Source: Alphaproteobacteria bacterium
GTDB lineage: Bacteria; Pseudomonadota; Alphaproteobacteria; Micropepsales; Micropepsaceae
DNA length: 64,000 nucleotides
Direction: 5' to 3'
Assembly: GCA_025350465.1 (NCBI GenBank)
Contig: JANXXU010000030.1
Coordinates: 124,001 to 188,000 of the forward strand
Shown here: piece by piece, positions 1-64,000 of the stretch
How positions within the stretch are numbered: position 1 is the first letter of the stretch
Layout of the letters: every line of letters starts with the position of its first letter
Program-made: the position numbers and the translations under genes
The notes under the pieces: model-generated
Seen by the model: the letters and a program-made list of their open reading frames with translations, nothing else
What the model was told of the DNA's origin: nothing
Database searches by the model: none

Positions 1-265
1 CATCGGCGAGAACCGCAAGATGGTGATTTTCCCGCTTGAGGAAGTGCCCGACCTTGCGAAGGGCAAGGGAGTGGCGCTGCAGAAATACAAGGACGGCAGT
101 TTGACGGACGCGACCGCCTTCAAGCTGTCGGAGGGTCTCAAGGATTATAACGGCCGCACGTGGGAGAAGTCGGAGATCAAGGACTACCTCGGCGCGCGGG
201 CGCAGGCCGGGCGCCTGGTGCCTAAGGGTTGGCCACGCAACGGCAAGTTCGCGCCGTGGGGATGA
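1..265 (+). CDS. parC: DNA topoisomerase IV subunit A, C-terminal end (5' truncated by window edge)
   Basis: Only the last 87 residues are visible (frame starting at base 2). They read IGENRKMVIFPLEEVP, then GKGVALQKYKDG and GARAQAGRLVPKGWPRN. These match the last blade of the ParC C-terminal beta-pinwheel as I know it in alphaproteobacteria, including the near-terminal GARAQAGR motif. ParC is the breakage-reunion subunit of topoisomerase IV and works with ParE to unlink daughter chromosomes; its catalytic Tyr lies outside the window. GyrA is the main alternative, but GyrA normally continues past this point with an acidic tail, whereas this protein stops just after the motif. The following gene starts 62 bases later on the same strand and is functionally unrelated. 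Confidence 0.85.
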   Translation, partial: IGENRKMVIFPLEEVPDLAKGKGVALQKYKDGSLTDATAFKLSEGLKDYNGRTWEKSEIKDYLGARAQAGRLVPKGWPRNGKFAPWG

Positions 266-327
266 CGCGAGCGGCGGAGGCTCTGCTGACACGTTTGAGC
301 TGATGGTTGTCTATAAGGTTCAAGGTC

Positions 328-963
328 ATGATCCTCGTTGGCCAGTACGACTCGCCTTTTGTGCGGTGCGTGGCGATCACGCTGCACCTCTACGGGATGC
401 CGTTCACACGCAACGCGATTTCGGTGTTCGGCGATGCGGCGGAGATGGCGAGCATCAACCCGCTGGTGCGGATTCCGTCGCTTGTGCTCGACGACGGCGA
501 GGTGCTGGTCGAGAGCGGCGCCATCCTCGACTACCTAGACGAAGGCTTCGGACCGGCGCGCGCGCTGACGCCGCGTTCGGGTCCTGAACGGCGGCACATG
601 CTGCAGGTGATGGCGGTGGCGACGGGATCGATCGATAAAGCCGGCGCAACCGTCTATGAGCGGCATTTTCATGCCGCCGCCGCCGTTAATCAGGAATGGG
701 TGGCGCGCTTGAAGGGGCAGTTAGGCGGCGGGCTCGCCTGGCTCGAAGAGCGCCTCGACGGCGATTTGTTCTTTGACGGGAAGATCAGCCAGGCCGACAT
801 CACGACGGCGGTGTTGCTCGGTTATCTGCGTGTGCGCTTGCCGGAGGTGCTGGCAGAGCGCAGCTATCCGCGTCTCGAGCGTCATTCACAGCGCTGCGAG
901 GCGATGGAGGCGTTCATCGCCGCTAAACCCAGCCCGGACGAAATGATGCCGGGGTCGAGCTAG
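328..963 (+). CDS. Glutathione S-transferase family protein
   Basis: A 211-residue protein with an N-terminal thioredoxin-fold GST domain. It begins MILVGQYDSPFVRCVAI, carries the cis-Pro region NPLVRIPSLVLDDGEVL and the glutathione-gamma-Glu contact ESGAILDYLDE near residue 65. A C-terminal all-helical domain follows, with the conserved late motif ISQADITTAVLLGY. Such proteins conjugate glutathione to electrophiles or reduce them in the cytosol; the substrate cannot be told from sequence. I chose the ATG at 328 because family members start directly with this strand; a TTG at 307 is in frame but would add seven residues. The gene ends 4 bases inside the convergent DUF1289 gene. Confidence 0.88.
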   Translation: MILVGQYDSPFVRCVAITLHLYGMPFTRNAISVFGDAAEMASINPLVRIPSLVLDDGEVLVESGAILDYLDEGFGPARALTPRSGPERRHMLQVMAVATGSIDKAGATVYERHFHAAAAVNQEWVARLKGQLGGGLAWLEERLDGDLFFDGKISQADITTAVLLGYLRVRLPEVLAERSYPRLERHSQRCEAMEAFIAAKPSPDEMMPGSS

Positions 964-1205
964 TAAGGCGAGCGCCTCAGCTTCTTGGCCCGGTGTTCGC
1001 GGTTTGGGATCTGGGCCTTGCGGCCTTCGATCTCACCGAGAACCTTGGCGCGTGCCTCGTCGTCTATTGAGGCCCAGGTGGCGATTTCATGCATCGAGCG
1101 GCCGCAACCCAAGCACCAGCCGGTCGTGTCATCGATCGCACAGACGTCGGTGCAGGGCGAATTGAAGGGGCGGTGTCCTGTCATCTCTCGAAACCGTAGC
1201 GTCAT
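960..1205 (-). CDS. DUF1289 domain-containing cysteine-rich small protein
   Basis: A protein of about 81 residues carrying the DUF1289 signature: SPCTDVCAIDDTTGWCLGCG, then RSMHEIATW. Four cysteines in a CxxxC...CxxC arrangement suggest bound metal or an Fe-S centre, but the function of the family is not established. The ATG at 1205 is one of several possible starts; one at 1181 (MTGHRPF) would still include the whole domain, and the frame stays open to 1262. It converges on the glutathione S-transferase gene and the two stop codons overlap by 4 bases. Confidence 0.8.
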   Translation of the reverse strand: MTLRFREMTGHRPFNSPCTDVCAIDDTTGWCLGCGRSMHEIATWASIDDEARAKVLGEIEGRKAQIPNREHRAKKLRRSPY

Positions 1206-1324
1206 CTTGCGCCGCCGCCCAGGCGAGGAGCCGATTGCAAGCCGCCGCACTCTGGCTATCATCGGTTGAATTGAAAAATTGTCGGTGGCCGCGTGGCCAC
1301 GGCTCGCAGGAGGCTGACGATCCC

Positions 1325-2518
1325 ATGAATCTCGATTTTACATCGGCGGAAGAGGCATTTCGCGCCGAAGTGCACCAATTCATCAAGACCGGTTACCCCG
1401 AGCGCATCAGAGGCAAGTCGCGCGGTGAGTTCACCGGCAAGGAGGATTTTCTTGCCTGGCATCGGGCCCTCTACAAGCAAGGTTGGATCGCGCCCTCGTG
1501 GCCGAAGGAATATGGCGGTACGGGGTGGAGTTCGACCCAGAAATACATCTTCTCCGAAGAGTGTGCGCGCGCCGACACGCCGATGGTGCTGCCGTTCGGC
1601 GTCGCGATGGTGGGGCCGGTGATCTACACCTTCGCCAGCGACGAGCAAAAGAAAGAGCACCTACCGAAAATTCTATCCGGCGATGTTTGGTGGTGCCAAG
1701 GGTACTCCGAGCCTGGATCCGGCTCGGACCTTGCCAGCCTCAAGACGACCGCGGTGCGCGAGGGCGACCATTACATCGTCAACGGCCAGAAGACGTGGAC
1801 GACGCTGGCGCAATATGCGGATTGGATCTTCTGCTTGGTGCGGACGGATCCGAAGGCCAAGCAGCAGGAGGGTATCTCCTTCTTGCTCATCGACATGAAG
1901 ACGCCCGGCGTTTCGGTGCGGCCGATCATTACGATGGATGGCGCACACGAGGTGAACGAGGTGTTCCTCGACAACGTCAACGTGCCGGTCAAGAATCTCA
2001 TCGGCAAGGAAAACGAAGGCTGGACCTACGCGAAGTTTCTGCTGAGCCATGAACGCGCGGGGATCGCCGGCGTGGCGCGATCGAAGCGCGGGGTCGAGAA
2101 GCTCAAGAAAATTGCCGGCACCGAGCAAGAAGGCGGCAAGCCGCTGATCGAGGACAAAGAGTTCGCGCGCAATGTCGCGGAACTCGAGGTTGATCTCTTG
2201 GCGCTCGAATTCACGGAGTTGCGCACGCTTGCGGGCGAAAGCCGCGGACGAGGTCCGGGGCCTGAGGCGTCGATCCTCAAAATACGCGGGACCGATATTC
2301 AGCAGCGTCTGACCGAACTTACGCTCGATGCCGTGTCTTATTACGGCTTTCCGTATCGCCCGTTCGCCCATGACCATATGACGAACGAGTATGTGCCGGG
2401 GCCGGACTACGCGGCCGGGGCGGCGCAGAACTATTTCCTGACGCGGCGCACGTCGATCTATGGCGGCTCGAACGAGATCCAGCGCAACATCATTGCGAAG
2501 ATGGTGCTGGGCCTCTAA
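1325..2518 (+). CDS. Acyl-CoA dehydrogenase, pimeloyl-CoA dehydrogenase large-subunit-like
   Basis: A 397-residue FAD flavoprotein of the acyl-CoA dehydrogenase superfamily, expected to introduce an alpha,beta double bond into an acyl-CoA. The N-terminal helical domain holds PSWPKEYGGTGWS; the beta domain holds SEPGSGSDLASLKTTA and NGQKTWTT (acyl/FAD contacts); the C-terminal helical domain ends IYGGSNEIQRNIIAKMVLGL, typical of FadE-like enzymes. The start at 1325 follows AGGAGG at 1308-1313. An upstream in-frame start at 1235 would add 30 residues of low-quality sequence. The next gene, 46 bases downstream, is a second, shorter acyl-CoA dehydrogenase. This large/small tandem is the layout of PimC/PimD, so the two may form a heteromer acting on dicarboxylic or medium-chain acyl-CoAs; the substrate is inferred. 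Confidence 0.9.
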   Translation: MNLDFTSAEEAFRAEVHQFIKTGYPERIRGKSRGEFTGKEDFLAWHRALYKQGWIAPSWPKEYGGTGWSSTQKYIFSEECARADTPMVLPFGVAMVGPVIYTFASDEQKKEHLPKILSGDVWWCQGYSEPGSGSDLASLKTTAVREGDHYIVNGQKTWTTLAQYADWIFCLVRTDPKAKQQEGISFLLIDMKTPGVSVRPIITMDGAHEVNEVFLDNVNVPVKNLIGKENEGWTYAKFLLSHERAGIAGVARSKRGVEKLKKIAGTEQEGGKPLIEDKEFARNVAELEVDLLALEFTELRTLAGESRGRGPGPEASILKIRGTDIQQRLTELTLDAVSYYGFPYRPFAHDHMTNEYVPGPDYAAGAAQNYFLTRRTSIYGGSNEIQRNIIAKMVLGL

Positions 2519-2564
2519 GAGGTAGGCACCGTCATTCAACGACAATCAGCACTCGGGAACGTCC

Positions 2565-3695
2565 ATGGATTTTGCCTTTTCGGAAGAACAAACGCTGTTG
2601 CGCAACAGCGTTCAGAAGTTCGTGCAGAACGGCTACTCATTCGATACGCGCCGCGCGATCGTCAAGAGCGAGATGGGGTGGAAGCGCGAGAACTGGAAGC
2701 AGTTCGCAGAACTCGGACTGCTCGGTGCACCGTTCAGCGAGGATGAGGGCGGTCTCGGCGGCGGTCCGATCGAGACCATGATTATCATGGAAGAATTCGG
2801 GCGCGGGCTCGTGGTCGAGCCCTACCTCGGCACGGTCGTGATTGCCGGCGGGTTCCTGCGCCATGGCGGCAGCAAGGCGCAAAAGGAGCAACTGATCCCG
2901 GAGATCGCCGAGGGCAAGCGCGTGTTCGCGTTTGCGTTTGCCGAACCGCAGGGGCGCTACAATCTGGCGGACCTGCAGGTGACGGCAAAGAAGGCGGGCA
3001 CGGGTTACACGCTGAATGGCCACAAAGCCGTCGTCGTCGGTGCGCCGTGGGCCGATTCGCTGATCGTAACCGCGCGCACCGGCGGCGGACAACGCGATGA
3101 GAAAGGCGTCAGCGTCTTTATCGTCGACAAGAAGGCCAAGGGCGTCGGCACGCGCGACTATCCGACGGTCGACGGGTTGCGCGCGTCCGAAGTCACGTTC
3201 GAGAACGTGAGCATCGGCGCGGACGCCGTGGTCGGCCAGCTCGACAACGGATTGAAGCTCGTCGAGCATGTGACGGACGAGGGCATTGCGGCGCTCTCGG
3301 CTGAAGCGATCGGCGCGATGAAAGTGCTGAACGATACCACCGTCGAGTACTGCAAGACCCGCAAGCAGTTCGGCGTGCCGATCGGCAAGTTCCAAGTGCT
3401 GCAGCATCGCATGGTCGACATGTTCATGAACTACGAACAGTCGGTGTCGATCACCTACATGGTGACGCTCAAACTCAACGAGAGCGAGACCGAGCGAAAG
3501 AAGGCAGCCTCAGCCGCGAAGGTTCAGATCGGCAAGGCCGGGCGGTTCATCGGCCAGAACGCGGTGCAGCTGCACGGCGGCATGGGCATGACCGACGAAC
3601 TCAACGTCGGCCATTATTTCAAGCGCCTGACGATGATCGATACGATGTTCGGCAATGTCGATCATCACCTCAAGCGGTACGCGAGCCTGGGCTGA
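2565..3695 (+). CDS. Acyl-CoA dehydrogenase, pimeloyl-CoA dehydrogenase small-subunit-like
   Basis: A 376-residue acyl-CoA dehydrogenase starting MDFAFSEEQTLLRNSVQKF. It has the small-subunit lineage marks GLLGAPFSEDEGGLGGG, FAFAEPQGRYNLADL (in place of the usual TEPxAGSD) and QLHGGMGMTDELNVGHYFKR near the C-terminus. The beta-domain motif that binds the acyl-CoA is thus diverged, which is characteristic of the PimD-type subunit. A GGGAA ribosome-binding site lies 7 bases before the ATG. It is the second gene of a two-gene unit with the dehydrogenase at 1325. The stop codon is 2 bases from the convergent histidine kinase stop codon, so transcripts from both sides run into each other here. Confidence 0.9.
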   Translation: MDFAFSEEQTLLRNSVQKFVQNGYSFDTRRAIVKSEMGWKRENWKQFAELGLLGAPFSEDEGGLGGGPIETMIIMEEFGRGLVVEPYLGTVVIAGGFLRHGGSKAQKEQLIPEIAEGKRVFAFAFAEPQGRYNLADLQVTAKKAGTGYTLNGHKAVVVGAPWADSLIVTARTGGGQRDEKGVSVFIVDKKAKGVGTRDYPTVDGLRASEVTFENVSIGADAVVGQLDNGLKLVEHVTDEGIAALSAEAIGAMKVLNDTTVEYCKTRKQFGVPIGKFQVLQHRMVDMFMNYEQSVSITYMVTLKLNESETERKKAASAAKVQIGKAGRFIGQNAVQLHGGMGMTDELNVGHYFKRLTMIDTMFGNVDHHLKRYASLG

Positions 3696-3697
3696 GA

Positions 3698-5158
<1,461 letters not shown>

Positions 5159-5338
5159 GGACGCGGGCGCGTTTCTACTCTTTGCTCGGGACCCAGTCTC
5201 AGATCGTGCCAGAAAGCCGTTAGGAATTAGCGAAGCCAACCTGCGGGTATCGGCCGGAATTCCGGGCTTTCCCTTGGCGAACAAGGCATCGTTCGTTACC
5301 GTGCCCTTAACACCATCGGACTCGAAAGGCAGAGGCGC

Positions 5339-6139
5339 ATGAGCGAAGCATTGTTGTTGGAGGTCGACGGCGCCGTGGCGACGCTGACGATCAATAGGCC
5401 CGAAGCGCGCAATCCGCTCGGCCATGACGGCGACGGCGAATTGTTTGCCAAGGCCGCGGATCGGATCAATGCGGATCGCGGTATTCGCGCGGTCATCCTG
5501 ACCGGCGCGGGCAAAGCCTTTTCGGCGGGCGGCGATTTAAAGGCAATGCGCGAGCGCGCGGGTTCGTTTGCCGGACCAGGCGTCGCCATCCGCGAGCGCT
5601 ATCGCACCGGCATTCATCGCCTCGTGCGCGCACTTTGGGGAATCGAAGTGCCGCTGATCGCCGCCGTCAACGGGCCTGCGATCGGGTTGGGCAACGACGT
5701 CGCATGTCTTGCCGATACGCGGATCGCATCGGACACAGCGATCTTCGGCGCCACGTTCCTGAAAATCGGATTGATTCCGGGCGATGGCGGCGCGTGGCTC
5801 CTGCCGAAAGTCATCGGTATGGCCCGTGCCTCCGAGTTGCTCTACACGGGCGACACGATCGATGCGCCGACGGCGCTCTCGTGGGGCTTGGTGTCAAAGG
5901 TCGTGCCGGGCGAGCGTTTGATGGATGAAGCACATGCGCTGGCGCAAAAGATTACGCGACAACCGCCCGATGTTTTGCGTATGACGAAGCGGCTCCTGCG
6001 CGAAGGCCAGAGCGCAAGCTTCGACATGATCATGGAACTTTCGGCCGCCATGCAGTCGCTCGCGCATCACACCGAGGATCACGCCGAGGCGGTGAACGCC
6101 TTCTTCGAAAAGCGGCCAGGCAATTTCAAGGGGCGATGA
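5339..6139 (+). CDS. Enoyl-CoA hydratase/isomerase (crotonase-fold) family protein
   Basis: A 266-residue crotonase-fold protein. The oxyanion-hole motif ILTGAGKAFSAGGDLKAMRE and the second CoA-site motif NGPAIGLGNDVACLADTRIA are clear, followed by LIPGDGGAWLLPKVIG. By alignment to the classic hydratase motifs from memory, the first catalytic Glu is replaced by Asp (in GNDVAC) and the second by a non-acidic residue (ATFLKIG), with an Asp placed in IPGDGG instead. It may therefore be an isomerase or another crotonase rather than a standard hydratase. The ATG follows AGAGG. It heads a tightly packed run: its stop overlaps the next start by 4 bases. The 180 bases up to the divergent histidine kinase should hold both promoters. 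Confidence 0.85.
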   Translation: MSEALLLEVDGAVATLTINRPEARNPLGHDGDGELFAKAADRINADRGIRAVILTGAGKAFSAGGDLKAMRERAGSFAGPGVAIRERYRTGIHRLVRALWGIEVPLIAAVNGPAIGLGNDVACLADTRIASDTAIFGATFLKIGLIPGDGGAWLLPKVIGMARASELLYTGDTIDAPTALSWGLVSKVVPGERLMDEAHALAQKITRQPPDVLRMTKRLLREGQSASFDMIMELSAAMQSLAHHTEDHAEAVNAFFEKRPGNFKGR

Positions 6140-6663
6140 CCAGGCTCGACGCTCCCATCGTTGCTCCTCTCGTGGCACGCGCGCTCATCGAAAGCGATGC
6201 AGAGCCGATCCAAGCGATGTTCGAATCGGATCCCGCTTATTTCGAACTGACGCAGGGCGCGCCGCCGGGTCCTGCGGAACTGCAAAGCCTTGTCACCGCT
6301 CTGCCGCCCGACGGCGATCGCGGATATGAGGATAAGTTCTTGTTCATCCTGCTCGACGGCGAGGAAGTGGCGGGCGTCGTCGATCTGATCCGCGACTATC
6401 CGACGGCCGCGACCTGGTACCTTGGCCTCGTCTTCCTAACGCCCACACAGCGGGGACGTGGCCGCGGCCGGGCCGTGCTGCGAGGCCTCTACTCGTGGAT
6501 CAGCGCTCAGGGCGGCACGGCGCTTAGACTCGGTGTCGTCGAAGGCAATGCGAGGGCGCGCTGGCTTTACGCGAGCGAGGGCTTTGTATTTCAAGCGTCA
6601 CGGGAGCCGGACCCGACGGTGAAGCGTGCGCGTCGCGTTCTGATGTTGGAGCGATCGCTGTGA
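6136..6663 (+). CDS. GNAT family N-acetyltransferase
   Basis: A 175-residue protein with a GNAT acetyl-CoA-binding core. The beta4 strand WYLGLVFLTPTQRGRGRGRAVL includes the pyrophosphate-binding Q/RxxGxG/R loop (QRGRGRGRA), followed by GVVEGNARARWLYASEGFVF, the usual alpha4 and beta6 region with Asn and Tyr. It transfers an acetyl group from acetyl-CoA to an amine of unknown identity. It overlaps the preceding crotonase gene by ATGA and the next hydrolase gene by 4 bases, so translational coupling within one transcript is likely. Nothing in the context identifies the substrate. Confidence 0.85.
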   Translation: MTRLDAPIVAPLVARALIESDAEPIQAMFESDPAYFELTQGAPPGPAELQSLVTALPPDGDRGYEDKFLFILLDGEEVAGVVDLIRDYPTAATWYLGLVFLTPTQRGRGRGRAVLRGLYSWISAQGGTALRLGVVEGNARARWLYASEGFVFQASREPDPTVKRARRVLMLERSL

Positions 6664-7583
6664 GCTGGACGGCGCGCGTGATCAGCATCGCGATCGGTGG
6701 GATTGTCGTCGTCCTCTTCGCGCTCTACGTGGTCGGGACGCTCATGATTGCGCGGGTCGAGACGGTGGATTGGCGCGGTGTCACCGCCGCTCGCGGCGCC
6801 AAATTCGTAACCACGAAGCTTGGCCGCATCCACTACATCGATACGGGCTCAGGCCCGACGATCCTGCTCATGCACGGCAGCGGACGCAGCATTGCCGATT
6901 GGCAGGAGGGCGCAATCGAGCGTCTCGCCCTTCATCACCGCGTTATCGCGTTCGACTATTTCGGCAACGGGCTATCAGAACGCAATCCGTCGTTCACCTA
7001 CGGCTACGATCTTTGGGTGAACGAGGCGGTTGAACTGCTGGCGGCGCTGAAGATCCCACATGTCACTGCGATCGGCCATTCGGTCGGCGGCGCCCTCGCC
7101 TGCATCCTGGCCGCCGATCACCCCGAATTGGTCGATCACGTGGTCACGATCGGAACGGGGATGATGATCGAGCCGCAGCAATTCCTGCCGATCGTTCCGG
7201 GGATCGGCGAAGTCATGATGGCGAACGCGACGAACTTCGGCGAAACCTATTCTCCGCGACATCGGGCAGCGCTCGAGGCCGCCTACAAGATCGCGGGCAC
7301 GCGCGCGGCCGTGCTCAGCTACATGCGCCGCCAGCTGACGGTGGATGGCTTGCGGCTCGTTTGGGGTACATTCGAAGACGTCAAAGTCCCCGTTCTGCAC
7401 CTCAGCGGTTCGCAGGACACGCACATATTTCCCGATATCGCGCGCGATTTGGCGAGGCGAACCCACGGGACGTTCGTTTCGATCGACGGCGTCGGGCACA
7501 TGGTACAGATCGAAGCGCCGGATCGTTTCGCCGAGGCGGTCGAAAGGTTTCTCAGCGGACCCCCGGTCGCGCCAACCCCGTGA
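6660..7583 (+). CDS. Membrane-anchored alpha/beta hydrolase
   Basis: A 307-residue protein starting with GTG in an overlap with the previous stop. Residues about 6-30 (VISIAIGGIVVVLFALYVVG) form one N-terminal membrane anchor or uncleaved signal. The alpha/beta hydrolase domain follows, with the oxyanion motif LMHGSGRSIADW, the nucleophile elbow GHSVGG (Ser in IGHSVGGALACI), the acid region SGSQDTHIFPD and the catalytic His in GVGHMVQIEAPDRF. The full triad is present, so an esterase or related hydrolase activity is expected, probably on the periplasmic side. The substrate is unknown. It is the third gene of a packed unit with the crotonase and GNAT genes. Confidence 0.85.
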   Translation: MSWTARVISIAIGGIVVVLFALYVVGTLMIARVETVDWRGVTAARGAKFVTTKLGRIHYIDTGSGPTILLMHGSGRSIADWQEGAIERLALHHRVIAFDYFGNGLSERNPSFTYGYDLWVNEAVELLAALKIPHVTAIGHSVGGALACILAADHPELVDHVVTIGTGMMIEPQQFLPIVPGIGEVMMANATNFGETYSPRHRAALEAAYKIAGTRAAVLSYMRRQLTVDGLRLVWGTFEDVKVPVLHLSGSQDTHIFPDIARDLARRTHGTFVSIDGVGHMVQIEAPDRFAEAVERFLSGPPVAPTP

Positions 7584-7665
7584 CAGCGACCGCCTTGTGT
7601 TGAGCGACGGCGTTTAGTCTAGTGGCCTTACCGTCATTCAAATTGGCCAATGGGAGAAATGCATC

Positions 7666-7956
7666 ATGACGATCGGCATCATCGCAACGCTGAAGGTAAA
7701 GCCGGGGAAGGAATCGGAATTCGAAGCGGTGTTCCGCGACTTGCAGGGAGTCGTGGCAAAGAACGAGACCGGGTGTTTGCTCTACGAAGTGTTCAAGTCG
7801 CGCAGCCAGGCGTCGACCTACGTCGTCATGGAGAAATACAAGTCTCAGGCCGACCTCGATGCACACAGAACGACGCCGCATATGGCGGCCGCGGGGCCTA
7901 AGCTCGGCGCCACGCTCGAGGGCCGACCGACCATCGAAATGATGGACAAGGTCTAG
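7666..7956 (+). CDS. Antibiotic biosynthesis monooxygenase (ABM/YgiN-type) family protein
   Basis: A 96-residue single-domain protein: IIATLKVKPGKESEFEAVFR, then NETGCLLYEVFKSR, TYVVMEKYKSQADLDAHRTT and a C-terminal strand. This is the ferredoxin-like dimeric alpha/beta-barrel fold shared by ABM, quinol monooxygenase YgiN and related proteins. The family includes cofactor-free oxygenases acting on quinols or polyketides as well as proteins of unknown role, so the reaction is open. A GGGAG site precedes the ATG. Its stop is 4 bases before the next acyl-CoA dehydrogenase start, implying co-transcription. Confidence 0.83.
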   Translation: MTIGIIATLKVKPGKESEFEAVFRDLQGVVAKNETGCLLYEVFKSRSQASTYVVMEKYKSQADLDAHRTTPHMAAAGPKLGATLEGRPTIEMMDKV

Positions 7957-7960
7957 GGCC

Positions 7961-9169
7961 ATGGATCTCGGCTTCACGCAAGGCGATCTGAAATTCCGCG
8001 ACGAGGTTCGCGCCTTCATTGCCGAACGCTATGACGACGACCTCAAGCGCAAGATGTCGCTCACCAAGAACGGCTATCTCGACAAGGACGGCCAGTTGAA
8101 ATGGCAGAAGGCCCTTCACGAACGCGGCTGGGCGGCGCCAAATTGGCCGACGGCGATGGGCGGCGCCGGATTCACCGCGACGCAAAAATACATCTTCGAC
8201 ATCGAGATGGCCGCGGCCGGCACGCCGATCGTGAGCCCGATGGGCTTGAAGATGGTCGCCCCCGTCATCATGGCGTTCGGCAACGACGCCCAGAAGAAAC
8301 GCCACCTGCCGCCGATCCTGTCATCGGATATTTGGTGGTGTCAGGGATATTCGGAACCAGGCTCGGGCTCCGATCTCGCAAGCTTGCAGATGCGCGCCGA
8401 AGACAAGGGCGATCATTATCTTTGCAACGGCACCAAGATTTGGACGACACATGCGCAATGGGCGGATTGGATCTTTTGTCTGGTACGCACGACGCCGGGC
8501 AAGAAGCCGCAGGAAGGCATCTCGTTCATCCTGATCGATATGAAAACGCCGGGCATCACGGTGAAGTCGATCGTTACGCTCGACGGGCCGGCGGACGATC
8601 AACAAGAGATCAACCAGGTCTTCTTCGACGACGTGCGCGTGCCCAAGGAGAACCTCGTCGGCAAGCCTGATGAAGGGTGGACGTATGCGAAGTACCTCCT
8701 GGAGTTCGAGCGCGGCAATGCGGGCGCACCCAGCTTGAAGCGGGCGTTGAAGAAGGTGCGCAGCGTCGCGACGGCCGAACAATCGAATGGCCGGCGGCTG
8801 ATCGAGGACGACGATTTCCGGCGCAAGATCGAGGACGTCGACATCCAAATTCACGCGCTCGAATTTACCGAGCTTCGCATCTTCTCGAAGATGGCGGCTG
8901 GGCAACGGCCGGGTGCAGAATCTTCGATGTTGAAAACGCGTGCCACCGAGCTACAGCAAGCGGTCACGGAACTCGCGCTGGAGGCGGTGAACTATTCCGC
9001 CATGCCGTTCGTGCAAGACCCATGGGCGCGCGTGAATGAACCTTGGCCGCAACCCGACTATGCGGTGACGACGGCGCCTTTTTACTTCAGCATGCGCAAG
9101 GCTTCGATCTATGCCGGCTCGAACGAGATCCAGCGCAATATCATGGCGAAGCTGGTGCTGGGACTTTGA
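7961..9169 (+). CDS. Acyl-CoA dehydrogenase (large-subunit type)
   Basis: A 402-residue acyl-CoA dehydrogenase of the same lineage as the one at 1325. It shows PNWPTAMGGAGFTATQKYIF, the beta-domain motif SEPGSGSDLASLQMRAEDKG, NGTKIWTTHAQ and the C-terminus IYAGSNEIQRNIMAKLVLGL. It is expected to use FAD to oxidise an acyl-CoA and pass electrons to ETF. Unlike the first copy it has no small-subunit partner beside it; an SDR follows after 3 bases. It may pair in trans with the small subunit at 2565 or act alone. The two large subunits probably descend from a duplication. Confidence 0.9.
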   Translation: MDLGFTQGDLKFRDEVRAFIAERYDDDLKRKMSLTKNGYLDKDGQLKWQKALHERGWAAPNWPTAMGGAGFTATQKYIFDIEMAAAGTPIVSPMGLKMVAPVIMAFGNDAQKKRHLPPILSSDIWWCQGYSEPGSGSDLASLQMRAEDKGDHYLCNGTKIWTTHAQWADWIFCLVRTTPGKKPQEGISFILIDMKTPGITVKSIVTLDGPADDQQEINQVFFDDVRVPKENLVGKPDEGWTYAKYLLEFERGNAGAPSLKRALKKVRSVATAEQSNGRRLIEDDDFRRKIEDVDIQIHALEFTELRIFSKMAAGQRPGAESSMLKTRATELQQAVTELALEAVNYSAMPFVQDPWARVNEPWPQPDYAVTTAPFYFSMRKASIYAGSNEIQRNIMAKLVLGL

Positions 9170-9172
9170 CGC

Positions 9173-10039
9173 ATGGCCAATGAGCGCGTTGCGGTCGTCA
9201 CAGGGGCGTCGCGCGGCATCGGCGCCGGCGTTGCCGCGGGCTTGGCCGCGAAAGGCTATCGCGTCGCGCTGATCGGGCTTGAGGGCGACATGCTGCGTGC
9301 CAACGCGCGGGCGCTGGGCGAGCGCGCCATGGCATTCGAAGCGGATATGACCGACAGAATTGCCGTGACGAGCGCCTTCGAGAGTATCCGCGAGCGTTGG
9401 GGACGGATCGACGCCGTCGTCTCGAACGCCGGCATCTCGAACTACGAGTTGCTGCAAACGATGTTGCCGAAGAATTTCGAACGGGTGATGGACGTCAATC
9501 TCGGCGGCACGTTCAACGCCATCCAAGCCGCGCTGCCGGCATTGAAAGAAAGTCGCGGCTATTTTCTCGGCGTCGCTTCGATCGCGGCGGCTTCCGGACC
9601 TCCTGGCATGGCGGCCTATGGCGCTAGCAAAGCAGCGACCGAAAGTCTCTGCGATACGCTTCGCAGCGAGGTCGCGCATTTGGGAATTGGCGTCGGCGTC
9701 GCTTATTTCGGTTGGCTGCAAACCGATTTGGTCAAGACGGCAGGCGAGCATTCTGCCTTCACCTTGATGCGCACGCACCTTCCAGGTCCGTTGCGATCAA
9801 TAGCGCCGGTCGAGATCGCGATCAGGGCGATCGTCGACGGCGTGCAACGGCGAAGGCGCCGGGTGATCGCGCCCGGATGGTTGCGCGCGGCATTGGCGCT
9901 GCGCTGGTTCTTCTCAGGCAATCCGTCGGTTTATCGCGAGGTCATGCCGGAGATCGAACGTCTCTGTGCCGAAGAAACCAAGAAGCGCGGGGGCGCGGAA
10001 AGCCTCATCACCGACCCGGCGCGCAGATTGTCGTCGTGA
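9173..10039 (+). CDS. SDR family NAD(P)-dependent oxidoreductase
   Basis: A 288-residue classical short-chain dehydrogenase. The Rossmann motif VVTGASRGIGAGVAAGL is at residues 8-24, NAG appears in VVSNAGISNYEL, and the active-site Ser and Tyr-x3-Lys are in VASIAAASGPPGMAAYGASKAA. A C-terminal extension after about residue 200 (IVDGVQRRRRRVIAPGWLRA) is basic with a hydrophobic stretch and may touch the membrane, as in SDRs that act on lipids. The start is 3 bases after the dehydrogenase stop codon, so it belongs to the same unit and may handle a hydroxyacyl or keto intermediate; that role is inference. Confidence 0.87.
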   Translation: MANERVAVVTGASRGIGAGVAAGLAAKGYRVALIGLEGDMLRANARALGERAMAFEADMTDRIAVTSAFESIRERWGRIDAVVSNAGISNYELLQTMLPKNFERVMDVNLGGTFNAIQAALPALKESRGYFLGVASIAAASGPPGMAAYGASKAATESLCDTLRSEVAHLGIGVGVAYFGWLQTDLVKTAGEHSAFTLMRTHLPGPLRSIAPVEIAIRAIVDGVQRRRRRVIAPGWLRAALALRWFFSGNPSVYREVMPEIERLCAEETKKRGGAESLITDPARRLSS

Positions 10040-10046
10040 GGGAGGC

Positions 10047-11639
10047 TCAGCGGCTGGCGGTGGCGCCCGACTTGTCGATGTAGAGCCAGCGGCTCGGGTG
10101 AAAATCGTGCGCGTTGTCGACCCAGCCTTTCACGTAAGGAGCAACAAGCGCGCGGTTGACATAGACATAGATCGGGATGATCGCGTTGTCGGCGAGCGCC
10201 ATCTGTTCAGCTTGGCGAAATAGCGCCATGCGTCTTGCCGGATCGATCGTGCGCGAGGCTTCGGCGGCTTTCGCATCGAATTCGGGATTCGAATAGCTAC
10301 CGTAGTTGATCTCGTCCGAGCCCGACTGCAGCATGTAAGTGTAGTATTCGGGGTCGAAATTGCCGTACCAGCCCGCGTCGGCAAAGACGAAATCATGCTC
10401 ACGGAGACGGTTGTAGTGCGCGGTAACCTCGCCCGCGAGCAAAGTCGCGTCGACGCCGACAGCCTTGAACATGTCCACGATCGCGATCGCCACGCGCTTG
10501 TTGGCAAGGCCGATGCGATGATTCATCTCGAAGCGCAGCGGATGCTGCGGCGTGAAGCCGGCCTGAGCGAGCAGCTGGCGCGCCTCGGCTTGGCGGGCGG
10601 CCAGGGTCTTGCCTTTGAAGTCGAGCGTCGCGGGCGTGTAGCCGGGAATGATCGGCGGCATGAGGCTGTAGTTCACCGGTTCGCCATTGCGAAGGATCTG
10701 GGCGACGATCGCCTCGCGGTCGACGGCAAGCGACAGAGCACGGCGAACGCGAGGATCGCTGAACGGCGCTTTCTTCAGGTTGGGCACCAAATACATCACG
10801 CCGATGGACGAGGAGACATGCACCGTCCCGGTCGGCAGCACGCGGCGCAGCTGCGTGATCTCGTTCGGCGGAAAGCGCATATTGAGATCGAGTTCGCCGG
10901 CGCGAAGGCGCTTGACCGCGGCCGCATCGTCGTCGGTCGGGAAATAGTTCACGACATCGATGCGCACGTGTTGCGCGTCGTGAAAGCGCGAGTTGCGCAC
11001 CAGTTTGATGTGATCGTTCGGACGCCATTCGGCGAGCATGTAAGCGCCGTTGGAGACTATCGTTCTGGGCTTGGTCCAATCGGTTGGATGACGGTCGATG
11101 ACGTGCTTGGGCGCTGGCGCCATCATCGGAATGGAAAGCAGCAGGATCAGCGTCGGCGAAGGCTGGTTGAGCTGGACCACGACGGTCTGTGGATTGGGGG
11201 CGGAGACGCCGAGCGCCGTGAGCGGCATCGTGCCTTCGCTCACTTCTTTGCCGTTCTTTATTTTGTAGGCAAGGCTTGCGAACCAGCTATGCGTCGCCGG
11301 ATCCATGCCGCGGCGGATGCCGTAAACGAAATCGTCGGCGGTGATCGCCTTGCCGTCGGACCAGACGAGGCGGGGGCGAAGTTTGAAGGTGTAGACGCTG
11401 CCGTCCTTCGAGACGGTCCAGCTCTCGGCGGCGCCGGGGATCGGAGCGCCGTTGGCGTCGACAGTGACGAGGCCTTCGAAGAGGTCGCGCGAGATTTCGT
11501 TGTCGTATGTCGTCGAATATTTTTGCGGATCGAGGGTGCCGGGCTCGGCGATGTTGCCGCGATTTAGAACGACGTCGGCGTGCGCTTGCGGCAGTGCCAG
11601 CGCGAGAAACGCCGCCGTAATGAACCAACGCCCGATCAT
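10047..11639 (-). CDS. Peptide ABC transporter substrate-binding protein (OppA/DppA-like, SBP family 5)
   Basis: A 530-residue secreted protein. It starts MIGRWFITAAFLALALPQAHA, a Sec signal peptide with an Ala-rich cleavage site. The mature protein shows the SBP_bac_5 landmarks: GTLDPQKYSTTYDNEISRDL, ETWTVSKDGSVYTFKLR-like sequence (here ESWTVSKDGSVYTFKL) and LVWSDGKAITADDFVYGIRR. It should bind oligopeptides in the periplasm. No permease or ATPase genes lie beside it, so it is either an orphan or works with a transporter encoded elsewhere. The upstream open frame to 11792 looks non-native; the ATG at 11639 is preceded by AAAGGA at a good distance. It converges on the SDR at 9173 with a 7-base gap. 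Confidence 0.9.
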   Translation of the reverse strand: MIGRWFITAAFLALALPQAHADVVLNRGNIAEPGTLDPQKYSTTYDNEISRDLFEGLVTVDANGAPIPGAAESWTVSKDGSVYTFKLRPRLVWSDGKAITADDFVYGIRRGMDPATHSWFASLAYKIKNGKEVSEGTMPLTALGVSAPNPQTVVVQLNQPSPTLILLLSIPMMAPAPKHVIDRHPTDWTKPRTIVSNGAYMLAEWRPNDHIKLVRNSRFHDAQHVRIDVVNYFPTDDDAAAVKRLRAGELDLNMRFPPNEITQLRRVLPTGTVHVSSSIGVMYLVPNLKKAPFSDPRVRRALSLAVDREAIVAQILRNGEPVNYSLMPPIIPGYTPATLDFKGKTLAARQAEARQLLAQAGFTPQHPLRFEMNHRIGLANKRVAIAIVDMFKAVGVDATLLAGEVTAHYNRLREHDFVFADAGWYGNFDPEYYTYMLQSGSDEINYGSYSNPEFDAKAAEASRTIDPARRMALFRQAEQMALADNAIIPIYVYVNRALVAPYVKGWVDNAHDFHPSRWLYIDKSGATASR

Positions 11640-11698
11640 GAACCGTTCCTTTGAAGAGGCGTCATTGTCGCATGGACGGGGCCGTGCCGCGACCTCGC

Positions 11699-12601
11699 TT
11701 ATTTGCCGGAAATGCGCTCGAAGAATTTGCCGGTCTGTTCTGCGCCCATGAAGTACGGCTTGGCGCCGGTCATGTCGGCGATCTTCGCCCACGCGTCGGC
11801 AACCTTCTCGGCCGACAGTCCGTCGTGGCCCAAGAACACGCCGTGAGACTCAAAGATTTGCGCGACGGCAAAGGCACCGCCGCCGGCGGCAAGGATGACA
11901 CCGGTCGGTGCGTCGTCGCTCACGAGATAGATCACGCCCGGTGTGACGTATTCGGGTTTCAGCGCTTCGAGCGCTTGCGGCGGCATCAAATTCTCGGTCA
12001 TGCGCGTGCCGGCGACGGGCGCAAGCGAGTTGACGCGGATGTTGTCCTTCTGACCCTCGAGCTTCAGCGTGTTCATGAAACCGACGAGACCGAGCTTCGC
12101 CGCGCCATAGTTGGTCTGGCCGAAATTGCCGTAGAGGCCGGACGACGACGAGGTCATGAGAATGCGGCCGTATTGCTGAGCCTTCATCGTTTCCCAGCAC
12201 GCCTTGGTCACCTTGACCGAGCCCATCAGATGGACGTCGAGCACGAACTCGAAGTCCTTGATCTCCATCTTGGTGAAGCTCTTGTCGCGCAGGACGCCCG
12301 CATTGTTGATCAGGATGTCGATGCGGCCGAAGGCGTCGATCGTCTGCTTGACGAGACCGGCGACGCCTGTGTCGTCGGTGACAGAGGCGCCGTTCGCAAC
12401 GGCTTGACCGCCCAACGCCGTGATCTCTTCCACAACCTTTTTCGCGGCGTCGGACGAACCGCCCGAGCCGTCGACCGAGCCGCCGAGATCGTTGATGACG
12501 ACTTTGGCACCGCGGCGTGCCAGCTCAAGGGCATGGGCGCGGCCCAAGCCGCCGCCGGCGCCGGTGACGATGGCGACTTTTCCGTCGAAACGAATGGGCA
12601 T
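11699..12601 (-). CDS. SDR family dehydrogenase, 3-hydroxyacyl-CoA dehydrogenase (multifunctional enzyme 2)-like
   Basis: A 300-residue short-chain dehydrogenase. It has FDGKVAIVTGAGGGLGRAHA, a long NDLGGSVDGSGGSSDAA segment, NNAGVLRDKSF, the catalytic Ser in TSSSSGLYGNFG and Tyr-x3-Lys in NYGAAKLGLVGFMN. The long glycine/serine loop after NDLGG and the RDKSF sequence after NNAGVL are hallmarks of the dehydrogenase domain of peroxisomal-type multifunctional beta-oxidation enzymes. A role oxidising 3-hydroxyacyl-CoA with NAD is therefore likely. The C-terminal part after residue 215 (YVTPGVIYLVSDDAPTG) is also typical. The ATG at 12601 is preceded by GGGGAA. It is divergent from the nucleoside transporter, with 176 bases between them. 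Confidence 0.88.
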   Translation of the reverse strand: MPIRFDGKVAIVTGAGGGLGRAHALELARRGAKVVINDLGGSVDGSGGSSDAAKKVVEEITALGGQAVANGASVTDDTGVAGLVKQTIDAFGRIDILINNAGVLRDKSFTKMEIKDFEFVLDVHLMGSVKVTKACWETMKAQQYGRILMTSSSSGLYGNFGQTNYGAAKLGLVGFMNTLKLEGQKDNIRVNSLAPVAGTRMTENLMPPQALEALKPEYVTPGVIYLVSDDAPTGVILAAGGGAFAVAQIFESHGVFLGHDGLSAEKVADAWAKIADMTGAKPYFMGAEQTGKFFERISGK

Positions 12602-12777
12602 GGATATTCCCCGATTTGCTGCAATTGCGAAGATGCCCGAGTCTTCGCGCACCTACCGCAAAGCGGTCAAGCGACAGAAGCGCGCACGGGCAGTGCGGAC
12701 GGCCTTAAGGCTAAATTGCTTGGGCGAGCCCTTACCGATCATGCTGAGGCCAATTGAGTCGGGGGTTGGGCTAGCGC

Positions 12778-14028
12778 ATGGACATATTTCTTCATCTGCA
12801 AAGCGCCCTGGGCCTTGCGGTCTTCGTGGCGATCGCCTGGGCGTTGTCGGAGAACCGCAACGCTTTTCCTTGGCAGACGGTGATCGTCGGCATCGGGCTG
12901 CAGATCGTTCTGGCCGCGCTGTTGTTGGGCGTGCCGGTCGTGCGCGCGGCGTTGCTATCGCTCAACGTTGCCGTCGATGCGATTCAAGCGGCCACCGCCA
13001 AGGGGACTTCGTTCGTGTTCGGCTTTGTCGGCGGCGGCAAAGCGCCGTTCGCCGTGACGGATGCAGGCTCAATGACGACGCTGGCGTTCACGCTCCTCCC
13101 GATCGTCCTAGTGATGTCGGCGCTCTCGGCGCTCCTCTGGCATTGGCGAATTCTGCCCGTGGTCGTGAAGGTCTTTGCGTTGGCGCTCGAGCGCTCGATG
13201 AAGATCGGCGGCGCGCTCGGCGTCGGCTGTGCTTCGAATATTTTCCTTGGCATGATCGAAGCGCCGCTCTTGATCCGGCCCTATCTCGAGAAACTCACGC
13301 GTAGCGAAATGTTCACGCTGTTCGCCTGCGGGCTGGCCAACGTTGCCGGCACCGTGCTCGTGCTCTATGCGACCATCCTCGAGCCCGTCCTGCCGGGCGC
13401 ACTCGGTCACATCATAGTTGCCTCGCTGTTGTCGCTGCCGGCTTCGATCCTGCTGTCGAAAGTGATGATCCCCGGCGACGAGACGACGCCAACCGAGGCC
13501 GGGACCGCGCGGCTTTATCGCTCGACGATGGATGCCATCGCCAAGGGCGCCGAAGACGGCATGCAAATGTACCTCAACATCATCGCCATGCTCGTGGTGA
13601 TGATTTCGCTGGTGGCGCTTGCCAATATTATGCTCGGCAATTTCGTCATCGCCGACGCGCCATTGAGCTTCGAGCGGATCGTCGGATGGATTTTTGCGCC
13701 GATCGTTTGGCTGATCGGCGTTCCCGCGGGCGAGGCGGCGACGGCGGGCAGTTTGATGGGGACGAAGACCATCCTCAACGAATTCATCGCCTACCTCAAT
13801 CTCGCCGCATTGCCTGGGGATGCTCTGAGCGCACGCTCGAAACTTCTGATGGTGTACGCCTTGTGCGGCTTTGCAAATTTGGGCTCGGTTGGGATGATGA
13901 TCGCGGGCGTCAGTGCGCTCGCCCCGTCGCGCCGCGACGAGATCGTCGAGCTGTCGCTCAAGTCGATCATTCCGGGCACGCTCTCGACGTGCATGACGGC
14001 GGCCGTCGTCGGCTTGCTGCCTCTCTAA
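12778..14028 (+). CDS. Concentrative nucleoside transporter (CNT/NupC family)
   Basis: A 416-residue polytopic inner-membrane protein. It begins with helices LGLAVFVAIAWALSENR and VIVGIGLQIVLAALLLGVPVV, followed by FGFVGGGKAPFAV and later GVPAGEAATAGSLMGTKTIL and NEFIAYLNL. The last two stretches are the highly conserved CNT substrate and cation-binding loops (G-x-K-x3-NEF). It is expected to import nucleosides with H+ or Na+. The C-terminal gate motif CGFANLGSVGMMIAG is present and the length matches the family. A small membrane protein gene follows after 14 bases. Confidence 0.92.
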   Translation: MDIFLHLQSALGLAVFVAIAWALSENRNAFPWQTVIVGIGLQIVLAALLLGVPVVRAALLSLNVAVDAIQAATAKGTSFVFGFVGGGKAPFAVTDAGSMTTLAFTLLPIVLVMSALSALLWHWRILPVVVKVFALALERSMKIGGALGVGCASNIFLGMIEAPLLIRPYLEKLTRSEMFTLFACGLANVAGTVLVLYATILEPVLPGALGHIIVASLLSLPASILLSKVMIPGDETTPTEAGTARLYRSTMDAIAKGAEDGMQMYLNIIAMLVVMISLVALANIMLGNFVIADAPLSFERIVGWIFAPIVWLIGVPAGEAATAGSLMGTKTILNEFIAYLNLAALPGDALSARSKLLMVYALCGFANLGSVGMMIAGVSALAPSRRDEIVELSLKSIIPGTLSTCMTAAVVGLLPL

Positions 14029-14042
14029 CGAAAGGGCCGGCT

Positions 14043-14402
14043 ATGGGTCGCGTGCAGTCGTGGATGATGTGGGTGGCCGGGATGCTGGCCATTTTGGGCA
14101 GTATCGGCGTTGCGCGACTCCCGCTCGGGATCCTCTTCGTGCAAATCGACGTGCTGATGCCGATCGTCGGTTTGCTGTGCCTGGCTGTCGCCTACGTGTC
14201 GCGCGAGGATGCGGGCAAGAACAGCGTTCTCAACTGGGCGCTGTGGATCACGGGATTTGCCGCTTTCGGGGCGGCGCTTGTGTCCTACCTCCCGCTCGTC
14301 AATCTCCAAATTGTGCTGCCGTTCATGACGATCAACGGTTTGACTCTGATCATTGGCTTTGTGTGTTTGCTGATTGCCTATCTCAAGACTTGGCGGCGCT
14401 GA
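14043..14402 (+). CDS. Small four-helix membrane protein of unknown function
   Basis: A 119-residue protein that is almost entirely hydrophobic: WMMWVAGMLAILGSIGVARL, VLMPIVGLLCLAVAYVS, LWITGFAAFGAALVSYLPL and MTINGLTLIIGFVCLLIAYL give four membrane segments with short loops. I do not recognise a named family. It starts 14 bases after the nucleoside transporter stop on the same strand and is probably co-transcribed, so an accessory role with that carrier is possible but unproven. The frame is open upstream inside the transporter gene, but the ATG at 14043 removes all overlap. Confidence 0.7.
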   Translation: MGRVQSWMMWVAGMLAILGSIGVARLPLGILFVQIDVLMPIVGLLCLAVAYVSREDAGKNSVLNWALWITGFAAFGAALVSYLPLVNLQIVLPFMTINGLTLIIGFVCLLIAYLKTWRR

Positions 14403-14473
14403 GGCCATAAAGGCGCAGTCGCCGGATCGTGTGCCATCGACCGCTTGCGTTTGCCATTGCTCCCGCTTATCGC

Positions 14474-15958
14474 ATGCGTCCCACCTTTCGCGGAGCCTAC
14501 CAACCCGTGCAGCGCGTAACATCCGACAGCAAGCCTGTGACGCGCCTGTCATGGGCGACGTTGCTTGGATTTGGCCAAATGGCCGTGCCGCTGGCGACCG
14601 CCGGCCTGCCGATCGCGGTCTTCGTGACCAAGTTCTATGCGAGCGACATCCACCTGAAGCTTGAGGTCGTCGGGATTATCCTGTTCCTCGCGCGGATCAC
14701 CGATTTCATCGTCGACCCGATCATCGGCTATGTGAGCGACCGGACAACGTGGGGTTTCGGGCGGCGGCGCACGTGGGTGTTTCTGGGCGCACCGATCTTC
14801 GTGCTCGGCGTCTATATGTTATTTCTGCCGCCGGCACTGCTGATGCAGCAGAGCGAGAGGGCGCGCGAAATCTATCTACTTGTTTGGATTTCGGTCTTCT
14901 ACCTCGGCTGGACGATGATTACGATCCCTTACGGGGCCTGGGGCGCGGAGCTATCCGAAGATTACAACGAGCGTTCGCGCATCACGGGCGTGCGCGAAAT
15001 ATTCACGCTCGTCGGATTGGCGCTCGCCGGATCGATCCCCGTTTTGTTGGGGAGCGGCGCCACAGAGGCGACCGCCACCGTAGGGGCTCGCGCCGCCGGA
15101 AACCTGTGGGAGGTGATGGCGGTGCTCGGCGTCGCCATCTTGGTGCTGACGCCGATCGGCGCGACGATCCTCTATTTCTCGACGCCCGAGCCGCCGGTCA
15201 AGGAGATGGAGCACATCCCGGTTTGGCGCGCGGTCAAAGCGGCGGCGACGAATTGGCCGTTCATGCGCCTCTTCGCGTCCATCATAGGTATTCGGATGGG
15301 ATCGAGAGGGGCGGAGAGTTTGCTGCTCTTCTACCTTGTCGACGCGGCTGGGCTTGCGCAATCGCAGGCAAGCAAATCTCTTCTCGCGCTTCTGGTCGCA
15401 TCGATTTTTTTCGCGCCGTTTTGGATTTGGGCCGGGCAGGCATGGACCAAACACCGCGCTCTTTCGATCGCAATGATGGGCGGTATTCTGGTGTTCGCGG
15501 TACTGCCGGGTTTGCGCGGGATGGGTTTTTGGCCGAACATCCTCGCCTTCGCCGCGCTCGGTGCCGCGTTTTCGGCGCCCTTTACGCTTGGGCAGTCGAT
15601 GGCGGCGGATGTCGTCGACCTCGACTCGTTGCGCACCCGCCAGCCGAGGGCCGGCTTACTGATCTCGTTCTTCGGTATCGCGATCAAAGGCGGCGACATG
15701 TTGGGCGTCGTGCTGGCGCTGACCTTCGTCGGGTATTTGGGCTACGTGCCGAGCGCGCCGGTCAAAACGCACCACGCGATTCAGGTGCTCTCGGCGGTCT
15801 ATGTCATGTTCCCCATCATCTTCTGGATTCCCGCTATCGCGCTCATCTGGAATTTTCCGATCACGCCGGCGGTGCAGCGCCGCATTCGCGCTCTGATCGA
15901 AAAGCGCATCAAGCTCGAACACTCCGGCAAGCTTCGGCGATCAAGCGGTAAGACCTGA
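14474..15958 (+). CDS. MFS transporter, glycoside-pentoside-hexuronide (GPH):cation symporter type
   Basis: A protein of about 494 residues with twelve predicted membrane segments. The family signature between helices 2 and 3 is clear: DFIVDPIIGYVSDRTTWGFG followed by RRRTWVFLGAP. The start of the fold, LSWATLLGFGQMAVPLA, is also typical of MelB-like symporters. It probably moves a sugar or other small solute with H+ or Na+. I chose the ATG at 14474 (MRPTFRG); a GTG at 14429 is an alternative. The last 50 bases overlap the 3' end of the convergent LLM oxidoreductase gene. Confidence 0.87.
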   Translation: MRPTFRGAYQPVQRVTSDSKPVTRLSWATLLGFGQMAVPLATAGLPIAVFVTKFYASDIHLKLEVVGIILFLARITDFIVDPIIGYVSDRTTWGFGRRRTWVFLGAPIFVLGVYMLFLPPALLMQQSERAREIYLLVWISVFYLGWTMITIPYGAWGAELSEDYNERSRITGVREIFTLVGLALAGSIPVLLGSGATEATATVGARAAGNLWEVMAVLGVAILVLTPIGATILYFSTPEPPVKEMEHIPVWRAVKAAATNWPFMRLFASIIGIRMGSRGAESLLLFYLVDAAGLAQSQASKSLLALLVASIFFAPFWIWAGQAWTKHRALSIAMMGGILVFAVLPGLRGMGFWPNILAFAALGAAFSAPFTLGQSMAADVVDLDSLRTRQPRAGLLISFFGIAIKGGDMLGVVLALTFVGYLGYVPSAPVKTHHAIQVLSAVYVMFPIIFWIPAIALIWNFPITPAVQRRIRALIEKRIKLEHSGKLRRSSGKT

Positions 15959-16931
15959 CGCGTGCTGCGAAGTCGTAGGTGATCGAGAGGACGTTCAACT
16001 CCTCCGCACCGTAGTTGGCTGCGAGGCGCTCGAGACTCTCCCGCACGCGTTGGGGTGTGCCGGAAATGCTGCGCGCGGCGATGGCTTTCACCTGCGCGCG
16101 CTCGGCGTCGCTGTAGGGATAAGCGAGCGCTTCGTCGGGCGAGGGGAAGGCGCCGGAGCGGCCCTGCAACAGATGCAGAACCCAGAGATTGCGGGTTGCG
16201 CAGAGATAGTCCGCCTCCTCTTCCGTCGGTGCGGCGATGGCGAAGATACCGACGGCAACGCGCGGACGGTCGTCGGGCGTGTGCGGCTTGAAGCGCCGGC
16301 GATAGAGTTCAACCGCCTCCACGCCGCCATCGGGCGAAATGAAATGCGCGAACGAGAGCGGTAAGCCCAACTCCGCCGCGAACACGGCACCACTCATGCT
16401 GGACGCCAGCATCCACATCTGCGGTAAGCCAGGCCCGCGCGGGCTCGCGTGAACGCTGCGATAGGGATGATCGGCCGGCCACTGGGCGAGGCCGGCCGAT
16501 TCTTCGAGGTAGTGGCGCAGCAGGGCGACCTGCTGAGGAAACGTGTCGATGTCCCACGGCTGCGGGCCGCCTTGAAGGGCAACCGCTGTGCGCTGGTCGG
16601 AACCCGGCGCGCGGCCGACGGCGAGATCGATGCGCTCGGGATAAAGCGTCTCGAGCATGCGGAAATTTTCGGCGACTTTCAAAGGGCTGTAGTGCGGCAA
16701 CATGATGCCGCCCGAGCCGATGCGCATGGTCTTGGTTTCGGCGGCGACGCGTGCGATCAGAACTTCCGGCGTCGAGCCGGCAAAGGAATAGGTGTTGTGA
16801 TGCTCGGCCAGCCAATAGCGCTCGTAGCCGAAACTCTCGCAGGCTTTCGCCAATTCGATCGTCTCGTGCACGGCATCGGCGGCAGTGCCGCCTTTGCGGA
16901 TCGGCGATTGGTCGAGGACGCTAAGCTTCAT
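15909..16931 (-). CDS. LLM class flavin-dependent oxidoreductase
   Basis: A 340-residue luciferase-like monooxygenase-fold protein. It begins MKLSVLDQSPIRKGGTA and contains YWLAEHHNTYSFAGSTPEVLI, GSGGIMLPHYSPLKVAENFR and DLAVGRAPGSDQRTA. These are hallmarks of the MsnO8-type LLM subgroup, which binds FMN (F420 being the alternative cofactor in the superfamily). The substrate is not known. The upstream open frame to 17105 is translated repeat DNA and not part of the protein; the ATG at 16931 fits the family. The 3' end overlaps the MFS gene by 50 bases in the convergent orientation. Confidence 0.87.
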   Translation of the reverse strand: MKLSVLDQSPIRKGGTAADAVHETIELAKACESFGYERYWLAEHHNTYSFAGSTPEVLIARVAAETKTMRIGSGGIMLPHYSPLKVAENFRMLETLYPERIDLAVGRAPGSDQRTAVALQGGPQPWDIDTFPQQVALLRHYLEESAGLAQWPADHPYRSVHASPRGPGLPQMWMLASSMSGAVFAAELGLPLSFAHFISPDGGVEAVELYRRRFKPHTPDDRPRVAVGIFAIAAPTEEEADYLCATRNLWVLHLLQGRSGAFPSPDEALAYPYSDAERAQVKAIAARSISGTPQRVRESLERLAANYGAEELNVLSITYDFAARVRSYRLIAEACRSVRA

Positions 16932-16974
16932 GACGCCATTGCCGCGCGGCGCAATCGCGCGTGAATGCAATCGA

Positions 16975-17152
16975 CCCCTCGCCCTTCCATCTTTGGAAGG
17001 GAGAGGGGATGGGGGTGAGGGAAGACCGTGACGCTGTATGCGGACGATGTGATTTGCGCGAGCGTTTTCGCAAGGCTTCGATGTGCGCGGTGGCGCGACG
17101 CCCATCCCTCACCCCGGCCCTCTCCCTTCCCGAAAGTGGGAAGGGCGAGGGA
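16975..17152 (+). repeat. Composite palindromic repeat, family 1, copy A
   Basis: Two palindromes point at each other. The first (16975-17008) pairs CCCCTCGCCCTTCCA with TGGAAGGGAGAGGGG and is followed by GGGGGTGAGGG. The second begins CCCTCACCCC at 17106 and forms a stem from 17118 to 17151. The spacer includes TTGCGCGAGCG and a nearby TTCGCAAGGC. The same layout occurs at 34052-34233 and 56894-57026. It fills most of the 276 bases between the LLM oxidoreductase start and the CoA-transferase stop; nothing else is recognisable there except the flanks. Confidence 0.85.
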
Positions 17153-17207
17153 GGAAATGGAGTCGAGACGGAGGTCCGTCGCAAGGCAAAGCTGACGAGG
17201 CGTGTTC

Positions 17208-18419
17208 TCATGGTATTTTTTTCACGATGGCGCCTTGCTGAACTAGACGAGCTATCTGCGCGTCATTGTAACCCGCCTCCTTCAGCACCGCGTTTGTATC
17301 GGCACCAAAGTCGGGCGGCGTCATTCGTGTCGATGATTTTGTGCGCGACATCTTGATGGGCGAGGCGACGCCCTTATAGCCGTCCTTCTCGACGACCATC
17401 GCTCGGGCCTTCGTCTGCGGATCGTTCATCACTTCGTTCACTTGGTTGAGCGGGCCCGCCGGGACTCCGGCTTCGAGCAGCTTGGTCGCCGTCTTGAGCC
17501 CATCGAGCTGCGCGAACAGGCCGGCAAGAATCTGCGTCAGCGCGGTGCGGTTGGCGTTGCGGCCGGCGTTGTCCTTGAAGCGTGGATCGTCCGCCAACTC
17601 CGGTTTACCCAAGACTGCCGTGGCTTTGCGAAACTGAGCATCGTTGCCGACGCCGAGGAAGATAGGGCGGGTCTTGGTTTGAAACAGGTCGTAGGGCGCC
17701 AAATTCGGGTGCGCGTTGCCGATCAGCTTCGGGATGCGCTCGCCCCACAGCCAATTGCCGGAGTGCGGATGCAGAACGCTGATGCCGGCGTCGTAAAGCG
17801 CGACCTCGATGAACTGGCCGCGACCTGAGTGCGTGCGCTCGTGCAGGGCGAGCAGTATTCCGATCACCGCGTTGAGGCCCGTCGTCATGTCGACGATCGG
17901 GACACCGAGTTTCACGGGCCCCGACTCGGGCGTACCCGTCGCCGAAGCCAACCCCGTCATCGCCTGCAGGACGGCATCGTAACCGGGCATACTGCCGAGC
18001 GGCCCGTCGGCGCCGAAGCCGGAGATGCGGCAATAGATCAGCTTCGGGAAACGCTGCGACAGCGTTTCGTAGGCCATGCCCCAGCGCTCCATCGTGCCGA
18101 TCTTGAAGTTCTCGATCAGCACGTCGGCATTTTCGAGCAGCCGAAGAACCACGTCACGGGCCTCGGCCTTGGTCAGGTCGAGGGCAAGCCCGCGTTTGTT
18201 GCGATTGATGTTGAGATAATAAGAACTGGGTCCTCGCGCGCCGTCGTCGTCGCGGAAGGGCGGACCCCACTCGCGCGTCTCATCGCCTTGAGGCGGCTCG
18301 ACCTTGATCACGTCGGCGCCGTGGTCGCCAAGGATCTGGGTCGCATAGGGGCCGGCCAGAACGCGCGAAAGGTCGACGATTTTGACCCCGGCCAAGGCAC
18401 CCGTATTCTGCGTCGGCAT
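17208..18419 (-). CDS. CaiB/BaiF family CoA-transferase (class III)
   Basis: A 403-residue class III CoA-transferase. The N-terminus GVKIVDLSRVLAGPYATQIL, then GADVIKVEPPQGDETREWGPP and LNINRNKRGLALDL are the standard CoA-binding landmarks. The catalytic Asp lies in SMPGYDAVLQAMTGL, about residue 155. It moves CoA between a thioester and a free carboxylate; formyl-CoA, succinyl-CoA:mesaconate and carnitine enzymes are all in this family, so the acid is not fixed by sequence. The ATG at 18419 is in frame with the full N-terminal domain. It is divergent from the DUF1801 gene, 60 bases away. Confidence 0.9.
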   Translation of the reverse strand: MPTQNTGALAGVKIVDLSRVLAGPYATQILGDHGADVIKVEPPQGDETREWGPPFRDDDGARGPSSYYLNINRNKRGLALDLTKAEARDVVLRLLENADVLIENFKIGTMERWGMAYETLSQRFPKLIYCRISGFGADGPLGSMPGYDAVLQAMTGLASATGTPESGPVKLGVPIVDMTTGLNAVIGILLALHERTHSGRGQFIEVALYDAGISVLHPHSGNWLWGERIPKLIGNAHPNLAPYDLFQTKTRPIFLGVGNDAQFRKATAVLGKPELADDPRFKDNAGRNANRTALTQILAGLFAQLDGLKTATKLLEAGVPAGPLNQVNEVMNDPQTKARAMVVEKDGYKGVASPIKMSRTKSSTRMTPPDFGADTNAVLKEAGYNDAQIARLVQQGAIVKKIP

Positions 18420-18479
18420 TTCAGCGCTCCGGTCTCATGCGTCCCTGCATAGCAACTTCGGAGCCGCCCAAGCAAAGGG

Positions 18480-18941
18480 ATGCCATTGGCCGAGCTTTCG
18501 CCCAAGAAGCAGTTGGACGGGTTCATCGCCAAATTCGAGCCGGCAATTGCCGCGCAAACGAAGAAGGTGCTGGCGGCGATGCGCAAGCGCTTGCCAGGCG
18601 CGTTGGAGCTTGTTTACGACAACTACAATGCGCTGGCGATCGGCTTTGCGCCGACCGAGCGCGCGTCGGACGTCATCTTCTCGATCGCGGCCTACCCCAA
18701 ATGGGTCAGCCTGTTTCTGTTCGGCGGCCAGAAGCTGAAGGATCCGAAGAAGCTGCTCAAAGGCAGCGGCAGCACCGTTCGCCACATTGTGTTGAAGGGC
18801 GCGGTGACGCTAGACGACGGCGACGTCAGGGCGCTGATGGAGGCGTGCCTGAAAATCGCCGATCCGCCGCTCGACCCAAAGCAGAAACATAGGCTCATCA
18901 TCAAATCCATCTCGGCCAAGCAGCGACCTCGCCGCTCATAG
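18480..18941 (+). CDS. DUF1801 domain-containing protein
   Basis: A 153-residue cytosolic protein. KQLDGFIAKFEPAIAAQTKK, MRKRLPGALELVYDNYNALA, VIFSIAAYPKWVSLFLFGG and GSTVRHIVLKG match the DUF1801 (YdhG-like) pattern. A conserved role is not established for this family. The gene stands alone between the divergent CoA-transferase and the acyl-CoA dehydrogenase at 19042, from which it is separated by 100 bases holding a perfect palindrome. Confidence 0.75.
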   Translation: MPLAELSPKKQLDGFIAKFEPAIAAQTKKVLAAMRKRLPGALELVYDNYNALAIGFAPTERASDVIFSIAAYPKWVSLFLFGGQKLKDPKKLLKGSGSTVRHIVLKGAVTLDDGDVRALMEACLKIADPPLDPKQKHRLIIKSISAKQRPRRS

Positions 18942-18984
18942 GGCCGTTCGTGTCTGTGTCTCGACGAAACGGCGAAAGTCGTGG

Positions 18985-19006
18985 ATGGTCGGCCTGCGCC
19001 GACCAT
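18985..19006. promoter_or_regulatory. Perfect 22-bp palindrome upstream of an acyl-CoA dehydrogenase (candidate operator)
   Basis: ATGGTCGGC and GCCGACCAT form a 9-base inverted repeat around CTGC. It sits 35 bases before the ATG at 19042 and 43 bases after the preceding stop. There is no T-run, so it is a poor intrinsic terminator. Its position fits a dimeric repressor operator, for instance a TetR or FadR-like acyl-CoA responder; no such regulator is in the window. Confidence 0.5.
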
Positions 19007-19041
19007 GACATTCTAGGAGTAATGGAAGGCCAGGGACTGTC

Positions 19042-20193
19042 ATGCCGCTCGATCTTGAAACACGCGAACAGCTGCTCACCTCCGTTCGCCGCTTCGTCAG
19101 CGAGCGGCTGGTGCCGCTCGAAGACAAGGTAGCGAGCGACGATCTCGTGCCCGACGATGTGATTGCCGAGATGCGTGAGCTGGGCCTATTCGGTCTGTCG
19201 ATCCCAACCGAATATGGCGGGCTCGGGCTGACGATGGAGGAGGAGGTTCTGGTTTGCTTCGAACTGGGGCAGACCTCGCCGGCGTTTCGCTCCGTCATCG
19301 GCACCAATGTCGGCATCGGCAGTCAGGGTGTCGTGATGTTCGGGCGCGACGACCAAAAGAAGGAATGGCTGCCCAAGCTCGCGAGTGGGGAGGCGGTGGC
19401 GAGCTTCTGTTTGACCGAGCCGGGCGCGGGGTCCGATGCTGCGGCCCTCCGCACAAGCGCGGTGCGCAAGGGCAATCAGTATTATGTCGTCAACGGCACC
19501 AAGCGCTTCATCACCAATGCGAACCGCGCGGCCGTCTTCACGCTGATGGCGCGCACTGATCCCGCCAACAAAGGCGCGGGCGGGATCTCTGCATTTCTTG
19601 TGCCCGCGAACTTGAAGGGCATCACGATCGGCAAACCCGAGCGCAAGATGGGCCAGCAGGGCGCCCATATCTGCGACGTCGTGTTCGAAGACTGTCATGT
19701 GCCGGTCGAGTGTTTGCTGGGCGAAGAAGGGCAGGGCTTTCGCGTGGCGATGCAAGTGCTCGACCGCGGGCGTTTGCATATCGCCGGCGTTTGCGTCGGG
19801 GTCTCCGAGCGATTGATCCGCGACGCCGCGAAATACGCGCTGGAGCGTGAGCAGTTCGGGCAGAAGATCGCCGAGTTCCAATTGATCCAGGCGATGCTTG
19901 CGGATTCGCAGACCGAATCCTACGCCGCGCGCTGCATGGTGCTCGATGCGTCGCGCAAGCGCGATGCGGGGAACAGCGTGACGATGGAAGCCGCGTGCGC
20001 CAAATATTTTGCCTCGGAGATGGTCGGGCGGGTCGCCGACCGCGCCGTGCAAATCTTCGGCGGCGCTGGCTATGTCACGGATTACGGCGTCGAGCGTTTC
20101 TATCGCGACGTGCGCATCTTTCGTATCTATGAAGGCACAAGCCAGGTTCAGCAGCTGGTGATCGCACGCAATTTGCTGAAGTCGATGGGCTGA
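19042..20193 (+). CDS. Acyl-CoA dehydrogenase (short-chain/citronellyl-CoA dehydrogenase-like)
   Basis: A 383-residue acyl-CoA dehydrogenase. It has the canonical beta-domain motif FCLTEPGAGSDAAALRT, NGTKRFITNA, the FAD-contact stretch YALEREQFGQKIAEFQLIQ and QIFGGAGYVTDYGVERFYRD. The C-terminal RIFRIYEGTSQVQQLVIARN carries the Glu of IYEGT used as catalytic base in short-chain and glutaryl-type enzymes. It differs from the large/small types elsewhere in the window. The AtuA-like gene begins 9 bases downstream, the same pairing as atuD with atuA in acyclic terpene catabolism; branched or terpenoid acyl-CoA substrates are plausible. A palindrome lies upstream. Confidence 0.92.
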   Translation: MPLDLETREQLLTSVRRFVSERLVPLEDKVASDDLVPDDVIAEMRELGLFGLSIPTEYGGLGLTMEEEVLVCFELGQTSPAFRSVIGTNVGIGSQGVVMFGRDDQKKEWLPKLASGEAVASFCLTEPGAGSDAAALRTSAVRKGNQYYVVNGTKRFITNANRAAVFTLMARTDPANKGAGGISAFLVPANLKGITIGKPERKMGQQGAHICDVVFEDCHVPVECLLGEEGQGFRVAMQVLDRGRLHIAGVCVGVSERLIRDAAKYALEREQFGQKIAEFQLIQAMLADSQTESYAARCMVLDASRKRDAGNSVTMEAACAKYFASEMVGRVADRAVQIFGGAGYVTDYGVERFYRDVRIFRIYEGTSQVQQLVIARNLLKSMG

Positions 20194-20202
20194 GAGGCAA
20201 CC

Positions 20203-21999
20203 ATGACAAAAACAATCCGCATCGGTGGGGCGAGCGCGTTCTGGGGCGACAGCTTTATTGCGGTGCCGCAGCTTTTGACCGAGAAGCTCGATTATCTCGT
20301 GTTCGACTATCTGGCCGAGATCACGATGTCGATCATGGCGCGGGCGCGGGTGAAGGACCCGAAGGCGGGCTACGCGACCGACTTCGTCACCGTCACCATG
20401 AAGCGTCATCTCAAAGACATCGCGCGCAACGGCATCAAGGTCGTGGCGAATGCCGGCGGCGTCAACCCGAAGGCATGCGCCGAAGCCGTCGAGGCGCTGA
20501 TCGCGGAACAAGGTCTCGCTCTTAAGGTCGCTTACATCACGGGCGACGATATTTTGCCCAAGACCGAAGAGCTGAAACGCGGCGGTACGAAGGAGATGTT
20601 CACGGGCGAAGAGATGCCAAAGTCGCTCTTGAGCCTGAATGCGTATCTGGGTGGACGGCCAATCGCGCGTGCGCTCGAACTCGGCGCCGACATCGTGATC
20701 ACCGGGCGTTGCGTCGACAGCGCGGTGACGTTGGGGCCGTGTCTCTATGAGTTCGGCTGGAAGGATACCGACTTCGACTTGCTCGCGGCGGGCAGCCTCG
20801 CGGGGCACATCCTCGAATGCGGCGCACAAGCCTGCGGCGGCACCTACACCGATTGGCGCCAGTCGAACGGCTGGGAGAACATCGGCTATCCGATCGGTGA
20901 GATGTCGGCCAATGGGTCGTTCGTCGTAACCAAGCCGCGCGACACGGGAGGCTTGGTTAGCTTCGGCACGGTGGCCGAACAGATGCTTTACGAAATCGGC
21001 GACCCGCAAGCGTACTTGCTGCCGGATGTGGCGTGCGATTTCTCGCAAGTGAAGATCGAAGAAATCGGCACCGACCGCGTGCGCGTGAGCAACGCCAAGG
21101 GTCTGCCGCCGACCGATACCTACAAGGCGTCCGGCACCTACGAGGATGGCTTTCGCGTCGGCATGTATCTGACGATCGGCGGGATCGAGGCGCGGGAGAA
21201 AGCGGAAAAGACCGCGGCCGCCATCTTCGAGCGCATGCGCACGGTACTGAAGAATTCGAATTTGGCACCGTTCGGTGAAACAAGCACAGAAGTTCTCGGC
21301 GCGGAAGCCTCTTATGGTCCGCACGCGCGGCCGGGCGCACGCGCGTCGCGCGAGGTCGTGCTCAAGATCGCCGCGAAGCACGAGAACGAGCGCGCGCTAT
21401 CTTTGTTGGTACGCGAGGCGACGTCGTCGGGCACGTCGATGGCGCAAGGCCTCGGCGGCATGGGCGGCAACCGGCCGAATGTCTCGCCCGTCGTGCGACA
21501 TTTCCCGATCCTGGTGCAGAAGCAATCGTGCGATGTGCGCGTGCATATCGCGGACCGTGTCGAGCCCGTGGATGTGCGCACCGCCGGGGGCTTCTCCTCG
21601 ACGAAGGTCGTTCGGCCTCGGATCGCTGATGCTTCTACTCCGTCGCCGGCAGTGGAAGTGCCTTTGGTGAAACTCGCCTATGGTCGTAGCGGCGACAAAG
21701 GCAACAACGCCAACGTCGGCGTGATCGCGCGCAAACCCGCGTATCTGCCGTTCATCCGTTCCGCACTATCGGAGGCGGCGGTTGCGAAATGGTTCGGCCA
21801 TTTGTTCGAAGGCGGCGACGGCAAGGCACAGCGCTTCGATTTGCCCGGCGTGGGCGCGCTGAATTTCTTGCTGTTCGAGGCGCTGGGTGGCGGTGGTATT
21901 GCAAGTCTGCGTAACGATCCGCAGGGTAAGGCACTGGCGCAGATGCTGCTCGATTTTCCGGTGCCGGTGCCCCCCGCGGTTGCTAAAGACGTGGCGTGA
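20203..21999 (+). CDS. AtuA-like protein (DUF1446 with C-terminal AtuA ferredoxin-like domain)
   Basis: A 598-residue protein. The N-terminal DUF1446/AtuA domain (about residues 5-450) holds IRIGGASAFWGDSFIAVPQL, VVANAGGVNPKACAEAVEAL and VITGRCVDSAVTLGPC. The C-terminal 100 residues, VPLVKLAYGRSGDKGNNANV onward, are the small ferredoxin-like domain that in some genomes is a separate gene. AtuA is required for acyclic terpene utilisation in Pseudomonas, but its reaction is unresolved. No geranyl-CoA carboxylase subunits are in the window, so it may serve another branched-acyl pathway with the dehydrogenase just upstream. The 3' end overlaps the next gene by 4 bases. Confidence 0.87.
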   Translation: MTKTIRIGGASAFWGDSFIAVPQLLTEKLDYLVFDYLAEITMSIMARARVKDPKAGYATDFVTVTMKRHLKDIARNGIKVVANAGGVNPKACAEAVEALIAEQGLALKVAYITGDDILPKTEELKRGGTKEMFTGEEMPKSLLSLNAYLGGRPIARALELGADIVITGRCVDSAVTLGPCLYEFGWKDTDFDLLAAGSLAGHILECGAQACGGTYTDWRQSNGWENIGYPIGEMSANGSFVVTKPRDTGGLVSFGTVAEQMLYEIGDPQAYLLPDVACDFSQVKIEEIGTDRVRVSNAKGLPPTDTYKASGTYEDGFRVGMYLTIGGIEAREKAEKTAAAIFERMRTVLKNSNLAPFGETSTEVLGAEASYGPHARPGARASREVVLKIAAKHENERALSLLVREATSSGTSMAQGLGGMGGNRPNVSPVVRHFPILVQKQSCDVRVHIADRVEPVDVRTAGGFSSTKVVRPRIADASTPSPAVEVPLVKLAYGRSGDKGNNANVGVIARKPAYLPFIRSALSEAAVAKWFGHLFEGGDGKAQRFDLPGVGALNFLLFEALGGGGIASLRNDPQGKALAQMLLDFPVPVPPAVAKDVA

Positions 22000-22589
22000 G
22001 CCGGGCGACGTTCGACGCGTTGCTGACCGAGGTTCGCGCGTGCCGCGTGTGCGCGTCGCATCTGCCGCACGAGCCTCGCCCCGTCGTTCGAGCCCGCCCC
22101 ACCGCGCGTCTGTGCATCGTAGGTCAGGCGCCGGGCACGCGCGTCCACGCAAGCGGGGTGCCGTTCACCGATCCATCCGGCGATCGATTGCGTAGCTGGC
22201 TCGGCATCGATGAAGCGACGTTTTACGATGAGCGGCGCGTTGCGATCGTGCCGATGGGCTTTTGTTTCCCCGGTCTCGATGCCAAGGGCGGCGATCTGCC
22301 GCCGCGGCGGGAGTGCGCGCCGCTGTGGCGCGAAAGGCTCTTTGCCGAACTGAAACAGATCGAGCTGACGCTGGTGGTGGGATCCTATGCGCAAGCGTGG
22401 CATTTGAAGGGGTGCAAGAAGGCAAGCTTGACGGAGACGGTGAGGGCGTGGCGCGAATACGGTCCGCAGCATTTGCCGCTACCGCATCCTTCGTGGCGCA
22501 ATAACGCGTGGGTGAAGAAGAACCCGTGGTTCGAGGCCGAGCTGTTGCCGGAGCTGCGGCGGCGGGTGGCCAAGGTGTTGGAGCTTTGA
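21996..22589 (+). CDS. Uracil-DNA glycosylase-like Fe-S protein
   Basis: A 197-residue protein starting with GTG in a GTGA overlap. It has the UDG superfamily motif A as IVGQAPGTRVHASGVPFTD and the late motif LPLPHPSWRNNAW (His-Pro-Ser). Cysteines are placed as CRVC at residues 16-19 and a second pair separated by 16 residues (GFC to REC). This is the spacing of the [4Fe-4S] cluster of family 4/5 thermophile-type UDGs. Motif A has Gln where family 4 has Glu, so activity may differ. It would act on uracil or other damaged bases in DNA. It is translationally coupled to AtuA, with no obvious functional link. Confidence 0.82.
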   Translation: MSRATFDALLTEVRACRVCASHLPHEPRPVVRARPTARLCIVGQAPGTRVHASGVPFTDPSGDRLRSWLGIDEATFYDERRVAIVPMGFCFPGLDAKGGDLPPRRECAPLWRERLFAELKQIELTLVVGSYAQAWHLKGCKKASLTETVRAWREYGPQHLPLPHPSWRNNAWVKKNPWFEAELLPELRRRVAKVLEL

Positions 22590-23554
22590 TCCGGTCGTTG
22601 AGTATTTGGCTCGGTGTCTTGGCGCTCGCAGCGTGCTCGACGCCGCAGCAGCTGCAACCCGGATCCGCACCGACGACGGCGCATTTGTCTGGCGACAATC
22701 ATTGGATCGCGGATGACGGCTATCGCTTGGCGTTCAGCGTATGGCGCGCGGCAAAACCCAGCGCGGTCATCGTCGCTTTGCACGGCATGAACGATTACGG
22801 CGAGGCGTTCGCGATGCCGGCGAAATTCTGGGCGGAGAACGGCGTAACGACCTATGCCTTCGATCAACGCGGCTTCGGACGCACGGAAGGCAATGGTCGA
22901 TGGCCAGGCAGCGAGATGATGGTCGCCGACACGCGCGAGTTCATCGCTCTCGTGCGTGCTCGTCATCCCGGTCTACCGGTCTATCTGATCGGCGAAAGCA
23001 TGGGCGGCGCGGTTGCGATCCTGACCGCCGCAGCCGGCGAAGCGTCGGGCGCGGAGGCCGTCATTCTGGTGTCGCCGGCATTGCTCGGTTGGTCACATTT
23101 GAGCCTGTCCGAGCGCGCCGCGCTCTGGAGCATGATGCAGATTTCGCCGGGATCGCAGTTGACGGGGCAAGGGCTCAACAGGCAACCGAGCGACAACATG
23201 CCCGTGCTCGAGGCGCTTGGGCGCGATCCATATGTCATCAAGCGGACGCGCGTCGATGCCGTCTATGGACTCGTGGGTCTGATGGAGCAAGCTTGGCAGC
23301 GCGCGCCTGACGTCAAACTTCCGTCTCTCGTCGTCTATGCGGGAGACGATCAGATCGTGCCGTCGCGGCCGATCGAAGATCTCGTACAACGGATGAGCAA
23401 TGTGCGAACCCTCTGTTACGCGGACGGTTTTCACATGCTGCTGCGCGATATCAAAGGCGCGCGTGCGTGGGAGGAAATACTGACCTACGTCGCCAAGCGC
23501 GAGGAGCGCGCGCCCGGCGAGATTCGGGCCTGTGGGCTTTCGGCTAAGGGCTAA
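22586..23554 (+). CDS. Alpha/beta hydrolase lipoprotein (monoacylglycerol lipase/lysophospholipase-like)
   Basis: A protein of about 322 residues. The N-terminus IRSLSIWLGVLALAACSTP is a lipoprotein signal with lipobox LAAC, so the mature protein should be lipid-anchored. The hydrolase domain has VIVALHGMNDYGEAFAMPA, DQRGFGRTEGNGRW, the nucleophile elbow IGESMGGAVAIL, the acid region VYAGDDQIVPSRPI and the catalytic His in YADGFHMLLRD. This is the arrangement of monoglyceride lipases. I favour a TTG start overlapping the previous stop because it leaves a proper signal peptide; upstream starts would bury it. The 3' end overlaps the convergent terC gene by 11 bases. Confidence 0.85.
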   Translation: MIRSLSIWLGVLALAACSTPQQLQPGSAPTTAHLSGDNHWIADDGYRLAFSVWRAAKPSAVIVALHGMNDYGEAFAMPAKFWAENGVTTYAFDQRGFGRTEGNGRWPGSEMMVADTREFIALVRARHPGLPVYLIGESMGGAVAILTAAAGEASGAEAVILVSPALLGWSHLSLSERAALWSMMQISPGSQLTGQGLNRQPSDNMPVLEALGRDPYVIKRTRVDAVYGLVGLMEQAWQRAPDVKLPSLVVYAGDDQIVPSRPIEDLVQRMSNVRTLCYADGFHMLLRDIKGARAWEEILTYVAKREERAPGEIRACGLSAKG

Positions 23555-24335
23555 GGCCGGTTTTGTCTTCGTGTTTGGCGAGGGGGCTTATTTGCTTCTC
23601 GCCGCCCTGCGCCCACAAAATGAGCACTTGAACGAGTGAGGCAAAGCCCAGCGCAAAGTAAAGGTAACCGCGCGGTATCGGATTGCCGAGCGCGTCGGCG
23701 ATCAATACGAAACCCACAAGCAGCAGGAAGCTCAGGGCGACGATCTTGATCTCCTTGTGCCGATCGATGAACTCGGCGATCGGGTTGATCGCAACCATCA
23801 TGACAAAGACGGCGATGATGATGGCGGCCGCCATCACTTCGATCTGGCGCGCGATACCGATCGCCGTGATGACGGAGTCGATCGAGAACACAATATCGAT
23901 CACCGCGATCTGGACGATGATCATGGCAAAGGCTGCTCGTTGTCGCGTCTTGCCGAGGTGGTCTTTGTTCTTTGCCTTGTCGGGGCGCACGGCGACATTC
24001 ATCTCGACGACAGATTTGTAGATGAGAAAGAGTCCGCCGACGCCGAGGACGATGTCGCGCCAATGAAGCTCGCGGCCGAACAGGAAGATGCCCGTCGTGG
24101 TTTGCAGGTGCGAAAGCACGAACAGCGTTCCCAGCAGGAGCAAACGGGTGCCGAGGGCAACGGCGAGTCCGATCTGGCGCGCGGCGGCGCGGCGCTCGTG
24201 AGGCAGGCGGCCGGCGAGGATCGCGATGAAGACGATGTTGTCGACGCCGAGAACGATCTCAAGCACGGTCAGCGTGATGAACGCCAGCCAAACTTCGGAA
24301 CTCGTCAGGAGGGGGAGAATCTCGGCGCCGTTCAT
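23544..24335 (-). CDS. TerC family integral membrane protein
   Basis: A 263-residue membrane protein. ITLTVLEIVLGVDNIVFIAI carries the TerC signature with acidic residues in the first helix, repeated later as IVQIAVIDIVFSIDSVITAI. About seven helices follow the family pattern, ending FALGFASLVQVLILWAQGG. TerC-like proteins are linked to Mn2+ export and co-translational metallation of exoenzymes, and to tellurite resistance in plasmids. The conserved Asp residues seen here fit metal handling. The ATG at 24335 is preferred; a TTG three codons upstream is also in frame. No ter operon partners are present. Confidence 0.9.
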   Translation of the reverse strand: MNGAEILPLLTSSEVWLAFITLTVLEIVLGVDNIVFIAILAGRLPHERRAAARQIGLAVALGTRLLLLGTLFVLSHLQTTTGIFLFGRELHWRDIVLGVGGLFLIYKSVVEMNVAVRPDKAKNKDHLGKTRQRAAFAMIIVQIAVIDIVFSIDSVITAIGIARQIEVMAAAIIIAVFVMMVAINPIAEFIDRHKEIKIVALSFLLLVGFVLIADALGNPIPRGYLYFALGFASLVQVLILWAQGGEKQISPLAKHEDKTGLSP

Positions 24336-24380
24336 GACATCCAAATTAGATGGTGACGGTGCCGCGAAGCTCCAAGGAGA

Positions 24381-24455
24381 TGGTGGGCACTGCAGGGATT
24401 GAACCTGCGACCCCTACCGTGTGAAGGTAGTGCTCTCCCGCTGAGCTAAGTGCCC
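24381..24455 (-). tRNA. tRNA-Val (anticodon CAC), CCA encoded
   Basis: Read on the minus strand, the acceptor GGGCACT pairs with AGTGCCC and CCA is encoded at the 3' end. The D arm is AGCTCAGCGGGAGAGC. The anticodon stem CTACC/GGTAG encloses the loop TTCACAC, giving anticodon CAC for valine codon GTG. The T arm is GCAGG-TTCAATC-CCTGC. It lies between terC and gph, with a sigma70-type promoter just upstream. Confidence 0.95.
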
Positions 24456-24475
24456 GAAACGCAAAGGGAAGGCTG

Positions 24476-24504
24476 CTATAGGGGCTGGCTTGCGGTCAAG
24501 TCAA
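24476..24504 (-). promoter_or_regulatory. Sigma70-type promoter of tRNA-Val
   Basis: On the minus strand TTGACT (24499-24504) and CTATAG (24476-24481) are separated by exactly 17 bases. The -10 element ends about 20 bases before the tRNA 5' end, leaving a short leader. The -35 box overlaps the gph stop codon at 24501. Confidence 0.65.
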
Positions 24505-25247
24505 GCGAGCCGCAACTCCGCGATTGCTGCGTCCAATGCGTCGAAATGATCGATGATGGCGTCGGCGCCAAGCTGGCGCACAGGGATCTCGGTGTAGCCG
24601 AAACTGACGAGGACGACAGGTACCGAGGCGGCGCGCGCGGTCTTCACATCCGTCTCGCTGTCGCCGATGAGTACCGCATTGCGTCGCTCGCCGCCGAGCT
24701 TGGCGATAACGTCGAGCAAATGGCGCGGATCGGGCTTGCGATACGGTTGGCTGTCGGCGCCGAGGATGACGGGGAAGAATCGGCGCAAGTTCAACGCGTC
24801 CATTAATTTGAACGAGAGAGCTTCGGGTTTGTTCGTGCAAATACCGAGCGGATGATTGGCGGCGACGAGACGGCGAACGGCTTTCTCGGCGCCTGGAAAC
24901 GGCTTGCTGCCGGCGGCGATGTTGGCGCCGTAGTGGTCGATGAAATCCTCGAGCAATTTGGGAACGAGGGCCTCGTCCACAGGTTCTCCTGTCACCGCCA
25001 TACCGCGTTCGATCAAGACCCGCGCGCCGCGACCGACCAGGTGGCGTACCTCAACCTCAGGCAACGGCTTGCGGCCGGCCGTGGTCAGAACAGCGTTAAG
25101 CGCGGCGGTTAAATCCGGCGAGGTATCGACCAGCGTTCCGTCGAGGTCGAAAATAACGGTCTTGGGCAGGCGTTGAGCCACGGAAGCGCCGGAATTAGCG
25201 GATAACTTGGAGCGTTCCTTGCACCAGAGCGCAAGAAAGCGAAACAT
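24501..25247 (-). CDS. gph: Phosphoglycolate phosphatase (HAD family)
   Basis: A 248-residue HAD hydrolase. Motif I is TVIFDLDGTLVDTSPDL (nucleophile and acid Asp pair), the cap domain contains VGRGARVLIERGM, motif II is GICTNKPEALS, motif III is YRKPDPRHLL and motif IV is AVLIGDSETDVKTARAA. It should dephosphorylate 2-phosphoglycolate, a by-product of DNA 3'-end repair and of oxygenase reactions. The ATG at 25247 leaves about 28 residues before motif I; a GTG at 25181 would give a more typical short N-terminus. It is divergent from glmU. Confidence 0.88.
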   Translation of the reverse strand: MFRFLALWCKERSKLSANSGASVAQRLPKTVIFDLDGTLVDTSPDLTAALNAVLTTAGRKPLPEVEVRHLVGRGARVLIERGMAVTGEPVDEALVPKLLEDFIDHYGANIAAGSKPFPGAEKAVRRLVAANHPLGICTNKPEALSFKLMDALNLRRFFPVILGADSQPYRKPDPRHLLDVIAKLGGERRNAVLIGDSETDVKTARAASVPVVLVSFGYTEIPVRQLGADAIIDHFDALDAAIAELRLA

Positions 25248-25357
25248 ATTTTTATTTCGCGGATGGTTAGAGCTATGACAGCGTCTGCCAGCTAAAGGCT
25301 GGGACTCCCTCTACCCTCAAGGGCCAGTAAGCTTTGACGTCCGGGAACAAAACGCCA

Positions 25358-26725
25358 GTGAAGCGGGCAAGGCCGCTTGCCGCGATCGTACTCGCCGCGG
25401 GCAAGGGCACGCGCATGAAGTCCGCGCTGCCGAAGGTACTTCATCCGGTCGCCGGCAAGCCGATCTTGGGCCATATCCTCGAGGCGGTTCGCCATCTTGG
25501 CGCTGAACGGCTCGTGGTTGTCGTGGGACCGGATCAGGATCAGATCGCGCGTTACGCGGGCACTTTCGAAGCCTCTGTCGCCATTCAGGATCCGCCCCTG
25601 GGCACCGGGCATGCGGCGAAAAGTGCATTGCCCGCGCTGGAAGGATTTTCGGGCGACGTTCTCGTCCTTTACGGCGACAATCCCCTTCTGACCGACGCCG
25701 CGTTGGGCAAGCTGCTTGTCGCACGCGACGGCGGCGCGGCCTTGGCGCTCATGGGCTTTCGTCCGGCAGACGCGAGCGCTTATGGCCGGCTCGTGTTGTC
25801 GGCCGACGGCGATCTCGATCGAGTTGTCGAGGCACGCGACGCGACAGCGGAACAAAAGCGCATCGACTACGTCAACGCCGGCGGGTTTCTTCTCGATGCG
25901 ACGGTCTTGCGCGCGCTGTTGAACGAAATCACCAACGACAATGCGCAGCGCGAGTACTATCTGACTGACATCGTTGCGGGCGCGCGCCGTCGTCATCTGC
26001 GCTGTGTCGCTGTCGAAGTACCGGCGGAGGATGTGCTCGGCGTCAATTCGCGCGCTGAACTGGCCGGCGTCGAACAGATCATGCAGCGGCGCCTGCGCGA
26101 GCGGGCGATGGAGAACGGCGCAACGCTCACCGATCCGCAGACGGTGTGGCTCTCTTACGACACGCAGCTTGGCCGCGACGTCGTCGTTGGACCGAATGTG
26201 GTCTTCGGGCCAAAAGTGCGCGTCGCGGACAATGTGCGTATCAATGCCTTCTGCCATTTCGAGGAGTGCACGATCGGTGAGGGCTCGACTATCGGGCCCT
26301 ACGCTCGGCTGCGGCCCGGCGCGCAGATCGGGCGCGACGTGCATATCGGCAATTTCGTCGAAGTGAAGAAAGCCGTGATCGAAGACGGCGCAAAGGCCAA
26401 TCATCTCAGCTATATCGGCGATGCGCGCGTCGGGGCCGGCTCTAACATCGGCGCCGGCACCATCACCTGCAATTATGACGGCTTCGACAAGCACTTCACC
26501 GATATCGGGCGCGACGTCTTCATCGGTTCGAATAGCGCACTCGTCGCGCCGGTGAAAATAAACGACGGCGCCTACGTTGCGGCCGGCAGCGTCATTACGA
26601 AGGACGTCGAAGGCGACGCGCTCGCGGTCGAACGCAGCGAGCAGCGTCAGGTGGGTCAATGGGCGGCCAAATTCCGTGCGCGCAAGCGGGCGGAGAAGGC
26701 CGCCAAAGGGAAGTCAAAGGAGTAG
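25358..26725 (+). CDS. glmU: Bifunctional UDP-N-acetylglucosamine pyrophosphorylase / glucosamine-1-phosphate N-acetyltransferase
   Basis: A protein of about 455 residues. The N-terminal uridylyltransferase domain begins LAAIVLAAGKGTRMKSALPK and has LYGDNPLL and VNAGGFLLD. The C-terminal left-handed beta-helix (from about residue 250) has the hexapeptide repeats and the acetyltransferase active site NFVEVKKAVIEDGAKANHLS then GAGTITCNYDG. It makes UDP-GlcNAc for peptidoglycan and lipopolysaccharide. I favour the GTG at 25358, with GGGAA upstream; a TTG at 25334 is in frame with AAGGG ahead of it. glmS begins 4 bases after the stop, so the two form an amino-sugar operon. Confidence 0.95.
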   Translation: MKRARPLAAIVLAAGKGTRMKSALPKVLHPVAGKPILGHILEAVRHLGAERLVVVVGPDQDQIARYAGTFEASVAIQDPPLGTGHAAKSALPALEGFSGDVLVLYGDNPLLTDAALGKLLVARDGGAALALMGFRPADASAYGRLVLSADGDLDRVVEARDATAEQKRIDYVNAGGFLLDATVLRALLNEITNDNAQREYYLTDIVAGARRRHLRCVAVEVPAEDVLGVNSRAELAGVEQIMQRRLRERAMENGATLTDPQTVWLSYDTQLGRDVVVGPNVVFGPKVRVADNVRINAFCHFEECTIGEGSTIGPYARLRPGAQIGRDVHIGNFVEVKKAVIEDGAKANHLSYIGDARVGAGSNIGAGTITCNYDGFDKHFTDIGRDVFIGSNSALVAPVKINDGAYVAAGSVITKDVEGDALAVERSEQRQVGQWAAKFRARKRAEKAAKGKSKE

Positions 26726-26729
26726 CAAT

Positions 26730-28553
26730 ATGTGCGGGATCGTCGGCATCGTGGGACGCGAAGACGCTGCACCAGTCATTTTGGATTCGCTCAAGCGGCT
26801 TGAATATCGAGGTTACGATTCGGCGGGGATCGCGACGTTGGTCGGCGGCAAGATCGAGCGGCGGCGCGCTCCGGGCAAACTCTCCGCCCTCGACAAGGTG
26901 CTGCACGACGCGCCGCTGAAAGGCTCGACCGGCATCGGCCATACGCGCTGGGCGACGCACGGCGTGCCGAACGAGACGAATGCCCATCCGCACGTCTCCG
27001 ATCGCGTCGCCGTCGTTCACAACGGCATCATCGAAAATTTTCGCGAGCTGCGCGCCGAGCTTGAGGCCAAGGGCCACAAGTTTCACACCGAGACAGATAC
27101 CGAAGTCTCGGTGCATCTCATCACGGAATATCTAAATCAAGGTTTGCCGCCGGAAAAGGCGGCGGCAGCAGCCATCAAACGGCTCAAGGGCGCCTTCGCG
27201 CTCGGCATCATCTTTACCGGAGAGGAAGGCCTGATGATCGGCGCGCGCAGCGGCCCGCCGCTCGCCGTCGGGTTCGGCAATCACGAGATGTATCTCGGTT
27301 CGGATGCTTTCGCACTGGCGCCGTTGACGAACAAAGTCGCCTATCTCGAAGACGGCGATTGGGTCGTCATCCACCGTGACGGCGCGACGATATATGACGC
27401 GAAGGACCGCCCGGCCAACCGCGAGATCCAGACGACGTCCGTGTCGGCAAGCCTGGTCGACAAGGGCTCGCACCGCCACTTCATGGCGAAGGAGATTTTC
27501 GAGCAGCCCGAGGTCGTCGGCCACACGCTGAACAGCATCATCAATCCGGTGACACAAGCCGTGACCTTGCCGAAGTTGCCGTTCGATTTCGCGTCGCTCC
27601 CGAAAATGACGATGGTGGGATGCGGTACGGCTTACTATGCGACGATGGTCGGCAAATATTGGTTCGAGCGGATTGCCCGTTTGCCGGTAGAGATCGACTT
27701 CGGATCCGAGTTTCGCTACCGCGAACAGCCGCTGCCGCGCGGCGGCCTCGCACTCTTCGTGACGCAATCCGGCGAGACGGCCGACACCCTTGCGGCGTTG
27801 CGTTTTTGCAAGGAAAACGGGCAACACATCGCTTCCGTCGTCAACGTCGCCTCAAGCTCGATCGCACGCGAATCCGAGGTGGTTTTTCCGACGCATGCGG
27901 GCCCCGAGCTTGGCGTGGCGTCGACCAAGGCCTTTACTTGTCAGCTTGCGGTTCTGGCGTCGTTGGCGATCGCGGCAGGCCGCGCGCGCAACGCCATCTC
28001 GCGCGACGCCGAAATTCGCCTGACGCGGACGCTGATGGAAGTGCCGCGCCACATGGTGGATTTGCTGGCGCAGGAAGGGATCTATCAGGGGCTCGCTCAA
28101 GAATTGGCGAAGGCGCGCGATGTGCTCTACCTCGGGCGTGGACTTGCCTATCCAATGGCGCTTGAAGGCGCGTTAAAGCTCAAGGAAATTTCCTACATCC
28201 ACGCCGAAGGGTATGCCGCCGGCGAGATGAAGCATGGGCCGATCGCCTTGATCGACGAAACCGTGCCGGTGATCGTGATCGCGCCTTATGACAGCCTGTT
28301 CGACAAGACGATTTCGAACATGCAGGAGGTCATGGCGCGAAACGGGCGCGTGATCTTGATCTCGGATAAGCGCGGGCTCGAGCTGGCGGGCGACAAAGTG
28401 TGGGCGCGCATCGAAGTGCCGGAAGTCGATCCGTTTGCCGCGCCGTTGCTCTACGCGGTGCCGGTGCAACTGCTCGCTTATCACACGGCCGTCGTCAAAG
28501 GTACGGACGTCGATCAACCGCGCAATTTGGCGAAATCGGTGACGGTGGAATAG
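26730..28553 (+). CDS. glmS: Glutamine--fructose-6-phosphate aminotransferase (isomerising)
   Basis: A 607-residue enzyme. It starts MCGIVGIVGREDA, with Cys2 as the N-terminal glutaminase nucleophile after Met removal. RRAPGKLSAL and GHTRWATHG follow in the glutaminase domain. Two SIS domains are marked by GCGTAYYATMVGKYWFE and LFVTQSGETADTLAAL, and the C-terminus ends NLAKSVTVE as is universal in GlmS. It makes glucosamine-6-phosphate from fructose-6-phosphate and glutamine. AAGGAG sits 7 bases before the ATG, within the end of glmU. No glmS ribozyme could fit in the 4-base gap. Confidence 0.97.
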   Translation: MCGIVGIVGREDAAPVILDSLKRLEYRGYDSAGIATLVGGKIERRRAPGKLSALDKVLHDAPLKGSTGIGHTRWATHGVPNETNAHPHVSDRVAVVHNGIIENFRELRAELEAKGHKFHTETDTEVSVHLITEYLNQGLPPEKAAAAAIKRLKGAFALGIIFTGEEGLMIGARSGPPLAVGFGNHEMYLGSDAFALAPLTNKVAYLEDGDWVVIHRDGATIYDAKDRPANREIQTTSVSASLVDKGSHRHFMAKEIFEQPEVVGHTLNSIINPVTQAVTLPKLPFDFASLPKMTMVGCGTAYYATMVGKYWFERIARLPVEIDFGSEFRYREQPLPRGGLALFVTQSGETADTLAALRFCKENGQHIASVVNVASSSIARESEVVFPTHAGPELGVASTKAFTCQLAVLASLAIAAGRARNAISRDAEIRLTRTLMEVPRHMVDLLAQEGIYQGLAQELAKARDVLYLGRGLAYPMALEGALKLKEISYIHAEGYAAGEMKHGPIALIDETVPVIVIAPYDSLFDKTISNMQEVMARNGRVILISDKRGLELAGDKVWARIEVPEVDPFAAPLLYAVPVQLLAYHTAVVKGTDVDQPRNLAKSVTVE

Positions 28554-28557
28554 AGGC

Positions 28558-28591
28558 GAAACCGGTTTCCACTTTTCGGGATCACGCTCTA
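28558..28591. repeat. Short dispersed Rhizobiales-type repeat (GAAACCGGTTTC element)
   Basis: The perfect 12-base palindrome GAAACCGGTTTC (28558-28569) is followed by CACTTTTCGGGATCACGCTC. I recall this combination as a very frequent intergenic element in Hyphomicrobiales genomes. It occupies the whole gap between glmS and the convergent HlyIII gene, and its last three bases form the stop codon of the latter. Confidence 0.6.
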
Positions 28592-29284
28592 GTGGCCGAC
28601 GATGGTGCCGGCGATCGCGACTTCATTCATGATTGCAACGTAGTGGCATGTCGCGGCGATAAGGACCAGCCAGTGCCAGATCGCGTTTTGATAGGGCAGG
28701 CGATCCCAGAGGTGGAAGATCACGCCGATCGAATAGATCACGCCGCCGGCGCCGATCAAAATCAGACTCGGCATCGATACCGACTGGAGCAACGGATTGA
28801 TGGCGATCAGGATCGACCAACCGAGCCCGACATAGAGCGCGATGGTGAACATCTCCCAGCGGCGCGGGAACAGAATCTTCAAGAAGACGCCACCGAAGGC
28901 GACGAGCCATACGAAGCTCAACAGCCCCAAGCCCCAGTCACCCCCCACCCGATTCAGTAGGAACGGCGTGTAGGTGCCTGCGATCATGATGAAGATCGCG
29001 GCATGGTCGAGGCGACGCAGCAGCGCCTTCGTCGGAGAGGGCGGACAAAGATTATAGGCGGCTGAGCAACTCAGCATCGCGACAAGGCCGAGGCCGTAGA
29101 GGCCGGCGCCGAGGAGCAGAAGCGACTGGCCGTAGTGTGACGCCTCAACCAGGAGCGCGACCGTCGCAACGACGCCAAGCGCTAATCCGAGTACATGCGC
29201 CGCGAGGTCCGCCAAATACTCGCCGCGCGAGTAAGTCGGGAAATCATGGCCAGGGACGTCGGGCAACGTTGTCATGACCGGCAC
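28589..29284 (-). CDS. Hemolysin III family (HlyIII/YqfA, PAQR-like) membrane protein
   Basis: A 231-residue protein with seven membrane segments. LADLAAHVLGLALGVVATVA, LSCSAAYNLCPPSPTKALLR, RLDHAAIFIMIAGTYTPFLL and the late YQNAIWHWLVLIAATCHYVA carry the His and Asp residues conserved in the HlyIII/PAQR superfamily, probably a Zn site. The family is linked to membrane lipid homeostasis; the hemolysin name comes from one Bacillus protein. The GTG start is supported by GGAG five bases upstream; an ATG three codons later is the alternative. The stop codon lies inside a dispersed repeat. Confidence 0.88.
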   Translation of the reverse strand: MPVMTTLPDVPGHDFPTYSRGEYLADLAAHVLGLALGVVATVALLVEASHYGQSLLLLGAGLYGLGLVAMLSCSAAYNLCPPSPTKALLRRLDHAAIFIMIAGTYTPFLLNRVGGDWGLGLLSFVWLVAFGGVFLKILFPRRWEMFTIALYVGLGWSILIAINPLLQSVSMPSLILIGAGGVIYSIGVIFHLWDRLPYQNAIWHWLVLIAATCHYVAIMNEVAIAGTIVGH

Positions 29285-29453
29285 TTCAGCTCCGCACGAA
29301 GTCTAAATCGTGGCAGAACGCGTTTCGAAATTAGAAGACACGCACCTGTGAAAGGTTAGGGTAAATTCGTTCAGGATCGGTCAACGGCACCCGCGATCGA
29401 AATGCGGGATGGTAAAAAGCGGCTTAATCAACGCGAATATTCGTGCGTGCCAG

Positions 29454-30044
29454 TCAGATGAAACGTGAAATCCGATTGTGCAAATCGTCACAAACGGCCG
29501 GCCAGTCCTTGGCGACGACGCTGAAATAAATTGTGTCCCGCACATAGCCGTCCCGCAAAATCATGTGCTGGCGCAGCGTGCCTTCTTCTTGTGCACCGAG
29601 TTTCAAGATCGCCGCGCGCGAGCGCATGTTGCGAGCATCACATTTCAATTCGACCCGATTCCAAACCAGCGTTTCGAAAGCGTGAGCGAACAACAGAAAC
29701 TTGCAGGAGGGGTTGATCGCCGAAGCCCATGTGTCGCGCGCATACCAGGTGTGACCGACCTCGAGGCGTTTGTGCGCGGGCTCGATGTTGAGATATCGGG
29801 TCGAACCGACGACGCGATCGTCGTTCCTTCGAATAACAGTGAAAACAAGCTCGTGACGACCGTCACTGACGGCTTTCGACCAGTCGAACCAGCGATCGAA
29901 GCCGGCGCCGCTGATATCCATCGGCATGTAGTCGAAGAGGGCGGTGTCGTCTTTGGCCGCCGCGCGCAGGCCGTCCCGATGGGCCTCGTCCACAGGCTCC
30001 AGCCGGACAAAAGCGTTCCCCAAAACGACGGGCTCGACTTTCAT
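29454..30044 (-). CDS. GNAT family N-acetyltransferase (RimJ/RimL-like)
   Basis: A 196-residue protein. It begins MKVEPVVLGNAFVRLEPVDE and contains VVGSTRYLNIEPAHKRLEVG, LFAHAFETLVWNRVELKCDA and NMRSRAAILKLGAQEEGTLR. This is the RimJ/RimL-type (Acetyltransf_3) layout, with the late Asn-Ser-Ile/Leu-x-Lys-Leu-Gly helix. It would acetylate an N-terminal or side-chain amine. It is divergent from rpiA with only 26 bases between the two start codons, which contain a palindrome. Confidence 0.87.
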   Translation of the reverse strand: MKVEPVVLGNAFVRLEPVDEAHRDGLRAAAKDDTALFDYMPMDISGAGFDRWFDWSKAVSDGRHELVFTVIRRNDDRVVGSTRYLNIEPAHKRLEVGHTWYARDTWASAINPSCKFLLFAHAFETLVWNRVELKCDARNMRSRAAILKLGAQEEGTLRQHMILRDGYVRDTIYFSVVAKDWPAVCDDLHNRISRFI

Positions 30045-30053
30045 AGGGGCTCA

Positions 30054-30069
30054 GTCTCTAAGTAGAGAC
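30054..30069. promoter_or_regulatory. 16-bp palindrome in the 26-base divergent gap between GNAT gene and rpiA
   Basis: GTCTCTA and TAGAGAC form a perfect 7-base inverted repeat around AG. It occupies nearly all the space between the two divergent start codons (30044 and 30071), so the promoters must extend into the coding regions. An operator shared by both genes is possible; AGAGA in the right arm may also serve as the rpiA ribosome-binding site. Confidence 0.4.
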
Positions 30070-30070
30070 C

Positions 30071-30775
30071 ATGAGCTATCACATGACGTCAGACGACCAA
30101 AAGCGCGCGGCCGCGGAGAAGGTTCTCGAGTTTATCGAGCCGGGCATGGCGCTTGGGCTCGGCACCGGCTCGACCGCCGAACATTTCGTGCGCGAACTTG
30201 CGGTGCGTGTGCGCGCCGGGTTGAAGGTGCGCGCGACCTCCACATCCGATCGCACCGAGGCGTTGGCGCGAGAATTGGGTATTCCAGTCGTGACGCTCGA
30301 TGAGCTCGGCGCGCCGGACATCACGGTGGATGGCGCTGACGAAGTGGACAGCGAGTTGCGGCTTATCAAGGGCGGCGGCGGGGCGCTGTTGCGCGAGAAG
30401 GTGGTCGCGGCGGCGTCGAAACATATGATCGTCATAGCCGATTGGACAAAGCACGTCGGTGCGCTGGGCGCGTTTCCCTTGCCGGTCGAGATTGTGACCT
30501 TGGCGCCCCATACGACGATGCGGCGGGTCGCCGAAGTGGTGGCTGGCGCCGGCTGTCGCGGCAATCTGATCAGCTTGCGCGGCGGCGAGCGACCGTTCCG
30601 CACGGATCAGGGTAATTTCATCGCCGACGTCACGTGCGAGTTCATTCCCAATCCGAATGAATTGGCGCGGTCGCTTTCCGGGATCGCGGGTGTCGTGGAG
30701 CACGGGTTGTTCATCGGCTTGTGCCAGACGCTGATCCTTGGCCATTCGAATGGTCTGGAGATCGTGACGCGCTAG
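30071..30775 (+). CDS. rpiA: Ribose-5-phosphate isomerase A
   Basis: A 234-residue enzyme of the non-oxidative pentose phosphate pathway that interconverts ribose-5-phosphate and ribulose-5-phosphate. Signature stretches are MALGLGTGSTAEHFVRELA, TVDGADEVDSELRLIKGGGG and ALLREKVVAAASKHMIVIAD. The catalytic Asp and Glu of DGADEVD and the Lys of LREK are all present, and the length is standard. It begins 26 bases from the divergent GNAT gene. DAHP synthase follows 148 bases downstream with its own upstream region. Confidence 0.95.
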   Translation: MSYHMTSDDQKRAAAEKVLEFIEPGMALGLGTGSTAEHFVRELAVRVRAGLKVRATSTSDRTEALARELGIPVVTLDELGAPDITVDGADEVDSELRLIKGGGGALLREKVVAAASKHMIVIADWTKHVGALGAFPLPVEIVTLAPHTTMRRVAEVVAGAGCRGNLISLRGGERPFRTDQGNFIADVTCEFIPNPNELARSLSGIAGVVEHGLFIGLCQTLILGHSNGLEIVTR

Positions 30776-30923
30776 ATCGGCGGTCGGCTCCTTGGATTGC
30801 GTTACGCGTGCAGGATCGTCCAGACGAGCTATGCTGCGTTGATTAACCGCGCGTCTTCGTGGTTCTGGTCAAGCGCGCCCCAGTTCGCTATCTAACTCTC
30901 GAAGCAGGTGCTTGGTTAAGCCG

Positions 30924-32297
30924 ATGAATTGGAGTCCGCAGAGTTGGCGTTCGAAACCCGTTACGCAGGTCCCGGTCTATCCGGACGGCGAGGCGGTGGC
31001 GCGTGCCGAGGCCAAGCTCAAGGGCTACCCGCCTCTCGTGTTCGCGGGCGAAGCGCGCAACTTGAAACGCAATTTGGCCGATGTCGCGGCCGGGCGCGCA
31101 TTCTTGATGCAAGGCGGCGATTGTGCCGAATCGTTCGCCGAGTTCCATCCCGACAATATTCGCGACACGTTCCGTGTCATCCTGCAGATGGCGGTCGTGC
31201 TGACGTTCGCCGGCGCCATGCCGGTGGTGAAGGTCGGGCGCATTGCCGGACAATTCGCCAAGCCGCGCTCGTCCGATACCGAGATCCAAGACGGCGTCGA
31301 GCTGCCGGCCTATCGCGGCGACATCATCAACGCCTCGCCGTTCGACGAGGTTTCGCGCCGGCCCGATCCGGAGCGGATGATCCAGGCCTATGCGCAGGCC
31401 GCGTCGACGCTGAATTTGCTGCGCGCCTTCGCGCAGGGCGGCTATGCCGACCTGCACAACGTGCATCGCTGGAATTTGGGCTTCATTGCCGGCTCGCCGT
31501 CGGGCGAACGCTATCGCGCCTTGGCCGACCGGATTTCCGAGACGCTCGAGTTCATGGAAGCGTGCGGCATCACGCCGGACTCGGCACCGCAACTGCGCTC
31601 GACGGAATTCTATACCAGCCATGAAGCGTTGCTGCTCGGCTACGAGCAGGCAATGACGCGCATCGATTCGACGACCGGCGATTGGTACGACACGTCGGCA
31701 CATCTCTTGTGGATCGGCGATCGTACGCGCCAACCGGACAGCGCCCACATCGAGTTCGCACGCGGCATTCGCAATCCGCTTGCCGTCAAATGCGGGCCGA
31801 CGCTGACGAATGACGATCTCATCCGCTTGTGCGATGTGCTCAACCCGACAAACGAGCCGGGGCGTTTGACGTTGATCGCTCGCTTCGGCGCCGACAAAGT
31901 CGAGGAGCATCTGCCGCGCTTGATCCGCGCCATCAAGCGCGAAGGCCGTACGGTCGTGTGGTCGTGCGACCCGATGCACGGCAACACGATCAAATCGACG
32001 AGCGGCTTCAAGACGCGACCCTTCGAGCGCGTCCTGAAGGAGGTCCAAACCTTCTTCGCGGTGCATCGCAGCGAAGGCAGTCACGCGGGCGGCGTGCATC
32101 TGGAACTGACCGGGCAGAACGTCACGGAATGCACGGGGGGCGCGGCGGCCATTACCGACGCCGATCTGTCCAGCCGCTATCACACGCATTGCGATCCGCG
32201 GCTCAACGCCAACCAGGCGCTGGAGCTGGCTTTCCTGGTGGCAGAGGGCATCCGGGCCGAACGGGTGAAAACGCTGAGACCCGCGGCCGCGCAATAG
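30924..32297 (+). CDS. 3-deoxy-7-phosphoheptulonate synthase, class II (AroA-II type)
   Basis: A 457-residue class II DAHP synthase, the first step of the shikimate pathway, condensing phosphoenolpyruvate with erythrose-4-phosphate. It begins [20 protein letters not shown] and contains [14 protein letters not shown] (metal-binding Cys), [16 protein letters not shown] and [31 protein letters not shown] and the C-terminal [19 protein letters not shown] complete the family pattern. The ATG at 30924 matches the family start; a TTG at 30912 is in frame. The 148-base upstream stretch has no gene. Confidence 0.95.
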
Positions 32298-32365
32298 CGC
32301 CACACTTGCCTCTCTGTCGTTTGCGCCTCTACCCTTAGGTCCAGGGATTGATCTTGGGGGAGATC

Positions 32366-33121
32366 ATGCGCGCGTTGGCGATTCTCGTAGCATTCGTTGC
32401 AGCGTTGGCGGCCGCGGCCTTCGTCGGCAAGACGCAGCTTGAGGCCATGGCGAACGCCCACCCCGATGTTGCGGTGCGCGCCGGGAACGAAACCTATTTC
32501 ATTCCGGCGAAGCTCGTTCGCACCGACGGCTGGCGGACCGACTTGCTGCGCGTTGCAGGCTGCTGGGACGCGCGCGATGCGGCAATGGTCGCGGGCATCT
32601 CGTCGTTTGCGGGTTGCGACACGTCGCATCGCGTGCCGCTGGCGCTGCCGACGTCGATGTTCGGGCTCGATGTTGCGATGGGCATTCACAAGCCCGCCAT
32701 CGCCGCCACGTTCTGGCCGAATTATCAACCGCCCGCCGATCAGATGGCGCAGCTCGGCGAAGCATGGGCCGGACGCGGGGCGTGGGCCGGGCGGCGCTCG
32801 ATCCTGCGCGCGGACTGGCAGATGTGGCGCATCGAAACGCCAGCGAGCCCGTGGGTCTATCTGTTGTCGAACGTACCGCAGAAGGGTGACGCCGATGAGT
32901 TGCGCCAATTCTATGCCGGGCGTTGCTATCGGCCGGAGAAGGCGAGCGACGCGGGCATGACGTGCAGCTTCGCGCTTCATGTCGGCACGAGCGCGGTGCT
33001 CGAGTTCAACTTGGCGGCGGATGAAATGATGAGCTTCGTCTCGTTGCGCGAGGCGCTGATAGCGCGCGCGGGCGAATGGCGTAAAGCCCCGGTCAATGGA
33101 AGTTCCTCCCCTTCGGCATGA
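32366..33121 (+). CDS. Secreted or membrane-anchored protein of unknown function
   Basis: A 251-residue protein starting MRALAILVAFVAALAAAAFV, a signal peptide or N-terminal anchor. The body has four cysteines (AGCWDARDAA, FAGCDTS, GRCYRPE and MTCSFALH) that could form disulfides in the periplasm. I recognise no domain. GGGGGAGA lies directly before the ATG and supports this start over the one six codons upstream. The last 29 bases overlap the convergent dnaE2 gene. It follows DAHP synthase by 68 bases, with no clear functional link. Confidence 0.72.
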   Translation: MRALAILVAFVAALAAAAFVGKTQLEAMANAHPDVAVRAGNETYFIPAKLVRTDGWRTDLLRVAGCWDARDAAMVAGISSFAGCDTSHRVPLALPTSMFGLDVAMGIHKPAIAATFWPNYQPPADQMAQLGEAWAGRGAWAGRRSILRADWQMWRIETPASPWVYLLSNVPQKGDADELRQFYAGRCYRPEKASDAGMTCSFALHVGTSAVLEFNLAADEMMSFVSLREALIARAGEWRKAPVNGSSSPSA

Positions 33122-36100
33122 CGGTTTGCGCGCGCGGATGTTTGTAGAGCGCATTCTCGTCTACGGGCGGGGTGCGCGGTAGGCGCTTGCGTTTGGAATT
33201 GCGCTGGGCGCTGGGCGATCTGCCGTCCACGGGCACGGGATGCTTTACTTCGTCGGCGCGGGAGAGTGTGTCGATGGAGATGGCATCGGTTGAGAGGGTG
33301 CCCAGAAGCGGCGTCAGATCCTCGATCTGGTCAGCGACGATGTGAATGACCCCGCTTTCGCTTTGCAGCCGGCCCCGTACGCAGACGAAGCGACTGCCGA
33401 GGACGATGGGGCGGAAGCGCTCGAACATCTTCGGCCAGACGATGATGTTGGCAATGGAGGTTTCGTCTTCGAGCGTCATGAAGATCACGCCGCTCGCCGT
33501 GCCGGGGCGCTGACGAACCAAGACCAGGCCAGAGACCCTGACGCGCTGACCATTCGCGACCTTGACGAGATCGCCGTTGCGCAAGATGCGCCGCGCCTCC
33601 AGCTCGGCGCGCACGAAGGAAATGGGATGGGCCTTGAGCGAGAGACGGAGATGACGGTAGTCCTCGACCACATGCTCGCCGAGGAGCATCGGTGGCAGGG
33701 CGAAATCGGGTTCGCGCTCGCGTGCCGCTTCAAAGGCGAGCAAGGGGAGGTCGTCCTTGTCCCCCGAGCGGCGCAAACCGCGCACCACCCATAAGGCTTG
33801 GCGCCGATCGAGGCCGAGGGAGCGAAAGGCGTCGGCGTCGGCGAGGCGCTCGAGGGTGGACGGTTCAAGTCCGGTGCGCAGCCAGAGATCGCGGATCGAG
33901 TCGTAACCTTTGCCGCGGGCGCCCATGATTTTCTTGCCGTCGTCTTCCTTGAGCCCCGAAATCTCGCGAAAACCCAAGCGCATCGCGCAGGTCGTACGGA
34001 TTTCGTTTTGCATGGACGCGTGGCGCGGATGGAGGCGGCTCATATTCGACTCCCCTCTCTCTTCCGGAATCGGAAGGGAGAGGGGCTGGGGGTGAGGGAT
34101 GGCCGTCATACCGGAGTGATGACGCAATGAATCTTGCGCAAGCGCTTCGGCAAACTGATCCATCTGCAGATTGCATAACGACCTTCCCTCACCCCCATCC
34201 CCTCTCCTTTCCAGAAGGTGGAAGGGAGAGGGGGGCTCGAGCGTGTTGTCCCAATCGGAGTGGTTGATATCGACGGTGCGCATTTCGACGCCGTGTTCTT
34301 GGGCGTCGCGGACGATTTGGGCGGGGGCGTAGAAGCCCATGGGCTGCGAATTCAAAAGCGACGCCGCAAAGACGTCGGGGTAGTGGCATTTGATCCACGA
34401 AGAACAATAAACCAGCAGCGCGAAACTGGCGGCGTGGCTCTCGGGGAAACCGTAATCGCCGAAGCCTTTGATCTGATTGAAACAGGCGATGGCGAAATCG
34501 CGCTCGTAGCCGCGCGCCGTCATGCCGTTGATGAACTTGGCCTCGAAATGATGGATCGTGCCGTTACGGCGGAACGTGGCCATGGCACGGCGCAGCTTGT
34601 CGGCCTCCGCCGGCGTGAAGCCTGCGGCGACAATGGCGATGCGCATCGCCTGCTCCTGAAACAGCGGCACGCCAAGTGTTTTGTGCAGGACCTCTTCAAG
34701 TTCCTTTTTGGGATAAGAGACTTTTTCCAAACCTTGGCGACGCTTCAGATAGGGATGCACCATGCCGCCTTGGATCGGGCCGGGGCGCACGATCGCGACT
34801 TCGATGACGAGGTCGTAAAATACCCGCGGCTTCAATCGCGGCAGCATCGACATCTGGGCGCGGCTTTCGACCTGGAAGACGCCGATCGAGTCGGCGCGGC
34901 ACAGCATGTCGTAGACGGCGGGCTCGGCTTTCGGGATCGCTTCGAGGGCGAGAGGAAAGCCGCCGTAATGCGTGTCCAAGAATTGGAGCGCCTTGCGCAG
35001 ACACGACAACATGCCGAGCGCCAGGACATCGACCTTCAAGATGCCCAACGCGTCGAGATCATCCTTGTCCCATTCGACGAAGGTGCGGTCGTCCATCGCG
35101 GCGTTGCCGATGGGCACGACTTCGTCGAGCCGGTCGCGGGTCATGACGAAGCCGCCGACATGCTGGGAGAGATGGCGCGGGAATTCGATGAGCTCATTGG
35201 TTAGTTTGAGCGCTTGGCGCAGGCGCGGATCGGCGGGGTCGAGACCGGCGCGGCGCACCTCAGCATCGGCTGGACCTTCGGACGACCAACCCCAGAGGGT
35301 CGAAGCGAGTGCGCCGATTGCGTCTTGCGACAGACTAAAGGCCTTGCCGACATCGCGAATGGCGCTGCGGCCACGATAGCAGATGACTGTCGCGGCGATG
35401 CCGGCGCGCTCGCGGCCATAGCGCTCGTAAATATATTGCATCACCTCTTCGCGCCGCTCGTGCTCGAAATCGACGTCGATGTCGGGGGGCTCGCGCCTCT
35501 CGGCGGAAACGAAGCGCTCGAAGAGGAGATCGACTTCGACGGGATTCACTTCGGTCACGCCGAGGCAGTAGCAAATCACCGAATTCGCCGCCGAGCCGCG
35601 ACCCTGACAGAGGATGTTCTTTTTGCGCGCGTAGCGCACGATGTCGTGGACGGTGAGAAAATAAGGTGCGTAGTTCAATTCACCGATCAGCTTCAATTCG
35701 TGATCCAAGGCGTCGCGAGCTTTCTTCGGCACGCCGTCGGGATAACGTTTGAGCGCGCCTTGCTCGGTCAAGGCGATCAGCGCCTCTTGCGGCGTCGCGT
35801 AGCCTTCGCGCGTTTCCTCCGGATATTGGTAACGCAGTTCGTCGAGCGTGAAATTGCAGCGCGCCAGGAACCGTATCGTTTCGTCTATGGCGTCGGGCGC
35901 CCTGGCGAAGAGGCGCGCCATTTCATCGGGTGTTTTCAGATGGCGCTCGGCGTTCGCCTCCAAGCGAAAGCCGGCGGTGTCGATGGTGACGCCTTCGCGG
36001 ACGCAGGTGAGCACGTCCTGAAGCGGGCGGCGTTCGGGCGCGTGATAGAGGACGTCGCCGAGCGCGATCAGCGGCACGCGATAGCGCCGGCTCATATCGA

Positions 36101-36605
36101 TGAGGCGCGACAAATGCCTGCGATCGTCGCCGCGATAATGCATGGTCGCGCCGAGCCAGAGGCGGCCGGGGGCGATCGTTTGCAATTTTTGCAGCGCGGC
36201 TTCGGCGCGGTCGACGCGCGGGCGTGGCGGCATGACGATGAAGAGCAGGCCGTCATTCAACTGGGCGAGGTCTTCGAAATTCAGGATGCAATCCCCCTTC
36301 TTGGCGCGGCGATTGCCGAGGGTGAGCAGGCGCGAAAGGCGGCCATAGGCGGCGCGGTCGGATGGGTAGGCTAGAATATCGGGCGTGCCGTCACTGAAGA
36401 CGAGACGGGCGCCGACGACCAAGCGGAAATTCAAATCGCGCGCTTGGGTGAAGGCGCGCACGACGCCGGACAACGTGTTGCGATCGGCGACGCCGATGGC
36501 GGCGAGATCGAGAGCGGCTGCGCGTGCGACAAATTCTTGGGGATGCGAACCGCCGCGCAGAAACGAAAAATTCGTGGTGACGGCGAGTTCAGCGTAGGAG
36601 GGCAT
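33093..36605 (-). CDS. dnaE2: Error-prone DNA polymerase III alpha-type (DnaE2) with in-frame repeat insertion
   Basis: A 1170-residue C-family polymerase used in damage-induced mutagenesis with ImuA and ImuB. The N-terminal PHP domain starts [20 protein letters not shown]; the polymerase core contains [20 protein letters not shown] and [20 protein letters not shown] with the catalytic Asp pair, then [20 protein letters not shown]. A C-terminal OB fold has [20 protein letters not shown]. Between [10 protein letters not shown] (E790) and CAMRLGFRE (from residue 873) there are about 82 residues where relatives carry only a short linker. Most of this (34052-34233) is a dispersed palindromic repeat read in frame, so the protein is longer than the usual 1000-1100. 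The 3' end overlaps the gene at 32366 by 29 bases. imuB lies 157 bases upstream, separated by another repeat. Confidence 0.95.
   Translation of the reverse strand: [1170 protein letters not shown]
34052..34233 (-). repeat. Composite palindromic repeat, family 1, copy B, embedded in dnaE2
   Basis: In plus-strand terms the first palindrome (34052-34085) pairs CCCCTCTCTCTTCCG with CGGAAGGGAGAGGGG and is followed by GGGGGTGAGGG. The second (about 34199-34233) is preceded by CCCTCACCCCC. The spacer has TTGCGCAAGCGCTTCGGCAA, matching TTGCGCGAGCG and its flank in copy A. It is translated as residues of about 791-852 of DnaE2 with no stop codon. Confidence 0.85.
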
Positions 36606-36619
36606 GACTACGCCCCTTC

Positions 36620-36753
36620 TTTCCTCCCCCGCGGGGCGGGGGAGGTGTCGCGCGTCGCGCGACGGAGGGGGGATCTAAATGCGGCGCTCCTCCACTTCCC
36701 CTCTCCGACCTCACTTCGTTCGGCCACCTCCCCCGTGAGTACGGGGGAGGAAA
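36620..36753. repeat. Terminal-inverted-repeat element, family 2, copy 1 (imuB-dnaE2 junction)
   Basis: A 134-base element bounded by TTTCCTCCCCC (36620-36630) and its exact inverse GGGGGAGGAAA (36743-36753). Inside are GCGGGGCGGGGGAGGTGTCG, GACGGAGGGGGGAT and CCACCTCCCCCGTGAG. A nearly identical element of 135 bases lies at 40349-40483. It fills the space between imuB and dnaE2, which in many genomes are almost adjacent. Confidence 0.8.
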
Positions 36754-36762
36754 GATGGGCGC

Positions 36763-38325
36763 TCACGCGAAGAGCCCGTGCAGATACCAGCGGGCGCGTT
36801 CGACTTCGCGGCCGTAGAGGCCTTCGCGATAGAGCCAGAAGCGGCGCCCGGTCTGATCCTCGACGCGGAAATAGTCGCGGGTGAGGGCGCGGCCCTCAGC
36901 ATCGCGCCACCATTCCATGGCGATGCGCTCGGGGCCGTCGGCACGGGCGACCTGATGCTGCATGCGCCGCCAGGAGAAGCGCGCAGGCGGGCCGTCGGGC
37001 ACTTCGGCGACTGCTTCGATCGCCTCGGGACGCTCGAAGAGACGCAACGGCCGCGTCGGGCCGATGCTGTCTTGCTGCGGCGGCTCGACCGCCGGCCACT
37101 TCATGTCTTGCGCTTCGCGGGCGGGCACGGCGGCGACGGCATATTCGGGGATGTGCGTTTCCTGCGGCACATAACGGATGATGCGGCGCAAGCCGAAGCG
37201 CGCGCCCAAACGGTCGATCAGATCGGCGACGTCGTCGCTGCTTTCGCCGGGGGCGATGAAATGCTGCTGGTCGGCGGCGAGCGAGTCGGCATTGGTCACG
37301 GCCAGGCGCACGACATCGAAGCCGAAGCCCGGATCGAGCTCGTCGGTGAGGACCGAGAATTTTTCCTTGAACAAGCGACAGAGGACGCGGGCATCGCGCA
37401 TCGGGCGGCTTGTCGCCACCGACAAACGCTTGACTGCGCCGTCGACGCGGAAGAGCGTCACTTGAAGCGCGCGCGCGCCGTCGCCGCGCTCTTCCATGCG
37501 ATGCGCCAATTCGGCGGCCAATTGCTCGATCGTCAGCAGGATGTCGCTTTCGAGCACGATCGGCTCAGGAAAAATTCGCTCGGCCATATAAGGCGGCACG
37601 GGCAAACGCGGCGTGATCGGTTCGTTGAGACGGCCGAAGGCTTGATCGAGGCGCTGCAACAGGATGGCGCCGAAGCGGGCGGCGAGGGGCGAGCGCGGGC
37701 GATCGACGATGTCGGCGATGCGTTTCAGGCCGACGCGGGCGAGCGCATCGACGGTATCGCCGTCCAGACGCAGTGCGGCGAGCGGCAGGGGCAACAGCGT
37801 CGCGCGCGTCGCCGCATCTTCGACGACGCCGGGCTTGCCGTAATGCGTGACCGCCCAGGCGGCCCCCGGCGTCGAGGCGATGGTGGCGCGTGCGATAAAA
37901 CCTTGGGCGCGCAGACGGCGCACGATGTCGCGCACCATCGCATCCTCGCCGCCGAACAAATGAGCGCAGCCCGTGACGTCGAGCATCATGCCGTCTCGCG
38001 CGTCGAGCCCGACGAGCGGCGTGTAGCGATTGGTCCAATCGACGATGGCTTCGAGCAGGCGCAGATCGGCGTGGTCGTCGGTGTGTTCGACCTTGATGTC
38101 GGGATACATGGCGCGGGCATCGGCGAGGGCGAGCCCTGTGTTCAGGCCGCGTTTGCTTGCCGCCTCGTTCACTGCTGCGATGCGAAGCGCGCTTTTGATT
38201 TCGCGCACGACGATGCGGGGGCTTTGCTCAGCCGGCGCGGGTGAGAGCTGCCGCTCGATCCGGTCGGTCGACAATCGTTCGAGCCACACCGAGAGAAAGC
38301 GTGGGCACGGCGAAACATTGCTCAT
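36763..38325 (-). CDS. imuB: ImuB, Y-family polymerase-like mutasome protein
   Basis: A 520-residue protein. It begins RFLSVWLERLSTDRIERQ, the typical ImuB start, and contains NEAASKRGLNTGLALADARA and DATGCAHLFGG-like sequence (here DVTGCAHLFGGEDAMV). The ImuB C-terminal domain ends with FRVEDQTGRRFWLYREGLYG. ImuB resembles Y-family polymerases but lacks catalytic activity; it bridges DnaE2 and the beta clamp during SOS mutagenesis. Its start lies 98 bases inside the 3' end of imuA, so the two are translationally coupled. dnaE2 follows after a repeat element. Confidence 0.92.
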   Translation of the reverse strand: MSNVSPCPRFLSVWLERLSTDRIERQLSPAPAEQSPRIVVREIKSALRIAAVNEAASKRGLNTGLALADARAMYPDIKVEHTDDHADLRLLEAIVDWTNRYTPLVGLDARDGMMLDVTGCAHLFGGEDAMVRDIVRRLRAQGFIARATIASTPGAAWAVTHYGKPGVVEDAATRATLLPLPLAALRLDGDTVDALARVGLKRIADIVDRPRSPLAARFGAILLQRLDQAFGRLNEPITPRLPVPPYMAERIFPEPIVLESDILLTIEQLAAELAHRMEERGDGARALQVTLFRVDGAVKRLSVATSRPMRDARVLCRLFKEKFSVLTDELDPGFGFDVVRLAVTNADSLAADQQHFIAPGESSDDVADLIDRLGARFGLRRIIRYVPQETHIPEYAVAAVPAREAQDMKWPAVEPPQQDSIGPTRPLRLFERPEAIEAVAEVPDGPPARFSWRRMQHQVARADGPERIAMEWWRDAEGRALTRDYFRVEDQTGRRFWLYREGLYGREVERARWYLHGLFA

Positions 38326-39037
38326 GGTGGTTCCACCCCAAAGTCCATCGGCCGCAAGGGCCGAAACGGTTCTTCACAAGCTCAAGATCGAAAGCGGCCG
38401 CCCCGATGCCGCCGAAGGCGTCCGCATGGCTCGGTGCGGCGGCGACTTGCCAGCGCGTGGTCGCGGCGTTTGCATCGACGCTGCTCGCGTGGCGCAAGAG
38501 CAAGCCCAAGCCGTCGCCTTGCTGTGCGGCGAGAACGAGACGGCGCGTCGCGGTCAGATCGAGCGCGCTCGCGTTTACCGGAAACTCGCCGACCACGGCG
38601 GCGAAGGCGCGGCACTTGAGCGCCTCGGCGAGCGCCCAAAGCGCGTCGTCGATATGGCCGACGCGCAGATGAATGAGATGCGCGGGCGAGACGCCCAATT
38701 GGGCGAGGCCCGGCGCGTAGGGTGGGCCGCCTTCCCAGGCGGTGAAATCGTGCTGGACATAGAGGACGTAGCGGCGCGGGTTGCCGGCGCGCGCGGCCAA
38801 GCTCAGGACAAAGCCCGTGGCGGCGCAGAGGTCGCCCGCGGCGGCCGGCACGATCTCGTGCACCGTCTCGCAGTTGAGGCCGCCGCCCAGCGCGGCATCG
38901 ATTGCAGCGACCCCGAGGGCGACGGCCGGGCGGGGGGCCTTCCTGGGATCACGGGCGCAGCCAGCCTCAATGGCGGCAATCGTCCGCCGTAGAGACCCCA
39001 AATCCTCCGCCGCCAAATGGGTTGGCACGGGTCGCAC
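38228..39037 (-). CDS. imuA: ImuA, SOS mutagenesis (RecA-like) protein
   Basis: A 269-residue protein. RPAVALGVAAIDAALGGGLN, TVHEIVPAAAGDLCAATGFV and VLYVQHDFTAWEGGPPYAPG are characteristic of ImuA, a RecA/SulA-like fold that supports DnaE2-dependent mutagenesis. I see no intact Walker A motif. The GTG at 39037 is my start; a second GTG at 39028 is possible. A LexA box lies 15 bases upstream of the start, so the cassette imuA-imuB-dnaE2 should be induced by DNA damage. The 3' end overlaps imuB by 98 bases. Confidence 0.88.
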   Translation of the reverse strand: MRPVPTHLAAEDLGSLRRTIAAIEAGCARDPRKAPRPAVALGVAAIDAALGGGLNCETVHEIVPAAAGDLCAATGFVLSLAARAGNPRRYVLYVQHDFTAWEGGPPYAPGLAQLGVSPAHLIHLRVGHIDDALWALAEALKCRAFAAVVGEFPVNASALDLTATRRLVLAAQQGDGLGLLLRHASSVDANAATTRWQVAAAPSHADAFGGIGAAAFDLELVKNRFGPCGRWTLGWNHHEQCFAVPTLSLGVARTIVDRPDRAAALTRAG

Positions 39038-39051
39038 CTGTTGGTTGGCTT

Positions 39052-39066
39052 GTTCACTTTATGTTC
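39052..39066 (-). promoter_or_regulatory. LexA (SOS) box upstream of imuA
   Basis: The plus strand reads GTTC-ACTTTAT-GTTC, an exact match to the alphaproteobacterial LexA operator GTTC-N7-GTTC. It is 15 bases from the imuA start codon, in the right place to block a promoter for imuA-imuB-dnaE2. Confidence 0.88.
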
Positions 39067-39320
39067 TCATTCCAACTCCTCTTCGGGGAGGGAGTCAAGG
39101 TGGTTCTAAGCGGCTCAAATCGTTAATGATTGTGAACAGCAGCACATCCGAAGCGGCCCTTCTTCCCCGACAGCATATGCAGGACTTTCTCGAGGTTGCG
39201 GGCAGGGGCTTCTTCCATCCAGGCTTGATGGCTTTGGCGCGCGTCGCGCTGAGGAGAACGTACGGATCGACGCCCGCGGATTTTGATCGAGGCCGTGAAG
39301 CGCAATGCAGCCACGCCCGT
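39067..39320. other. Gap of 254 bases between imuA control region and MDR gene
   Basis: No gene I can support. A minus-strand frame (39123-39314, 63 codons, ending LEKVLHMLSGKKGRFGC then AAVHNH) is open and has GC-rich third positions, but it resembles nothing I know. It may be chance or a remnant. Confidence 0.4.
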
Positions 39321-40334
39321 TCAAGCGCTCGCGACGCGGACCAAACGGCGGCCGAAGGCTTCGCCGGTGAAGAGGCCGCGGAAGGCGTTCGGCGCATTCT
39401 CCAGGCCGTCGACGATTTCTTCGCGAAAACTCAGCTTGCCGTGGCGGATCCAGTGCGCGAGTTGGGCGCGCGCCTCGTTGAACTTGGCGCTGTAGTCGTA
39501 GACGACGAGGCCTTCCATCTTGAGGCGCTGAGTGATGAAGGGCAGGGTCTGGCGGATGCCGCGCGGGTTCGTGGTGTTGTACTCGGCGATCTGGCCGGAG
39601 ACGACGATGCGTCCGTTCTTGCGCATGTTGAGGATGGCGGCGTCGAGCGTCTCGCCGCCGACATTGTCGAAATAGATGTCGATGCCTTTGGGCGCGGCCT
39701 GTTTGAGCGCCGCTATCAAGTCGCCCGCGGTCTTGTAATTGATGGCGTGGTCGAAGCCGATCTCGCGCAGATAGGCGCATTTCGCATCCGATCCGGCGAT
39801 GCCGATCGCGGTGCAGTGTTCGATCTTTGCCATCTGGCCCGCCGTTGCGCCGACAGTGCCGGCGGCCGAGGAGACGAGAACCGTTTCGCCTTCCTTCGGC
39901 TTTCCCAAATCGCTCAAGCCGAAATAAGCGGTGAGGCCGGGGATGCCGAGCACGCCGATGGCGCACGTCTCATGCACCGGTCCGCAATAAATCGCGGGAT
40001 CGAGCACCTGCATGCCGCGCCCTTCTGAAACGAAATGACTCTGCCAGCCGAAGCCGCCCCAAACTTTCGCGCCCTCCTCGAATTTCGGATTGCGCGAGGC
40101 GAGGACGGTGCCGATGCCGGCGCTCTCGACCGTCGCGCCGAGGGAGAGAGCTGGGGCGTAAGAGTCCGCCGACAGACGCGAACGCATACCGGGATCGACC
40201 GAGATGAAATCGACGCGCACGAGCACACTGCCGTCTCTGATCTCCGGCAGGTCATATTCCTCAAGACGGAAATCATCGGCCTGCGGCAGACCTTGCGGGC
40301 GGCGTGCGAGCGTCCAACGGCGGTGGGTGGTCAT
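39321..40334 (-). CDS. NADP-dependent oxidoreductase, medium-chain (MDR) 2-alkenal reductase/PTGR-like
   Basis: A 337-residue zinc-less MDR protein. It begins MTTHRRWTLARRPQGLPQAD and contains VRVDFISVDPGMRSRL, the Rossmann motif VLVSSAAGTVGATAGQMAKI, AGSDAKCAYLREIGFDHAIN and NVGGETLDAAILNMRKNGRI. These match the leukotriene B4 12-hydroxydehydrogenase/2-alkenal reductase family, which reduces alpha,beta-unsaturated carbonyls with NADPH. The open frame to 40607 upstream runs through repeat DNA, so the ATG at 40334 is the start. A homologous gene lies immediately upstream, 155 bases away, separated by repeat family 2. Confidence 0.9.
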   Translation of the reverse strand: MTTHRRWTLARRPQGLPQADDFRLEEYDLPEIRDGSVLVRVDFISVDPGMRSRLSADSYAPALSLGATVESAGIGTVLASRNPKFEEGAKVWGGFGWQSHFVSEGRGMQVLDPAIYCGPVHETCAIGVLGIPGLTAYFGLSDLGKPKEGETVLVSSAAGTVGATAGQMAKIEHCTAIGIAGSDAKCAYLREIGFDHAINYKTAGDLIAALKQAAPKGIDIYFDNVGGETLDAAILNMRKNGRIVVSGQIAEYNTTNPRGIRQTLPFITQRLKMEGLVVYDYSAKFNEARAQLAHWIRHGKLSFREEIVDGLENAPNAFRGLFTGEAFGRRLVRVASA

Positions 40335-40348
40335 GCGTTTCTTCCTTC

Positions 40349-40483
40349 TTTCCTCACCCGCGGGGCGGGGGAGGTGTCGCTGGAGGCGACGGAGGGGGGA
40401 TTTAAAGACGAGGTTCTGACTTACCCCCTCCGTCACTTCGCCTTCGGCTCGTGCCACCTCCCCCGTGAGAACAGGGGAGGAAA
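40349..40483. repeat. Terminal-inverted-repeat element, family 2, copy 2 (between two MDR genes)
   Basis: A 135-base element bounded by TTTCCTCACCC (40349-40359) and GGGGAGGAAA (40474-40483). It shares GCGGGGCGGGGGAGGTGTCG, GACGGAGGGGGGAT and CCACCTCCCCCGTGAG with copy 1 at 36620-36753. The two copies differ mostly in the middle. It fills the junction between the tandem reductase genes. Confidence 0.8.
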
Positions 40484-40489
40484 GAATGC

Positions 40490-41521
40490 TTAAACCGCTT
40501 TGTCGGGGCCGACCTTCACCAGCGCTTTGCCGAAGTTTTCGCCTTTGAAGAGGCTCAAGAAAGCGTCGGGGGCTTTTTCGATGCCGTCGAAGACCGTTTC
40601 CTTCCATTTCATTTTTCCGGCGGCGATGAGTTTGCCCATTTCGTTTTGGAAGGCGGTGAGCTGATCGAAATGGTTGGAGACGATGAAGCCTTCAAGGCGC
40701 AGGCTCTTGCCGACCGCCATGATCAAGTTGTTCGGCCCGGGCGCGGGCGCGATGTTGTTGTACTGCTCGATCATGCCGCAGAGCGCGAGCCGCCCGAAGA
40801 TCTTCATGTGGTTGATCGCGGCCTCCAAGTGCGCGCCACCGACGTTTTCGAAATAGACGTCGATGCCCTTGGGGAAGGCGGCGCCGACCGCAGCGTTCAA
40901 ATCCTTTTCCTTCTTGTAGTTGATCGCCTTGTCGATCTTGGCCTCCTTCAGAAGCCACTGGCATTTTTCGTCCGAACCGGCGGAACCGACAATATAGGCG
41001 TCGTGCGCTTTGGCGAGCTGGCAGACGATGGCGCCGACCGCGCCCGAGGCGGCGGAGACGAATACCGTTTCACCGGGTTTGAAGGCGCCGATTTTGAAGA
41101 GACCGACATACGCGGTGAGGCCCGGCATGCCGAGCGCGCCGAGGAAGCTTTGCACGGGCGCCAGTTTCGGATCGACCTTCTGGGGCATTGCCGCGGGGCC
41201 AACCACGGCGTACTCGCGCCAGCCCAGCATGTGATTGAGGTAGTCGCCGACGGCGAACTTCGCGCCCTTGCCGGCCGCGACAACTTGACCGATCGCGCCG
41301 CCCTGCAGCGGTTCGCCGATCTGGAACGGGGGCACGTAGCTTTGGCGGTCCATCATCCGGCCGCGCATATAGGGGTCGACCGACATCCAGATGTTGCGCA
41401 CCAGCGCTTCACCCTCTTTCGGCTCGGGCACGCCTACTTCGGCGAGCTCGAAATTGGCGTGGGTCGGCATGCCGTGCGGGCGGCTCTTCAGATGGATTTC
41501 GCGGCTCTTGAGATTGCGCAT
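40490..41521 (-). CDS. NADP-dependent oxidoreductase, MDR family (CurA-like)
   Basis: A 343-residue MDR protein. It begins MRNLKSREIHLKSRPHGMPT and has NIWMSVDPYMRGRMMDRQSY, VFVSAASGAVGAIVCQLAKA, NVGGAHLEAAINHMKIFGRL and the late WKETVFDGIEKAPDAFLSLF. It is a paralogue of the neighbouring reductase, in the same 2-alkenal/curcumin reductase family, and should reduce enones or alkenals with NADPH. AAGGAG is placed well before the ATG at 41521. Its order upstream of the other MDR gene on the same strand suggests a tandem duplication later split by a repeat. Confidence 0.9.
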   Translation of the reverse strand: MRNLKSREIHLKSRPHGMPTHANFELAEVGVPEPKEGEALVRNIWMSVDPYMRGRMMDRQSYVPPFQIGEPLQGGAIGQVVAAGKGAKFAVGDYLNHMLGWREYAVVGPAAMPQKVDPKLAPVQSFLGALGMPGLTAYVGLFKIGAFKPGETVFVSAASGAVGAIVCQLAKAHDAYIVGSAGSDEKCQWLLKEAKIDKAINYKKEKDLNAAVGAAFPKGIDVYFENVGGAHLEAAINHMKIFGRLALCGMIEQYNNIAPAPGPNNLIMAVGKSLRLEGFIVSNHFDQLTAFQNEMGKLIAAGKMKWKETVFDGIEKAPDAFLSLFKGENFGKALVKVGPDKAV

Positions 41522-41644
41522 GAGGGACTCCTTGGAGGCGGTTGGAATGGCGTCAACTGTGAGTTTGGACTGGCGCCTTAGCCAGGCCAAGGGGCGGGTG
41601 ACAAAGCTGCAACATTTGTTGTGTTGAAGCGGGCGCTTCCGCTG

Positions 41645-42688
41645 ATGTCTCTACCTGAAGTTGACAGGGGATGGTCATCACGGGCGGCGCCAGCCACGGC
41701 GCCGCCCAATTGGCAAAGAGTTCGGCCCTTGAGATCACATGCGAAATTGCGCGCCGGCGTCATCGGCGCGGGCGCCTTCGGGCGATTGCACGCACAGAAG
41801 TATGCGAGCCTTCCCGGCGTCGACCTCGTCGGTATCGCCGACGCGGACGTTTCGCGCGCGCGTGAGCTTGCGGGTTCGTTGCACGCAACAATGTTCGCCG
41901 ACTACCGCTTTATGCTGCCGCATGTCGACGTCGTGACGATCGCGACGCCGGCGGCCGCGCACGGTGAGATCGGCGCGGTCTGCCTGGTGCACGGCAAGCA
42001 TGTGTTCATGGAAAAGCCGATCGCCGCGACCCTGGCCGAGGCCGACCGTTTGATCGCGCTCGCCTCTGCCAGCGACCTTGTGCTGCACACCGGGCATCAG
42101 GAACGTTTCGTGATGCGGCACATGGGCCTCTTCGACGGTGATGTGATGCCGCTTTCGATCGAAAGCCATCGGGCCGGGCCGTTCAATCCGCGCAACACGG
42201 ACGTCAGCGTCGTACTCGATCTGATGATCCACGATCTCGATCTTATGCATCAGCTGAACGGCGCCGCGGTGACGCAGCTGAAGGCCAAGGAGCGCTCGCT
42301 GCCGCAGTCGCGCTCCGACGAGGTGGCCGTCGATCTGGTGCTCGCCGACGGCATGAGCGTGCGGCTCTTCGCCAGCCGCATGGCGGAGGCGCGCAAGCGT
42401 TTCATTCGCATCGTCTACCCCGACGGCGAGATCTTTATCGACTTCCTTACGCGCGAGATGACGAACACGACGCCGCGCACGCTCAATGCCCCGGGCAGCG
42501 CGACCGTCGGCGGCGACATGCCGTGTCCGTCGACCGATCCCTTGGGCCATGGCGTCGCGCAATTCATTGATGCCGCGCGCATGCGGCGCGAGCCGGCGAT
42601 CAGACCGCAAGAAGCGCGCCGCGCGCTGGAAACCGCACTTTCGATTCTGAATGCCGCACGAGAAAAAACCCCCGCCTATGCCTCATAA
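41645..42688 (+). CDS. Gfo/Idh/MocA family oxidoreductase
   Basis: A protein of about 347 residues. The Rossmann motif is RAGVIGAGAFGRLHAQKYA, followed by IADADVSRARELAGSL, the family motif GKHVFMEKPIAATLAEADRL with its catalytic Lys, and HTGHQERFVMRHM. It should oxidise or reduce a sugar or nucleotide sugar with NAD(P). The start is uncertain: the ATG at 45 bases before the conserved domain region (41645) is used here, but a TTG at 41729 gives the more usual short N-terminus. The DegT aminotransferase begins inside its last codons. This pairing recalls the WbpB/WbpE steps that make 3-amino nucleotide sugars for surface glycans. Confidence 0.85.
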   Translation: MSLPEVDRGWSSRAAPATAPPNWQRVRPLRSHAKLRAGVIGAGAFGRLHAQKYASLPGVDLVGIADADVSRARELAGSLHATMFADYRFMLPHVDVVTIATPAAAHGEIGAVCLVHGKHVFMEKPIAATLAEADRLIALASASDLVLHTGHQERFVMRHMGLFDGDVMPLSIESHRAGPFNPRNTDVSVVLDLMIHDLDLMHQLNGAAVTQLKAKERSLPQSRSDEVAVDLVLADGMSVRLFASRMAEARKRFIRIVYPDGEIFIDFLTREMTNTTPRTLNAPGSATVGGDMPCPSTDPLGHGVAQFIDAARMRREPAIRPQEARRALETALSILNAAREKTPAYAS

Positions 42689-43844
42689 TGCTGCAAAGCC
42701 CGTCGCGGCCGCATCCGCGGCCGACGATGCTCCGATTCTGTTTTTCGACCTGAAGACGCAAGCCAAGCGGTTGCGCGCCGATATCGAGCAGCGCTTGATG
42801 CGCATCCTCGACCACGGCGCCTATATCGGTGGGCCTGAAGTCGCGGAGGTCGAAGCCAAGCTCGCGGCGCATGCCGGCGCCAAACATGCGCTTGCCGTCG
42901 CCAGCGGCACGGACGCGCTCGTCATCGCGCTGATGGGCGAAGATATCGGGCCGGGCGATGCGGTCTTTATCCCGGGCTTCACGTACAACGCGACCTGCAA
43001 CGCGGTGATCCTGTCCGGGGCGACGCCGGTCTTCGTCGATGTCGATCCGCACACTTGCAATATCGACCTGAAACACCTGGAAGCGCAGATCGAAATGACG
43101 TTGCGCGACGGCAAGCTCAAGCCGCGCAAGGTCATCGCCGTCGATCTCTATGGCTTGCCCGCCGACTATGCCGCGCTCAACAAACTCGCCGCCAAGCACG
43201 GCATGCTGATCCTGGCGGACGCGGCGCAAAGTCTGGGCGGCGCGCAGGGCGGCAAGCATGTCGGCGCGCTGACAGATATGTCGGCCACGAGCTTCTATCC
43301 GTCGAAGACCGTCGGCGCCTATGGCGACGGCGGCGCGATGTTCACCGACGACGCGGCGCGCTTCGAACGCTGGTCGTCCATCCGCTGGCACGGCACGGAC
43401 GCCGCGAAAAGGGAATCCATCCGGGTCGGGATCAACGGGCGGCTCGACTCCATGCAATGCGCGGTCGTGCTCTCCAAGCTCACGATTTTCGACGACGAGA
43501 TGAAGGCGCGCCATCGCATCGCCAAGCGCTATCGCGAAGGGCTCGGCAACGCGGTCGAGCTGCAGCATGTGCCGCTCGGAACCGAGAGCGCCTGGGGACT
43601 GTTCACGGTCCAGGTCGACAATCGCGAGGCGGTCCAAAAGCGCCTGACGGACGCCGGCGTTCCGACCTCGATCTACTATTTCAAAGGGTTGCACGAACAC
43701 CGCGCCTTTGCGCGCTTTGCGCCGAAGGGCGGCCTGCCCGTGTGCGAGCGGCTGGCGACGCGGGTACTAAGCCTGCCGATGCACCCTTATTTGAACGACC
43801 GCCAACTTGACCGCGTGATCGGCGCGGTCAAAGCTGCGGTATGA
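42678..43844 (+). CDS. DegT/DnrJ/EryC1/StrS family aminotransferase
   Basis: A 388-residue PLP enzyme. It shows FFDLKTQAKRLRADIEQRLM, GGPEVAEVEAKLAAHAGAKH, VASGTDALVIALMGEDIGPG, DAAQSLGGAQGGKHVG and the PLP Lys (K210) in SFYPSKTVGAYGDGG. These are classic nucleotide-sugar aminotransferase motifs (the WbpE/PglE type). It would transfer an amino group from glutamate to a keto-sugar made by the neighbouring dehydrogenase. The ATG at 42678 is preferred over one nine codons upstream; it overlaps the previous gene by 11 bases. No glycosyltransferase is nearby. Confidence 0.9.
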   Translation: MPHNAAKPVAAASAADDAPILFFDLKTQAKRLRADIEQRLMRILDHGAYIGGPEVAEVEAKLAAHAGAKHALAVASGTDALVIALMGEDIGPGDAVFIPGFTYNATCNAVILSGATPVFVDVDPHTCNIDLKHLEAQIEMTLRDGKLKPRKVIAVDLYGLPADYAALNKLAAKHGMLILADAAQSLGGAQGGKHVGALTDMSATSFYPSKTVGAYGDGGAMFTDDAARFERWSSIRWHGTDAAKRESIRVGINGRLDSMQCAVVLSKLTIFDDEMKARHRIAKRYREGLGNAVELQHVPLGTESAWGLFTVQVDNREAVQKRLTDAGVPTSIYYFKGLHEHRAFARFAPKGGLPVCERLATRVLSLPMHPYLNDRQLDRVIGAVKAAV

Positions 43845-44320
43845 TTTGGAAAGTTTTCGCAGTGCTCGCATTGACGCTAACGCCCACTGCCGCGGCGATG
43901 GCGGACGGCGTTCAGAGCGAGATCGACATCGAGATCCTGATCGGCCGCACCGAAGTGATGCACGATCAGACGGCGCGCGGGCTCGCGCTCTTCGGCGTGA
44001 CACGGACCTCGCCTGACGGCGAGCAATTTCTCCCTGCCGACCCGAACCGCAACCAATACTCGCGCCTCACCGATGCCGTCGTGCGCTACAACAATCTGCG
44101 CGACCTCGCCTGCGGCAGCCGCGTCATCTCTCATCCGTTATGTTTCGAGCAGCACTTCATGCCGCTGTGGTACGCAGGGCGCGCGCGGCCCGACACGTCG
44201 CCAGACGGTATGCGGCGCATGGCGGAAGATATGCAGAACCAAACCGTGCCGCTATGGACGGCCGTCTGCGAGCGCGCCCAAGCCCGCAGCGGCGACAAGG
44301 ATTTCTGCGCCATCGAATGA
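43841..44320 (+). CDS. Secreted protein of unknown function
   Basis: A 159-residue protein beginning MIWKVFAVLALTLTPTAAAM, a Sec signal peptide. The mature part has three regularly spaced cysteines in LACGSRVISHPLCFEQHF and AVCERAQARSG plus a terminal FCAIE, consistent with disulfides in the periplasm. I recognise no domain. The start overlaps the DegT aminotransferase stop by 4 bases, so it is translated from the same transcript, but a link to the sugar pathway is not evident. The 187 bases that follow contain no gene I can support. Confidence 0.7.
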   Translation: MIWKVFAVLALTLTPTAAAMADGVQSEIDIEILIGRTEVMHDQTARGLALFGVTRTSPDGEQFLPADPNRNQYSRLTDAVVRYNNLRDLACGSRVISHPLCFEQHFMPLWYAGRARPDTSPDGMRRMAEDMQNQTVPLWTAVCERAQARSGDKDFCAIE

Positions 44321-44507
44321 TTTTCGGTGCCGCGTCTGCACGATCATTTGAATCATGCGCGGACCGGCGCCTTCGATGACGCGCTTGCCCAACTCGACAG
44401 CGTCCGCATCCAGCAACGAAATATGCGCCTTCGCCGGGACGACAGCCTGGGTAGCTTGCAGGCACGGCGGAATGGCAGCACAACAGCTGATGCAATGAGG
44501 GGAAAAC

Positions 44508-45311
44508 ATGGCCAGAATCAGAAAAGGTGAGGGACAGACGGCGCTCGTCACCGGCGCGTCGGCCGGGATCGGCGTCGATCTTGCGGAATGCTTTGCCAAG
44601 GACGGGTATAATCTCATCCTCGCGGCGCGCACCGAAAACGCCTTGCGCGAGGTGGCCGAGCGTTTGGCGAAAACGCACAAGGTCACCGCGACACCTATCG
44701 CCGTCGATCTCGGCGCGATCGGCGGCGGCGCTAATCTCGCCGAGGCAATCAAGGCCAAGGGTCTTACCGTCGACGTGCTGGTGAACAACGCGGGCTTTGG
44801 TCACGCGGGCGCTTTCAACGGTTCGGATCTCGCGACGCAACTCGGCATGATCGATCTCAACGACCGCGCGCTCGTCGAACTCACGCATATTTATTGGCCG
44901 GGCATGCTGGCGAACAAGCGCGGTGGCGTCTTGAACGTCGCCTCGACGGCGGCCTTCCAACCCGGCCCATTGATGGCGATCTATTACGCGTCGAAAGCAT
45001 TCGTGCTCTCGTTCTCCGAAGCGCTGTGGGAAGAGGCGCGCGGCACGGGCGTGCATGTGAGCTGCCTTTGCCCGGGTCCGACGGTGAGCAAGTTTCGCGA
45101 ACGCGCTGGCACCGGAAAGGTCAGGCTCAGCCAGGCCGGCGGCACGCCGATGAGTTCGGCGAGCGTCGCGGTGCTCGGCTATCGTGCGTGGAAGCGGAAC
45201 AAGCGTGTTGAGATCACCGGTTTGCGCAATCGTGTGCTGGCGCGTTTAGTGCCGTTCCTGCCGCGCACGACGATCTTGGGCATCGTGCGCAATCTCCAAT
45301 CGCCGATCTAA
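44508..45311 (+). CDS. SDR family NAD(P)-dependent oxidoreductase (DltE-like)
   Basis: A 267-residue short-chain dehydrogenase of the YqjQ/DltE type. The Rossmann motif is LVTGASAGIGVDLAECFAKD, the NAG motif is VNNAGFGHAGAFNG, Ser is in NVASTAAFQPGPLMA and Tyr-x3-Lys in IYYASKAFVLSFSEAL, followed by VSCLCPGPTVSKFRERAG. All catalytic residues are present; the substrate is unknown. AGGGGA precedes the ATG. It stands alone between a secreted protein gene and the patatin lipoprotein. Confidence 0.88.
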   Translation: MARIRKGEGQTALVTGASAGIGVDLAECFAKDGYNLILAARTENALREVAERLAKTHKVTATPIAVDLGAIGGGANLAEAIKAKGLTVDVLVNNAGFGHAGAFNGSDLATQLGMIDLNDRALVELTHIYWPGMLANKRGGVLNVASTAAFQPGPLMAIYYASKAFVLSFSEALWEEARGTGVHVSCLCPGPTVSKFRERAGTGKVRLSQAGGTPMSSASVAVLGYRAWKRNKRVEITGLRNRVLARLVPFLPRTTILGIVRNLQSPI

Positions 45312-45418
45312 CGCGGCGCCTGGCGACACCGATTGACGCGAATTTGCCGCTAACGTGCGTCCGTCGCGGCCGCCGAGGGGTGTTAGTGTGACGCAATCTT
45401 CAAACCTGGATATCACGC

Positions 45419-46819
45419 ATGTTTCCTGATCCACATCACGCAGCCAAGCACTCGAGCGTGCTGACGATGGTGGCGGTGGTTCTGGCCGTCGCGCTCGCCG
45501 GGTGCGCCACTCAGGATCTTTCAACGCCGGTCAACCAACCCGTGGCGGAGACCGTCCAGCCGCAGCCGCCCGGCCTCGACGGCGATGGCGACATCATCGC
45601 GCTCTCGTTCTCGGGAGGCGGCGCACGCGCGGCGGCATTCTCGTTCGGCGTGTTGCAAGGCCTTCGCGCTATGCCCGACGCGGGTGGCGGCTCGCTCCTC
45701 GATCGCGTGGCGCTGGTGTCGGCGGTTTCGGGCGGGGCGATCACCGCGGCTTATTTCGGCCAACGCGGCGGCGAAGGGTTGGATTCGTTTCGCACCGATT
45801 ATCTCGACAAGGATTGGGCTTCCGAACTTCACACCAGTCTGGCTTCGCCCGTGAACTGGGCTCGCGCTTATGACGGGGCGTTGAACGAGCGCGACCGTCT
45901 TGGCGATTGGCTCAACGCCGAGGTGTTCCGGGACGGTACCGTCGCGGATTTGTGGCGGAGCGGCCGCCCGCGCATCTGGATCAATGCGACGGACCTCTAT
46001 AGCGGCGTACCGTTCGCGTTCGTTCCGCTCTATTTCGACGCGCTGTGCAGCGATCTTGCGCGCGTTCGCATCGCCGACGCGGTTGCGGCATCGATGTCGG
46101 TGCCGGTCGTGTTCCGGCCGGTCGTCGTGGCGTCGTATGCGGAGCAATGCAAGATGCCGTTGCCCGATTGGGTGGCGAAGGCGGCGCACGACCGGCAAGC
46201 TTCGGAGCTTTTGCGCGTGACCGCGCGCGCTCTGGAAAGCTATCGCGATCCGAGCCGTGTGCGATTTCTGCATCTCGTCGACGGCGGTGTGGCCGACAAT
46301 TTCGGCCTCTCAAGCCTTATCCTAATGCGGCACGCCGCAACGACGCCGTTCGCGCCATTGACGGCGCGCGACGCGGTTCGCGTGCGGCGCATGACTTTTC
46401 TGGTGATCAACGCGGAACAAAGTCCGTCGGGCGGCTGGTCGTTGACGCCGGAAGGGCCCAATGGCGTCGAGACACTCTCGGCCGCGATGGACGGATCGAT
46501 CAACCTCAACAAGCGCCGGGCATACGATGCCTTTCGCGATACGATCGCCAGCTGGGAGCGCGATGTGCGCCGCTATCGCTGCTCGCTACCGAAAGAGGAG
46601 GCCGCGCGGCTGGCCGAGGGGATCAAAAATTGGAACTGCGGCAACGTGCGGTTCGCGGTCGACATGATTTCGTTCGCGGATCTCGACGCCAAGCTCGGCG
46701 CGCGCCTCGCCGCCGCGCCAACGCGCGTCAGCTTGCCGGCGGACCTTATCGACGCGCTGATCGAAGGCGGTGTAGATGCCGTCAAAGCCAACCGCGGCGC
46801 GCGCTTGCTGAGCCGCTGA
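45419..46819 (+). CDS. Patatin-like phospholipase, lipoprotein
   Basis: A 466-residue protein. MVAVVLAVALAGCATQDLST is a lipoprotein signal with lipobox LAGC. The patatin domain has the oxyanion motif LSFSGGGARAAAFSFGVL, the nucleophile Ser104 in SAVSGGAITAAYFG and the acid Asp288 in LVDGGVADNFGLSS, so the Ser-Asp dyad is complete. It should hydrolyse phospholipid or another acyl ester at the membrane surface. A strong intrinsic terminator follows the stop codon. The convergent HxlR gene begins its 3' end inside that terminator. Confidence 0.9.
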   Translation: MFPDPHHAAKHSSVLTMVAVVLAVALAGCATQDLSTPVNQPVAETVQPQPPGLDGDGDIIALSFSGGGARAAAFSFGVLQGLRAMPDAGGGSLLDRVALVSAVSGGAITAAYFGQRGGEGLDSFRTDYLDKDWASELHTSLASPVNWARAYDGALNERDRLGDWLNAEVFRDGTVADLWRSGRPRIWINATDLYSGVPFAFVPLYFDALCSDLARVRIADAVAASMSVPVVFRPVVVASYAEQCKMPLPDWVAKAAHDRQASELLRVTARALESYRDPSRVRFLHLVDGGVADNFGLSSLILMRHAATTPFAPLTARDAVRVRRMTFLVINAEQSPSGGWSLTPEGPNGVETLSAAMDGSINLNKRRAYDAFRDTIASWERDVRRYRCSLPKEEAARLAEGIKNWNCGNVRFAVDMISFADLDAKLGARLAAAPTRVSLPADLIDALIEGGVDAVKANRGARLLSR

Positions 46820-46820
46820 A

Positions 46821-46851
46821 CGCCGCCGACCTCAGGCGGCGAGTTTTTTTT
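46821..46851 (+). terminator. Rho-independent terminator of the patatin gene
   Basis: CGCCGCC and GGCGGCG form a 7-base GC stem around GACCTCA, followed by A and G then eight T residues on the plus strand. It starts one base after the patatin stop codon. The HxlR stop codon (46832-46834) lies in its loop, and the T-run is read on the other strand as the Lys-rich C-terminus of HxlR. Confidence 0.88.
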
Positions 46852-47530
46852 CCTTGGCGAAGGGGCTGAGGCCCAGCCATGCTTGCATGTTCGAGGCGAG
46901 TTGCTTGTCGCCGACGAGTCTTATGCGCTCGTCGCTGACGGCCTTACGTACCATATCCAGGCCCATCCAGATCGCGGTCATCGTCTTCAGATCGCTCGTG
47001 ACGTAGAGGTCGACGTCGAACCCCGGATCGACGGAGCAGAGGTCTATGCCCTCGGCGGGTGTAACGATCAGCCACCAATTGCGCTGGCCCTGTGGCGCGT
47101 CGGTATAAAGATATTGGATCGTGCTGCGCCGCTTCGGTAGCGGCGTGGTATCGAGGCTGCGCCGCATGTCCCACATCAAGAGCGAGACATCGAGATTCTG
47201 CAGCGATAGCTTCGTTTCGATCCAGCGCTGGCCCCACACGCCGAAACCTTCGATGAGCGGCTGCAGCTCGCGTCCGGACCGCGTCAGGTGATATTCGAAG
47301 ACGCCGGGCTCGGACTTGGACTTGACGCGCGTCAGGACGCCTGAGTGCTCCAGCTCCTTGAGGCGCTGCGACAGCAAGGCGGGCGACATGCGCGGCACGC
47401 CGCGGCGCAAATCGTTGAAGCGTGTCGAACCCGCGATCATCTCGCGCAGCAAGACGACGGTCCAGCGCGTGCACAGAATCTCGGCCGCCATCGCGACCGG
47501 ACAGAATTGCTTGTAGCTGCCTTGCGTCAC
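46832..47530 (-). CDS. HxlR family transcriptional regulator with C-terminal SCP2-like domain
   Basis: A 232-residue protein. The N-terminal winged helix (about residues 5-105) has FCPVAMAAEILCTRWTVVLL, FNDLRRGVPRMSPALLSQRL and LEHSGVLTRVKSKSEPGVFE, typical HxlR sequence. The remaining 120 residues (LYTDAPQGQRNWWLIVTPAE, VTSDLKTMTAIWMGLDMVRK) look like the sterol-carrier-like domain found in longer HxlR proteins. Such regulators often respond to oxidants or small molecules. It is divergent from the SRPBCC gene, which may be a target, with 177 bases between them. Confidence 0.87.
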   Translation of the reverse strand: MTQGSYKQFCPVAMAAEILCTRWTVVLLREMIAGSTRFNDLRRGVPRMSPALLSQRLKELEHSGVLTRVKSKSEPGVFEYHLTRSGRELQPLIEGFGVWGQRWIETKLSLQNLDVSLLMWDMRRSLDTTPLPKRRSTIQYLYTDAPQGQRNWWLIVTPAEGIDLCSVDPGFDVDLYVTSDLKTMTAIWMGLDMVRKAVSDERIRLVGDKQLASNMQAWLGLSPFAKEKKLAA

Positions 47531-47707
47531 CCGCGCTCTCCCGGAAACAACACGATGGCTCGACCTTACGCCAGCGAGGGCCGACCGGACTAGTTCAGAT
47601 TATGTACCGGGGTCGATTCAGTTTCAGAACTGGAGCGAGGCCGGGTGGTCTGACTATCTCCTGTCGACGGCAGCCGATCGGCCGCCGGCAAACGAAGGAA
47701 AACAGCC

Positions 47708-48229
47708 ATGCCTATTGTCGATAAGAAACGCCTGCTCTCCAAAGTCGCACTGGCCGCTTTGTGCGTCGGCGCGCTGGTTTTCATGGGCGCCGCAGCCCCG
47801 CGCGCTTCCGCCGCTACACTGTCGCGTAGCGTGGACGTTAACGGTACGCCGGCAGCGGTGTGGACGACGATCGGGCCGTTCTGCTCGATCAAAGACTGGC
47901 ACCCGGTCGTTGCCACCTGTACCGAGGATGGCCAGACCCCGCCGGTGCGCACGCTCGTGACCAAGGACGGCAAGACGACGTTTGTCGAGATGCAGACTGC
48001 GCGTAGCGATACGAAGTACATCTATTCCTACAACTTCATCTCGAGCCCGTTTCCGGTCACGCATTACGCGGCGCAAATCGAGGTTTCCGCCAAGAGCGCG
48101 GGCGTTTCGACAGTCACTTGGACGGGGTCGTATATTCCCGATCCCGGCAAGGAGCAGGAAGCGTTCGAGGCGTTGCGCGGCGTCTATGAAACCGGCTTGA
48201 GCGCGATCAAGGGCAAGTTCGCAAAGTAG
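47708..48229 (+). CDS. SRPBCC family (polyketide cyclase/dehydrase-like) secreted protein
   Basis: A 173-residue protein. MPIVDKKRLLSKVALAALCV with GALVFMGAAAPRASA is a signal peptide. The mature domain has SRSVDVNGTPAAVWTTIGPF, IKDWHPVVATC and TVTWTGSYIPDPGKEQEAFE, matching the PYR/PYL/RCAR-like polyketide cyclase 2 family, a hydrophobic-ligand binding fold. It would bind a lipid or aromatic ligand in the periplasm; no enzyme activity can be claimed. It is divergent from the HxlR regulator and followed after 35 bases by an acyl-CoA-dehydrogenase-fold gene on the same strand. Confidence 0.85.
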   Translation: MPIVDKKRLLSKVALAALCVGALVFMGAAAPRASAATLSRSVDVNGTPAAVWTTIGPFCSIKDWHPVVATCTEDGQTPPVRTLVTKDGKTTFVEMQTARSDTKYIYSYNFISSPFPVTHYAAQIEVSAKSAGVSTVTWTGSYIPDPGKEQEAFEALRGVYETGLSAIKGKFAK

Positions 48230-48264
48230 CATCGAGACTCAAAATCGCGTTGGAGGAATGAAAA

Positions 48265-49410
48265 ATGTCGCTCAGGGCAGAAGCTGAATTCGGCGCGGCC
48301 AGACGCAATTGGCTGGCCGCCGCCGATGCTATCGCCGGCGAAATCGCCGCGCGCGCCGCAAAGCACGACGCCGAAGATCTCTTCGTCGCGGATGCCTTTG
48401 CGCGCCTCAAGGCCGAAGGCTTCTTCAAGGCGCTGGTGCCGTCCGAGCTTGGCGGCGGCGGCGCCGAGCTTGCCGAAATCTGTGCCGTCATCCGCCGCCT
48501 TGGGGCCTCTTGCGGTTCGACCGCCTTGGCGTTCTCCATGCATTGCCACCTTGTCGCCGTCGCCGCTTGGCGCTGGCGCAACGAAAAGGCGCCGACCGAT
48601 GGTTTGCTGAAACGCGCCGCCGCCGAAAACCTGATCCTGATTTCAAGCGGCGGGTCGGACTGGCTCAAGAGCGCGGGCACGGCGACGAAAGTCGACGGCG
48701 GTTATCGCATCAAGGCGCGAAAGATGTTCTCAAGCGGCTGCCCGATGGGCGACATCTTGATGACGAGCGCGGTGACGGAGGATCCCGCATCGGGCCCGAC
48801 TGTGCTGCATTTCGGCGTGTCGTTCAAAACGGAGGGCGTAAAGATACTCGACACCTGGCGCGTCCTCGGTATGCGTGCCACGGGCTCGAACGATGTGGAG
48901 CTGAACGACGTCTTCGTGGCGGACGCCGCGATCTCCGGCCGGCGTCCGCAGGGCAAATGGCATCATCTCTTCCACATCATCTCGATGATTGCGTTCCCGA
49001 TCATCTATTCGGCTTATCTGGGCGTCGCCGACGGGGCGCGGGCGAAGGCGCTCGGGGCCGCGCGCAAGAAACCCGACGACGGCAATGCGGCGTACCTCGC
49101 CGGGGAAATGGAGAACGCGCACACGATGGCCAGCCTGGCGCTCGCCGACATGATCGCAAACGCCGAGACGTCAAAGCCGGGGCCGCAAACAACCAGCCGC
49201 GCGATGATCGGGCGTACGCTCGCCGGTCAAAATGCGATCAACACGGTCGAACGTGCAATGGAGCTTGCCGGGGGCGCTTCGTTCTATCGCGACATGGGAT
49301 TGGAGCGCGCCTTCCGCGACGTGCAAGCCGCCCGCTTTCATCCACTGCAGGAAAAACCGCAGCTGCGCTTAACCGGCCGCCTCGCGCTCGGCTTCGATAT
49401 CGACGGATAG
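48265..49410 (+). CDS. Acyl-CoA dehydrogenase superfamily protein (possible flavin monooxygenase relative)
   Basis: A 381-residue protein with the acyl-CoA dehydrogenase fold: FFKALVPSELGGGGAELAEI, LGASCGSTALAFSMHCHLV, SSGCPMGDILMTSAV and LRVLGMRATGSNDVELNDVF-like sequence (here WRVLGMRATGSNDVELND). It lacks the usual TEPxxGSD motif, and the C-terminus (GGASFYRDMGLERAFRDVQA) is closer to DszC/HpaA-type flavin-dependent oxygenases than to FadE. Both dehydrogenase and monooxygenase activities are possible. GGAGGA lies before the ATG. A small membrane protein begins 8 bases downstream. Confidence 0.85.
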   Translation: MSLRAEAEFGAARRNWLAAADAIAGEIAARAAKHDAEDLFVADAFARLKAEGFFKALVPSELGGGGAELAEICAVIRRLGASCGSTALAFSMHCHLVAVAAWRWRNEKAPTDGLLKRAAAENLILISSGGSDWLKSAGTATKVDGGYRIKARKMFSSGCPMGDILMTSAVTEDPASGPTVLHFGVSFKTEGVKILDTWRVLGMRATGSNDVELNDVFVADAAISGRRPQGKWHHLFHIISMIAFPIIYSAYLGVADGARAKALGAARKKPDDGNAAYLAGEMENAHTMASLALADMIANAETSKPGPQTTSRAMIGRTLAGQNAINTVERAMELAGGASFYRDMGLERAFRDVQAARFHPLQEKPQLRLTGRLALGFDIDG

Positions 49411-49418
49411 AGGACGAC

Positions 49419-49835
49419 ATGCCGCTTCGAGACAAACTGTTGCGCATTGCATTGATCGCGTTCGGCGCGACCTTTCTTCTCGTCTACCCGTTGGCAGCCC
49501 TCTGGCCATCCGGCTGGGCGTGGCACGCGGGCGCGCCGCACGACTCGCAATACTTCATGATGATCGTCGGGGTCTACGCGACGCTCGGCGTGTTCCTGCT
49601 GAATGCCGCGCGCAATCCGCAAGCCCATGTAAGCCTCATCTGGTTCACCGTCTGGTCGAGCGCCGTCCACGCCCTGGTCATGGCTGTGCAGTCGCTGCAA
49701 AACGCGGAGCACATGGGTCATTTGCTGGGGGACGTTCCGGCGCTGATCCTTGTTGCCGTCGTTCTTGCCGTGCTCGCGCCATCGTCGCGCACCGCAGCAA
49801 CGCCAATGGAGGTCGCGTCGCCAGGCAGCGCTTAG
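49419..49835 (+). CDS. Small membrane protein of unknown function (DUF6632-like)
   Basis: A 138-residue protein with four hydrophobic segments: LRIALIAFGATFLLVYPLAA, FMMIVGVYATLGVFLLNAA, SLIWFTVWSSAVHALVMAVQ and VPALILVAVVLAVLAPS. Conserved His residues (SAVHAL and EHMGHLLGDV) sit at helix ends. It resembles DUF6632-type proteins that are often found near oxidoreductases, but I am not certain of the family name. It is 8 bases after the acyl-CoA-dehydrogenase-fold gene and probably co-transcribed. Confidence 0.75.
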   Translation: MPLRDKLLRIALIAFGATFLLVYPLAALWPSGWAWHAGAPHDSQYFMMIVGVYATLGVFLLNAARNPQAHVSLIWFTVWSSAVHALVMAVQSLQNAEHMGHLLGDVPALILVAVVLAVLAPSSRTAATPMEVASPGSA

Positions 49836-49851
49836 GCAACCCCGGGAGCGG

Positions 49852-50439
49852 TCAGCTGCGCCGCATACGCCTGACGGCGTCCGACGTCAGCGGTTGGCCC
49901 GCGAGGTCGGTGAGAACGGAAATCGGCGCGCCGCCGAAGCGCTTGTCGCGAAGGATGCCGACGGCCATCCCGTGATAATAGACGCGGCGTCCGTCGTCCG
50001 ATTTCGCGGTGCTATTCGGTGGGCCGAAATAGAGCGGCACCATGCCGGCGGGATCGTCGATGGCGCCGCGCGCGATGACGATCGCGGCGACGCCGGGGGC
50101 GAAGAACGAGCCGCCCATCGCGGCGACCGGTGTGCATTCTCCTTCGCCGTAGTCGAGTTCGCAGATGCGCTGATCGCCGTAGCGTGGCGCGGAGGTGCCG
50201 TGGATCGCAACGGCGCGCGCAACGATCTCGCGACATTTGGCGTCGCTATAGGCGCGCAAACAATCCTGCGGAGCGGCGAACACCAGCGCAAAATCCGGCT
50301 CGCTGCGAAAAATCAGAGCAGCGACGATCGCGACGACACCGACGACGAGCAGGGCGACAAAGGCAATGAGGCCCCAGCTGCGCTCCTCAACCTCGGGCGG
50401 CGCTGAGCGACGGGTCTCATGTGCGGCGGGCGTTGTCAT
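49852..50439 (-). CDS. DUF1190-like membrane-anchored protein
   Basis: A 195-residue protein with one N-terminal membrane segment (WGLIAFVALLVVGVVAIVAA) and an extracytoplasmic domain. The stretch AAPQDCLRAYSDAKCREIVA, then HGTSAPRYGDQRICELDYGE and GECTPVAAMGG matches the DUF1190 (YgiB-like) spacing of cysteines, with His and Pro in between. Its function is unknown; family members are associated with the envelope. It converges on the small membrane protein gene with a 16-base gap. Confidence 0.7.
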   Translation of the reverse strand: MTTPAAHETRRSAPPEVEERSWGLIAFVALLVVGVVAIVAALIFRSEPDFALVFAAPQDCLRAYSDAKCREIVARAVAIHGTSAPRYGDQRICELDYGEGECTPVAAMGGSFFAPGVAAIVIARGAIDDPAGMVPLYFGPPNSTAKSDDGRRVYYHGMAVGILRDKRFGGAPISVLTDLAGQPLTSDAVRRMRRS

Positions 50440-50791
50440 GGTGGCCTCGAGTCTCGCACTTCGCCCGTTAACGCGGCGCTAAGCACCGCGTAAGGCGCAG
50501 TGGCGCAGGCGTCGCGACGGGTCGAGTCGGACAGGGGGCACGGCTGAAACTAGCCGATGCAATCCTCACCGGCGTACACGCGGCGGGGGAAAGCCACTAC
50601 GAGCCGTTGCGCGCGTTTGTGACCGACGATGCGTTGCACGAAGTGTCCGAAGCCATTGAAGGCAATAGGTTCCGCAATCACGAGTTAGGTGATTTCGTGC
50701 TGATCGAGCGTTCCAATGCTCGGCGCGGCATTGCGGGCGGTGGTCCGCGCATGCGATATTCGCGGCGCGGCCAACAGGAGGGTCTTCGGTC
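50440..50791. other. 352-base gap with an open frame but no supportable gene
   Basis: No standard gene. One plus-strand frame stays open through about 50480-50795 and reads LKLADAILTGVHAAGES, then HEVSEAIEGNRFRNHELGDF. It has coding-like codon use but no ATG or GTG in front; the first usable codon is a TTG at 50607. It may be a degraded gene. The last 50 bases should hold the ribosome-binding site (GGAGG near 50778) of the gene at 50792. Confidence 0.45.
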
Positions 50792-51148
50792 ATGAAACTT
50801 CTCGCGTCACTTGCGTTTGGATCAGCGACGCTCATTGCCTCCGCGCTTGGACTCGCGCAGCCAGCCATGGCGGACGACGACGTCACGGTGGGCGTGAGGC
50901 TCGGACCGCTTTGCGTCGGTCTGTGTATCGGCGGTGGTGGCGACAGGCACCAACATAGCGATCGCGGTAATAGCGAGTGCTATGATTGGGACTGCGACGG
51001 CACCGGATTCTATAGCCATCGCGAGGACTATTCTCATCAGCGCTACGACCGGCGCGATTCATATGACGACTACGCCGAAGCGCGCGATGACGGTTACGCC
51101 GGCTATCGCCGCCGCCATCATCACCATCACGACAGCGGCGACGAGTGA
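50792..51148 (+). CDS. Secreted His/Asp-rich protein of unknown function
   Basis: A 118-residue protein. The start MKLLASLAFGSATLIASALG with AQPAMA is a signal peptide. The mature part has three or four cysteines (GPLCVGLCIGGGG, SECYDWDCDG) and a tail rich in Tyr, Asp, Arg and His (SYDDYAEARDDGYAGYRRRH) ending HHHHHHDSGDE-like with a run of His. This suggests metal binding in the periplasm. GGAGG lies before the ATG. It is 32 bases from the convergent 3' end of the MerT-like gene, near a MerR regulator, which fits a metal context but does not prove it. Confidence 0.68.
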   Translation: MKLLASLAFGSATLIASALGLAQPAMADDDVTVGVRLGPLCVGLCIGGGGDRHQHSDRGNSECYDWDCDGTGFYSHREDYSHQRYDRRDSYDDYAEARDDGYAGYRRRHHHHHDSGDE

Positions 51149-51179
51149 TCGTGACGCGTTGGGTTCTGTCTCTTAAGTC

Positions 51180-51893
51180 CTATTGCGGCTGATCGTGAAG
51201 CGCGCCCTCGCGAAACGCGGGCGTCGCGCGCTGCGCTTCGATCCAGCCCCAGGCCGCGCCGGCCAGCACGAGGAGCGTGGCGATCTGAAGCGCCCGCAGT
51301 TCGCGCCGCGCGCCGCCAAGACGCAGGCGTACAAGCCAGGCCGAGGTCAGCAAGGTTAGGGCGACGCCCAGGCTCGGCAGCCACCATGCTTCCAGACCTT
51401 CGATCGCAGAAAGCCATGCACCGCCGACGCCGGCTGCCGCCAATGCGATCGCAAGCCCGCAACCGGCGGCACAAATCAACGTTGCCATTCCGGCGCCGAA
51501 ACTGAGACCGGTGATCGCACTGGCGACCTTCGAAGGCGGCTCTGCTGCGCAGCCGCACAACGCGGCGCTTTGAATTTGCGTGAACGGTGCCAGCAGCTCG
51601 GCGGCATCGACGCCGCGCGGGGCGGTGATCGTAAGGCTTAGCGTTTCGCGATCGTCGACGAGTTCGAAATCCAGGAACGCGCAACAGGCTTTCTCGTTGC
51701 GCACGAGATCCTCGACGTCGGCGCGGGACGCCGCGTCGAACGTGAGATGCAGCGAGTTGCCCTCGCGACGCGACGCCTTCAAGGACCGCGCGAACAGCGC
51801 GCGTATCGTGCCGATGCGTTTGGCGTATGAGGCGCCGTCGAGCGTGCAGGCGATCGGCGTTTCCGACGCGGACATGGGCTTCACCACTTTCAT
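51180..51893 (-). CDS. MerT-like membrane protein with N-terminal Cys-Cys domain (candidate metal transporter)
   Basis: A protein of about 237 residues. The N-terminal half is a small alpha/beta domain with VRNEKACCAFLDFELVDD, a CC pair found in small proteins near metal regulators, and a CGC at SAALCGCAAEPP. The C-terminal half has three membrane helices. The first carries LICAAGCGLAIALAAAGV, followed by GGAWLSAIEGLEAWWLPSLG. This aligns by eye with the MerT pattern of a cysteine pair in helix 1, then G-x-S/G-GAW-x-L-x-x-LE. It may carry Hg2+ or another thiol-binding metal. The ATG at 51893 is used; 51875 is equally possible. It is divergent from merR with the operator between; no merA or merB is nearby. 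Confidence 0.65.
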   Translation of the reverse strand: MKVVKPMSASETPIACTLDGASYAKRIGTIRALFARSLKASRREGNSLHLTFDAASRADVEDLVRNEKACCAFLDFELVDDRETLSLTITAPRGVDAAELLAPFTQIQSAALCGCAAEPPSKVASAITGLSFGAGMATLICAAGCGLAIALAAAGVGGAWLSAIEGLEAWWLPSLGVALTLLTSAWLVRLRLGGARRELRALQIATLLVLAGAAWGWIEAQRATPAFREGALHDQPQ

Positions 51894-51931
51894 CGTTCGA
51901 TTGACAGGGAACACGGCGCCTTGCACCCTCC

Positions 51932-51952
51932 ACCCTGTAGTCACTACAGGGT
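51932..51952 (-). promoter_or_regulatory. MerR-type operator in divergent promoter
   Basis: A perfect 21-base palindrome: ACCCTGTAGT and ACTACAGGGT around a central C. On the minus strand TTGACC (51950-51955) is a good -35 box that overlaps it, and the palindrome sits in the place of the long spacer used by MerR-family activators. The -10 candidate at 19 bases (GAGGGT) is weak. It should control the MerT-like gene, and probably merR itself, whose ATG is 8 bases to the other side. Confidence 0.75.
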
Positions 51953-51960
51953 CAAGCCTG

Positions 51961-52425
51961 ATGAGACAGCCCTTGACGATCGGCGCGCTGGCAAAGGCGA
52001 CGGCCACCAAGATCGAAACCATCCGTTACTACGAAAAGATCGGATTGCTGCCGGCGCCGGGGCGCACGGCCGGGAATTATCGCGCCTACGACTCCGTCCA
52101 TCTTGCCCGGCTGAGCTTCGTGCGGCGGTCGCGCGACTTGGGATTTTCGCTCGATGCGGTGCGCGATCTGCTCCGCCTCAACGATCAAAAGCGGCGCGAT
52201 TGCGCGTCGGTCGGCGCTATCGCACGCGAACATCTGGCCGAGATCGATCGGAAAATCGCGGATCTGACGTCGCTGCGGCGCGAGCTTCAGGGCCTCATGA
52301 CCCAGTGCGGCAACGGCCGCGTCGACGACTGCCGCGTGATCGAAGCCTTGGGTCCGAGTACGGCCGGTGAAGCGCCGCCGAAAGAGCTGAAGGCGCGTGT
52401 TGCGCCCAAACGAGCGGGCCGGTGA
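51961..52425 (+). CDS. MerR family heavy-metal-responsive transcriptional regulator
   Basis: A 154-residue regulator. The winged helix begins LTIGALAKATATKIETIRYY then EKIGLLPAPGRTAGNYRAY, followed by FVRRSRDLGFSLDAVRDLL. The effector region has three cysteines: RRDCASVGAIAREHL, and CGNGRVDDC (Cys-x7-Cys). The first Cys is like that of MerR and ZntR and is absent in CueR, while the Cys-x7-Cys loop has CueR-like length. Hg, Zn, Cd or Cu is possible. It binds as a dimer to a palindrome 8 bases upstream and should activate the divergent MerT-like gene on metal. Confidence 0.87.
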   Translation: MRQPLTIGALAKATATKIETIRYYEKIGLLPAPGRTAGNYRAYDSVHLARLSFVRRSRDLGFSLDAVRDLLRLNDQKRRDCASVGAIAREHLAEIDRKIADLTSLRRELQGLMTQCGNGRVDDCRVIEALGPSTAGEAPPKELKARVAPKRAGR

Positions 52426-52431
52426 AACCCT

Positions 52432-52647
52432 ATGGACGGATTGACGCTCTTTGGATTGTTCGCGGTGACGGCGACGCTGGTTTGCTATGCGTTCGAGCGG
52501 CGCAGCGCCTGGTTCGTGCTGGCGTTCGCCTGCGCCTGTGTGCTCGCGTCGCTCTATGGTTTCCTGCAAGGCGCGTGGCCGTTCGGAGTCGTGGAGGCGA
52601 TCTGGGCGGGCGTGGCGTTGCGCCGGTGGCAATCGCACGCAGTCTGA
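52432..52647 (+). CDS. Small two- or three-helix membrane protein
   Basis: A 71-residue protein: LTLFGLFAVTATLVCYAFE, WFVLAFACACVLASLYGFLQ and GVVEAIWAGVALRRWQS. It has a Cys in helix 1 and CAC in helix 2, which may be relevant given the MerR neighbour. No function is known to me. It begins 6 bases after merR on the same strand and is probably co-transcribed. The stop is 7 bases from the convergent sthA stop codon. Confidence 0.65.
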   Translation: MDGLTLFGLFAVTATLVCYAFERRSAWFVLAFACACVLASLYGFLQGAWPFGVVEAIWAGVALRRWQSHAV

Positions 52648-52654
52648 ACAGGCC

Positions 52655-54127
52655 TCACGCCTTGGTGCGCGCCCGCAGCGGCAAACCCTCGGCCGCAACT
52701 TCAGCCAAGGTTTCGAACGCGCGCGTGCTCGGCTGCTGGCGCGGCATTCGATTCCATGCATCGAGGGCTGCGATCTTGTAAGCCTCGGCGAGCGTTGGAT
52801 AGTTGAATGTGTTCTCGACGAAATAGTCGAGCGTCCCTGCGAGGTTGACGACCGCTTGGCCGATATGGATCAGCTCGGTCGCGCCTTCGCCGACGATGTG
52901 GACACCGAGCAAGCGGCGCGTCTCGAGCGCGAAGATCATCTTCATGAAGCCGGTGCTCAAACCCATGATGTGGCCGCGTGAGGTTTCGCGGAAACGCGCG
53001 ATGCCGCACTCGTACGGGATCTTGCGCTCGCGCACTTGTTCCTCAGTCATGCCGACGGTCGAAATTTCCGGCACGGAATAAATGCCGTAGGGGAAGAATT
53101 CCGGCGGCGCATGTGCCTCTTGGCCAAAGGCATGACAGGCGGCAATGCGGCCTTGCTCCATCGAGGTAGAGGCGAGGCTCGGGAAACCGATGATGTCGCC
53201 GACCGCGTAGATGTGCGGTACGGCGGTTTGAAACGTGGCCTTGTCGGCGCTGAGGCGACCGCGCGTATCGACGGTGAGACCGACGGCATCGAGATTGAGC
53301 GCATCGGTCGCGCCCTTGCGACCCGCCGCGAACAACACCATCTCGGCCCAAACTTGGCGTCCGTCTTCGAGATCCACGAGACAAGAGTCCTCGGCGATGC
53401 GCTTGATGGCGCCCACTTTGCTGCCTAAGCGCAGCGTCATGCCGCGATCGCGCATGTCGTGGATGAACTCGTCGATCAGCTCGCGATCGACGAAGGGCAG
53501 CAGGTTCGTCTGCGGGTCGATTACCGTGACCTTGACGTCGAGAGCGCTGAAGATCGTCGCGTATTCGATGCCGATGACGCCGGCGCCGATCACCGCGAGG
53601 CTGCGCGGCAGGCGCTTCAAGCTCAAAATATCGTCGGGATCGAGAATGGCTTCGCCGTCGAACGGCACGTCGGCCGGGCGATACGGCTCGGTGCCGACGG
53701 CGAGAACGAAGCGATCGGCAGTGAAATTCGCGATCTCGTCCTTGGCGCCGGTGACGGCGATGGTGTGGGCGTCGACGAAGCGCGCCGTGCCGGCGATCTT
53801 GTCGACCTTGTTGCGGGCGAATTGGTGTTCGAGGATTTCGACCTCGTGATCGAGCGTGATCGACAGACGCCGGCCAAGATCCTGCGCGGAGATATCCTGC
53901 TTGACGCGATAGGCGCGGCCGTAAAATCCGCGCTCGCGCCAGCCGGAAAGATTGAGCACGGTCTCGCGCAGCGTTTTGCTCGGGATCGTGCCCGTGTGGA
54001 CGCAGACGCCGCCGACGCGATGGCCCTTCTCGACCACGAGCACGGACTTCTTGAACTTCGCCGCCTGAATGGCGGCGCGCCGCCCCGCCGGGCCACTGCC
54101 GACAACGATGAGGTCGTAGTGAGTCAT
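52655..54127 (-). CDS. sthA: Si-specific (soluble) NAD(P)+ transhydrogenase
   Basis: A 490-residue FAD flavoprotein of the pyridine nucleotide-disulfide family. It begins YDLIVVGSGPAGRRAAIQAA and reads GGVCVHTGTIPSKTLRETV, where the redox disulfide of lipoamide dehydrogenase or MerA is missing (Thr in place of the second Cys). This is the hallmark of the soluble transhydrogenase. The NAD motif is LAVIGAGVIGIEYATIFSAL and the dimer domain ends THLGEG-like (here GVHIVGEGATELIHIGQAVV). It interconverts NADPH and NADH to balance pools. It is convergent with the small gene beside merR and stands alone. Confidence 0.93.
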   Translation of the reverse strand: MTHYDLIVVGSGPAGRRAAIQAAKFKKSVLVVEKGHRVGGVCVHTGTIPSKTLRETVLNLSGWRERGFYGRAYRVKQDISAQDLGRRLSITLDHEVEILEHQFARNKVDKIAGTARFVDAHTIAVTGAKDEIANFTADRFVLAVGTEPYRPADVPFDGEAILDPDDILSLKRLPRSLAVIGAGVIGIEYATIFSALDVKVTVIDPQTNLLPFVDRELIDEFIHDMRDRGMTLRLGSKVGAIKRIAEDSCLVDLEDGRQVWAEMVLFAAGRKGATDALNLDAVGLTVDTRGRLSADKATFQTAVPHIYAVGDIIGFPSLASTSMEQGRIAACHAFGQEAHAPPEFFPYGIYSVPEISTVGMTEEQVRERKIPYECGIARFRETSRGHIMGLSTGFMKMIFALETRRLLGVHIVGEGATELIHIGQAVVNLAGTLDYFVENTFNYPTLAEAYKIAALDAWNRMPRQQPSTRAFETLAEVAAEGLPLRARTKA

Positions 54128-54297
54128 TGAGATCGCGCGCCCATCTCGTGGAAGAGCCAGAAGCTTATGGGTGGCCCTGTCACGGTTTGATTAATCGGCG
54201 GGGCACCGGCTGGATTCATGTCTTGCTAAGATTTGTGGTCGGAAGCCGCGAATGCTGGATACGCCGCCCTTTTTGCGCCAGTTCACGATTCAATATG

Positions 54298-54906
54298 CTA
54301 GGCCGTCGCCAGCGCCGCTCGCTCGCCCAATTCGCTCATGAGCAGGGCGGCGATACCGTCGCCGGGCGCCACGCTGTCGCCTGGGGCGTGGAAATAAGCC
54401 ACGAGCATCAAAATGTCGGGCGTCTCACCGTCAGTGGCCAACGGCGCGAAAAGCGATTCGCTCACGTAGTAGCGCCGGTTCGGAAACTCGACGCGCCCGA
54501 CCGTGCGCGTCGGCGTGCGCGCCGTGATTGTCGGTTGCCACAACGCGGACCATTTATCGGCGAAGCGCGACGGTACGGCTTCGTCGATGAAGTGGCCGGT
54601 CGGCGTGCCGCTTATGAAACTGTCGAGCGCGCAGCCCGCGAGCCTCACCTTGAACCTGGTCCGCGCGCCGTCGCGAACGATGTCGATGAACGCAAGATTG
54701 GGCAGAACGGTTTTCAGATCGCGCAGCGTCAGGTCGCTGCGCGCGGGCATCGTGCGCAAGCGGCGCTGCGCCTGCCAAACGGCAAGGGCCGTGTTGAGTT
54801 GCGGCGTGACGAAGCACAGATGCGGATCGGCGATCAGTGGCCAACTGTTCCGCTCGGCCAAGAAATTGACCCGCTCCGAGGCCTGGTCTCTAACGCTGCT
54901 CGTCAT
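54298..54906 (-). CDS. PAS domain-containing protein (PAS_5 type)
   Basis: A 202-residue protein consisting of one diverged PAS domain. FLAERNSWPLIADPHLCF and VWQAQRRLRTMPARSDLTLR, DLKTVLPNLAFIDIVRDGA, TRFKVRLAGCALDSFI and GRVEFPNRRYYVSESLFAPL form the pattern of the PAS_5 family, which is common in Rhizobiales and Rhodospirillales. No output domain is present, so the target is unknown. The start ATG at 54906 is preferred over one eight codons upstream. The gap to sthA (170 bases) holds no gene; 288 bases separate it from the divergent nadE. Confidence 0.82.
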   Translation of the reverse strand: MTSSVRDQASERVNFLAERNSWPLIADPHLCFVTPQLNTALAVWQAQRRLRTMPARSDLTLRDLKTVLPNLAFIDIVRDGARTRFKVRLAGCALDSFISGTPTGHFIDEAVPSRFADKWSALWQPTITARTPTRTVGRVEFPNRRYYVSESLFAPLATDGETPDILMLVAYFHAPGDSVAPGDGIAALLMSELGERAALATA

Positions 54907-55194
54907 GTGCCGAGTTTGGACAACATCCATAAAGGGGCGATTAATGAACAGCGCACGGCGAACGTTCCTAACCGAACATTGACCCTTTCACAGGCGCATC
55001 TCCGTGCGGCCGGCGCGCGGCGGCCGCAAGCTGCGTTGACAACGAGGCGCACGATTCGTATGCCGATGAGCACGCGCGAATGGACTTTGCGTAACGGCAA
55101 GAATGGCTGAATTCTGCGGATGCCACGAGGGCGGATCGATGGGTGAATTCGCGACCATGCCGGGCGGCCGACTCTCCTTATATTCAGTATCGCC

Positions 55195-56853
55195 ATGACC
55201 ACTTCGCTCAAGATCGCGCTTGCCCAGCTCAACCCCATCGTCGGGGATATCGCGGGGAATTTGGCGAAGGCCCGCAAAGCGCGAGCCGATGCGACGGCGC
55301 AAGGCGCAGAGATCGTCCTCTTCTCCGAACTCTTCATCTGCGGTTATCCGCCCGAAGATCTGGTGCTGAAGCCGGCGCTGCAGGACGAGGCGCGGGCGGC
55401 GGTTGCGGCGCTGGCGCAAGAGACGGTGTCGGGACCTGCGGTCTTGATCGGTACGCCATGGGTCGAGGCGGAGAAGCTCTACAACGCGTTCGCTTATCTC
55501 GACGGCGGCGCAGTGAAGTCGCTGCGCTACAAAGTCGATCTGCCGAACTACGGTGTCTTCGACGAGAAGCGTGTGTTTACACCGGGGCCGATGCCAGGGC
55601 CGATCACGGCGCGCGGCGTGCGTATCGGCGTGCCGATCTGCGAAGACGTGTGGCAGGCCGATGTCGTGGAATGTATTGCGGAGACGGGCGGCGAGTTCAT
55701 CTTGGTGCCGAACGGCTCGCCCTTCGAAGCGGCGAAGGAGGAAACGCGGCTCAACATCGCGGTCAATCGCGTGGTCGAAAGCGGCTTGCCCTTCGCTTAT
55801 CTCAATCAGATCGGCGGCCAGGACGAACTCGTGTTCGACGGCGGCTCGTTCGTACTCAATGCGGATCGCTCACTCGCCGTGCAATTGCCGGCGTGGGAAG
55901 AAGCGCTGGTCGTCACCGATTGGCGCAAACACGGCGACAAATGGCGCTGCGAGCCGGGGCCGCAGGCGACGCTGCCGACGGGGCTCGAGGCGATCTATCA
56001 CGCGATGGTGCTGGGCTTGCGCGATTATGTGCGCAAGAACCGGTTCCCGGATGTGGTGCTGGGCTTGTCGGGAGGCATCGACTCCGCGTTGACGGCAGCT
56101 GTGGCAGCAGATGCGTTGGGCCCGGACAAAGTTCGCTGCGTGATGATGCCGTCGCGTTACACAAGCCGAGAGAGCCTCGACGATGCGGCGGAGGTCGCGC
56201 GCTTGCTTGGCACGCGGCTCGACTCGGTGGCGATCGAGGATGCGGTCAAGGCGTTCGGCACGATGACGGCGCCGCTCTTTGCCGGCCGTTCGCCCGACAC
56301 GACGGAAGAGAATATTCAGTCGCGCATCCGCGGCGTGACGCTCATGGCGATCTCGAACAAGTTCGGGCCAATGGTGCTGACCACTGGCAACAAGTCGGAG
56401 ATGTCGGTCGGCTATGCGACGCTCTACGGCGACATGTGCGGCGGCTACAACGTGCTCAAGGACATTTACAAGATGCAGGTTTTCGCGCTCTCGAAATGGC
56501 GCAATCAGCATGCGCCGAAGGGCGCGCTGGGGCCGAGCGGGCGCGTGATGCCGGAGCGCGTGATTTCAAAGCCGCCGTCGGCGGAACTGCGCGCCAACCA
56601 AAAGGACGAAGACTCGCTGCCGCCTTATGCGGTGCTCGACGATATTCTCGAGTGCCTGGTCGAGGGCGAGATGCCGGTCGAAGACATTATCAAGCGTGGG
56701 CATCCATTGGCGACGATCCGGCGCGTCGAGAACTTGCTCTCGGTCGCCGAGTATAAGCGCCGCCAGGCACCGCCCGGCGTCAAGATCACACGCAAGAATT
56801 TCGGCCGCGACCGGCGCTATCCGATCACCAACGCCTTCAGGGATGCGACGTGA
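55195..56853 (+). CDS. nadE: NAD+ synthase, glutamine-hydrolysing
   Basis: A 552-residue enzyme. The N-terminal nitrilase-like amidase domain starts KIALAQLNPIVGDIAGNLAK and has the catalytic Glu in LFSELFICGYPPEDL, Lys in YKVDLPNYGVFDEKR and Cys in GVPICEDVWQAD. The C-terminal synthetase domain has the ATP pyrophosphatase loop LGLSGGIDSALTAAV and LTTGNKSEMSVGYATLYGDM. It amidates nicotinic acid adenine dinucleotide with glutamine as nitrogen source. The amidase domain makes it independent of free ammonia. It lies upstream of gltX, separated by a palindromic repeat. Confidence 0.96.
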   Translation: MTTSLKIALAQLNPIVGDIAGNLAKARKARADATAQGAEIVLFSELFICGYPPEDLVLKPALQDEARAAVAALAQETVSGPAVLIGTPWVEAEKLYNAFAYLDGGAVKSLRYKVDLPNYGVFDEKRVFTPGPMPGPITARGVRIGVPICEDVWQADVVECIAETGGEFILVPNGSPFEAAKEETRLNIAVNRVVESGLPFAYLNQIGGQDELVFDGGSFVLNADRSLAVQLPAWEEALVVTDWRKHGDKWRCEPGPQATLPTGLEAIYHAMVLGLRDYVRKNRFPDVVLGLSGGIDSALTAAVAADALGPDKVRCVMMPSRYTSRESLDDAAEVARLLGTRLDSVAIEDAVKAFGTMTAPLFAGRSPDTTEENIQSRIRGVTLMAISNKFGPMVLTTGNKSEMSVGYATLYGDMCGGYNVLKDIYKMQVFALSKWRNQHAPKGALGPSGRVMPERVISKPPSAELRANQKDEDSLPPYAVLDDILECLVEGEMPVEDIIKRGHPLATIRRVENLLSVAEYKRRQAPPGVKITRKNFGRDRRYPITNAFRDAT

Positions 56854-56893
56854 TGAATAGTGTGCGCAGCACTCCCATGGCGATTCTTGTTCA

Positions 56894-57026
56894 CCCCTCG
56901 CTCTTCCATCTTTGGAAGGGAGAGGGGCCGGGGGTGAGGGAAGGCCGACGCGTCCGGCGCTCGATGCGGCTTGACGCCCATCCCTCACCCGATCCCTCTC
57001 CCTTCCCGAAGGGGGAAGGGCAAGGG
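56894..57026 (+). repeat. Composite palindromic repeat, family 1, copy C (shortened)
   Basis: First palindrome (56894-56927): CCCCTCGCTCTTCCA pairs with TGGAAGGGAGAGGGG and is followed by GGGGGTGAGGG. It differs from the first arm of copy A by a single base. Second palindrome (56994-57026) is preceded by CCCTCACCC. The spacer is only about 40 bases, shorter than in copies A and B. It lies between nadE and gltX, ending about 20 bases before the gltX GTG. Confidence 0.83.
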
Positions 57027-57046
57027 CCGACCAAGGGGCACAAGCT

Positions 57047-58384
57047 GTGACCGTCATCGTTCGTATCGCCCCGAGCCCTACCGGCAAGCTTCATGTCGGG
57101 AACATCCGCACGTCGCTGGTGAACTGGCTGTTCGCGCGCAAGGCGGGCGGCAAGTTCGTGTTGCGGTTGGACGATACCGACACGGAGCGCTCGACCGAGG
57201 AATTCGCGCGCGGTATCGAAACGGACATCACGTGGCTGGGGCTCACCTACGATTTCTTTGCCAAGCAGTCGGATCGCTCGGCGGTTTACGAGGCGGTGGC
57301 GGAGAGGCTTAAGGCGACGGGGCGTCTTTATCCTTGCTACGAGACCGCCGATGAGCTCGACCGGCGGCGCAAGCGCCAGCTCGCGGCGCACAAGCCGCCG
57401 ATCTACGACCGTGCCGCGTTGAGCTTGACGGCGGCGGAGCGTGCCGAGTTCGAAGCGAGCGGGCGCAAGCCCCATTGGCGCTTCAGGCTCGACGGGCGCC
57501 AGGTCGAGTGGAGCGATCTGACGCGCGGGCCCGTGCATATCGACACGACTTCGCTCTCAGACCCCGTGTTGGTCCGCGAGGATGGGCGCTTCCTCTACAC
57601 GCTGCCCAGTATCGTCGACGATATCGATTTCGGCATCACGCACATCATTCGCGGCGAGGACCACGTCACCAATACCGGCGTGCAGATCGAGATTTTTGAA
57701 GCGCTGGGGGCGACGCTGCCGACGTTCGCGCATCTGGCGCTTCTCGTCGGGGTGGGCGGCGAAGGTCTGTCGAAACGCACCGGAGCGCTCAGCATCGATG
57801 AGCTGCGCCGCGACGGCATCGAGCCGATGGCAATCAATTCGCTGCTGGCGAAAATCGGAACCTCCGATCCGGTCGTGCCGCGCGCGATCCTTGACGAACT
57901 GATCGCCGATTTCGAGATGAGCCATATCGGGCGCGCACCGGCGCATTTCGATCCGGCGGAGCTGCGGGCGCTGAACCATAAGCTGCTTCATGCGACGTCT
58001 TACGAGAAAGTCGCGGCGCGCTTGATCGAACTCGGCGTGCCGGGCGGCGTCGCATTCTGGGACGCAGTGCGCGACAATATCGTCGTGTTGAGCGATGCGC
58101 GCATCTGGTGGGATGTGGTGGCGGGCAAGATCGAGCCGGTGATCGAAGACGCTGCGTTCACCGCCGAAGCGCGCAGTCTCTTGCCGGCGGGGCCGTTCAA
58201 CGAAGAGACCTGGCACGAGTGGTCGGCGGCCGTGTCGAAGAAGGCGGGCGTGAAAGGCAAGGCTCTCTACATGCCGTTGCGCTTGGCGCTGACCGGCCAG
58301 CCCCATGGACCGGAGATGCGGAAGCTGTTACCTCTGATCGGGCCTGAGCGGGCGGCGAGGCGCCTCTCCGGTCAGGCAGCTTGA
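57047..58384 (+). CDS. gltX: Glutamate--tRNA ligase
   Basis: A 445-residue class I aminoacyl-tRNA synthetase. The HIGH-like motif is [20 protein letters not shown], followed by [20 protein letters not shown], and the KMSKS-like motif is [13 protein letters not shown]. It charges tRNA-Glu, and possibly tRNA-Gln for the amidation route in alphaproteobacteria. Alphaproteobacteria often carry two GltX copies; this shorter type could be either. It starts with GTG and a repeat lies directly upstream, so its ribosome-binding site (AAGGGG near 57033) is inside repeat-flanking DNA. Confidence 0.93.
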
Positions 58385-58575
58385 GGAATGTACGGACATG
58401 GTTCATTCGCCAACCAGATCCGGCCTGACCAACGCCGCGCGCCAAGCGCGTGCGATCCACTTCATTTGTATTTGCGGCTAACGACACTTAGGCGGCCGCG
58501 CTCTCGATTCTCCTTCTCGTCAGAGACCGAATCCAAAGCACCGGCCGGCCGGACCGGCTTTGCGAGGGTGTGCAC

Positions 58576-59934
58576 ATGGCTTTGACGATCTACAACACGG
58601 CGGCGCGCGAGAAGCAGGCGTTCAAGCCGATCGATGCGAAGAACGTGCGCATGTATGTGTGCGGGCCGACGGTTTATGACTTCGCCCATATCGGCAACGC
58701 GCGCCCGGTGATCGTGTTCGACGTGCTGTTTCGCCTGCTGCGTCTGTTGTACGGCGAGAGCCACGTCACTTATGTGCGCAACATCACGGACGTCGAAGAC
58801 AAGATCAATAAGCGGGCGGCAGAGCGCGGCATGTCGATCCGCGAGCTGACCGAAAACACGACGAAGATCTATCGCGAGGACATGCGCGCGCTCGGCAATT
58901 TCGAGCCGACGTTCGAGCCGCGGGTAACCGAGACGATCCCCGAGATTATCGCGATGATCGAGCGTCTGATCGCAAGCGGCAACGCTTATACCGCTGAAGG
59001 TCACGTGCTCTTCAGCGTGCCGTCGATGCCCGACTACGGCAAGTTCTCGGGCCGCTCGGTCGACGATATGCTGGCCGGCGCGCGTGTGGATGTGGCGCCC
59101 TATAAGCGCAGCCCGATGGACTTTGTGCTGTGGAAGCCGTCATCGGCCGAACAGCCTGGGTGGGAGAGCCCATGGGGCCGCGGGCGGCCGGGTTGGCATA
59201 TCGAATGCTCGGCGATGGCGGAGCGCTTGCTCGGCGAAACATTCGACATTCACGGCGGCGGCACGGATCTGATTTTTCCGCATCATGAAAACGAGATTGC
59301 GCAATCAGTGTGCGCGCATGGCGGCAAGCCCCTCTCGAACTATTGGATGCACAACGCCATGCTCGAACTCACCGGCGAGAAAATGGCGAAGTCGGTCGGC
59401 AACGTCGTGACGGCGCATGGGCTTCTCGAGTCGTGGCCGGGCGAAGTGCTGCGCCTGCAGATGCTGACAACGCATTATCGCCATCCGATCGATTGGACCG
59501 AGGCGGGCAGCCGCGAAGCGCGCACGGTGCTCGATCGCTGGTACACAGTCGCCGCCGGCGTCGAGCCTGCCGCACGCGTTCCCGACGGCGTTCTCGCGGC
59601 CCTCGAAGACGATCTGAACACGCCGGCGGCGTTCGCCGAGTTTCATAAGCTTGCCGGCGCGGCGGGGCAGGGCTCGAATTCGGCGGCGCGCGAGCTCAAA
59701 GCGGCGGGGCTTTCATTCGGATTCTTCGGTCAAACGCTCGAAGAATGGCGGCGCTGGACCCCCAAGGGTAAGGAAATCGACACCAAACACGTCGAAGATT
59801 TGATCGCCAAGCGCAATGCGGCGCGCAAGGCGAAAGACTTCGCGGAGGCCGATCGCCTGCGGGCCGAGCTAACGGCGATGGGTGTGGCGATCGAAGATGG
59901 GCCCGCGGGTACGATTTGGAAGGCAGTGCAGTGA
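58576..59934 (+). CDS. cysS: Cysteine--tRNA ligase
   Basis: A 452-residue class I synthetase. MYVCGPTVYDFAHIGNARPV carries the Zn Cys and the HIGN form of HIGH; CSAMAERLLGETFDIHGGGT and LIFPHHENEIAQSVCAHGG provide further Zn ligands; the KMSKS motif is TGEKMAKSVGNVV. It charges tRNA-Cys. I take the ATG at 58576, with GAGGG nine bases upstream, over the GTG two codons before. The citramalate synthase start overlaps the stop by 4 bases. The 191-base gap to gltX holds no gene. Confidence 0.96.
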   Translation: MALTIYNTAAREKQAFKPIDAKNVRMYVCGPTVYDFAHIGNARPVIVFDVLFRLLRLLYGESHVTYVRNITDVEDKINKRAAERGMSIRELTENTTKIYREDMRALGNFEPTFEPRVTETIPEIIAMIERLIASGNAYTAEGHVLFSVPSMPDYGKFSGRSVDDMLAGARVDVAPYKRSPMDFVLWKPSSAEQPGWESPWGRGRPGWHIECSAMAERLLGETFDIHGGGTDLIFPHHENEIAQSVCAHGGKPLSNYWMHNAMLELTGEKMAKSVGNVVTAHGLLESWPGEVLRLQMLTTHYRHPIDWTEAGSREARTVLDRWYTVAAGVEPAARVPDGVLAALEDDLNTPAAFAEFHKLAGAAGQGSNSAARELKAAGLSFGFFGQTLEEWRRWTPKGKEIDTKHVEDLIAKRNAARKAKDFAEADRLRAELTAMGVAIEDGPAGTIWKAVQ

Positions 59935-61538
59935 CGCGCGAGCGGCTTTATCTTTTCGATACGACGCTGCGCGATGGGGCGCAGACGCAGGGCGTCGACT
60001 TCAGCGTCGAAGACAAGCGCCAGATCGCGCTCGCGCTCGACGAACTGGGCGTCGATTACGTCGAGGGTGGCTTTCCCGGCGCCAATCCGACCGACACGTC
60101 GTTCTTCGCCGATCCGCCAAAGCTCAGCCAAGCCAAGCTCGTCGCCTTCGGTATGACGAAGAAAGCCGGGCGCAGTTCGTCGAACGACCCGGGGCTCGCC
60201 AGCGTGCTCGACGCGCGGGCGCAGGCTTGTTGCCTCGTCGGCAAGGCGTGGGACTTCCATGTCGATGTCGCGCTTGAAATTTCACGCGACGACAATCTCG
60301 ACGCCATTCGCGAAAGCATGGTGGCCGTCGCGCAGCGCTCGCGCGAGGCGATGTTCGATGCTGAGCATTTCTTCGACGGCTTCAAGGCAAATCCAGACTA
60401 CGCGCTCTCATGCCTCAAAGCGGCGCTCGACGGCGGCGCGCGTTGGGTCGTGCTCTGCGATACCAATGGCGGCAAGCTGCCGCATGAAGTTTCGCAAATT
60501 GTTTCCCAGGTGGTGAAATCGATATCGAAAGATCGCATCGGCATTCATACCCACAACGATACGGAAAACGCGGTCGCGAATACGCTGGCGGCCGTGGAGG
60601 CCGGCGCGCGCCAAATTCAAGGCACGCTGAACGGGCTTGGCGAACGCTGCGGCAACGCGAATCTGATTTCGCTGATCCCGACGCTGATGCTCAAGAGCGA
60701 TCTCGCCAAGCGCTTCGAGATCGGGATCGAACCGGCGAAGTTGAAGCGGGTGACGCAGGTCTCGCGCCTGCTCGACGAAATCTTGAACCGCACGCCGAAC
60801 CGGCATGCGGCTTATGTCGGCGCGTCAGCCTTTGCCCACAAGGGCGGGCTGCATGCGTCGGCGGTGATGAAGGATCCGCGCACCTACGAGCACGTGCCGC
60901 CAGAGACCGTTGGCAACGCGCGCAAGATTTTGGTGTCGGATCAGGCGGGACGTTCGAATTTGCTTTCGCGGCTGGCCGAGCTCGGCATCGATGTCGATTC
61001 CAAGGATGGGCGCGTCGCCACGCTGCTCGAGCACGTGAAGGAGCGCGAGCATCTTGGTTATGCCTATGACGGCGCGGAGGCGTCGTTCGAATTGCTGGCG
61101 CGCCGCGCGCTGGGCCAGATCCCGACTTATTTCACGGTCGAAGGATTCCGCGTGAGCGTCGAGCGCCGCCACAACGCGCTTGGCGAGTTGATCACGGCGT
61201 CCGAGGCTGTCGTGAAGGTGGTTGTCGACGGCGAGAAGTTGATGAGCGTGGGCGAGGGTAACGGCCCGGTCAACGCGCTCGATCAGGCACTGCGCAAGGA
61301 TTTGGGGCGCTACTCGAAATGGCTTGAAGATCTGCGCCTCGTCGACTTCAAGGTCCGTATCCTGACGGCGGGGACCGAGGCCGTGACGCGCGTCATGGTC
61401 GAAAGCGCCGACGGCAAGGGCGCGCGCTGGTCGACAGTCGGCGTTTCGCCGAATATTGTGGACGCGTCGTTCGAGGCTCTTCTCGATTCAATTACCTATA
61501 AATTGCTGCGCGATGGGGCACCACCCGCGCGCGGCTGA
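59931..61538 (+). CDS. cimA: Citramalate synthase
   Basis: A 535-residue enzyme of the DRE-TIM superfamily. It begins LYLFDTTLRDGAQTQGVDFS (the DTTLRDG catalytic motif with an extra AQTQGVDFS typical of CimA) and contains VVLCDTNGGKLPHEVSQIVS, GIHTHNDTENAVANTLAAVE and NGLGERCGNANLISLIPTLM. The C-terminal LeuA-type regulatory domain is present. It condenses acetyl-CoA with pyruvate to citramalate, an entry to 2-ketobutyrate and isoleucine that bypasses threonine. The GTG at 59931 overlaps the cysS stop, so the two are translationally coupled. Confidence 0.93.
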   Translation: MTRERLYLFDTTLRDGAQTQGVDFSVEDKRQIALALDELGVDYVEGGFPGANPTDTSFFADPPKLSQAKLVAFGMTKKAGRSSSNDPGLASVLDARAQACCLVGKAWDFHVDVALEISRDDNLDAIRESMVAVAQRSREAMFDAEHFFDGFKANPDYALSCLKAALDGGARWVVLCDTNGGKLPHEVSQIVSQVVKSISKDRIGIHTHNDTENAVANTLAAVEAGARQIQGTLNGLGERCGNANLISLIPTLMLKSDLAKRFEIGIEPAKLKRVTQVSRLLDEILNRTPNRHAAYVGASAFAHKGGLHASAVMKDPRTYEHVPPETVGNARKILVSDQAGRSNLLSRLAELGIDVDSKDGRVATLLEHVKEREHLGYAYDGAEASFELLARRALGQIPTYFTVEGFRVSVERRHNALGELITASEAVVKVVVDGEKLMSVGEGNGPVNALDQALRKDLGRYSKWLEDLRLVDFKVRILTAGTEAVTRVMVESADGKGARWSTVGVSPNIVDASFEALLDSITYKLLRDGAPPARG

Positions 61539-61553
61539 CGCAACGGGTATCTC

Positions 61554-62999
61554 ATGCGCATTCCTGTCCACGGCAAAAGCAAAGATCAGGTCAAGACCGA
61601 ACTCGAAGCCTTCGCCGGGCGCGACGCGAGTTGGCGCGACGGCAAGACGCTGGGCTACATCTACGACGCAGGGCCGGAGGTCGAGGAGATCGCGAAGTGG
61701 GCCTATATGCGCTATCTGACCGAGAACGCGCTGGCGCCGACCGTCTTTCCGAGCTTGCTGCAAATCGAGAACGAGCTCGTCGCGATAGCGGCGGCCCATC
61801 TGGGCGACGTGCCCGGCGTCGTCGGCAATTTCACGAGCGGCGGCACTGAATCGTGCATGCTGGCGGTGAAGACGGCGCGCGATTTTGCCCGCGCGACGAA
61901 GCCGCAGATCAAAGAGCCCGAGGCAATCTTGCCGGTGACGGCGCACGCCGCGTTCCACAAGGGTTGTCACTATACGGGCGTGAAGAAGGTGATGGTGCCG
62001 GTCGATCCCAAGACCTTCAAGGCCGATCCCGCGGCAATCGAGAAGGCGATCACACAGAACACGATCCTGATCGTTTCGTCGGCGGTGTCCTACGCGCACG
62101 GCGTTCTAGATCCGATCGAAGCGATCGCGCCCATCGCCGAGAAGCACAATCTGCTGTTCCATGTCGACGGCTGCATCGGCGGTTTTTTGCTGCCGTATTT
62201 CAAGCGTCTCGGCGCCAAACTCGGCGAATTCGATTTTCGCGTGCCGGGCGTGACGTCAATGTCGATGGATTTTCACAAATACGCCTACTGCCCAAAAGGT
62301 GCGTCGGTGATCCTGCATCGCTCGAAGGAGCTGCGCCGCTTTCAGATGTTCGTCACGTCGGATTGGACGGGCTACACGATCATCAACCCGACGATCCAAT
62401 CGGCGAAGTCGGGTGGGCCGATGGCGGCAGCCTGGGCCGTGCTCAATTTCCTCGGCGACGACGGCTATCTGCGCTTGGCGGATCGCATCTGGAAAGCGAC
62501 GCAAGCAATCGTGGCTGGTATTCGCGAAACGCATGGCTTGCGCCTTGTCGGTGAACCGGATTCCAACCAGGTTGCATTCACGAGTGACGGGTTCTCCTGC
62601 TTCCATCTGATCGACGAAATGGCGGCGAGGGGGTGGGGCGTGCAGCCGCAATTCGGTTATCACGGCTCGGAGGCGAACGTGCACATCTCGATCGGTCAGA
62701 AGACGTTCGAGCAGGCCCACGAGTTTCTGAGCGCCTTGCGCGCGTCGGTCGAGGCCTGTCGTGCCAAAGGCTTCAGTCAGACGGCGGTGCGGGTCAAAGC
62801 GGAAGTGAAAAAAATCGGCGCGGGTTTCAGACCGGAAATGTTAAGTGACCTGATGCGCGCGGTCGGACTCGAAGACGGGCAATTGCCGCGCAAGTCGGCG
62901 GAGTTCAATCAAATTCTCGATGCGCTGCCGCCGCAAATGACCGCTTACGTCCTTACCGAATTCATGAACGATCGCTACATCCATCGCTCGAAGCACTAA
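61554..62999 (+). CDS. Sphingosine-1-phosphate lyase-like PLP-dependent enzyme (group II decarboxylase fold)
   Basis: A 481-residue PLP enzyme. The start MRIPVHGKSKDQVKTELEAF, then NFTSGGTESCMLAVKTARDF, AHAAFHKGCHYTGVKKVMV and DGCIGGFLLPYFKRLG are in the order of the sphingosine-1-phosphate lyase/glutamate decarboxylase fold. The PLP Lys is K242 in SMSMDFHKYAYCPKGASVIL, in the DxHKYGYxPKG context of S1P lyase rather than amino-acid decarboxylases. It would cleave a phosphorylated sphingoid base or a similar amino-alcohol phosphate. It lies 15 bases after cimA, so both share a transcript, with no obvious pathway link. Confidence 0.87.
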   Translation: MRIPVHGKSKDQVKTELEAFAGRDASWRDGKTLGYIYDAGPEVEEIAKWAYMRYLTENALAPTVFPSLLQIENELVAIAAAHLGDVPGVVGNFTSGGTESCMLAVKTARDFARATKPQIKEPEAILPVTAHAAFHKGCHYTGVKKVMVPVDPKTFKADPAAIEKAITQNTILIVSSAVSYAHGVLDPIEAIAPIAEKHNLLFHVDGCIGGFLLPYFKRLGAKLGEFDFRVPGVTSMSMDFHKYAYCPKGASVILHRSKELRRFQMFVTSDWTGYTIINPTIQSAKSGGPMAAAWAVLNFLGDDGYLRLADRIWKATQAIVAGIRETHGLRLVGEPDSNQVAFTSDGFSCFHLIDEMAARGWGVQPQFGYHGSEANVHISIGQKTFEQAHEFLSALRASVEACRAKGFSQTAVRVKAEVKKIGAGFRPEMLSDLMRAVGLEDGQLPRKSAEFNQILDALPPQMTAYVLTEFMNDRYIHRSKH

Positions 63000-63013
63000 T
63001 TCCACCTCCGCGA

Positions 63014-63907
63014 ATGTCCGACAAGAAGACCCACGATCACGGCGTGGCTTACGCCGCAGCTGCCTTTGTCATCTGGGGGATCGTGCCGATCTTCTGGAAG
63101 TTCATGGCGCACGTGCCGGCGGTCGAGATCGTCATGCACCGTATCGTGTGGACGCTGATCTTTACCACCGCGACGATCGTTGCGCTCGGCAAATGGCCGT
63201 TGCTCAAAGCCGCATTGACGACGCCGCGCACGCTGCAGGCCTTGACGGTGAGCGGGCTTCTTATCGGCATGAATTGGGGCCTCTTCATCTGGGCGGTCAA
63301 TGTGGGCCGCATCGAGGAGACGAGCCTTGGCTACTACATCAATCCCTTGGTCAATTTTCTGCTTGGAACTTTGCTCCTCGGCGAGCGTCTGAGCCGCGTC
63401 CAGCTGGCGGCGGTCGGGCTTGCCACCGCCGGTGTGTTGAACCAAGCAATCGCGGTCGGCCTGGTGCCGTGGGTGTCGCTGACGCTGGCGGGGAGCTTTG
63501 GCTTCTACGGATTGATCCGCAAGCACGTCGCTGTCGAGTCGCTGGTCGGGCTCACGGTCGAAGCGATTGTGCTAACGCCGATTGCGCTCGGCTATTTGGC
63601 CTATCTGGGCGCAACCGGAACCGGCATGTTTTTGGCGCATGATCGCACTACGGATGTGCTGCTCGTGCTTGCAGGCCCGATCACGGCGCTGCCGTTGCTC
63701 ATGTTCGCGGTTGGTGTCCGGCGCGTGAAACTGTCGACGATCGGATTTCTGCAATATATCGCGCCGTCGATCGCGCTTGTCATCGCCGTCGTCATGTACG
63801 ACGAACCGTTTACTTCAGCCCATGTCGTGACATTCGGCTTTATTTGGGCCGCGCTGGCGCTGATTTCCTGGGAGGCGATGCGTCGCGAACGCTATTCGGC
63901 GGCCTGA
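63014..63907 (+). CDS. rarD: EamA family transporter RarD
   Basis: A 297-residue membrane protein with ten helices. It begins GVAYAAAAFVIWGIVPIFWK and has VEIVMHRIVWTLIFTTATIV, GLLIGMNWGLFIWAVNVGRI, TSLGYYINPLVNFLLGTLLL and LQYIAPSIALVIAVVMYDEP. These are the landmarks of RarD (chloramphenicol-sensitive protein family of the drug/metabolite transporter superfamily). The substrate is uncertain. It starts 14 bases after the S1P-lyase-like gene. Its last 16 bases overlap the 3' end of a convergent gene that leaves the window. Confidence 0.9.
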   Translation: MSDKKTHDHGVAYAAAAFVIWGIVPIFWKFMAHVPAVEIVMHRIVWTLIFTTATIVALGKWPLLKAALTTPRTLQALTVSGLLIGMNWGLFIWAVNVGRIEETSLGYYINPLVNFLLGTLLLGERLSRVQLAAVGLATAGVLNQAIAVGLVPWVSLTLAGSFGFYGLIRKHVAVESLVGLTVEAIVLTPIALGYLAYLGATGTGMFLAHDRTTDVLLVLAGPITALPLLMFAVGVRRVKLSTIGFLQYIAPSIALVIAVVMYDEPFTSAHVVTFGFIWAALALISWEAMRRERYSAA

Positions 63908-64000
63908 CGCTCGGAGTTCATGATCGCCGGTATCACGTCCTCGGGGCGCGACACGACCGTGTAAAGTTCCTTCAAACCGTAGCGCGCGAAGTTGTGCGAG
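63892..64000 (-). CDS. 3' end of an unidentified gene (5' part outside window)
   Basis: Only 35 residues are visible on the minus strand: SHNFARYGLKELYTVVSRPE then DVIPAIMNSERQAAE and a TAG stop at 63892. I do not recognise the family from this piece. It overlaps the convergent rarD 3' end by 16 bases, as do several other convergent pairs in this window. The codon pattern looks coding. Confidence 0.55.
   Translation of the reverse strand, partial: SHNFARYGLKELYTVVSRPEDVIPAIMNSERQAAE

Follow-up and report, generated by a model that had tools for sequence, protein, structure and literature searches.

Three copies of a composite palindromic unit (A, B and C) lie in a 64,000-nt stretch of DNA, referred to here as the window (positions 124001-188000 of contig 44 of the genome assembly). 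The first-pass annotation had proposed that the unit is a REP/BIME-like element mobilised in trans, which raised two questions: to which repeat family does the unit belong, and how did its copies multiply?

The repeated unit and its copies in the genome

The three composite copies were present at the coordinates claimed (Table 1), and the first arms of copies A and C differed by one base, as had been noted. The right inner arm of copy C had been misread; it ended in CCCTCACCCG, not in CCCTCACCCC.

Table 1. Copies of the unit in the window and the genes next to or around them.
Feature	Position in the window	Strand	Remarks
Copy A, left half	16975..17021	+	pyrimidine arm, loop, purine arm GGAAGGGAGAGGGG, linker, third strand GGGGTGAGGG
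Copy A, spacer	17022..17105		84 nt; length conserved, sequence weakly
Copy A, right half	17106..17152	-	inverted; unit adjoins the start of an LLM-class oxidoreductase gene
Copy B, left half	34052..34098	+	
Copy B, spacer	34099..34185		87 nt
Copy B, right half	34186..34233	-	
dnaE2	33093..36605	-	error-prone DNA polymerase (1170 aa) with copy B in frame inside it
Copy C, left half	56894..56940	+	
Copy C, spacer	56941..56981		41 nt; shortened
Copy C, right half	56982..57026	-	
Copy C, whole unit			between nadE (ends 56853) and gltX (starts 57047)

The unit consisted of two G-rich hairpins facing each other across a spacer and mostly measured 170-185 bp. Its termini were consistent (TCWCCCCTC...GAGGGGWGA) and formed the terminal inverted repeats expected of a miniature inverted-repeat element (MITE). 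A DNA search of the genome with copy A recovered relatives over its whole length, about 71-83% identical to it and with E values down to 1e-45, and the long match to copy B was stronger in reverse orientation. The aligned units had the arms, the inner motifs and the spacer length in common. The spacer had been called conserved; this held for its length, which was 77-90 nt in 27 regular copies, but its sequence was only weakly kept, and the spacer of copy C spanned only about 41 nt. The claim that the whole unit of about 180 bp is what was repeated was borne out by about 33 copies in the genome.

To count the half-sites, we searched the 4.06 Mb genome (52 contigs) with the pattern GAGAGGN{2,7}GGGTGAGGG and used the reversed pattern as the control. 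There were 68 exact matches, split 35 to 33 between the two strands, and none of the reversed control; the repetition of the half-site is therefore not due to chance. Nearly all half-sites were paired: we counted 33 facing pairs, two unpaired half-sites and one truncated near a contig end. By heuristic placement, the copies were mostly located between genes. On contig 37 (G000), there were two cases of highly similar neighbouring copies, which lay 225 and 524 bp apart (43684-44092 and 46547-47252), as if they had arisen by local duplication.

The possibility that the spacer encodes a conserved structured RNA was rejected, as the spacer alone folded no better than its shuffles (mean z of -0.11, 27 copies). 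The RNAalifold consensus structure of the aligned units was confined almost wholly to the arms, and an Rfam search of the window returned a tRNA only.

BoxC/PIT identity and covariation of the third strand

The BoxC repeat of E. coli was later given the names PIT and TM_ECO (Hoyne et al. 2000 and 2002, cited in PMC4666352). Previous work has reported 23 copies of the motif in MG1655, all intergenic and including five facing pairs of two types (Holder et al. 2015, PMC4666352), and the intrastrand-triplex motif has been reported in more than 260 genomes, with triplex folding shown on oligonucleotides of the E. coli motif (PMC4666352). In the present study, each half of the unit had the same core, CCCTC(T/G)CCC-loop-GGGAGAGGG-linker-GGGTGAGGG, that is, a pyrimidine arm, the purine arm GGGAGAGGG, a short linker and the near-mirror third strand GGGTGAGGG. 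Judged by its sequence, each half is a BoxC/PIT intrastrand-triplex motif, and the element is the BoxC/PIT unit in paired form. The first-pass annotation had recognised the hairpins and the composite unit and had missed this identity. The facing arrangement, which is reported for a subset of the E. coli copies and does not define the motif, was also found here, and both repeats form facing pairs of two types. In contrast to MG1655, with its five facing pairs among 23 copies, nearly every copy here was paired, and the spacer was regular and longer. The stem and the third strand were also longer than those of E. coli BoxC: in the window copies, the mirror relation extended over the purine arm GGAAGGGAGAGGGG and the third strand GGGGTGAGGGA(A/T)GG, from which the left half of copy A departed at its end. 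We conclude that the element is a lineage-specific paired form of an already known repeat.

A third strand placed in the stem groove predicts that the bases extending the stem co-vary, in mirror order, with those extending the third strand. We examined this prediction in 218 distinct half-sites from 56 taxa, which were drawn from relatives, a wider scan, E. coli and the source genome. At the first position, with each taxon-combination counted once, the combinations were G/G 25, G/non-G 2, non-G/G 2 and non-G/non-G 19 (Fisher p = 3e-9). Most of the non-G pairings at this position were A/T or C/T, both of which are acceptable third-strand choices in purine-motif triplexes. When one half-site was drawn at random per taxon, 71% of positions fitted the pairing code, compared with 44% (maximum 57%) when the third strands were dealt randomly; both results are subject to residual relatedness of the taxa, to C-with-C cases at position 2 and to the choice of the code, which followed an initial inspection of the data. 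Such mirror symmetry is expected neither from direct or inverted duplication nor from pairing of the facing halves. These results demonstrated covariation of stem and third strand over many taxa in the manner demanded by an antiparallel purine triplex, which indirectly supports the view that the copies described here may form intrastrand triplexes.

A second palindromic repeat family was observed in the window in two copies (36614-36755 and 40343-40485). It consists of CCTCCCCCGC...GCGGGGGAGG, a small hairpin and then GGAGGGGG, facing CCTCCCCCGTGAG.ACGGGGGAGG. Since GGGGGAGG and GGAGGGGG are mirror images, this family may be a triplex-type motif too.

Distribution, element-free sites and decay

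Among the matches listed by a wider scan, in which the pattern restricted the spacer to 68-92 nt, facing pairs were found in records labelled as Alpha-, Beta- and Gammaproteobacteria, Planctomycetes, Chloroflexi, Cyanobacteria, Spirochaetia, Archangium, Acidobacteria and others, with the reservation that some single matches in metagenome-assembled genomes could come from misbinned contigs. The strict pair occurred in 8 of 61 sampled genomes, the source genome included, and the spacers differed between genera. The search with copy A gave no match in the closest congener compared (G001) and only arm-length matches in the other congeners. Carriage by phages was rare, with 11 motif stretches in 2.9 million viral contigs.

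Most of the window was collinear with the corresponding region of G001, in the main at 75-84% identity. At site A, G001 had about 70 bp compared with about 340 bp here and was without the element. Site C of G001 was also without it and had different, longer content; the gap between nadE and gltX (contig 16, L280) held about 450 bp of unrelated gene-like sequence. The first-pass annotation had staked its proposal on further copies in the genome and empty sites in relatives, and both were found: the copies number about 33, and congeners have element-free sites.

That annotation had located copy B correctly and had overlooked its position inside a coding gene. The dnaE2 frame scored 1434 bits against the error-prone DNA polymerase model (cut-off of 939), and copy B added about 60 residues between the DnaE2 finger domain and the HHH domain. 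Three congeners (G002, G003 and G004) had a short linker at this place, which represents the empty site for copy B; the insertion is thus in frame in a conserved gene and absent from the orthologues, as a single case. At the same point in dnaE2, G001 carried a different palindromic repeat, and three further genomes (G005, G011 and G018) carried other hairpin-forming inserts in the linker. When the linker of the window (about 34040-34240) was compared with the orthologues L218, L219, L223, L230 and L232, differing extra segments were observed, mostly hairpin-forming. The variety of these inserts across relatives indicates a tolerated landing place, or hot spot, for in-frame palindromic elements, and the dnaE2 copy suggests tolerance rather than use.

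In layout, this copy resembles the Rickettsia palindromic elements (PMC2229807), in which a palindromic unit with an open frame lies in frame in a conserved protein gene; unlike those elements, only one clear intragenic copy was found here, and unlike BoxC in MG1655, where all copies are intergenic, there was one. Many copies had an open frame, and dnaE2 was the sole clearly internal case. Frequent in-frame insertion was considered and rejected: several other open reading frames crossing the element stopped shortly beyond it and could be products of the simple ORF calling used.

Deletions at copies of the motif have been reported previously (PMC4666352), and E. coli alleles illustrated how a pair is lost. 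In strains Ecol_743 and HB42, the alx-sstT pair had undergone a 75-bp slippage deletion between direct CCCTCTCCC repeats, which left one hairpin and kept both outer flanks; the differences at ygfF-gcvP consisted of a 6-bp deletion and of larger losses. In strain YZ3-11, a longer unrelated segment had replaced the region of the alx-sstT BoxC pair (L307-L310 compared). Filled and empty E. coli alleles at these two loci showed no clean insertion, only deletions and replaced segments. The source genome contained solo hairpins similar to the E. coli deletion product, and spacers were shortened in copy C and in the copy at C31:99343. Decay by internal deletion to one hairpin was thus seen in E. coli, and we infer it for the source genome.

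How the paired unit may have multiplied

Taken together, we consider it probable that the paired BoxC/PIT repeat is one non-autonomous, MITE-like unit that multiplied in this lineage by means of a mover acting in trans. This reading is based on the roughly 33 whole pairs, the lack of any match in the closest congener compared, the element-free sites A and B, the dnaE2 copy and the covariation. On the other side, neither a mover nor a target duplication was found, the E. coli alleles showed no insertion, no fresh insertion event was seen directly, and the uneven distribution could reflect loss instead of gain. According to the proposed mechanism, each half, once in single-stranded form (as on the lagging strand, for instance), would fold into a triplex hairpin, and the two folded halves would pair into a cruciform. 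A trans-acting enzyme would then copy or join the folded strand, leaving no target duplication, and the copies would decay by slippage between the direct CCCTCTCCC repeats to a single hairpin. The distribution can be explained without a physiological role.

A broader form of this proposal is tentative, and we think it rather unlikely. It holds that paired BoxC/PIT is a mobile family of several bacterial phyla, that it moves as a single strand whose halves are folded into facing intrastrand triplexes and that a putative enzyme recognises the triplex itself, which would be why the triplex co-varies across phyla while the spacers drift.

The unit might instead be an internal-deletion derivative of an ordinary DNA transposon, with the arms as the terminal inverted repeats on which the transposase of that element acts. 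The consistent inverted termini fit this, and so does the likeness to bacterial MITEs (reviewed in PMC2229807), which measure 100-200 bp, have inverted termini and lack a gene of their own. In contrast to bacterial MITEs, neither a related transposase nor a target duplication was found for the unit; the value for direct repeats in the flanks was 4.76, compared with 4.80 in shuffles. In a partial look at the DNA between facing halves, no transposase gene was seen, and three long-spaced units inspected in the source genome gave no obvious candidate for an autonomous version. Furthermore, the spacers were unrelated between genera, although the arms were kept over several phyla. We therefore regard this origin as improbable.

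It is less probable still that the unit is not a selfish repeat but a structural or regulatory site that selection keeps and re-creates, serving for instance a DNA-binding protein, replication pausing or RNA processing. The conserved core, the triplex covariation over several phyla and the mostly intergenic (heuristic) placement are consistent with such a site. Its very uneven spread over the sampled genomes and the tolerance suggested by dnaE2 argue against it, as does earlier work on the E. coli copies, in which neither promoter or terminator effects nor an effect on polymerase in vivo were observed (as reported in PMC4666352).

The mover envisaged in the first-pass annotation was a REP-associated tyrosine transposase (RAYT, a Y1 HUH transposase). 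With REP, BIME and REPIN elements and their RAYTs (PMC2817692, PMC3116915), the unit shares short extragenic palindromes, facing pairs as in the REPIN layout and many copies per genome, and the recommended search for a RAYT gene did return one Y1_Tnp protein in the source genome. This protein scored 56.5 bits against the RAYT model, under the cut-off of 80. It read PNQVH instead of PNHVH (L065 1459-2130, G000 contig 33), whereas all relatives with a recognisable form of this protein motif had HVH, and is possibly inactive judging from this substitution. No BoxC/PIT motif was found near any of 33 distinct Y1_Tnp loci in the source genome and relatives, and no RAYT was flanked by two inverted copies of the element (flanks up to about 1.5 kb in both cases). 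In a small sample of genomes of the family, searched at family level with Pfam, Y1_Tnp was present in 4 of the 8 that carried the element and in 13 of the 29 that lacked it, which indicated no association. Inspection of the aligned copies against PMC2817692 gave no GT(A/G)G head at the palindrome, and a literature search on REP and RAYT in Alphaproteobacteria returned nothing. REP/RAYT membership was thus unsupported, and we rejected RAYT as the likely mover, considering a REPIN-type element mobilised by such an enzyme the least probable of these explanations.

The cited work does not explain how BoxC/PIT motifs, known for decades, multiply. With the reading of the paired repeat as a probable MITE-like unit, the source genome offers abundant lineage-specific whole units, one of them intragenic, together with element-free sites in relatives. 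The evidence against RAYT narrows the search for the enzyme. New here are the covariation of third strand and stem, the in-frame copy in dnaE2 and the facing-pair geometry in several phyla; the covariation across many taxa is evidence of constraint on the third strand.

Follow-up and report, generated by a model that had tools for sequence, protein, structure and literature searches.

Rickettsia palindromic elements are described in PMC10969869 as dispersed palindromes of ~150 bp that lie in frame inside unrelated genes. Intragenic REPs and REP dimers were reported by Di Nocera 2013 (PMC3733652), which places many of them in genes for DNA synthesis and repair, names DnaE2 among these, gives a length of 43–82 aa for the REP-encoded stretches of Thauera and R. 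conorii, and suggests flexible linkers or mutator effects as outcomes. One shared insertion site is reported there, in recB of two Xanthomonas, the sites otherwise differing within a functional category, and a shared DnaE2 loop is not described in the passages considered here. Besides this study, no literature on DnaE2 inserts was found among the matches listed; an insert is not mentioned in the 12 of 20 places covered in PMC3919608, and the words insertion, linker and repeat are absent from PMC12926913. In-frame palindromes and a place for DnaE2 among REP-tagged genes are already known; what is new here is one particular element family and a DnaE2 loop shared by different palindromes.

The locus belongs to a cassette in the window, by which we mean the whole stretch of 64,000 nucleotides that was analysed. 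Its genes and upstream site are:

33093..36605, minus strand: dnaE2, error-prone DNA polymerase of 1170 aa (ORF, NCBIfam NF004225 and Foldseek)
36763..38325, minus strand: imuB-like gene for an inactive Y-family polymerase, between imuA and dnaE2 in the same cassette (Pol IV models, all below cut-off)
38228..39037, minus strand: imuA-like gene (NF033429, 59 bits, below the model cut-off of 150)
39052..39066, no strand assigned: GTTC-N7-GTTC, a LexA-box-like site just upstream of imuA

DnaE2 scored 1434 bits against the error-prone polymerase model NF004225 (cut-off 939), and its top Foldseek match among solved structures was 7pu7. Residues D375, D377 and D526, which we take to be catalytic, are invariant in 85 of 85 aligned sequences (85 of 92 references were used, and locus L128 lies outside the 92). 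For the neighbouring polymerase gene we infer the name imuB. GTTC-N7-GTTC, presumably the LexA-box form of alphaproteobacteria, has its sole window match here; since 2.6 matches are expected by chance, the argument rests on position and not on count. The window also holds a second palindrome-like family (CCCGCGGGGCGGGGGAGG) at 36594–36679, overlapping the dnaE2 start and the imuB spacer, and again at 40323–40406, as well as a 120-base direct repeat pair (2395–2514 and 9046–9165, 74% identical).

An earlier note on this DNA had counted 82 DnaE2 residues between WDNTLE, ending at E790, and CAMRLGF, starting at 873, where it expected only a short linker. The count is exact and the loop is indeed enlarged, but the insert-free congeners G003 and G004 already have 22–23 residues there, which leaves a net gain of 59–60 residues, or ~182 bases. 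Linkers of the wider family, by a slightly different measure, mostly have 3–12 residues. The frame is open through the palindrome, as had been claimed, and there are domains on both sides. Because the 26 full copies of the element described below average 2.23 open frames out of six, the open frame in dnaE2 is unremarkable by itself, and we rejected it as a sign of adaptation. Behind the insert, residues 858–872 carry a motif, LHPRHxxMxxxIRT, that is common in alphaproteobacterial DnaE2 linkers and was not seen in short ones.

The gain corresponds to a repeat whose edges were set by comparison with other copies in the same genome (G000). Its parts and its further copies in the window are:

34052..34233, minus strand: 182-base composite palindromic element, in frame, about residues 791–852 of DnaE2 (aligned copies, consensus, fold)
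34179..34233, no strand assigned: hairpin unit on the 5' side of the coding strand, CCCCTCTCCCTTCC..GGAAAGGAGAGGGG plus GGGGGTGAGGGA tail (copies, consensus)
34052..34105, no strand assigned: second hairpin unit, inverted relative to the first, so that the tails pair too (copies, consensus)
~16975..17154, no strand assigned: full intergenic copy of the element family (window self-comparison, gene context)
56894..57026, no strand assigned: less complete intergenic copy of the same family (window self-comparison, gene context)

Both window copies lie between genes, in agreement with the earlier note. Genome-wide, the element occurs at 40 or more places, 26 of them full length (165–200 bases) and the remainder half units or other lengths, where two adjacent half units may be parts of a single element. 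The number of places is a minimum, since 40 of the 56 first-look candidates were scored. In the consensus of the 26 copies, two hairpin units, CCCCTCGCCCTTCC..GGAAGGGAGAGGGG with the GGGGGTGAGGGA tail, flank a variable centre in inverted order, and it has the terminal inverted repeats of a MITE, with ends CCCCTCGCCCTTCC..GGAAGGGCGAGGGG. Over conserved columns the copy in dnaE2 has an identity of 0.94 to the consensus, which ties it for third to fifth place among the 26. This fits a fairly recent insertion; alternatively, the palindrome could be so well preserved in dnaE2 because its structure is being kept.

Copies inside genes could be assessed in part. Twenty of 35 other ORFs that span a copy were scanned with Pfam, which misses genes without a Pfam domain; the 15 unscanned ORFs are mostly short. 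Four of the scanned ORFs (L028, L084, L090 and L023) have a domain, on one side only, and in each of them the element is upstream of the domain, where it likely sits before the true start. Among the tested copies, only that in dnaE2 has conserved domains flanking both sides.

By description, the element resembles Rickettsia palindromic elements, as the earlier note had proposed: it is 182 bp long, dispersed over at least 40 places and palindromic in its consensus, and its dnaE2 insertion is in frame between domains of a gene that is kept and appears to be under purifying selection. It differs in its host, in the single tested copy with domains on both sides, and possibly in that its copies have no common reading frame. 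Its two inverted hairpin units, variable centre, terminal inverted repeats and dispersed intergenic copies recall BIMEs (REP pairs) and MITEs; no transposase or target duplication could be tied to it here. In contrast to GTAG/CGTC REPs, neither tag was seen by eye in the conserved letters of the 26-copy consensus, although single copies do have CGTC near the centre. A search of the genome for Y1_Tnp gave one match, with no element copy in the 2340 bases around that gene, and a RAYT link was rejected on this lone match without a flanking repeat pair; possibly a RAYT-type transposase was missed or lost. A visual comparison of the flanks with the G003 and G004 sequences revealed no clear target-site duplication, and the only Rfam match in the window at the gathering threshold is a tRNA.

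Within the genus, the 182-base query at E <= 1e-9 gave 59 matches in G000 versus 0, 0, 0, 0, 2, 1, 2, 0, 4 and 0 in ten congeners, and the element family is therefore expanded in the G000 lineage. None of the six congeners with a readable dnaE2 linker has the G000-type element in it. By the anchor measure, the DnaE2 linkers of the seven readable genomes of the genus have 15 (G003) and 14 (G004) residues without insert, 23 (G002), 35 (G008), 74 (G000), 73 (G001) and 100 (G005). The earlier note had named, as evidence against an insertion, close relatives that all share the 80 residues with no similarity to the intergenic copies; the readable close relatives lack these residues, and the genomic copies match the insert. 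Thirty relative loci were examined, of which L039 ends before the linker. In G007 (G007:C40:1) a contig end cuts dnaE2 off ~38 residues short of the loop, and in G010 (G010:C97) only DnaE2 residues 899–1170 were found; repeats may break the assembly at the loop in these two genomes.

The enlarged protein was modelled with AlphaFold (mean pLDDT 85.7). Values are below 50 for residues 802–847 and above 90 in the blocks that end at 790 and begin at 861, so that the insert, which lies between the finger and HhH domains, is predicted to be disordered. For G000 versus G001, dN/dS was 0.15 before the loop and 0.14 after it, and for G000 versus G002–G005 it was 0.21–0.25 before and 0.22–0.35 after; each ratio spans the whole split from the relative, and most of the divergence may predate the insertion. 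Within the loop the value against G001 was 0.63, from an alignment that is not meaningful there. The ratios indicate that purifying selection acts on both sides of the loop, and because dN/dS is low behind the insert, that part of DnaE2 seems to be translated and used. The suggestion of the earlier note that the insert may be tolerated as a surface loop is upheld.

The same loop holds other palindromes. Two congeners, G001 and G005, and the more distant G011 and G018 have strong palindromes there that differ from the G000 element, and each of these inserts has further copies in its own genome. For the inserts of G060 and G008 and the short one of G002, no second copy in their own genome was listed. 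In G005 one palindrome is nested inside another; other sites in genomes of the genus match the outer palindrome, and the insert of another species has a short match to the inner one. Besides its loop insert, the DnaE2 of G060 (L038) has a second repeat-like insertion, LPPQGGEGREGGKERGEG, further on. Beyond these, a named sample was taken as the best 80 of 596 relatives listed, a non-random choice, of which 70 were parsed and 10 dropped for want of a C anchor. Its carriers of a palindromic insert in this loop are:

L128: Hydrogenophaga
L126: Thiobacillus
L122: Jiella
L113: Caulobacter
L117: Novosphingobium
L123: Caulobacteraceae bin
L110: alphaproteobacterial bin
L120: Pirellulales bin

All except Jiella and Caulobacter (6 of 8) are metagenome bins, whose taxon labels are less certain. 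Cultured relatives that carry an insert include Caulobacter sp. 17J80-11 and Jiella sp. LLJ827; in Caulobacter crescentus, dnaE2 is not known to be essential. In six of the eight the insert is dispersed in its own genome (G061, G063, G064, G066 and G067, and weakly G068), and in G062 and G065 no second copy was found among the matches listed. By mutual BLAST the inserts fall into several groups whose similarity to one another is short or nil, some matches being host flank as judged by position; those of G001 and G011 form one group in opposite orientation. Inserts of different lineages have no common sequence or length. In Bradyrhizobium DnaE2 (L114, L115, L116, L118 and L125), inserts occupy a second loop, behind the HhH domain start, and are palindromic in at least L115, L116 and L118. 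The palindromes of the G005 insert and of two Bradyrhizobium inserts begin with CGTC.

Inserts of this kind are not general. A further 57 linker regions were fetched from the wider family (45 parsed, 8 read by eye as protein, 4 unreadable), and no palindrome was seen in the 53 readable ones. The parsed linkers have 3–12 residues with one exception of 26, one of the eight read by eye has ~20, and the 39 long enough to score gave no inverted repeat above 6. The inserts are therefore limited to certain lineages, which within this family are those with longer linkers.

The concentration on the loop was assessed by an inverted-repeat scan of 85 dnaE2 genes (284 kb; arms within 350 bases, score >=14), which found 22 repeats; codon-shuffled genes gave 1. 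All 14 with a score >=16 fall within G000 residues 796–909, where this loop accounts for ten, position 885 for three (Bradyrhizobium) and position 909 for one, and five of the eight weaker repeats (14 to <16) lie elsewhere in dnaE2. Among 99 linkers, 36 exceed the anchor spacing by at least 20 residues, and a repeat scoring >=15 is present in 13 of the 36, at this loop in 12 of them and at the second loop in one (L118); 20 same-length windows per gene never scored above 12. None of the 63 shorter linkers has a repeat, a result of little weight, as short linkers cannot reach the stem thresholds. The paralogue DnaE1, taken as the longest ORF at the DnaE1 match in each of 20 genomes (five of them family carriers), had no repeat >=16 and one of 15 at a contig end; this control is modest by itself because only ~3 repeats would be expected in its 68 kb at the DnaE2 rate. 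The DnaE1 linkers of the genus likewise have no insert in 9 of 9 readable cases, a tenth being incomplete.

We consider it probable that selfish palindromic repeats settle in a permissive loop of DnaE2 as nearly neutral passengers, and that the polymerase stays functional. A lineage-specific, non-autonomous, REP/MITE-like palindrome would have moved into the dnaE2 loop that joins the polymerase core to the helix-hairpin-helix domain, with the frame preserved. The ribosome would read it as ~60 extra disordered, surface-exposed residues, and the enlarged DnaE2, presumably expressed, would remain functional. Different palindromes would settle repeatedly at this permissive site in some lineages; we propose that they recur there because selection removes insertions elsewhere in the gene.

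It is unlikely that the site is instead chosen by the insertion machinery, through a transposase that prefers hairpins or single-stranded SOS-transcribed DNA, so that mutasome genes or existing palindromes attract more of them. The nested palindromes of G005 and the LexA-box-like site preceding the cassette would suit such targeting, as would the in-frame palindromic inserts of three imuB-like genes (L033:1034–1185, L120:109–210 and L166:404–524), loci at which both dnaE2 and imuB have inverted repeats. The flanks speak against it: they hold 12 repeats in ~193 kb, a density similar to that of dnaE2 (14 in 284 kb) and imuB (3 in 103 kb, 77 loci). This comparison therefore did not show the SOS cassette to be richer in palindromes than its surroundings, which include intergenic DNA. 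The imuB-like gene of L166 also has a further repeat-like stretch.

That the inserts are selected for tuning the enzyme appears quite unlikely. A larger loop would alter the fidelity of DnaE2 or its contact with the clamp or ImuB, and insert-bearing lineages would be favoured. The position between polymerase core and HhH domain, the recurrence in distant lineages, the palindromes of imuB at the three loci above and the mutator idea raised in Di Nocera 2013 (PMC3733652) agree with this reading, but the inserts differ in sequence and length, many species have none, the 53 readable additional family linkers are palindrome-free, and a neutral safe site accounts for the identical pattern.

It seems very unlikely that the insert acts at the RNA level, with little DnaE2 being made because a very stable hairpin in its mRNA hinders ribosomes or RNA polymerase. 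The predicted fold is strong: RNA 34040–34245 (minus strand) has an MFE of -118.3 kcal/mol versus -73.2 (sd 5.1) for shuffles (z -8.8; 0 of 200 as good), and 12 of the 13 linkers with score >=15, the exception being L128, out-fold per base the best of 20 windows from the same gene. Against this, such a fold is a consequence of palindromic sequence, and ribosomes unwind hairpins. An assembly error or pseudogene is extremely improbable: the genome is a draft of 52 contigs and palindromes are difficult for sequencing, but independent assemblies, including the named isolates L113 and L122, have the same pattern at the same loop, the frame is open, selection appears purifying behind the insert, and the three presumed catalytic residues are invariant.

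In sum, the palindromic repeat in this mutagenic polymerase is real and in frame, and the loop that holds it is a site of recurrent insertion in several lineages. A bolder reading, which we offer tentatively and regard as unlikely, is that unrelated mobile palindromes land again and again in the loop between core and HhH domain, in Proteobacteria as well as Planctomycetes, and in ImuB as a second target, because the SOS mutasome genes are hit preferentially or because the inserts are selected. If it were true, selfish DNA would repeatedly remodel a mutagenic polymerase, with consequences for evolvability. One enzyme loop with different palindromes in each lineage provides natural replicates of the passage from mobile repeat to protein, and the question raised by Rickettsia palindromic elements, neutral tolerance or new function, becomes testable in a single enzyme whose output, the mutation rate, is easily measured. 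It is also a caution that the length of the DnaE2 loop, as also in some ImuB, can reflect repeats rather than shared function.
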